DNA of 24,343 bases from positions 1 to 24,343 of the IMG/VR virus record IMGVR_UViG_3300029262_000082; one strand, given 5' to 3'. Position numbers and translations under genes: made by a program. How positions within the stretch are numbered: position 1 is the stretch's first letter; each line of letters begins with the position of its first letter. Below are positions 1-24,343 of the stretch, in pieces. The notes under the pieces were generated by a model. It saw only the letters and a program-made list of their open reading frames with translations, made no database searches and had not been told where the DNA came from. This DNA is from a virus.

Positions 1-216
1 GCTGAATCTCTCACCGCCGTCTCCTATGTGCAAAGCCTCGCCCTCGTCAAATTGAGAGAACTTGTTACCTGTTTGCACAACACCCATTAAGGTAGAGACA
101 GACTTAACACCTTCTACCCAGCTGTTATTCCCATCATAAGCCCCAGTGGTAATGGAGTACCTAGTAATTCTGGTCATCATACGGGCATCAAATGCTCTTC
201 CCATTTGCATGGCCAT
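1..216 (-). CDS. Hypothetical virion protein, partial (head-tail connector region)
   Basis: Partial gene: 72 codons are open to the left window edge, so the C-terminus is missing. The ATG shares one base with the stop of the DUF4054 gene (taATG), and a GAGG lies about 9 bases upstream, so the start is well supported and translation is probably coupled. The visible N-terminus begins MAMQMGRAFDARMMTRI and continues with a stretch rich in Gly, Ser and aromatic residues (residues 20-72). There is no signal peptide or membrane segment. Its place directly after a DUF4054 head-completion gene suggests a small head-tail joining or tail-completion protein. I do not recognise the family, and the role is inferred from position only. 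Confidence 0.75.
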   Translation of the reverse strand, partial: MAMQMGRAFDARMMTRITRYSITTGAYDGNNSWVEGVKSVSTLMGVVQTGNKFSQFDEGEALHIGDGGERFS

Positions 217-575
217 TAAGTGTGCCTCATGCCAGTCAGACAAATCTTTCTTATCTGGATGTATCGCTTACCATAGGAAGTGCTCTGTAACTCATTGTAG
301 TTAGGTTCAACATCACCTATAGCAACTTCAGTAATTACATCATCAACCTCCCGCTTACGCAATGGAGCTACTGCACCTGAGTCACCTGCAAATTGAAACT
401 CACTTACTGTTAATAAGTGGGCAGCGTAATAAGATTGGGCCATGTCATACATGTCCAGCCACTTACCTTTAGAAGACATAAACGTGGCAGTATCAGCTAA
501 GAATAAGTCTATTCGTACATCTTCTACACCAATAAACTCAGGGAAGCGAGATTTAAATTCTAGGCTTGTTGCCAT
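216..575 (-). CDS. DUF4054-type head completion / head-tail connector protein
   Basis: A 119-aa protein of the size and pattern of DUF4054 phage proteins: an N-terminal helical start with FKSRFPEF, a region like YDMAQSYYAAHLL (about residues 43-55), and an ending containing STSYGKRY (about residues 98-105). In this family the small, mostly helical protein is encoded just after the major capsid gene and is thought to act as a head-completion or adaptor protein at the portal vertex. An AGGAG lies 6 bases before the ATG. The gene comes after the capsid operon and overlaps the next gene by one base. The family call rests on remembered sequence pattern and gene order; the precise role in the virion is inference. 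Confidence 0.75.
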   Translation of the reverse strand: MATSLEFKSRFPEFIGVEDVRIDLFLADTATFMSSKGKWLDMYDMAQSYYAAHLLTVSEFQFAGDSGAVAPLRKREVDDVITEVAIGDVEPNYNELQSTSYGKRYIQIRKICLTGMRHT

Positions 576-584
576 GTTACACTC

Positions 585-875
585 CTATTTAGTTGATACA
601 GGTTTCTTCTTACTAGCTACTAGTGCTTCGGCCTTAGCTAGCTCTTTTGCATCTGACATTTCTTGCTCAGCTTTTGTTAGCTTAGGTGCTTCGGTAACTA
701 CTAAGATGCCAGACTTTAGCTGGGCAGCAAAGTTATGTTCTTGTGCTTTCCATGTTTCATCATCAAGAGTCAAAGTAGACTCACCAATAATGGTAATGTA
801 CTTAGTAGGTGCATCAGCCTTTAGCTTACTACACATGATTGATTGATTGCTTGGAGATACGTTTTTAATTTTCAT
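585..875 (-). CDS. Hypothetical small virion-region protein
   Basis: 96 aa. The first 60 residues look like short beta strands (for example KYITIIGESTLTLDDETW), followed by an Ala/Lys/Glu-rich helical tail (about residues 63-96) ending in a basic cluster KKKPVSTK. There is no membrane segment and no catalytic motif that I can see. The ATG overlaps the stop of the upstream membrane-protein gene (ATGA), so the two are probably translationally coupled. It sits between the capsid gene and the DUF4054 gene, a place often filled by small head proteins. The family is not recognised, and a structural role is only a guess from position. Confidence 0.7.
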   Translation of the reverse strand: MKIKNVSPSNQSIMCSKLKADAPTKYITIIGESTLTLDDETWKAQEHNFAAQLKSGILVVTEAPKLTKAEQEMSDAKELAKAEALVASKKKPVSTK

Positions 876-1240
876 AGCTTTAGATTCTCTTCTCTAGTAT
901 TTATTGACTGCACCAGATTTTTGATGCGTTCATCTTGTACGGCAACCCTGACAATTACACTTTGGTACACTATGTCAAGTTTATCAAGAGCAATTAATAC
1001 TCTTTTATTTGTGTCTGCCAGCATGGGTATCTGGCTCTCAAGTCCTGACAGCCTTAAAATTGTAGACTGTAAGGCCGTAGACTCAGCCAACAACCTAGCA
1101 TTGAACTCATTCAGTGTCAGGTCTTGTACTATGTTTGCCTTGCTGTTTGCATCAACCTTAGCATAGAAAGCACCATAAGCACTTCCTGCTGTTAAGAGAA
1201 CAACCAGAAGGCCAACAGCATTTTCTTTGATCCAGTGCAT
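872..1240 (-). CDS. Membrane-anchored coiled-coil protein, unknown function
   Basis: 122 aa. Residues about 7-27 form one hydrophobic segment (AVGLLVVLLTAGSAYGAFYA), which could be an uncleaved signal anchor. The remainder (residues 30-120) is predominantly helical with spaced Leu/Ile/Val, consistent with a coiled coil. A short N-terminal membrane anchor plus a periplasmic coiled coil is the architecture of inner-membrane spanins (Rz-like), but the same layout occurs in other phage membrane proteins. It lies between the major capsid gene and small head genes, with no holin or endolysin in view. A strong AAGGGG precedes the ATG, and its stop overlaps the next gene by 4 bases. Function is unknown; spanin is one possibility. 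Confidence 0.7.
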   Translation of the reverse strand: MHWIKENAVGLLVVLLTAGSAYGAFYAKVDANSKANIVQDLTLNEFNARLLAESTALQSTILRLSGLESQIPMLADTNKRVLIALDKLDIVYQSVIVRVAVQDERIKNLVQSINTREENLKL

Positions 1241-1254
1241 GTTGGCCCCTTACT

Positions 1255-2343
1255 TTAGACTCCGTAGAAGTGCTGGAATGCCGCTGGTCGTATCATTTCT
1301 ACACCTGCAAAGCGACCATAGCAGTTTATTTCAAACTCCAATCCTTTGTACTGAACAGGTAAGTGCATGTACGGGAATGGCTCACGAATACGTGCATTGT
1401 CTGCACCAGTAGTCATAACGGTAAAGCCAGCACCCTTGCCGCCAAGAGGATCGAATGTACCGCCAGCTTGGTCATAGATACCTTCTAGCTCATTGATATC
1501 GACAAACTGGTCAGCACTCTTGATGTACTTGTTGTTAGCTAAGAACCAATTCATAATAGAAACATCAGAGTTGATTGAGCGAGGAGTGTTCTCTAAGTAT
1601 AGCTTCTTCTCAACAGAGATTAAGATACGGTCTGCTCGGAACAACTTCTTAGTATCTGTGTATATCTTTGCACATGCATCTGTAAGATCTTTGATAACTT
1701 CATCAGGAGTCTTATCGACACCCCATGCACGAGAGTTACCACCACCAGAAGCCTGAGCTACCTGAGTTTTAGCTACTGTCAATGCAGGTGCACCTGCTGG
1801 TCCAGCAAAGAAGCCTTCCAAGTTATTTTCTTCACTACCGAATAAGATGATCTGATTGACCTTCTCTTCATAAGAACGACGACCAGCTTCAGCTTTACGA
1901 GCTTCCAAAGGCAAGCCAGTTAGTTTAGCAGCTGCTAGTTCCTGACGTGAGTAGCCAAAAGCGTTACCCAAAGTACGAACAGTGATGCTGTACTCTTTAC
2001 CAGAAATATCAGAACGAGGAAGGTCAGTTGCCTTACCAGCAATGATAGCTGTCTCACCACGCTTGTCGTAAGAGCGGTAAGTGATAGTATTAACACCTTC
2101 ACCACCTTCAGTGTTTAGTGCAAAGATATTACGACCCATTAAGTCTGGGTATAGAACATCAAAAGACTGAGCTTGAATATATTCAAGTTGACGTTGGAAG
2201 AATACACCTTCATCATCATTTAGAAAGGCACCGATTCTAATGCCATTCTCAATAGCATCAGAGATAACGAAGTCTACTTTAGCTTCGTTAGTTAGCTCAA
2301 CTCGGGTTACTTCGTCTAGGGCAAATACTTGTACTGTTTTCAT
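1255..2343 (-). CDS. Major capsid protein (DUF2184-like, HK97 fold)
   Basis: 362 aa. The protein shows the DUF2184-type capsid pattern: FFQRQLEYIQAQSFDVLYPDLMG near residues 48-70, TYRSYDKRGETAII near residues 87-101, DLPRSDISG, then the Y-S-R-Q-E-L block followed by a Gly and a helix rich in Ala/Arg (GRRSYEEKVNQI), and FGSEENNLEGFF. In this family these parts correspond to the N-arm, E-loop and spine helix of an HK97-fold capsid subunit. It follows the protease/scaffold candidate and the cement protein, as expected for a head operon. A weak AAGGA precedes the ATG. A 39-base gap separates it from the cement gene, with no hairpin that I can see. The length suits this family. Confidence 0.85.
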   Translation of the reverse strand: MKTVQVFALDEVTRVELTNEAKVDFVISDAIENGIRIGAFLNDDEGVFFQRQLEYIQAQSFDVLYPDLMGRNIFALNTEGGEGVNTITYRSYDKRGETAIIAGKATDLPRSDISGKEYSITVRTLGNAFGYSRQELAAAKLTGLPLEARKAEAGRRSYEEKVNQIILFGSEENNLEGFFAGPAGAPALTVAKTQVAQASGGGNSRAWGVDKTPDEVIKDLTDACAKIYTDTKKLFRADRILISVEKKLYLENTPRSINSDVSIMNWFLANNKYIKSADQFVDINELEGIYDQAGGTFDPLGGKGAGFTVMTTGADNARIREPFPYMHLPVQYKGLEFEINCYGRFAGVEMIRPAAFQHFYGV

Positions 2344-2382
2344 TTATAAAATTCCTTAATTCTTAAAAGATGTAAGTAGTGC

Positions 2383-2886
2383 TTAAGCTACAATAGAGAT
2401 GCGCACTTTGATAATGTCATCAGAAACGCCAGAATCTTCAGCAACTACGTTAAGTGTCTCAACGATAGTAGTAGTAGAAGCAGCTGCACTAGTAAACATA
2501 CCAGTAGCTGTGACAACGTTAAGTACTTCGCCAGCAGCTACAGCAGCAGACCCAGAATCTAATTGAATGTATAAGTAGCCATCACGAATCAAAGATACAG
2601 ATTCAGTAGCGTAGTAGTAAGTACTGACACCATCTGAAGGACGTGTACCAGATTCATGGTTGTACTCTCGCTGAGAGATAGCAAAGATATTAATGGCAGT
2701 GCCAGCAGTACCAGCAGCAGATAGGCTAACGCCACGCTCTACGGTAGCAGCATCACGGGACATAGCCTTACCGAAGCCAGCTTGTGCAGAAGTTAGTACG
2801 CCAGTTTGGACAACGCGAGGGCCAGAGTCAACTAGCTCACCAGCGTAACCTTTGGCTGTGTAAACGTTAAATGCTTGGATAGTCAT
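2383..2886 (-). CDS. Structural cement / capsid decoration protein (Gp24-like)
   Basis: 167 aa, rich in Ala, Gly, Ser, Thr and Val, with almost no Cys and a beta-strand pattern throughout. It starts MTIQAFNVYTAKGYAGELVD, continues with a Ser-Arg-Asp block (KAMSRDAATVERGVSL), and a central YYYATESVSLIRDGYLYI near residues 91-108. This is the layout of structural cement proteins (Gp24 family) encoded immediately before DUF2184 capsid genes, where they decorate and stabilise the shell. Its position between the DUF2213 gene and the capsid gene supports this. A G-poor upstream AAGGAAT provides a ribosome-binding site. No enzymatic motif is visible. Confidence 0.75.
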   Translation of the reverse strand: MTIQAFNVYTAKGYAGELVDSGPRVVQTGVLTSAQAGFGKAMSRDAATVERGVSLSAAGTAGTAINIFAISQREYNHESGTRPSDGVSTYYYATESVSLIRDGYLYIQLDSGSAAVAAGEVLNVVTATGMFTSAAASTTTIVETLNVVAEDSGVSDDIIKVRISIVA

Positions 2887-2903
2887 AGTATGTTATTCCT
2901 TAT

Positions 2904-3995
2904 TTATTTACTTTGGGCTGATTGACGTGCAACCATTTTATTACGAGCTTCGGCTACTGCATCAACAGGCTTAGCATCAATTGTTATGTGAGTATCTTGT
3001 GTCTTGATTAACTTACCCATAGGTGTTTCACCACTCTCAAGGGCATCAGCAATCAATTCAAACATAGCCTCCACGAAACTTTCTTTCTTAGTAGAGAAGT
3101 CTTTATCAGGATACTGGTCAGTAACAACTAGCAGACGAATCTCGGCAGTAGTCTTACCACCAATGTCAGCAAGTCTAAAGTCAGAGATCAAGCGAGCTTG
3201 CTCAATAACTTCACATCGTTCAGTAACATCTTCTTGTCCAGCAGCAATAGCGTCAGCTAACTCTACCTTATCTTTCTCTACTTGTAACTCTAATGCATCT
3301 ACTTTAGTGTTGGCTGCATCTAGTAGTTCCTTAGAGGCCTCTACCTTAACTAGTGCATCAGCTAATGCCACTTGAGCACACTCTAGCGCATCACCTACTA
3401 ATACTTCAGCTTCATCAGATATACGGCAACTTGATCCTGCGCGGCCTGCTGTTACTATAGCAATATGGTTAGCACGTATATTACGTTGGAAGTACTTACC
3501 ATCTACTTCTTCAATGTCACAAGTGTACCCAGCGGATAGCTCCTGTGCTTCATCAAGACAAGTAATAGCTTCTTTGGTAGTAAGAATGAGGGTACCACCT
3601 AAGGTGTCTTCATCACGAACTGGCATTCCTTCTAGCATACCTACTTGAAGCTCTTTAGCATTATCTACAGTAATAGCAATGGCTGTACCTTTGTCATCTT
3701 TAGGATGCCCAATAGTAACAGGTGCACTACGGAATGAGTCTAAGGAGTCTGTATTAAATACATCTGCTTCGTCACGCCATACTGTAACAACTTTGTCTGG
3801 GGATACATCTGCTAGGCCTAACTGCTTAGCTGTGTACAATTGTGAGCCTGTACGAGCAAACTTACAAGGTACATGCATTTGTCCTGCATCTGTAAGAGTC
3901 CTCTTAGTAGGCACACTAATTCGGTCTGTAAATGATACACCAGTTAATAGTGCTTCATCGACCATAAGTAAATTAGTCTTAATAACTTTATTCAC
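2904..3995 (-). CDS. DUF2213 protein: candidate prohead protease fused to a scaffold-like coiled coil
   Basis: 363 aa from a GTG start. The start is chosen because AAGGAG lies 6 bases upstream and the GTG overlaps the portal stop by 8 bases; a longer frame would overlap the portal by 74 bases without a ribosome-binding site. Residues about 30-190 match the DUF2213 pattern, with PVTIGHP (His97), ELSAGY (Ser154) and ANHIAIV (His177). His and Ser in these places fit a serine-type head maturation protease, an assignment made for this family by analogy with HK97 protease. Residues about 200-275 are Ala/Leu/Glu/Lys-rich and look like a coiled coil, as in a scaffold. The order portal, this gene, cement, capsid fits a head-assembly role. 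The protease activity is inferred, not shown. Confidence 0.75.
   Translation of the reverse strand: MNKVIKTNLLMVDEALLTGVSFTDRISVPTKRTLTDAGQMHVPCKFARTGSQLYTAKQLGLADVSPDKVVTVWRDEADVFNTDSLDSFRSAPVTIGHPKDDKGTAIAITVDNAKELQVGMLEGMPVRDEDTLGGTLILTTKEAITCLDEAQELSAGYTCDIEEVDGKYFQRNIRANHIAIVTAGRAGSSCRISDEAEVLVGDALECAQVALADALVKVEASKELLDAANTKVDALELQVEKDKVELADAIAAGQEDVTERCEVIEQARLISDFRLADIGGKTTAEIRLLVVTDQYPDKDFSTKKESFVEAMFELIADALESGETPMGKLIKTQDTHITIDAKPVDAVAEARNKMVARQSAQSK
3464..3479 (-). promoter_or_regulatory. Possible internal phage promoter copy inside the DUF2213 gene
   Basis: On the minus strand this reads ATACGTGCTAACCATA, identical at 14 of 16 positions to the core of the two 30-bp repeats at 11500-11585 (ATACGTGCTAATGATA) and on the same strand. 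The AT-rich upstream part of the repeat is not conserved here. It lies about 0.6 kb before the cement gene and 1.1 kb before the capsid gene, where a second promoter would raise capsid expression. It also encodes a conserved DUF2213 motif (RANHI), so the match may be chance. Confidence 0.25.
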
Positions 3996-5307
3996 TTTTA
4001 GCTCCTTGGTTAATGTTCTTGTTAGGGTCTTCACCGACTTGTGCATATTTAGAGATAGCACCAGTCTTCTGTAACTCTTTTAATCCTGACTCTCTGGACA
4101 CAATACCCGCCTCTACAAGTCCTTGCATGCTTTCACGTTCTGTCTTGATACGTTCAGCTTTCTGGCCAGCAGATTCAGGAAAGATGCAAGCCCACTCATA
4201 CTTAAACTCTTCTTCACCTAATCCAAAGTGAGCAGCCAATAGTTGGTCTACTACCTTAAGTCTAGGCACAAAGATATCTTTATGAAGTCCTTGAAGAGTC
4301 TCTATATAGTTAACTAAATCAGATTCTCCAGTAGCATTCATGCCATCTGGGGAAGCCGAGAGAAATCTTGTAGCAGGTATAGAAACTGAAGCTGCGACAA
4401 TCTTTAAGTATTCCCATATTAAGTCCTTAACTCCTGAGAGCTGGATCTTCTTCTGGTCGTACTCTTCATTCTGATCCAGTATTGATACTCCAAACACACC
4501 TTTTATAGTCTTCCAGTTAGTGAATCGGCTTACCATAGCGGCAGTACCAGCATCACTTTCTAGTATAGATTGTAGGTCTGGGATCCTTATTACATCAGTG
4601 TTTGCTTCTTGTACCATCTGTGCAGCAGCAGCGCTAGCTACATGGAAGTTATCCATCTGCCGCATCAAAGGTATAAGTATGCTATCACTGTACCATAGGT
4701 TACGTTGCCGTTCGTAGATAGGAAGTTCAGTTCCTTCAAAACGAATCAGCCTGTCCTTATGTATAGGTGATGTTGTATTTACAAATTGGTAGTGATCTGG
4801 CATACCAAAGGTAACGCTCATTGGCTTCTGGTCGATCTCACCCAAAGTTACTATACGAGTCCTATCAACTACGTGCATAGACCGTAAGCAACCTGGCTTC
4901 AACCGTTTCCAGTTGACAGGCTTATCGGTGGTTCGACCATCATCAATATCTAATACTATAAAGCTTGTGCCATATAGCCTAGCCCACTGGTATGCCTCAC
5001 GAAAGAGTTTATCAACTTCAAAAGCTTTGTCGGCTTCTGTGGCTTGCTCTGAATCGAACTTACGCCACTCTCTTGTCATATCCTGTGGTACTATCTTACA
5101 CACCTTCTGGCTCAACCAATCTTCTCGAAAGCGTACAGAAAGTGTTACATGATCGTAGTTAGCACCAGAGTGGTTCCACTGTGCGTAGCTGGACTTATCT
5201 TGTGCACCACCTAGACCTGTGGCAAGATTAGATAGGCCATCTTGTAGTGCGGCCATTGTTACTTGGTTTGAGATCACTATGTCGGACTTGCTTAAGTCAG
5301 TTTCCAT
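3988..5307 (-). CDS. Portal protein (DUF1073 type)
   Basis: 439 aa. The protein has the DUF1073 portal pattern: an N-terminal YAQWNHSGANYDHVTLS segment, a wing region with KVCKIVPQDMTREWRKF, the ARLYGTSFIVLDIDDG block near residues 108-123, PDHYQF and IHKDRLIRFEG near residues 180-197, and a long helical stem leading to ATRFLSASPDGMNATGESDLVNY near residues 315-337. This subunit forms the dodecameric ring at the head vertex through which DNA is packaged and ejected. Automated annotations sometimes name this family after the anti-CBASS protein Acb1 because of an N-terminal domain label; the portal role is better supported here by its place directly before the protease/capsid genes. AAGGAG precedes the ATG with good spacing. 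Confidence 0.88.
   Translation of the reverse strand: METDLSKSDIVISNQVTMAALQDGLSNLATGLGGAQDKSSYAQWNHSGANYDHVTLSVRFREDWLSQKVCKIVPQDMTREWRKFDSEQATEADKAFEVDKLFREAYQWARLYGTSFIVLDIDDGRTTDKPVNWKRLKPGCLRSMHVVDRTRIVTLGEIDQKPMSVTFGMPDHYQFVNTTSPIHKDRLIRFEGTELPIYERQRNLWYSDSILIPLMRQMDNFHVASAAAAQMVQEANTDVIRIPDLQSILESDAGTAAMVSRFTNWKTIKGVFGVSILDQNEEYDQKKIQLSGVKDLIWEYLKIVAASVSIPATRFLSASPDGMNATGESDLVNYIETLQGLHKDIFVPRLKVVDQLLAAHFGLGEEEFKYEWACIFPESAGQKAERIKTERESMQGLVEAGIVSRESGLKELQKTGAISKYAQVGEDPNKNINQGAKSE
4002..4007 (-). promoter_or_regulatory. Ribosome-binding site fixing the GTG start of the DUF2213 gene
   Basis: AAGGAG on the minus strand, 6 bases before the GTG at 3995. It lies inside the last codons of the portal gene and rules in favour of the short start over the 22-residue extension. 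Confidence 0.75.
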
Positions 5308-5330
5308 AGTTACTCCTTATTTAATAGTAA

Positions 5331-5645
5331 TCATACAATACACTGAGAGGATATACTTAGTAGTATATTGCTCTCTCTGTTAAATTTGGTCACTAAGTTC
5401 TCTATTTGTATGCAGATGGTGTAGTTTCCTACATCCAACAGGGAAGTCTGATCTGGCAGTAACCTAAATGGGAAGACTCCTAATGCTTCACTTATGGGGT
5501 AGATTGATTGAACCTCTGCCCCTTCGGTGTCAATGATTACATACTTACAAGTATAGTCAGTGAGGTCTTGTATTTCGTTATTAATACTTACTTTGAAGTT
5601 AACAACGTCTGAACTCTCACCCTTCTTTAATACCATGCTAGTCAT
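5331..5645 (-). CDS. Hypothetical beta-sandwich protein in the tail/adsorption block
   Basis: 104 aa, starting MTSMVLKKGESSDVV. Alternating hydrophobic strands run throughout (VVNFKVSIN, KYVIIDTEG, FPFRLLPDQ, YTICIQIEN), typical of a small Ig-like beta sandwich such as those found in baseplate and fibre-associated proteins. No catalytic motif or membrane segment is visible. AAGGAA precedes the ATG at good spacing. It is the last gene of the tail-fibre-like block before the portal gene. The exact family is not recognised, and a virion role is inferred from fold-like pattern and position. Confidence 0.65.
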   Translation of the reverse strand: MTSMVLKKGESSDVVNFKVSINNEIQDLTDYTCKYVIIDTEGAEVQSIYPISEALGVFPFRLLPDQTSLLDVGNYTICIQIENLVTKFNRESNILLSISSQCIV

Positions 5646-5654
5646 GTTTGTTCC

Positions 5655-5906
5655 TTATTTAACTTGCTCCACTAACACATTAATTAGTAGCTCGGATGTT
5701 CCTTCACTTACAGTGCTACTGCTATCTAGTACGTCAATAACTAACTCTTCTGTAAATACTTCTGACAATACTTCCGCAGTATCTTCAGTAACAAGTATAT
5801 GAGAATCTCCCACCACAGTTACAAATAGTAAGTTATTAATCAAACCCCAAGCATCTAAGCTATCAGTACTAGGATAGCTAATTGCCAATTCCTCCCAAGC
5901 ATCCAT
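5655..5906 (-). CDS. Hypothetical acidic small protein in the tail/adsorption block
   Basis: 83 aa, strongly acidic, with alternating Val/Leu/Ile and Glu/Asp/Ser/Thr (VTEDTAEVLSEVFTEELVIDVL), which suggests beta strands or an amphipathic helix rather than a globular enzyme. The ATG shares one base with the stop of the 226-aa gene (taATG), so the two are probably translated in a coupled way. The N-terminal MDAWEELA and DAWGLINN segments recall the W-containing endings of fibre-associated proteins, and it may be a trailing module of the upstream 226-aa protein. No family is recognised. Confidence 0.6.
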   Translation of the reverse strand: MDAWEELAISYPSTDSLDAWGLINNLLFVTVVGDSHILVTEDTAEVLSEVFTEELVIDVLDSSSTVSEGTSELLINVLVEQVK

Positions 5907-6586
5907 TACCTAGTATACCTCCACACATTATCTGCTGTTAGTTTGTTATCAACTATAGAAGATATAATGGTGTTGACATTTACAGTGTCACTATTGGTAG
6001 TAGGTAAGAGGGAGACTGCATTGGCTAGTTCACTTATGCCCACACTTGAGTTAAATGTAGGTATGTTATCTAAAGTAACAGTCAGGCTACTTAATGTATC
6101 TTCTCTAGCTATTACAGTAGAGGCTTCAATCTCTCCTAGTGAGATATTGTTTAGGCTGCTTATGGCTGACAGTACAGGAGCAATATCAGCTACACTATTA
6201 GATGTAGGTATAGCATCTACCTTAGCCTCTTGGGATTGAGTAAGCCCAGTAGAATAATGCCTGACTACACCATCAAATACATCAAACTCTTGGGCTATGT
6301 TTTGTACGCTATCTACTCCACTATAGTGTAAGTATGCATAGTATCTCCCATCAAATCCTGATAGATCAAGTGAGGTTTCGTACACACCTTCAAAGTTATT
6401 AAGGTCTAGTCTAGTTAAGCTTTTGTCCTTAACGATCCAACCACTTTGCTTAAACTCATTACTACTCCAATCATATGAATAATTATCTGATAACCTACGA
6501 AGGGCTATAGTAGGCAAAGGGTTGGCATTAAGGACAGGTGCATTTTCTATATCTAATAGTAACCAACTAAAATTTTCAATTGCCAT
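5906..6586 (-). CDS. Putative tail / virion structural protein
   Basis: 226 aa. The first 100 residues look like a beta sandwich with aromatic strands (SYDWSSNEF, GVYETSLDLSGFDGRYYAYLHYSG). The middle (about 115-200) is rich in Ser, Asn, Ile and Leu with a helical or coiled pattern and repeated short phrases (PTSNS, PTFNS, PTTNS). It ends in NVWRYTR, resembling the VW-x-Y-x-x-R endings seen in phage tail and fibre proteins. It sits between the repeat-rich 481-aa protein and small genes leading to the portal. AGGA precedes the ATG. A structural or adsorption role is inferred from composition and neighbours. Confidence 0.65.
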   Translation of the reverse strand: MAIENFSWLLLDIENAPVLNANPLPTIALRRLSDNYSYDWSSNEFKQSGWIVKDKSLTRLDLNNFEGVYETSLDLSGFDGRYYAYLHYSGVDSVQNIAQEFDVFDGVVRHYSTGLTQSQEAKVDAIPTSNSVADIAPVLSAISSLNNISLGEIEASTVIAREDTLSSLTVTLDNIPTFNSSVGISELANAVSLLPTTNSDTVNVNTIISSIVDNKLTADNVWRYTR

Positions 6587-6601
6587 AGTATTATCCTATA
6601 G

Positions 6602-8047
6602 TTAGAAAGGGTAGTAAGTGATCTGAATTTGTGCGGCTGCCGTAGCTGCTATTGACATAACATCATAAGTCATATCAGTGTAAGCACCTACAGCTGATAT
6701 TGGACCAGAAGATAGCGAAGTTCCAGGAACCTCATACACATTTGGTCCTTGTCCAGCATTAGCACCAACTAATGCTACATGAAGGGTAGTTGCTACAATA
6801 CTCTTCATAACAATTGTTAAAAGAATAATGTTGCCGCTGACTCCTGCGCTTTGGTAAGTGTTAGTGGAACCATCAGGTGTTGGACCTAACTTGGTTTGCG
6901 CACCAGCGTTCAATATGGCCATAGCACCAGAATTTCCAGACATTGTAGTGATCAATGCTGTTGAACCAAAGATTGCGTCTCTTGCTGATGCATTAGCTAG
7001 TAGTAGTGGGAACGCTGTAGAATTTGCAATCAACTCGCCCATTACGCTTTCATTACCTGCAACAACACTCATAGCGGCAGGGTTAGCTAACACAGCACCT
7101 AAGTGTGGGCTAGCAATCAAAGCAGCCTTAGCAGTAGGTTCAGTAAGTATAGCAACCATGCTAGCTTCGTTACCGGAAACTACAGCCATTGCATCACTAC
7201 TACTTATAACATCAGCCGAAGTTATTAGAGAAGGGCTTAGGTCATTAATATTAACCAATATGTCTCTAAGATTGGCAGCCAATGTACTTGAAGGTGAAAC
7301 ACCGTCTGGGCCAGTAACAACTGCCGCCCAAGTAGTAGGGTAAGAAGAAATTATCTTAACCGCTGAAGGAGTACCTACTACGATACCCCTTGCTTCATCA
7401 TTTACTTCTGCTAACGCAACTGCGCTTTGTGATATTAGATGCATAGACAAGTCACTGTTAGCTACAGTATGCATAGCAAATGTGTCAGAAGCTATGTTAC
7501 TCATAGCTGTGGCATCTTCTGTTATCAAAGCCATAGTTGGAGCACTAGCTACAGCTGCCTTAATAGCGCCTTCAAATGTTGAAATAGCTGCTGCAGCTTG
7601 AGTGTTATCTACAAACAAAGCCATTGATGCGTGCGTACCTTGAGGTATCTCACACATTAAATGTAGTATAGAAAGTATGTTAGTCTCGTAGTACTGGCTA
7701 GCTATGAACTCGGACCAAGATGTATCATTACCTTCTATTACATCTAAAGTAGACTTAGAAGCCGATACCATAGACATTGCAGTAGGTGATTTTACCATGT
7801 ACTGAATTGCTACTTTAGAGTCAGGGTTAGCCAATCCAAACGTAGCTTCAGTAGCAGTAGGTGACGTAATTAACGCATCCATAGTTACTGTTGAGTTTGC
7901 CATTCGTCTGACTTGCTCTCGCATACCCAGCAACGTACTTAAGTCTGACACCCTGCCTGCATCAGCTAGTAGTGCTTCGAGTGCAGCACCATTTGTTATT
8001 CCTGCTTCTACTGATTGTAATAGCCTAACGGCTCTTAGCATAGGCAT
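6602..8047 (-). CDS. Decapeptide-repeat tail/adsorption protein with a C-terminal globular domain
   Basis: 481 aa. Residues 1-48 form a helical cap (MPMLRAVRLLQSVEAGITNG and after). From about residue 50 to 380 the chain is built of units of about ten residues with the loose pattern S/N-P/x-T/S-A-M-x-x-V/I-x-A/S, for example DATAMSNIAS, DTFAMHTVAN and NESVMGELIAN. A less regular piece interrupts them at about 118-165 and about 245-280. Residues about 390-481 lack the repeat and look like a beta-rich globular head. Such decapeptide repeats occur in fibrous virion proteins of environmental phages and would form a solenoid or shaft. The ATG shares a base with the stop of the 231-aa fibre gene. 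A shaft-plus-head adsorption protein is inferred. Confidence 0.75.
   Translation of the reverse strand: MPMLRAVRLLQSVEAGITNGAALEALLADAGRVSDLSTLLGMREQVRRMANSTVTMDALITSPTATEATFGLANPDSKVAIQYMVKSPTAMSMVSASKSTLDVIEGNDTSWSEFIASQYYETNILSILHLMCEIPQGTHASMALFVDNTQAAAAISTFEGAIKAAVASAPTMALITEDATAMSNIASDTFAMHTVANSDLSMHLISQSAVALAEVNDEARGIVVGTPSAVKIISSYPTTWAAVVTGPDGVSPSSTLAANLRDILVNINDLSPSLITSADVISSSDAMAVVSGNEASMVAILTEPTAKAALIASPHLGAVLANPAAMSVVAGNESVMGELIANSTAFPLLLANASARDAIFGSTALITTMSGNSGAMAILNAGAQTKLGPTPDGSTNTYQSAGVSGNIILLTIVMKSIVATTLHVALVGANAGQGPNVYEVPGTSLSSGPISAVGAYTDMTYDVMSIAATAAAQIQITYYPF
6908..7900 (-). repeat. Coding region of about ten-residue protein repeats
   Basis: The repeats are visible in the protein (about residues 50-380 of the 481-aa product), with A-M or A-x at the same place of each unit and a hydrophobic residue three positions later. 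The DNA of the units has diverged; GCNATG and AGCNAT-type words recur, but no exact tandem copy was seen. This also explains the long spurious open frame on the opposite strand. Confidence 0.65.
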
Positions 8048-8742
8048 TAAATTAATCCTTTCGTTGTTAGGTAGGTAGAAAAACGAAGTTCTTCGTCTTC
8101 ATCTAATTCGTTTCTAAATGATTTTTCAACCATAGCATGAGCTTGAATTAAGTCATATGCGGGTAGTGTTAATAACCACTGACCTACAAATCCTACTGTG
8201 TCAGTGTTAAAACAGGTTTCATCATCTTCAGGCTCTGATTGTGTGGCAGTCCAGTTAAGCCTACCAATACCTTCTACAGTCACCATGTTACCAATGATAG
8301 GTGTTAAGTTCTTAACATCACCCCTATTTTCGTAACTAAAGTCTCCTATAAAAGAGCCAACGTTATCCAATGCAAATTGCAGTCCTGTAATTTCAGATAT
8401 AGCGTGTTCTGCTGGGTGGGTGTAAACAGTGTCTATAAAAACCGCACCCGCAGGTACATTGGTAAGCACCTGAGCATTTGTTACTTTGTCATCCAGTAAA
8501 GCCTGTAGCCCTGCTATTTCAGAGATAATATGCTGTGCTGGATGTATATATGGTACTAGCGTGTCCGTGAACAATGCACCATAAGGAACATCAGTAAGTA
8601 CCCGTGAAGCGTCTACCTTGCTTGCTATAGAAGCACTGCTTGAGTTTACTGTGGTTTCTAGTGCATCGACTCGGGTAACAACTGTTTGCGTTAAAGTACC
8701 AACATTATCTATCAATACTTGTACTTGTGCTGTTGTCGTCAT
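8047..8742 (-). CDS. Tail fibre-like protein with two internal repeats
   Basis: 231 aa. Residues 1-46 look like a coiled coil (VDALETTVNSSSASIASKVD). Two homologous units follow, at about residues 48-85 and 92-126, each reading VLT-D/N-VP-x-GA-x-F, then a D-T, then HPAxHxISEI-x-GLQ and LD. This unit is common in trimeric phage tail fibres and fibre shafts. Residues about 130-231 form a C-terminal domain with beta strands (NMVTVEGIGRLNW) and an acidic helix (KSFRNELDEDEELRF). The ATG shares a base with the stop of the upstream 63-aa gene. The sequence supports a fibre component; the receptor or binding partner cannot be told. Confidence 0.78.
   Translation of the reverse strand: MTTTAQVQVLIDNVGTLTQTVVTRVDALETTVNSSSASIASKVDASRVLTDVPYGALFTDTLVPYIHPAQHIISEIAGLQALLDDKVTNAQVLTNVPAGAVFIDTVYTHPAEHAISEITGLQFALDNVGSFIGDFSYENRGDVKNLTPIIGNMVTVEGIGRLNWTATQSEPEDDETCFNTDTVGFVGQWLLTLPAYDLIQAHAMVEKSFRNELDEDEELRFSTYLTTKGLI
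8365..8601 (-). repeat. Two tandem fibre units in the 231-aa gene
   Basis: Two copies of a roughly 36-residue fibre unit (VLTDVPYGALFTDT and VLTNVPAGAVFIDT, each followed by HPAxHxISEI). At DNA level they are similar but not identical, consistent with an old duplication. Confidence 0.65.
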
Positions 8743-8933
8743 TACGTGCCCCTACCTACGATTGTAGTTGAAAGCTTAACAAAGCTAGAAGCTACAGTAA
8801 GTATAGGTTCAAGTACTGCTGCTGCAATACGATCATCCAAACCATTCTGTAGCGCTGTGCTAGAATCAATTAAGCCTGTGGATTGTGTAGACAGGTTATC
8901 AACTGCTGCCTCTAGCGCTACGAGATCTGTCAT
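8742..8933 (-). CDS. Small coiled-coil fibre-associated protein
   Basis: 63 aa, MTDLVALEAAVDNLS and on. A heptad-like spacing of Leu/Val/Ala (LVALEAAVDNLSTQSTGLIDS, given here as positions 4-24) suggests a short trimeric coiled coil, followed by a hydrophobic second half without a clear membrane segment. The start overlaps the stop of the 55-aa gene (ATGA), and its own stop overlaps the next ATG (taATG). The chain of three overlapping genes suggests a fibre shaft split into several polypeptides. The family is not recognised and the role is inferred from neighbours. Confidence 0.65.
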   Translation of the reverse strand: MTDLVALEAAVDNLSTQSTGLIDSSTALQNGLDDRIAAAVLEPILTVASSFVKLSTTIVGRGT

Positions 8934-9097
8934 CGCGTTAGCCTCTCTGTCATTATTCGTTGTGTCTTAATAAGGTTAGCTGCAGCGGTGATAGCCTTAT
9001 CAGTACGAGGTACTTGAAGGAGTATATCACCGCTGCCCGTAATCTTACTGCCATTTATAGTCTTTATAGGAGTTGATCTTAGGGATTCAAATTGCAT
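8930..9097 (-). CDS. Small fibre-type protein with TING-GSGDI motif
   Basis: 55 aa, too short for common length cut-offs. It begins MQFESLRSTPIKTINGSKIT and contains KTINGSKITGSGDILLQ (residues 12-28), a phrase widely found at the start of phage tail-fibre modules. AAGGG lies about 7 bases before the ATG. The stop overlaps the start of the 63-aa gene by 4 bases. It fills what would otherwise be a gap of about 200 bases between two genes on the same strand. The presence of the gene is well supported by ribosome-binding site, coupling and motif; its role as a fibre piece is inferred. Confidence 0.72.
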   Translation of the reverse strand: MQFESLRSTPIKTINGSKITGSGDILLQVPRTDKAITAAANLIKTQRIMTERLTR

Positions 9098-9129
9098 AAT
9101 ATACCCTTAACCTAATCCAAACTTCTGTG

Positions 9130-9312
9130 CTACTTAGATCTAAAGCCATTTGGCTTCTCTATGTGAAGTCCAGCCTTGGTAGTTATTTCTAGTGTAATGG
9201 ATGGGCTTCCCTCTAGTACTTTAACACTAGCTATCAAGCTGCCATCCTCGTCTCTTATTTCTAGTGAGCTATTACTTTCACTCTTTCCACTTAATCGAGT
9301 CTTCAAACTCAT
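9130..9312 (-). CDS. Hypothetical 60-aa beta-rich protein
   Basis: 60 aa from the ATG at 9312. This start is preferred over one nine residues earlier because AAGGAG lies 6 bases upstream and the longer form would overlap the terminase. The protein has a polar N-terminus, then alternating strands (SLEIRDEDGSLIASVKVLEG, SITLEITTKAGLHIEKP) and a basic end FRSK. The VKVLEG / ITLEI pattern recalls CsrA in length and strand order, but the characteristic CsrA N-terminus and the conserved C-terminal Arg are absent, so I do not make that call. It lies between terminase and fibre genes. Function unknown. Confidence 0.62.
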   Translation of the reverse strand: MSLKTRLSGKSESNSSLEIRDEDGSLIASVKVLEGSPSITLEITTKAGLHIEKPNGFRSK

Positions 9313-9318
9313 ATGTTT

Positions 9319-9324
9319 CTCCTT
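9319..9324 (-). promoter_or_regulatory. Ribosome-binding site fixing the start of the 60-aa gene
   Basis: AAGGAG on the minus strand overlaps the terminase stop codon (TAAGGAG) and lies 6 bases before the ATG at 9312. Confidence 0.7.
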
Positions 9325-10903
9325 ACGACCAGTCTTCATAGTTCATACTTCCACCTGCAAACGCAATGTTGCAAGCATCAGATACATTATCTGCAAAGTC
9401 ATCGTGACCTGTAGCAGACCCTAGTGAAGATTGACCTAGCAATTCCCTAACTATGTACGCATAGTGTTCATGGTCTGAAGGTAGTAGTATCCTTCCCTCT
9501 TCAAAGTAGGGTATTGTTACCAAGAACCTAGAAAACTTATCATTGCCAGAAGTTCCATCTCTAGGTACTGGCTTGACGTTCACTGTCCCATCCTTTAGGA
9601 ATTGCTGGTTTAGGAATAGTCCACTTGACTTGTTTTCCATATAGAAACCTCTAGGCCTCAAGTTGGAATACGACTTGTCGTAGTTCATGCACTTCTTCCA
9701 AAAGTCTCTCATTGCTACTATGAGCTCTGGAGTCTCCCACTTATCTAGTACTACATCTAATAGCAGGAGTTGGCCTCTTCTATTTAAGCCCCACAAACAT
9801 GCTACTGTATAATCAGAGTATGTCTTGGTAGTGGATGCAGTATCAGCAGTAACAAAGGTGTACCTAATTGATCTTGGATCTAAGTTAACATTATTATAGT
9901 CACCAATCATGCCTATCTTTAGTGCAGCTTTACCCTTACCTACAGGCTGTCCCATATACTGTGAGTAGAATGTATAAGCATCCTTAGTACATAAGCCTAG
10001 TAATGTTTCAACAGTCTTACGTATAGCCCAAAAGCTTGAGACAAGTTGTAGATTGCCTTCAAACATTTGTTCTTTGTACTCTCTATGCTCACCAGCAGGT
10101 AGGTTGTATAAGATAGGTTCTACATGAGTGTATCCATATAGATCAATCTGCTTCTGATACCAATCAGTCGAGCCAGTTTCTGGGGTTATTATTCCAGGAA
10201 TATTCAGCCACTTGTAAGTATCATTACTGCCACCTTTCATCAAGAACCCACACAAGTCATCAGCATGCAGTCTTTGCATAATGATAGCTAAGGGAGTTGT
10301 TTCTGTAGCAAGTCTGGATAGTAGGGTGTTACTAAATCTATTGTTAATCTTGTCTCTCTCAGTAGGGGAATTAGCATCATCAGGCTTGATAACATCATCA
10401 ATAGCCATTAATCCTGCAAAGCCTTCTACTAGTGCACCACACCCTTTACCAGTCATCTTGCCAGTAGTAGGTATAGCATGTAAAACCCCAGCACTCATTG
10501 TACCAAGTCTCTCCACCGATTTCTTATTGTTGTCTATCACAACATCGGGAAACACTCGCTGGAAGTCAGGGTCAGACATTATAGTCCTTATGTAACCTGA
10601 GCATTCCGCTAAAACATCTGAGTTGAAGCCAGTTAAGATAGTCTGGCCGCTGGGGTTCCTCACCCAAGCAAATAGAGGTAGGAAGATACTTATTAATAAA
10701 GTCTTACCTGCTCTGGGTGGTATGTTGATTATCATACGCGTACACTTCTGGTCAATAAGCATCTGTATCGCATCAAATAATATAACGTAGTAATCAACAT
10801 GTAACAGTTTCTGTCCTGTCATGATCTTGAAACAGAACCTACTAAATTCTTGAAAGTCACCTTCTAAGTGGGCACGGAGAATTGCTACTTCAAATTCATC
10901 CAT
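9323..10903 (-). CDS. Terminase large subunit
   Basis: 526 aa from the ATG at 10903. A TTG at 10921, overlapping the upstream stop (TTGA), would add six residues; neither start has a clear ribosome-binding site. The N-terminal ATPase has Walker A IPPRAGKT (about residues 61-68), Walker B LMAIDD (about 165-170) and a following LHADD region. The C-terminal RNase H-like nuclease shows acidic residues at VTADTA (about 352-357), YSDYT and LLLDVVLD, and a late DDFAD. This motor cuts and pumps DNA into the prohead through the portal. It follows the likely small subunit, with fibre genes rather than the portal coming next. The length is normal for the family. Confidence 0.93.
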   Translation of the reverse strand: MDEFEVAILRAHLEGDFQEFSRFCFKIMTGQKLLHVDYYVILFDAIQMLIDQKCTRMIINIPPRAGKTLLISIFLPLFAWVRNPSGQTILTGFNSDVLAECSGYIRTIMSDPDFQRVFPDVVIDNNKKSVERLGTMSAGVLHAIPTTGKMTGKGCGALVEGFAGLMAIDDVIKPDDANSPTERDKINNRFSNTLLSRLATETTPLAIIMQRLHADDLCGFLMKGGSNDTYKWLNIPGIITPETGSTDWYQKQIDLYGYTHVEPILYNLPAGEHREYKEQMFEGNLQLVSSFWAIRKTVETLLGLCTKDAYTFYSQYMGQPVGKGKAALKIGMIGDYNNVNLDPRSIRYTFVTADTASTTKTYSDYTVACLWGLNRRGQLLLLDVVLDKWETPELIVAMRDFWKKCMNYDKSYSNLRPRGFYMENKSSGLFLNQQFLKDGTVNVKPVPRDGTSGNDKFSRFLVTIPYFEEGRILLPSDHEHYAYIVRELLGQSSLGSATGHDDFADNVSDACNIAFAGGSMNYEDWS

Positions 10904-10917
10904 GTTACTAATGTGAC

Positions 10918-11412
10918 TCAAGAGTCTAAGAATGCGGCAAGTAAAGTTACCCCATCTTCCTTATTAACCATCATCACCATAGCCTTATCAGACATAGGAG
11001 TTCCTTTACCTTCGGCTATTAGCCTAGATATTTCTTTAGATACGTTAATAATAGTATTTATGTCAGGAGGTGTTTCTTGTACATCTCCATTTATGTCTAC
11101 AAAGGAGCCTCCCTCGTAAGCTTCTTCTTGTATCTCGGCCATCTTTAGTATGCGTTCACTAATATGTAAGCCTTTGTCTTGCAGCTCTTGTGCCAGCAGC
11201 TCTTGATATCTCATTCTAATGATTGGATTATCTTTCACTACCTTCCTTAGAGACATAGCATTGTAGGTTACGCTCTTGTCTCTAGAAGCCTTATTGATGT
11301 TGCCTCTAGTACCTAACATAGCTAATGCAATATTCTCAAACTCTGTTGATAACTGTTCAGGCTCTTCTAATGTCTGTTTAGTATCTATTGAGATTTCTAT
11401 CTCTTTGCCCAT
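10918..11412 (-). CDS. Terminase small subunit (likely)
   Basis: 164 aa directly upstream of the large subunit with a 4-base overlap if that gene starts at TTG. Residues about 25-60 look like a helix-turn-helix (ALAMLGTRGNINKASRDKSV, then AMSLRKVVKDNP), followed by a helical central part (YQELLAQELQDKGLHISERI, about residues 69-88) that could mediate ring assembly, and an acidic middle. These are the features of small terminases, which bind the packaging site and regulate the large subunit. The sequence itself is not a textbook match, so the call rests on position and layout. AGGAGA lies before the ATG, downstream of the putative late promoters. Confidence 0.7.
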   Translation of the reverse strand: MGKEIEISIDTKQTLEEPEQLSTEFENIALAMLGTRGNINKASRDKSVTYNAMSLRKVVKDNPIIRMRYQELLAQELQDKGLHISERILKMAEIQEEAYEGGSFVDINGDVQETPPDINTIINVSKEISRLIAEGKGTPMSDKAMVMMVNKEDGVTLLAAFLDS

Positions 11413-11583
11413 TATGATTCTCCTAGTATAGTATAATGGTAAGCCTCTCCCATCCCCTCTCCCTAATCAGGCGGGGTAGTAACGGTTTTGGAAAAGGCTT
11501 ATCATTAGCACGTATTTTAAATACATTTTGAAATTAGCCCTTTTTACAGAAACTCTATCATTAGCACGTATTTTAAATACATT
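11413..11583. other. Largest intergenic region: late-gene control region
   Basis: 171 bases between the RNA polymerase and the small terminase gene, the longest stretch without a gene. It holds two identical 30-bp direct repeats (11500-11529 and 11556-11585, the second running over the polymerase stop codon) and then about 87 bases of leader to the terminase ATG. I see no convincing intrinsic terminator. The leader has a purine-rich run (GGGAGAGGGGATGGGAGAGG on the minus strand, 20 bases), which does not lie at ribosome-binding distance and could affect RNA structure or polymerase pausing. Confidence 0.6.
11500..11529 (-). promoter_or_regulatory. Putative phage RNA polymerase promoter, copy 2 (proximal to terminase)
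   Basis: On the minus strand the 30-base element contains AATACGTGCTAATGATA, preceded by an AT-rich part with the 13-base palindrome GTATTTAAAATAC. The T7 promoter core is AATACGACTCACTATA (16 bases before the start point). Here AATACG and the ATA end are kept with one extra base between. Identity with the other copy stops right after GATA, where transcription would start. A repressor or other protein-binding site is the alternative. Confidence 0.55.
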
Positions 11584-11585
11584 TT
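11556..11585 (-). promoter_or_regulatory. Putative phage RNA polymerase promoter, copy 1
   Basis: Exact 30-base copy of the element at 11500-11529, 56 bp away in direct orientation. It overlaps the last bases of the RNA polymerase stop codon. After the repeat the sequence reads GAGTTTC on the minus strand, so the predicted start point is a G in this copy and an A in the other. Confidence 0.55.
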
Positions 11586-13428
11586 ATACAAAGAATCGGT
11601 CAAGATTGTATAGTGTATCAGGCCTCCAACTGCCTAACGCTGGAGTTGGATCTAGCTTAATTGTGTATAAGTCCTCCCAGTAATCCTTTAGTTCATTTAG
11701 GTAATCCCTACTATAAAGCTCTACGAAAGTCCCAATAATTATCTTATAAAGAACATCCCTGTAGTTACAGTGGGTAGCAAACGAGTCATGGATAAATATC
11801 ATAGGCAAGCCTAACTCCTTCAAGCGTCTAGCAACCATCCTGAGGTGGGTAGCATCTAAGCTGTGTATTACATTAGGTGCAATGGCTGACTTGTGCTTGG
11901 CAGAGTTAGGTGTATCTACTGTAAAGTCTAGTATCTGTAACGTGAGTCTATCGCCACTACTTAACTTGCAGTCTAAGTCCAGTCTAGACCCCTTAACCTT
12001 CCTTTGCAAACAAGTAAACCCATCAGGAGTAGGCCAGCGTATCTCTACATTACCTATGTTTGAGATAGTATGGGCACAGTTACTTACCCAATCTACCGCT
12101 GCCTGTAGTGGACCTAGAGTAATGCTAAGCTGTCTGTATAGCTCACACCCCAGCCTGCTAGTCTCCCCTCTTTCTAGTCCCTCCCCTACCTTTACATACT
12201 CAAACAGATCTGGATCCCAGAACTGCTCAGCACCGAACAACTTACCCATGTGATCCATAGAGGTCATCATAGTTGCATTGTATCCCCAAGTCATAACAGG
12301 AATCTTAGTAGCCTTCCTAGTCGCCAAATACTGTTCCTCTGGCGGCAGTGTGTCCTTCCAATCGCTAGCTACCTTCTCATATATATCTAGCTCATGCTCT
12401 TCTTTATGCATGCCCAAATGCTTGGTAATAGCGTTTGATCTAACCACAGCAGACCAATGCTGTAAGCCAGAACACCTGCCGTCCAGTGGTATGAAGGCAG
12501 GTATAGCCTCCAAAGGATCAGCCAAATACCTACGGATAAGGTCGGCACAAGCCATGTAGCTGTAAGGTTTATCAGCTTTCTTCCATTCATTCTCGTAATT
12601 CTCTGGTTTTGATGCATGACTAGCCATCGTAAAAACATCCCAATCCTGCTCAGAGTATCCTCTTGCAGCTTCCTTCAGAGCTTCAAATCCATCCTCATTA
12701 AGTGGTAATGCGTAAGTAGGTATTAGTAGGGCCTTCTCATGATCTGCCCCTTGTGGAGTAAATCCGCATGTAGTATCTGTGTACATTCTTCCACGGCTAT
12801 CAAGAAAGTAAGGGAACTTAAACTTATCCTTGGCCATCTTATGAGCTGCCTTCATAGTCCTGTTATACATATAGTATGAACTGGACTTATCAAACTCTGG
12901 AGGAAACTTATCTATTAAGCTAAGTGTGAAGCTATTAATTTCAAACTCTTCTTGAGCCATATCAGATGTTATAGCAGATACTTCCCTATTCATGATATTG
13001 CCTACACCACCACGTATGGGCGCTCTAGGTATATCTTCACCAGCTAGCTTAGGATAGGAGATAGCACTTTCAGGCGCTCTCTCACAGTCTAACTCTAGCT
13101 CAAGGAACTTCTTAGTGGGCATTACTACCCTCTCGTCAAACCCTCTCTCTAGTGTTATGTACCCAGCTAACTCCATCTCACCCATGAACCTTAAAGCAAC
13201 ATTGAACGCGTCAGTAACTTCCAACATCTTACGTGCAATGCGGGGCACTACTGAGTGGAGGGGAAGTTCAAAGTGCAAAGGGAGTGAGTATAAGCAATGC
13301 AAGTAAGCTCTTTCCCACCTGCCATTCTTATCCTTATCCCACCTTCTCTGGTTAATATCATTAGGCCTAGCAAACCCTTTAGGTCTACAAGGCTCTGGCA
13401 ACATAATGCCGCCATCTAGATTGATCAT
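11584..13428 (-). CDS. Single-subunit T7-type RNA polymerase, short form
   Basis: 614 aa. The catalytic residues are all present: FPYFLDSRGRMY (about 205-216), DGRCSGLQH with Asp316, RKATKIPVMTWGYN with Arg371, Lys375 and Tyr383, and HDSF with Asp548. These match Asp537, Lys631, Tyr639 and Asp812 of the 883-aa T7 enzyme. The N-terminus is about 220 residues shorter than in T7 and seems to begin where T7 residue 255 or so lies (LPEPCRPKGF), so the AT-rich recognition loop and intercalating hairpin of the T7 N-terminal domain have no clear equivalent. AGGAGG stands before the ATG. It is the last gene of the replication block, directly before two repeated promoter-like elements and the late genes. 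Confidence 0.93.
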   Translation of the reverse strand: MINLDGGIMLPEPCRPKGFARPNDINQRRWDKDKNGRWERAYLHCLYSLPLHFELPLHSVVPRIARKMLEVTDAFNVALRFMGEMELAGYITLERGFDERVVMPTKKFLELELDCERAPESAISYPKLAGEDIPRAPIRGGVGNIMNREVSAITSDMAQEEFEINSFTLSLIDKFPPEFDKSSSYYMYNRTMKAAHKMAKDKFKFPYFLDSRGRMYTDTTCGFTPQGADHEKALLIPTYALPLNEDGFEALKEAARGYSEQDWDVFTMASHASKPENYENEWKKADKPYSYMACADLIRRYLADPLEAIPAFIPLDGRCSGLQHWSAVVRSNAITKHLGMHKEEHELDIYEKVASDWKDTLPPEEQYLATRKATKIPVMTWGYNATMMTSMDHMGKLFGAEQFWDPDLFEYVKVGEGLERGETSRLGCELYRQLSITLGPLQAAVDWVSNCAHTISNIGNVEIRWPTPDGFTCLQRKVKGSRLDLDCKLSSGDRLTLQILDFTVDTPNSAKHKSAIAPNVIHSLDATHLRMVARRLKELGLPMIFIHDSFATHCNYRDVLYKIIIGTFVELYSRDYLNELKDYWEDLYTIKLDPTPALGSWRPDTLYNLDRFFV

Positions 13429-13440
13429 GTTGCCTCCTAG

Positions 13441-14397
13441 TTAAACGTCAGATGTAGATTTATCGTGTCTTTCTTCTCCTACTTTAGGCAGTCTTAGCTT
13501 GCCCTTGCTAGACTCTTCTAGTGCATAGACTTGGAAGATCTTGCCAACTGGAGTATCTATGTTAGGGTGACTTGCACAATGATACATACTAGCAGCTAGC
13601 TCATGAGACCAGCCTTTCCCTAGCATACACTTGATAACTACACCTTCTTTCCACTTAAATAATAGGTTAGCTATCTTGCGTTTGTACTTACCCTTACCTT
13701 CTTCCCAGCCAATGCAAAGTAAGTCGTAGTCACAACCACGAACTATTTTCATTTTACGATAGCCTTTGTGTCCAGCCTCCCAGCCAGCAGATGGATCACA
13801 TATTACTATGCCTTCCTCGCCTCTTTCAGTTTGCTGGCCAGCCCATAGACGAATTAGCTCTTCAGACTCTACTTCGTGTGTTGGCAGTACATGAACCCAA
13901 GGACTTCTACTCGATTTACGATAACGATCAGTTAAGTTCTCGTGTCGAGTTTGGAAAGGAGTCTGGTCATAACCTTTGATAAATGCCTTAGTACTTACCA
14001 TGTCATAGAAAAACATTTCTAAGTCAATAGCAATGTACTGCTGTTCTTTATTTAGGTCTTTAGTCCTATTAGGGTTAACTATGCCTGACATTACCTCAAG
14101 GGATACTGACTTGTTAACCATCTCACCAAAGTACGCACCATCTCGAAAGTCCATACTAGTTATTGAATGCTCAAGTGCCCAAGTATTAGTAAATCGCTTA
14201 CCAGTCCTGCTCCAAATAGTAGCAAGCCCATTAAGGATAACTACAATTGCACACACACCATCTTTCTTGACTTGCAGTGAAAATACCTTACCAGTCTTAT
14301 TCTTCTCCACTACTTCATCCCAATTCTTTACTAGTTGGGTAGTTTTATTTGCCTTGCGGTAATCTTTACTAAGGCCAAATACTTCGAATATGTTCAT
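13441..14397 (-). CDS. ATP-dependent DNA ligase
   Basis: 318 aa. Nucleotidyltransferase motifs are visible in order: motif I VKKDGV with the adenylated Lys at 44, SRTGK at 63-67, motif III GEMV with Glu92, motif IV EEGIVI at about 194-199, and motif V MKIVRG with Lys217. The C-terminal part (about 221-318) would be the OB-fold domain. It is slightly shorter than T7 ligase (359 aa) and has no extra N-terminal DNA-binding domain. It would seal nicks during replication and recombination. AGGGG precedes the ATG. The gene lies in the block with exonuclease and endonuclease VII, the partners expected for repair of replication intermediates. Confidence 0.9.
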   Translation of the reverse strand: MNIFEVFGLSKDYRKANKTTQLVKNWDEVVEKNKTGKVFSLQVKKDGVCAIVVILNGLATIWSRTGKRFTNTWALEHSITSMDFRDGAYFGEMVNKSVSLEVMSGIVNPNRTKDLNKEQQYIAIDLEMFFYDMVSTKAFIKGYDQTPFQTRHENLTDRYRKSSRSPWVHVLPTHEVESEELIRLWAGQQTERGEEGIVICDPSAGWEAGHKGYRKMKIVRGCDYDLLCIGWEEGKGKYKRKIANLLFKWKEGVVIKCMLGKGWSHELAASMYHCASHPNIDTPVGKIFQVYALEESSKGKLRLPKVGEERHDKSTSDV

Positions 14398-14405
14398 ATA
14401 AACCC

Positions 14406-14615
14406 CTAATGTATTGTTTGGGACTCCCCCTTATTTAGAGGGTCACTCCCACTTATCATTTGTATAATTATTTCATCAGCCTTCCTGAATACAAGGCCAG
14501 CATTTAGCAAGGCAAGGAAGTTTTCTGAAGGGGGCAGACTAGAGATATCTTCTACTAACTCCGTCACTAGCTGTCCAGCATCTTCAAGTATCTCTTTATC
14601 TGTCATTAATTTCAT
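14406..14615 (-). CDS. Hypothetical small helical protein
   Basis: 69 aa, acidic and Leu-rich, MKLMTDKEILEDAGQLVTEL and on, probably all helical with an amphipathic central part (FLALLNAGLVFRKADEIII). There is no membrane segment, Cys or catalytic motif. Its ATG overlaps the stop of the endonuclease VII gene (ATGA), so the two are likely coupled; an internal Met at residue 4 is a possible alternative start. Position suggests a small accessory protein of replication or host takeover, but no family is recognised. Confidence 0.6.
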   Translation of the reverse strand: MKLMTDKEILEDAGQLVTELVEDISSLPPSENFLALLNAGLVFRKADEIIIQMISGSDPLNKGESQTIH

Positions 14616-14983
14616 GCTTTCTTCCTCACTTTTCTCTTCACAGGTTTCTGCTTACCAGTCTTCATGTCAAAGGTCGGGTGGAAAATACCAGATGGTTTGT
14701 TATCCCAATAGTCCCAATACTTAACTAGGTTCTCTAGCCAAGCAACTCTATCCTTATAAGCAAGGTTAGACTTGGGAGTTCTGAATAACATTCCTGCTAG
14801 TACCTTTCCCTCTCCTTCATTGCAACTACTACATAGCATTGACCTACACTGCCCATTTCTATGGCAGTGGTCCAGTTTGCCTGTAGTGCCTAGTGGTCCT
14901 TTGCACACAGGACACTGGTATTTCTGTTGGGTTGCCTTTACCTTTCTATGTAGCCCCAGTAGCTTGGTGTTCAGCTGATGCAT
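14612..14983 (-). CDS. Recombination endonuclease VII (Holliday junction resolvase)
   Basis: 123 aa from the ATG at 14983, chosen because AGGAG lies 6 bases upstream; a frame 15 residues longer has no such site. The endonuclease VII pattern is complete: CPVC (Cys24, Cys27), LDHCH (Asp38, His39, His41), CRSMLC and CSSCN (Cys51, Cys54, Asn55). The four Cys bind structural zinc, and the beta-beta-alpha metal motif uses the Asp/His/Asn set, as in T4 gp49. It cuts branched DNA so that replicated concatemers can be packaged. The start overlaps the exonuclease gene by 38 bases. The C-terminal end is Lys-rich (PVKRKVRKKA), suiting DNA binding. Confidence 0.88.
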   Translation of the reverse strand: MHQLNTKLLGLHRKVKATQQKYQCPVCKGPLGTTGKLDHCHRNGQCRSMLCSSCNEGEGKVLAGMLFRTPKSNLAYKDRVAWLENLVKYWDYWDNKPSGIFHPTFDMKTGKQKPVKRKVRKKA

Positions 14984-15923
14984 ATAGCTCTCCTGTAGTA
15001 ATGTCCATCCACTCTTCACGGCCATCAAAAGTCCATCGCTTAATCATGCTATCTTTTTGATATCGGGTCATGAACAGTAGATTGGCTTGATCCTCTAGGT
15101 GATTCTGCCAACCTTTACCATGCAGCTTCTTATACTCATTACACACTACATTTAAGGTAGCTTCGTTAGGGTCTTTGCCTGCCATTTGTGCAGACATTAC
15201 AGCCTTAGTTAACATAGTAGCAGCAGTAACACTTCCTATACCACTACGTTTGATATGCTCTTGTCCTTTCCTCTCACCAGACTTCCACACAGCAGTAACA
15301 CGTTTACCACAGCCAACGATCCAGTCAGTACTATCACCAGTGAGCATTTGGTAGTGAAGTCCAACTGTTCCTGTGAAATATACTTTCTTCTTCTTCTTGC
15401 CAGTTGTCTCCGATACGATAATATCCGTACGTAAGATTCCTTCATTAGTTACCTCCACCACAGTCTTACTTGAATCGTCTAAGTGCTTTCCAGGAATCTG
15501 CCGTAAGTCTTTGTCTAGGCTCCATAGTACAGCATTAGGATTAGCTGTCATAAAAACACCTAGCAAGTCATCTGCTTCCATGTACTTTACATAGTGGCAG
15601 TTCAATTTCTTAGCCGCCCACTGCTTTGCCCAAGCTAGGTTTACAGGACGTTCAACGTTACTACGGTTTGCTTTATAGTCATCAACTATCCAATCACGGA
15701 AGTTGAACTTAGTAGTTACAAAGAAGATGTACATGTTACAGGAAGATGCTTCCATTAGCTGATCAATCTTTTGATTAATTGCTTTGGCTATCATTCTCCT
15801 TGCACCATCTGAATCTTCATTGTAAGTACAACATGGTTGATAGATCACTATATCCCCATCTATACATAAGGGTACATCCGGCTCAGGCTCGTAGCCTTCA
15901 ATGCCTAATTCTTCAATGCTCAT
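14946..15923 (-). CDS. 5'-3' exonuclease, T7 gp6 / FEN-like
   Basis: 325 aa. Metal-binding motifs of the flap-endonuclease fold are visible: IDGD (Asp22, Asp24), YKANR (83-87), MEADDLLG (about 115-122), SLDKDLRQIPG (Asp137, Asp139), LTGDSTDWI (about 194-202) and a helix-hairpin-helix-like GIGSVTA (228-234). T7 gp6 removes RNA primers and provides 3' overhangs and nucleotides from host DNA. AAGGAG lies 6 bases before the ATG. The gene overlaps endonuclease VII downstream and a 43-aa gene upstream. A stretch GKKKKK at about 175-180 is unusual but does not disrupt a motif. Confidence 0.9.
   Translation of the reverse strand: MSIEELGIEGYEPEPDVPLCIDGDIVIYQPCCTYNEDSDGARRMIAKAINQKIDQLMEASSCNMYIFFVTTKFNFRDWIVDDYKANRSNVERPVNLAWAKQWAAKKLNCHYVKYMEADDLLGVFMTANPNAVLWSLDKDLRQIPGKHLDDSSKTVVEVTNEGILRTDIIVSETTGKKKKKVYFTGTVGLHYQMLTGDSTDWIVGCGKRVTAVWKSGERKGQEHIKRSGIGSVTAATMLTKAVMSAQMAGKDPNEATLNVVCNEYKKLHGKGWQNHLEDQANLLFMTRYQKDSMIKRWTFDGREEWMDITTGELYASAEHQATGAT
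14988..14994 (-). promoter_or_regulatory. Ribosome-binding site fixing the endonuclease VII start
   Basis: AGGAGAG on the minus strand within the end of the exonuclease gene; the AGGAG core is 6 bases before the ATG at 14983. Confidence 0.7.
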
Positions 15924-16044
15924 TGAAACTCCTTAATCCATTATCACCAGCCCAAGTTGTAGCCTGCTGGTAAGCATCTGATTGGGTATAGGCACTGAAG
16001 TGCTTGTTGCGACCATCGTTTGTTATTGCGAAATAAGTTTTCAT
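15913..16044 (-). CDS. Hypothetical 43-aa protein
   Basis: 43 aa, MKTYFAITNDGRNKHFSAYT and on, ending NEH. AAGGAG lies 6-7 bases before the ATG, and the stop overlaps the exonuclease start region by 11 bases. The N-terminal strand-turn-strand (KTYFAITNDGRNKHFSAYTQ, positions 2-21) followed by a helix (SDAYQQATTWA) gives a plausible small fold. Immediately upstream is a strong hairpin (16068-16095), so this gene would be read through or restarted after it. No family is recognised; the ribosome-binding site and codon pattern support a real gene. Confidence 0.62.
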   Translation of the reverse strand: MKTYFAITNDGRNKHFSAYTQSDAYQQATTWAGDNGLRSFNEH

Positions 16045-16067
16045 TAGATTCTCCTTAGCTATTATAG

Positions 16068-16095
16068 AAAGCCCACCTAAGTTAAGATGGACTTT
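16068..16095 (-). terminator. Hairpin, candidate intrinsic terminator or attenuator
   Basis: In minus-strand RNA an 11-bp stem (AAAGUCCAUCU / AGGUGGGCUUU) closes a 6-base loop UAACUU. Two to three pairs are G-U and would be A-C mismatches in plus-strand RNA, so the structure is specific for the minus-strand transcript. The U run after the stem is short (UUU within the stem end, then CUAUAAU), so termination may be partial. It lies 12 bases after the ssDNA-binding protein stop. Confidence 0.6.
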
Positions 16096-16106
16096 GAGGG
16101 CACTAC

Positions 16107-16787
16107 TTAAAACATTGATTCATCATCAGCGTCATTGGCTTCACTGTCATCATTAGATCCTTCTGCTAATGCATCCATATCAGCTTCGTCCAACTCACTA
16201 AGGCCTAAAGAATCTAAATCTTCTTCACCACCACCACCAGAGAACTCAACTAACTCCTCTACGCATACTAGGTGTGGGTATAAGTATAGGCCAAACTTAG
16301 TCTCTACTGGGCGGAATTGGAACTTACCTTTAGTGCCATGTCCAACATTTGTACTTTGGTCAATAGTTATACCGTTATTGTCTTGTACTTTACCTTTGAT
16401 ACCAATTTGCTTAATAGGGTAAGAAGGACGACGAGAACCTTTCTTACCTACTAATGCAGATTGGCTGAACTTAAGAAGCATCATATCATCTTCTAGGTCT
16501 TCTGCATGCAAGAAGTCATACTTTTCTAGTAAGGATTCTTTATCATGCTCTTTAGCATTTGGTAGGTTCTTAGCACCTTTAAAGCTTTTCTTTAGCTTCT
16601 TAAAGCGCTCTTCTGAAATCAGTATCTTGACTTCATAAGAATGGAATTCGAGTGGGTCATCTGACATTGGTGGCTTATTATCTTCATTGAGCTGCTCTAC
16701 TGCATTTGATACAGAAGTGTACATGAAGATTACGTTATGCATTGTCTGAATGTTAGTTTCTTTCTTTTCTGCTGTTTGCTTAGTCAT
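16107..16787 (-). CDS. Single-stranded DNA-binding protein, T7 gp2.5-like
   Basis: 226 aa, close to the 232 aa of T7 gp2.5. The OB-fold region holds EVKILISEERFKKLKK, a DDMMLLKFSQSALVG segment and a GHGTKGKFQFRPVE block (about residues 148-162) leading to LYLYPHLVCVEELVEF. The C-terminus from about residue 184 is a long acidic tail ending in Phe226, the hallmark by which gp2.5-type proteins contact the polymerase and helicase. It coats ssDNA during replication and recombination. It is followed by a hairpin that may lower read-through. A weak GAGAG stands before the ATG, so expression may rely on a strong upstream start point. Confidence 0.87.
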   Translation of the reverse strand: MTKQTAEKKETNIQTMHNVIFMYTSVSNAVEQLNEDNKPPMSDDPLEFHSYEVKILISEERFKKLKKSFKGAKNLPNAKEHDKESLLEKYDFLHAEDLEDDMMLLKFSQSALVGKKGSRRPSYPIKQIGIKGKVQDNNGITIDQSTNVGHGTKGKFQFRPVETKFGLYLYPHLVCVEELVEFSGGGGEEDLDSLGLSELDEADMDALAEGSNDDSEANDADDESMF

Positions 16788-16821
16788 GTTTAGTTCTCTC
16801 GTAGGGTTGGGTTAGTTTATA

Positions 16822-16881
16822 TATAAGGTTGCTGACAGATCAGGCCAGCGCTGAGTAGAGTTTAAGGATCTACACCTTATA
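16822..16881. repeat. 8-bp inverted repeat spanning the dUTPase/SSB gap
   Basis: TATAAGGT at 16822-16829 and ACCTTATA at 16874-16881 are exact reverse complements, 44 bases apart, the second arm overlapping the dUTPase stop. Between them lies a GC-richer part with the palindrome CAGCGCTG. A TATATA on the minus strand near 16820-16825 could serve as a -10 box, but there is no good -35 hexamer. An 8-bp match over this distance may be chance. Confidence 0.3.
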
Positions 16882-17341
16882 ATTCTTTACACACAGTCCA
16901 AGGTAAGGCACAGCAGGGACATAGTACACTTCCTGCCTTATTGATTCCTGTACTACCAAAACCACCTTCGCGCTCTGTTTTAATATCTTCTCCCATGTAG
17001 CATGGCATAATAACAATCTGTGCAATACGGTCACCTTTTTCGAACTTAAAGGCTTTCTCCCTATGAAGGTTACGTAGGATTACTCCTATATCTTCACGGT
17101 AGTCCACATCAATAACACCAGCCATAACGTCCATGCTGTGCTTGTATGCTAATCCTGACCGTGGCTTAATCATGCCAAACCACAAGCCAGTCATGCTATC
17201 CGAAAAAGTAATGCCTGTCTTAATAAGCAATTGCTCTCCAGCGTATATAGTCCCACGTCCTAGTGCGTGCAAGTCATATCCAGCACTACCTTGAGTAGCC
17301 CTTGCAGGTATTATCGCATCATCATGTAATTTCTTAAACAT
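16877..17341 (-). CDS. dut: dUTP diphosphatase (dUTPase), trimeric type, with Cys-rich tail
   Basis: 154 aa. All five motifs are present: I GSAGYDL (18-24), II PRSGLA (60-65), III GVIDVDYREDIGV (75-87) with the catalytic Asp, IV GDRIAQIV (103-110) and V GGFGSTG (126-132). The enzyme hydrolyses dUTP to dUMP and pyrophosphate, which prevents uracil incorporation and supplies dUMP to the neighbouring ThyX. Motif V usually ends the protein, but here 22 residues follow, containing a cysteine cluster CPCC-x6-C (about 141-151), possibly a metal site. AAGGAGG precedes the ATG. It is downstream of the reductase genes in one operon-like run. Confidence 0.92.
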   Translation of the reverse strand: MFKKLHDDAIIPARATQGSAGYDLHALGRGTIYAGEQLLIKTGITFSDSMTGLWFGMIKPRSGLAYKHSMDVMAGVIDVDYREDIGVILRNLHREKAFKFEKGDRIAQIVIMPCYMGEDIKTEREGGFGSTGINKAGSVLCPCCALPWTVCKEL

Positions 17342-17363
17342 TGGATCCTCCTTAGTTTATTAG

Positions 17364-19055
17364 TTAGCTTGCACAACTCTCGCAAGCACCCTTACTAGCA
17401 TCCACACCAGCCTTACTTCTCAGGTAGTATAGGGATTTAATATTTTCATCTTCAAATGCGTACTGATGCACATAAGCAATGTAACGTTCGTCTTCATCTG
17501 CTGCGAAGAATAAGTTACAACTCTGGCCTTGGCAAATGTACTTCTGTCTGCGGCTATACGAATCAATGATAGATATCTGGTTAATCTCAAAAGCTGTAAG
17601 TAGTACATCCTTTTCTAATCTAGATAGGAAGTCTAAGTTCTTTACAGATCCGCCATCAGCTAGCACTTCTTTGAGTATCTCGTTTGAGTACATGCCATGC
17701 TTCTTTAGTATGCCTACAAACACAGGATTTACTCTGAACATTTGACCAGAGGCTGAACCTTCTTCGTATACATTTCCATACCAAGGAGTATTACCTTGTG
17801 ACTCTGAGCCAAAGATTAAAGCAGAGCTTACGTTAGGTGCTAGGGCAGTTCGGTGTGTGTTACGTACTCCATAACCTTTACACCAATCAGGCTCTCCCCA
17901 CCACTTAGCCATCCACTGTGAAGCTTTTAGGCTTTCATCATGTATATGTTTATACACTTCCATATTAAACCTATGGGCATCTAAGCTATCCCAAGGAAGC
18001 ATTCTTTGCTGTAGGGCTGAATGGTAGCCTGTTGTTCCTAAGCCTATAGCTCGGCCCTTCTCAGTACCTTTTACTATCTTTTCAAGTCCAGGGATCTCTC
18101 TAGCTAGATCCAGGAATTCAGTAACAAGGCAATCTAGAAATACAGTCATACAGAATACAGCATCAGTGTCTTTCCACTCGTCAAAAGTAGTAAGTACCAT
18201 ACCTGATAGGACACATGTGTAGCTATGCTCTTCATCTTGATGCAAGGTAATCTCAGTGCATAAGTTACTAGCTAGGCTCTTTAGCCCAAGGTCTTTATAC
18301 ATTGGAGGTTGCATTCTCTCAACTTTATCAGGGAAGTAATAGTATCCCCTACCAGTTAAGCACTTTAAGTATTGTGTTTCTTGGAAGCGATTAACAGCTT
18401 CTTTTACGCCTTTGTTTAACTCAGCAATGTCAGCATCAAAATAGTTCCAACCCACATTACTACCGTCAGGATTATGTTTAACTTCATGTGCAATCTCGTA
18501 AAAGTCTCCATGAGATATCGGTACATAACCCGCCCAAGCACCCCTACGTGTACTACCTTGACTAATATTGTCAGCCATAAGTACCATATCTTTAAATACA
18601 GGTAAGATCCCATCTGCTGTTCCTCCTCTTGATATAATTGAGCCCCTAGGTCTGATTGAACCTAAGTGCGCACTAGTCCCAAAACCCTCTTGAGATAATA
18701 TTGATGCTTCTAATCTAGCCATGCCGAATTGGAACACACTGTCACCAATCTCGCTGCCAGAGCAAGACACAGACAAGCCTCTTGAAGTACCTGTATTAGC
18801 TAGTACAGGTGTTGCTAGATAAGCATGCCCTTTCATAAGCATTTCTTTCCAACGCACTGCCATGTAAGGTCCAGTTACCCCAGCATGAGCACTTACGGTA
18901 CTTACTATACGGTCTATTTGCTCTTCATAGGTGTTAGCCTTATACAAATACTTACCTTTAAAAGCTTGCCAACCCATAGTAGTAAACCACTCAGGCAGCT
19001 TGCCTTCTTTTTGTAGCTTCTTACGTTCATCTGATAATTCTTCAAACAAGCTCAT
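17364..19055 (-). CDS. nrdA: Ribonucleoside-diphosphate reductase alpha subunit (class I), short
   Basis: 563 aa, against about 760 for E. coli NrdA; the N-terminal ATP-cone domain is missing, so dATP feedback inhibition is probably absent. Active-site residues are visible: Cys98 in SVSCSGS, NLCTEI with Asn264, Cys266 and Glu268, and Cys281 in YTCVLSG. The radical-transfer Tyr pair is SLYYLRS (543-544), and the C-terminal reducing pair is CESC (558, 561). The enzyme reduces ribonucleotides to deoxyribonucleotides with the beta subunit encoded just upstream (14-base overlap). A glutaredoxin-like gene lies before beta. A class I assignment rests on the adjacent beta gene, the Tyr pair and the C-terminal Cys pair. 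Confidence 0.92.
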   Translation of the reverse strand: MSLFEELSDERKKLQKEGKLPEWFTTMGWQAFKGKYLYKANTYEEQIDRIVSTVSAHAGVTGPYMAVRWKEMLMKGHAYLATPVLANTGTSRGLSVSCSGSEIGDSVFQFGMARLEASILSQEGFGTSAHLGSIRPRGSIISRGGTADGILPVFKDMVLMADNISQGSTRRGAWAGYVPISHGDFYEIAHEVKHNPDGSNVGWNYFDADIAELNKGVKEAVNRFQETQYLKCLTGRGYYYFPDKVERMQPPMYKDLGLKSLASNLCTEITLHQDEEHSYTCVLSGMVLTTFDEWKDTDAVFCMTVFLDCLVTEFLDLAREIPGLEKIVKGTEKGRAIGLGTTGYHSALQQRMLPWDSLDAHRFNMEVYKHIHDESLKASQWMAKWWGEPDWCKGYGVRNTHRTALAPNVSSALIFGSESQGNTPWYGNVYEEGSASGQMFRVNPVFVGILKKHGMYSNEILKEVLADGGSVKNLDFLSRLEKDVLLTAFEINQISIIDSYSRRQKYICQGQSCNLFFAADEDERYIAYVHQYAFEDENIKSLYYLRSKAGVDASKGACESCAS

Positions 19056-20064
19056 TATATTCTCTTCCTTCTAATCCGCCAACTGTCCACACAAACTCTG
19101 ACTTAGTCCAATCTCTATTGTAAGAAGATCCAACCTTTGCAAAGAAGTCATGTTGAATATCTCCACCAATCATCTTGTAAAACCAATCAATGATTGGTGA
19201 GTCAGCTTTTGAGTATTGAGGCTCGAATCCAAGCTGCCCTATTACTAAGTTTAGTCTGTGCCTAACAAAAGACTTGAGCTGCTCAGCACTAATACCTTCT
19301 ATCTCTCCTTCAGAAAAGATCATGGATATAATAGCACATTCATGTCTGTATATATGATCTGCTACTTCGTAAATATCTTGCTCTAGCTTGTCTACATCTT
19401 TATACCCTGCTTCTGTCATTTCTTCAAGAAGAGTATTAAATGCCCATGCACCACCTTCACTATGCAGGTTTTCATCTTTAACCGAGAAGGTTAGTCCTGA
19501 GTGAATTTGTGCAATTTTATTCTTGCCGTTAGCTTGGAAGTGCATTAAGAAGGCAAAACTACTATACAATATAGCTCCCTCTACCATAGAGAAAGCTGCT
19601 ACAGATAATAGGTCATTCTTACTTGACACTACATCATCTAAGAAGTCCATACGAGACTTTAGGACAGGATCGTTTGTGAAGCTTGAGTAGAATGAGTCAG
19701 TGTTTAAACCTAGTAATTCATCTACTCGCTGGTAGAAAGGGCCATGTACATTAAGCTCTGTATTTGCAAAAGCCATAGCCATTCTGTTAAAGTCTGGACG
19801 AGGGAAAATTCTCATGAACTTACCTCCCCAGTACTCCTTGCCTGCTACTATCTCGTATAGGGTAAATAACTTTAAAGAAGTCATAACACCATGAAGCTCA
19901 GGCTTAGTTAACTCAGTTTTAATGCAGTGTAGATCCTTTTCTACTTTTGGCTCAGTAGGCAGCCAGAATATTTTAGCTTGCGCCTCAGCAGCTAACACTG
20001 CTGTTGGGTAGTCGTAAGTAGGAATATACTTAGGTGTTTGACATTGTACTTTTCTAGTATCCAT
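19042..20064 (-). CDS. nrdB: Ribonucleoside-diphosphate reductase beta subunit (class I)
   Basis: 340 aa ferritin-like protein. Probable metal ligands are Glu71 (in LYEIVAG, where E. coli has Asp84), Glu103 and His107 (TELNVHGPFY), Glu162 (SMVEGAI), and Glu198 with His201 (KDENLH). Tyr111 is four residues after His107, the spacing of the radical Tyr122 in E. coli. The first pair is E-x-x-x-H instead of the usual E-x-x-H. The subunit generates the radical needed by the alpha subunit, which follows with a 14-base overlap. The gene begins 11 bases inside the glutaredoxin gene. The sequence resembles the compact reductases common in marine phages, which is remembered rather than searched. Confidence 0.91.
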   Translation of the reverse strand: MDTRKVQCQTPKYIPTYDYPTAVLAAEAQAKIFWLPTEPKVEKDLHCIKTELTKPELHGVMTSLKLFTLYEIVAGKEYWGGKFMRIFPRPDFNRMAMAFANTELNVHGPFYQRVDELLGLNTDSFYSSFTNDPVLKSRMDFLDDVVSSKNDLLSVAAFSMVEGAILYSSFAFLMHFQANGKNKIAQIHSGLTFSVKDENLHSEGGAWAFNTLLEEMTEAGYKDVDKLEQDIYEVADHIYRHECAIISMIFSEGEIEGISAEQLKSFVRHRLNLVIGQLGFEPQYSKADSPIIDWFYKMIGGDIQHDFFAKVGSSYNRDWTKSEFVWTVGGLEGREYNELV

Positions 20065-20278
20065 TTAAGCTTTCCAAGAAAGGTTTAATTTGTTCACGCC
20101 CTACCAGTAACTCTGTATCATTAACTACTAGTGTAGGTAGCTTAGTAAATTGTCCTACAGGACAGGTATCAACATCTACATCAAGGATACGTACATCTTT
20201 GACTTTATGAGACACCATCCACTTCTTTAACTCAGTACATGGCTTACACCAGTCTGCTGTGTATAATACTAATTTCAT
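20054..20278 (-). CDS. Glutaredoxin / thioredoxin-like protein
   Basis: 74 aa, a minimal thioredoxin fold: strand KLVLYTADW, redox motif CKPC (Cys11, Cys14), helix, then cis-Pro at about 48 in KLPTLVV and a GREQIKPFLESL helix. The active site WCKPC is closer to thioredoxin (WCGPC) and the length to glutaredoxin. It overlaps ribonucleotide reductase beta by 11 bases and most likely reduces the C-terminal Cys pair of the alpha subunit. A role as a polymerase processivity factor, like host thioredoxin for T7, is possible but unsupported. The start overlaps the ThyX stop by 4 bases. Confidence 0.85.
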   Translation of the reverse strand: MKLVLYTADWCKPCTELKKWMVSHKVKDVRILDVDVDTCPVGQFTKLPTLVVNDTELLVGREQIKPFLESLNGY

Positions 20279-21159
20279 TGTTGACCTCCTTCAATTATGC
20301 TTCTGTGCTGTGCCCAACCTTTAAAGTTACTCTTGTGTACACCATAAAAATCAGGTGTAGCTTGGTGTTCAAACGGTGAAGCGTGAACAGGTTTAGAGTT
20401 AACTAGTTTATCGTATATATTGTTTGCTTTTGTTAAGGAGTCATCAAGTACTCTATAGCTGACTTGTGCACAACAGGAAGATGATACTTTAAGTGCCTCT
20501 TCAAAAGTTAGTTGAGTGCCTGTTCCTGCTAAATAGTATTCCATAACTCCACCAAATTCATGTGGTACGTATACCCTATCTACATAAGGAACATGCCAAA
20601 ATCCTGGGCTAATAGGTATTATGTTACCTTCATCAACAGAAGTTTCCATAGTACTTTTCATTTCGTTTGCTAATACTCTAATTTCTGGCTGTGCATCCTT
20701 ATGGCATCGTAGGCTAAAGAAGTTATCAAACTCTGTAGCAGATACAATAGTCTTCATCATTTGAAAAGGCTCAAGCACTCGGTTAACTATTTGCTTATGC
20801 AACCCTAATTTATTTAATCTAATGGCAGAATTAACTGCACTTCTTGCTGCTACATCCCATTCAAACTTTGCTCTTTCAACTCCTTTCTCAACTCCACATA
20901 TGACATGAGATATTTCTTCATCTGCTTGCATTCCTGCTTTATTAGCTCCCCAGTGAACAGGCATAGCAGGATTATTAGTGACCTGCTCTATCATTTTTTC
21001 TATAGGGATTGCTCTTGAGCTTGCTGCATTTCTAGAAAAGACGCGGTGAGTCATTAGTTCCCCATGAATGAACCTTGGATACTCCAACTCCAGTGTAGTG
21101 AGTCGCTTATTGCTTTTTGTGCAGTAACTATCTTGTATTACTTTAGCTGTTATTTGCAT
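20275..21159 (-). CDS. thyX: Flavin-dependent thymidylate synthase
   Basis: 294 aa. The ThyX signature is THRVFSRNAASSR (37-49), differing from the classic R-H-R-x7-S by Thr in place of the first Arg. The enzyme makes dTMP from dUMP with FAD, NADPH and methylene-tetrahydrofolate. Later conserved parts are visible: EFDNFFSLRCHKDAQPEIR (about 143-161) and ASPFEHQATPD (about 261-271), which carries the late ThyX His/Glu block. The protein is longer than the 220-250 aa usual for bacterial ThyX. The ATG is 3 bases after the DUF5664 gene stop. Together with dUTPase and reductase it gives the phage its own dTTP supply. Confidence 0.92.
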   Translation of the reverse strand: MQITAKVIQDSYCTKSNKRLTTLELEYPRFIHGELMTHRVFSRNAASSRAIPIEKMIEQVTNNPAMPVHWGANKAGMQADEEISHVICGVEKGVERAKFEWDVAARSAVNSAIRLNKLGLHKQIVNRVLEPFQMMKTIVSATEFDNFFSLRCHKDAQPEIRVLANEMKSTMETSVDEGNIIPISPGFWHVPYVDRVYVPHEFGGVMEYYLAGTGTQLTFEEALKVSSSCCAQVSYRVLDDSLTKANNIYDKLVNSKPVHASPFEHQATPDFYGVHKSNFKGWAQHRSIIEGGQQ

Positions 21160-21162
21160 GGT

Positions 21163-21468
21163 TTATCTCTCCCCAAAGGTTGCTAGAAACACAGCGTTAC
21201 AAGTAATGTGATCTACATGAGGCAAGCCAGACTCTGCATCAAGTATCTCACCATTAGCAACAGCTTGCATATGTCTTAGCAAACTATCCATTACCTCATT
21301 AATTGGAAATCCATTCTTCCAGTTGTTTCTATCATACTTGTCAGCACCAAAGGCAAATACTTGGCACATACCATTCATTGCCACACTAGCATCTAGCATG
21401 TAACTTAGTTGTGGCTTGCCAGAATTAAAGCGCATTCCCTGTGTTGCATCATCTACTTTTTCTTTCAT
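21163..21468 (-). CDS. DUF5664 protein, dATP/dGTP diphosphohydrolase-like (MazG-related)
   Basis: 101 aa. The protein shows the DUF5664 pattern: GKPQLSYM (17-24), FGADKYDRNNWKNG (40-53), LLRHMQAVANGE (63-74) and LDAESGLPHVDH (76-87). The acidic and His residues of a MazG-like, all-helical (d)NTP pyrophosphohydrolase are present. Members of this family are labelled dATP/dGTP diphosphohydrolases, and a relative, MazZ, supplies dGMP for 2-aminoadenine (Z) DNA synthesis. No PurZ gene is in this window, so only the general nucleotide-pool role is supported. The start overlaps a 35-aa gene by 4 bases (ATGA), and ThyX follows 3 bases after the stop. Confidence 0.82.
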   Translation of the reverse strand: MKEKVDDATQGMRFNSGKPQLSYMLDASVAMNGMCQVFAFGADKYDRNNWKNGFPINEVMDSLLRHMQAVANGEILDAESGLPHVDHITCNAVFLATFGER

Positions 21469-21572
21469 AATCTATTATTCCTTAAGTTCAGAGTATCGGC
21501 TATCACCTTCTTAACCCACTTGTCAATGTCTAACTCCTTCCTAGAAGGTTTGCCACTAATGAATTGCTGCAT
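21465..21572 (-). CDS. Hypothetical 35-aa protein
   Basis: 35 aa, MQQFISGKPSRKELDIDKWV and on. The ATG lies within the last codons of the DNA polymerase gene in another frame, with GGAG 6 bases upstream; the stop overlaps the DUF5664 start by 4 bases (ATGA). The sequence is basic with a probable helix at DIDKWVKKVIADTL. It bridges the gap between polymerase and DUF5664 and may act as a coupling leader as much as a functional protein. It is too short for a family call, so the gene itself is moderately supported. Confidence 0.55.
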   Translation of the reverse strand: MQQFISGKPSRKELDIDKWVKKVIADTLNLRNNRL

Positions 21573-23517
21573 AGCTATCTCCAAAGTCTATATCACAATC
21601 AAGCTCCCTGTTTAAGCATAGCTCTTCATTAACATCTTTAATGGAATTCTTTAATATCTTAATCATAGCATCCCTATTCCCCTTCTTAAGGTTTAGTATT
21701 AGCTCATCATGGAACTGTCCAGTTAACTGAGGGCGTCTAAGTAGTACATAGTGTAGCCATCGGTCGAAGCAATAAGTAGCTGTACTCTGATTCAATGTAC
21801 TAAACTTATCCTTCTCAGCCTTCAGGAATATCCATAGCTTAGCTACAGGGTTCCATAGCCACTTCATACCACGAGATTGCTTAACTTCACACTCATTTGC
21901 AATAGCAGCAATAGACCAATTACGTTTCCAGTATGCTTCAAACAGTTGATTACCGATAGCTTCATCAACACCAGCAGCCCTAGCAATAGTAGGGCCAGTA
22001 GCTCCATACGTAGCAGCATAGTTACATCCTTTACCACCATGCCGTAAAAGAGACATTGCACTGTGCACTTTAGCTTGCTCGGTAGTATGATTACCTTTAT
22101 CAAATGCTTTATATAGCTCAGTCTGTTCAAAGCTAAGCAGTCCAGCAGCCATACACATATCCAAGTGAGGATCGAATCCTTCAGTCATCATATCCCTAAC
22201 ATAGTCAGGATCATGCTTCCACATGAAATGCTGCTTAGTTCTATCCTCTATCGAGGCCATGTCAGAACCACATAACTCATGGTCATCATCACTAGCCAGT
22301 AATAAGCCACGTAGTAGTGCACCATAAGGAGTACGAGTACTAGGAATGTTTAGGCATATCTTGTGCTTGAATCGTAAGGTATTAGTTAACCCTTGAATAG
22401 AAGCTGTTACATAGCCATCTTCATCTACATTCATTAGCCAAGTATTAGTGATAGTCTTTCTGTGGGTTACAATAGACAACTCTTTCAAGTGCTCCAATGC
22501 TGGACAGTCAGCAATCAATCTTACGATAGAATCACATAGCATCTTTGTCTCTTGGTTCTTAATCTGAGGTACAGGAGTAACCTTGTTGGTTGCCTTGTCT
22601 CTCTTATACTTAAAAGACTCTGGCACCCAACCCATGGAGTATAGCCAATCCTTAACTTGTATGTGGGAACCAGCATTAGGCTCTGCATAGCTGGATATGT
22701 ACTTGAACTCTTTAGTGATCGTAGCTAGTATATTCTTAGGGTCGTCATCAAAGTCATACTCTTCAGGATCTCTATGAGCTATTACTTTATCTACCCACTT
22801 CTGACCATTGGCAGATATATCACCATTCATCTTGAAAGCTTTGGCAGGATAGTTAGCTGTTGTGTATTGTGGTACTTTAGGCATACCAGTTTGGAGTGCA
22901 TCCTTAGACACAACCATCTTACCAGAAAACATTGCATCAGCTTCTTTGCAAGTTGGTAAATCTAGCTTCCATCTAGCCTTTTCCTGCAATGCTGCACAAC
23001 GGGCCTTAAAGTTAAGGTGCCTTATAGCATGCCAGCACCTTTCTGAGCTTCCATACAGAAGCATCAAGTGATTCCACATATCTTTCCACAATGCTGTCTG
23101 TATTTTTGTATCTTCTTCACAGCGATGTATATACTCTTTAAGGGATAGGTTCTCCCAATCATTTATCTCTGGCTTAGGAATGCCTAGGTCTTCACCATGT
23201 GAGGCTAGGCCATGTAAGGTACGTTTAGGGTACAAGTACCAAGATAGAAATAGGGTATCAATGATCTCTGCCTTAACTTCTATTCCTCCAACCTTAGTTA
23301 TAGCTGGTCCATCATAAGCAATGCCATTATGCATCACTAGTATGTTATCGGGATCTTGGAACATCTCGTTTATCTTAACTTGGCTTATGAGTGTAAACTT
23401 GCGCAGGGTATTCATATGCGGATCTAGCTCATTGTTTGACATGCACCATATCTTGGTAACGCCAGCTAGCAAGTCGTCTGCTTCTATGTCCGAGCAATAC
23501 ATTCTCTTCTTAGTCAT
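21556..23517 (-). CDS. DNA polymerase I family (family A), T7-like
   Basis: 653 aa. The 3'-5' exonuclease has Exo I SDIEADDL (Asp10, Glu12), Exo II HNGIAYD (Asp69) and an Exo III-like EEDTKIQ (Asp136), where the usual Tyr four residues earlier is Arg132. The polymerase domain has motif A GSDMASIEDR (Asp419), motif B RHGGKGCNYAATYG (Arg492, Lys496, Tyr500) and motif C QFHDEL (His603, Asp604, Glu605). Tyr500 corresponds to E. coli Pol I residue 762 and to T7 Tyr526, a state associated with fast lytic phages. There is no 5'-3' exonuclease domain. It is shorter than T7 polymerase (704 aa), so a full thioredoxin-binding insertion may be absent. It replicates the genome with the adjacent helicase. 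Confidence 0.93.
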   Translation of the reverse strand: MTKKRMYCSDIEADDLLAGVTKIWCMSNNELDPHMNTLRKFTLISQVKINEMFQDPDNILVMHNGIAYDGPAITKVGGIEVKAEIIDTLFLSWYLYPKRTLHGLASHGEDLGIPKPEINDWENLSLKEYIHRCEEDTKIQTALWKDMWNHLMLLYGSSERCWHAIRHLNFKARCAALQEKARWKLDLPTCKEADAMFSGKMVVSKDALQTGMPKVPQYTTANYPAKAFKMNGDISANGQKWVDKVIAHRDPEEYDFDDDPKNILATITKEFKYISSYAEPNAGSHIQVKDWLYSMGWVPESFKYKRDKATNKVTPVPQIKNQETKMLCDSIVRLIADCPALEHLKELSIVTHRKTITNTWLMNVDEDGYVTASIQGLTNTLRFKHKICLNIPSTRTPYGALLRGLLLASDDDHELCGSDMASIEDRTKQHFMWKHDPDYVRDMMTEGFDPHLDMCMAAGLLSFEQTELYKAFDKGNHTTEQAKVHSAMSLLRHGGKGCNYAATYGATGPTIARAAGVDEAIGNQLFEAYWKRNWSIAAIANECEVKQSRGMKWLWNPVAKLWIFLKAEKDKFSTLNQSTATYCFDRWLHYVLLRRPQLTGQFHDELILNLKKGNRDAMIKILKNSIKDVNEELCLNRELDCDIDFGDSYAAIH

Positions 23518-23545
23518 AATAGTTTCTCTTTAGTTAGTTGTTAGA

Positions 23546-23689
23546 CTACAGCCACACACCATCACCAGCATATATCAGGCCATCGTCTATGTCTTCATCT
23601 CTGTACACTTCTAAGTCATCACGAACTTTCTTCGGTCTTACTTCATCGTCTTGAGATACCTCTTCAGGCTTAATTAATTTATTTGTCAT
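23546..23689 (-). CDS. Hypothetical 47-aa acidic protein
   Basis: 47 aa, MTNKLIKPEEVSQDDEVRPK and on, ending DGVWL, highly charged with an acidic middle. It lies in the gap between the helicase stop and the polymerase start. The upstream sequence has only a weak AAGTGG, so translation may be modest. No membrane segment or Cys is visible. The family is not recognised. An acidic end with a terminal hydrophobic VWL suggests a possible protein-protein contact peptide, but this is only a guess. Confidence 0.55.
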   Translation of the reverse strand: MTNKLIKPEEVSQDDEVRPKKVRDDLEVYRDEDIDDGLIYAGDGVWL

Positions 23690-23701
23690 ATTGTATGCCA
23701 C

Positions 23702-24343
23702 TTATCTTTTACGTTTGTCTTCGTTCAAAAGCTCACCTTCCCATGAATATTCTGCTATCCTTCCAGTTGTTGCATCATACCTTGTTCTGATTTGGCCTTC
23801 TCCCCCGAATTTTCTGTTCTTAATTACCCCGAAGATAGAGTGATTCTTATCCATCCCAGTCCCATCTGCATGTTTGTTTCTCATGAAGCTCATTAGCATA
23901 GGGAAGCTTCTCATTATACCTTTAGATCCAGTAAACTGGCTGGCAAATACTTCTGCTCCTTCCTCATGACTTGGCCCAAACTTAGGTGTATTTAAGTGGG
24001 AGTAGGTCATTATATGTAAGCCCAGTTGAGCTGCTAGCCCTTCTATTTCTGAGGCATACTTGTTAATGAATTCATTGGCTGATCCAGTATCTAAATGATC
24101 TACTAGTCTCGTCCAGTTATCTAGGTAGATAAACTTAACACCATACTCTAGTGCATTAAATCGAATGGCTGAGATTATCTCTTCCATGTCGAATCGCATA
24201 GCTTGATCTTCGTCTGACTCCCATAGGTATAGCTTGTTTTGTAATCCTTCTGCTGTTGCTATCAGTTGTTCTTGCTCATACTCAGCTTTAGGATTGTTGT
24301 AAGGCACTCCATCTATCTGAGCACATATAGCTCGTAGTGTGTA
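23702..24343 (-). CDS. Replicative DNA helicase, DnaB/gp4-type RecA core, partial
   Basis: 214 codons open to the right window edge; a GTG inside (at 24307) is not the true start because the frame continues to the edge. Visible motifs: Walker B KFIYLDNWTRLV, a TYSHLNTP motif whose His fits the T7 gp4 His465 position, SHEEG, and GSKGIMRSFPML, where the Arg fits the gp4 arginine finger Arg522. It ends with IKNRKFGGEGQIRTRYDATTGR, the usual gp4/DnaB C-terminal block (given here as about residues 177-198 of the visible part). It would unwind DNA for the adjacent polymerase. The Walker A motif and any primase domain lie outside the window. Homology is seen in sequence and function inferred from the family. 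Confidence 0.85.
   Translation of the reverse strand, partial: YTLRAICAQIDGVPYNNPKAEYEQEQLIATAEGLQNKLYLWESDEDQAMRFDMEEIISAIRFNALEYGVKFIYLDNWTRLVDHLDTGSANEFINKYASEIEGLAAQLGLHIMTYSHLNTPKFGPSHEEGAEVFASQFTGSKGIMRSFPMLMSFMRNKHADGTGMDKNHSIFGVIKNRKFGGEGQIRTRYDATTGRIAEYSWEGELLNEDKRKR

Follow-up and report, generated by a model that had tools for sequence, protein, structure and literature searches.

The 101-residue DUF5664 protein encoded by this viral DNA is probably a dNTP diphosphohydrolase that controls the nucleotide pool of a phage with ordinary DNA. Pool control, one of two roles proposed by the first-pass annotation, is the best-supported reading on the basis of homology to the assayed enzyme of Arthrobacter phage Wayne (PMC12884076), and the position of the gene within an operon for dNTP synthesis, the activity itself being predicted. 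The small helical enzyme would cleave selected dNTPs to the corresponding dNMP and pyrophosphate, homology suggesting dATP as the first substrate, followed by dUTP and dGTP. Probably translated together with ThyX, a thioredoxin, class I ribonucleotide reductase (RNR) and dUTPase, it would trim the pool made by the reductase, keeping dATP (and dGTP) from overshooting, and could also supply dUMP for ThyX. The phage polymerase would thereby receive balanced dNTPs, and the phage DNA would be expected to carry the ordinary four bases.

The DUF5664 gene and its operon

The window, meaning the whole 24,343-base virus record that was analysed, matched none of 50,697 phage records by megablast, a set from which the records of the window's own genome were possibly excluded. 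As it is colinear with two 57-kb contigs (G001, 57,480 bases, in which 19 of 29 window genes were matched with their order kept; and likewise G002, 57,544 bases), the window probably represents under half of the full genome. The gene had been placed at 21163-21468, and these coordinates hold; the open reading frame (ORF) runs from ATG to TAA on the minus strand, with four stops on the plus strand of the same interval. The proposed family was also borne out. The protein scored 82.8 bits against PF18909 (Pfam cut-off 27), covering profile positions 2-89 of 99, and this was its sole Pfam match at E 0.01; it also matched phrog_801, 'dATP / dGTP pyrophosphohydrolase', and has close relatives at 60-75% identity in other viral contigs. 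PF18909 (dATP/dGTP diphosphohydrolase, N-terminal; dGTP_diPhyd_N) is the DUF5664 family of PMC12884076. The gene is therefore a real but ordinary member of a known family, and it lies among the following features.

21556..23517, minus strand: family A DNA polymerase (PolA), 653 aa, upstream of DUF5664 (PF00476 3e-9)
21465..21572, minus strand: 35-codon ORF, read from the sequence, overlapping the polymerase end and the DUF5664 start (ATGA)
21163..21468, minus strand: DUF5664 / PF18909 protein, 101 aa, domain-only form, predicted dNTP diphosphohydrolase (PF18909 1.9e-23; phrog_801 1.4e-26; AlphaFold mean pLDDT 93.3)
20275..21159, minus strand: ThyX, flavin-dependent thymidylate synthase, 294 aa (PF02511 2.6e-12; phrog_85 2.9e-88)
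20054..20278, minus strand: thioredoxin/glutaredoxin-like protein, 74 aa (PF00085 2.6e-4, under the Pfam cut-off)
19042..20064, minus strand: NrdB, class I ribonucleotide reductase small chain (PF00268 1.5e-38)
17364..19055, minus strand: NrdA, ribonucleotide reductase large chain, 563 aa (PF02867 9.7e-62; PF00317 4.1e-6, just under the cut-off)
16877..17341, minus strand: dUTPase, 154 aa (PF00692 4e-23)

The order along the minus strand is PolA, DUF5664, ThyX, thioredoxin-like, NrdB, NrdA, dUTPase and SSB, with successive gaps of 87, 3, -4, -11, -14, 22 and 89 nt. Since the internal gaps are small or overlapping (-14 to 22 nt), the genes from DUF5664 to dUTPase form one packed six-gene run, in which ThyX starts 3 nt past the DUF5664 stop, and the thioredoxin-like ORF overlaps the ThyX stop by 4 nt. 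The proposed linkage to ThyX, reductase, dUTPase and a family A polymerase thus stands, with Pfam matches over or near their cut-offs (the thioredoxin-like protein falling under). The ATP-cone family was not among the Pfam matches of NrdA at E 0.01. Judged from the sequence, the ATGA overlap of the 35-codon ORF possibly serves coupled translation with DUF5664. Sigma-70-like matches in 16700-23800 numbered 14, relative to a shuffle mean of 19.5; showing no excess, they are uninformative on promoters.

Elsewhere in the window, 11584-13428 (minus strand) encodes a single-subunit (T7-type) RNA polymerase of 614 aa, of which residues 182-605 align to PHROG 414 and the first 181 do not; its identity to named-phage proteins was 24-29% among the best 10 of 2477 records. 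The colinear 57-kb relatives contain the Baseplate_J, Dit-like and DUF3383 families, with two members each, a gene content that suggests phages with a contractile tail and an RNA polymerase of the T7 type.

Many Pseudomonas phage records call their DUF5664 proteins 'endolysin', and PHROGs 2252 and 5033 also misname the family, in what is apparently a spreading misannotation; one case of an annotated 'lysin' that resembles dATP/dGTP diphosphohydrolases is given in PMC11267937. These names alone would make the window protein a lysis protein or an RNA polymerase inhibitor. Such a role can be given next to no credence, as PF18909 is the sole Pfam match, far over its cut-off, the gene sits in a nucleotide operon, and the 'lysin' of PMC11267937 itself resembles these hydrolases.

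Conserved residues, fold and predicted activity

The Wayne protein is the only stand-alone DUF5664 for which assays were found in the literature covered. It converts dATP, dUTP and dGTP to monophosphates (PMC12884076), with a kcat of 0.48 per s for dATP, and apparent values of 0.22 and 0.053 per s for dUTP and dGTP respectively (PMC12884076 Table 1); the S50 for dUTP is 12.5 uM (PMC12884076). The assayed protein has 198 residues, with PF18909 at 98-195 as its sole Pfam match, and was aligned to the DUF5664 family profile by hhalign with 98.8% probability (E 5e-17, the Wayne side being a single sequence). Its BLASTP alignment with the window protein has 37% identity over 63 residues.

Family-wide conservation was assessed from the 101 records in which DUF5664 was found, which after leaving out 10 duplicates or fragments gave 91 rows, 79 of them distinct. 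Considering columns in which one residue occupies more than 60% of the 79 rows, Wayne and Acinetobacter phage SH-Ab 15497 both share G41, K44, Y45, N49, W50, G53, R65, H66, G73, E74, D77, E79, G81, H84 and L95 of the window protein. K44, Y45, N49, R65 and H66 are identical in all 79 rows, and D77 in 76. The window protein retains a set of residues that are invariant or nearly so among its relatives (K18, K44, Y45, N49, W50, R65, H66, D77, E79 and H84), as defined from a 65-row alignment (A2) without Wayne and SH-Ab, and the 79-row alignment with both. Some positions that hardly vary among the window's relatives, for example K18, H87 and N91, are not kept in Wayne. The substrate choice of the window protein could differ from that of Wayne's, as identity is only 37%, and the 97 residues that precede the Wayne domain are missing from the window protein.

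The AlphaFold model of the 101-aa protein is mainly helical (mean pLDDT 93.3), and places the conserved acids E74, D77 and E79 between helices 56-71 and 84-98. Its best structural match was AF_0060 (2P06; Z 7.9, rmsd 3.7, 77 aligned residues; Foldseek E 2.0), which is listed under all-alpha NTP pyrophosphatases (PMC4030988), followed by DCTPP1/RS21-C6 and MazG-related chains at Z of about 4. Foldseek returned no match at E 0.001, and middling Z values are common among helical bundles; the modelled likeness to an NTP-pyrophosphatase fold is weak and only suggestive. Searches by sequence of solved structures found no relative of DUF5664, with phmmer giving only trypsin-inhibitor matches at E 0.13 or worse, and the family profile none. 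The weak resemblance to DCTPP1 and MazG-related chains is also what would favour a house-cleaning function, in which the enzyme removes damaged or non-canonical purine dNTPs (oxidised or deaminated) in the manner of MazG or DCTPP1-type enzymes. That function seems improbable, as the Wayne homologue acts well on the canonical nucleotides dATP and dUTP (PMC12884076).

The protein had also been called 'MazZ-related', a label that is accurate only in the sense that some Z-phages carry DUF5664 fused to a MazZ-type domain: Acinetobacter phage SH-Ab 15497 joins PF18909 (residues 3-98) to PF04447 (170-244). No similarity to MazZ or DUF550 themselves was detected. The hhalign probabilities of the DUF5664 profile were 0.2% against S-2L MazZ and 0.96% against the SH-Ab DUF550 stretch, with one side a single sequence in each comparison. 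The metal ligands of S-2L MazZ are E34, E35, E38, E50 and D53, with E34 not conserved (PMC8342488); the corresponding ExxE...ExxD and EExxE...ExxD patterns are both absent from the window protein. ExxE...ExxD occurred in 8 of the 79 family rows; of the controls, S-2L MazZ and SH-Ab DUF550 had it, and the weakly MazG-like protein from contig L005 did not. The stricter EExxE...ExxD occurred in none of the 79, and is too strict, as it missed the SH-Ab DUF550 control as well. Allowing any acids at these places does not discriminate, because this pattern matches 42 of the 79 rows, including the window, and all three controls. No evidence was found for identifying the window protein as a MazZ, with which it shares neither the ExxE...ExxD motif nor profile similarity.

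Tentatively, DUF5664 may constitute a branch of its own among small helical nucleotide diphosphohydrolases, with a catalytic site of the form K-Y-(x3)-N-W, R-H and E-x-x-D-x-E-(x4)-H in place of the MazG-type ExxE...ExxD; in ordinary-DNA phages it might act as a general valve for dATP and dUTP, coupled with ThyX and ribonucleotide reductase, and have later been taken up by Z-phages more than once. We consider this whole scheme possible rather than probable. The domain-only 101-aa form, whose conserved residues differ from the MazG pattern, offers a compact protein in which to find the catalytic residues.

Linkage to ThyX and the replication block

Of 15 records, reached for the most part by way of PolA and DUF5664, 12 contained PF18909. 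Across the 12 columns of the gene-match table, eight have a close DUF5664 match, and a PolA homologue lies upstream in seven of these; the eighth, a 10-kb stretch of Alteromonas phage vB_AmeM_PT11-V22, has no PolA match. After DUF5664 comes class I RNR in G001 and ThyX in L086 and L109, while G002 and L094 have at this place a different RNR, with no match to NrdB. Since PolA stays upstream while the following genes vary, DUF5664 goes with the block for replication and dNTPs, and not just with ThyX. The stretch ahead of the domain in the called ORF also varies: among close relatives it is 62-130 aa long in L003, L004, L005, L093, L094 and L086, and no more than about 25 aa in L092, L104, L105 and L109, as in the window. 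L005 also encodes a weak MazG-like protein (13032-13442; hmmscan E 0.0049, under the Pfam cut-off) directly behind NrdA, a place occupied in the window by the dUTPase (16877-17341), which may represent a swap of nucleotide hydrolases.

Linkage was quantified relative to random placement of DUF5664 within each locus. Four rows (L099, L100, L002 and L111) were left out, the remainder clustered to 67, and 62 of these had a locatable ORF; dropping the five that were fetched through ThyX or PolA (L078, L067, L057, L088 and L098) gave 57 loci, the window included. ThyX was present in 14 of the 57 representative loci, and within 2 kb of DUF5664 in 12 of the 14, where 4.7 were expected. Outside the window's clade, it lay within 2 kb on either side in six of eight (2.8 expected, tail 0.016), a tail that is optimistic because the loci are related, several of them are short, and some of the ThyX queries derived from neighbours of DUF5664. 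ThyX was the commonest Pfam family in the two genes downstream of DUF5664 (8/117 proteins; upstream, 4/117), which also included the RNR barrel (4/117) and dCTP-deaminase-like proteins (3/117), in neighbour sets that retain the five loci fetched through ThyX or PolA. Linkage with ThyX, RNR and PolA is therefore recurrent.

This excess near ThyX over random position, and its lead among the downstream families, raise the alternative that the main role of DUF5664 is conversion of dUTP to dUMP for ThyX, as a second dUTPase. The 3 nt that separate the two window genes fit such a role, as does the use of dUTP by the Wayne enzyme at an S50 of 12.5 uM (PMC12884076). It would nevertheless be redundant, because the window already has a dUTPase within the same operon; furthermore, a ThyX match is absent, though DUF5664 is kept, from the whole records of G001 and G002 and the 16 kb of L104, and the kcat of the Wayne enzyme is higher for dATP than for dUTP (PMC12884076). 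Hence dUMP supply is unlikely to be the main function, and control of the dNTP pool as a whole is preferred.

The Z-DNA pathway and known DUF5664 systems

DUF5664 also occurs in the Z-phages Wayne and SH-Ab 15497 (PMC12884076), as well as in two IMG/VR contigs with PurZ and DatZ (L132 and L163), and the window is only a fragment of its genome. The phage could accordingly be one with Z-DNA, in which DUF5664 would serve a PurZ pathway, encoded in the missing part of the genome, by producing dGMP or by removing dATP. The telling gene is PurZ. Family searches for adenylosuccinate synthetase (PurA/PurZ) and for DatZ found neither in the window, with controls matched, in agreement with the first-pass annotation that neither PurZ nor a dATPase is present there; this absence alone says little, because the window is less than half the length of its 57-59 kb relatives. 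The window belongs to a 10-row clade of the 79-row DUF5664 tree (support 99/96), which contains none of the four Z-phage rows tested. The tree has only 103 columns, a bootstrap that had yet to settle, and long branches for Wayne and SH-Ab, making deeper placement unsure.

PurZ was absent from all ten other clade records: nine by family search (G001, G002, G003, G004, G008, G012, G013, G017 and G021, where G002 stands for a tree row merged with the identical domain of L094), and L105, the last of the ten, by tblastn searches with two different queries for PurZ. Three of these records are long, at 57,480, 57,544 and 58,993 bases. The PurA/PurZ family search across 16 records, including the window, was positive in four: Wayne, SH-Ab, and the records of L132 and L163. 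In these four Z-phage loci, no more than about 1.2 kb separates PurZ from DUF5664, whereas the window has no PurZ in the 2.9 kb to one side of the gene or in the 21 kb to the other. We therefore set the Z-DNA reading aside as very improbable, upholding the earlier view that it is not supported.

Other components of the pathway were less informative. The DatZ/YfbR search was negative for the window, G001, G002 and G017, and positive for 3 of 11 records (SH-Ab, L132 and L163). That for DUF550 found 2 of 10 records (SH-Ab over the cut-off, and the record of L163 under it), with none in the three 57-59 kb relatives. These absences are weaker evidence, counting only against a PurZ-type system, because Wayne, a PurZ0 phage, was negative for both as well. 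A tblastn search with the SH-Ab fusion protein matched the window in the DUF5664 half only, with no DUF550 part. The MazG family search had no match in the window and one positive among 14 records; it is not fully sensitive, because it missed the weak MazG-like protein of L005. The window polymerase showed no significant similarity to its SH-Ab counterpart (best E 0.36). A Pfam scan (E 1e-4) of 79 ORFs, out of the 129 that reach 70 aa in the two 57-kb relatives, identified 17 families, none a recognisable base-modification enzyme. The suggestion of base modification thus finds no backing in the PurA/PurZ, DatZ/YfbR and MazG searches of the window, the PurZ searches of the ten clade records, the polymerase, or the DUF5664 lineage, which is apart from the four Z-phage DUF5664s tested.

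Beyond this clade, a window-like DUF5664 was found in 685 of the 50,697 named-phage records (duplicates counted), and a gene like SH-Ab PurZ in 214 at E 1e-5 (207 with the Wayne query), such that SH-Ab-like PurZ is missing from at least 471 of the 685. As most named-phage records with DUF5664 therefore lack a PurZ match, the enzyme is likely to be general in dNTP balance, and to have been co-opted by Z-phages. Hence DUF5664 beside ThyX, RNR and a family A polymerase is by itself no sign of 2-aminoadenine DNA. In the uncultured contigs L132 (3398-5611) and L163 (5765-8303), PurZ and DatZ accompany a DUF5664 without a fused DUF550, and the record of L163 has a separate MazG/DUF550-like match. 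Their DUF5664s group with that of L120 (88/85, not strong), away from Wayne and SH-Ab, and perhaps represent a further acquisition in Z-phages, as far as their sequences indicate.

Four known systems come closest to the window protein. The Wayne protein (ALY10775.1, DUF5664-1) shares its Pfam family and core residues, with DUF5664 likewise the only Pfam domain; unlike the window, Wayne is a PurZ0 Z-phage, and its protein carries a 97-residue stretch ahead of the domain, missing from the window protein, and occupies a separate place on a long branch of the tree. The N-terminal domain of the SH-Ab 15497 fusion has the same core residues, although there it is fused to DUF550 beside PurZ and DatZ, neither of which was found in the window. 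S-2L MazZ has been assayed for the removal of pyrophosphate from purine dNTPs (PMC8342488), the reaction predicted for the window protein, but differs in having no profile similarity (0.2%), and an ExxE...ExxD motif that the window protein lacks. The best named-phage match is ORF53 of Alteromonas phage vB_AmeM_PT11-V22 (58.6% identity over 86% of the query), a 92.8-kb phage of the genus Myoalterovirus, whose whole record has no PurZ or DatZ match. ORF53 is not adjacent to thymidylate synthase, and the PT11-V22 thymidylate synthase has no match to the window ThyX; nevertheless, the annotation downstream of ORF53 includes, at about 2-5 kb, a thioredoxin, this thymidylate synthase and the two RNR subunits.
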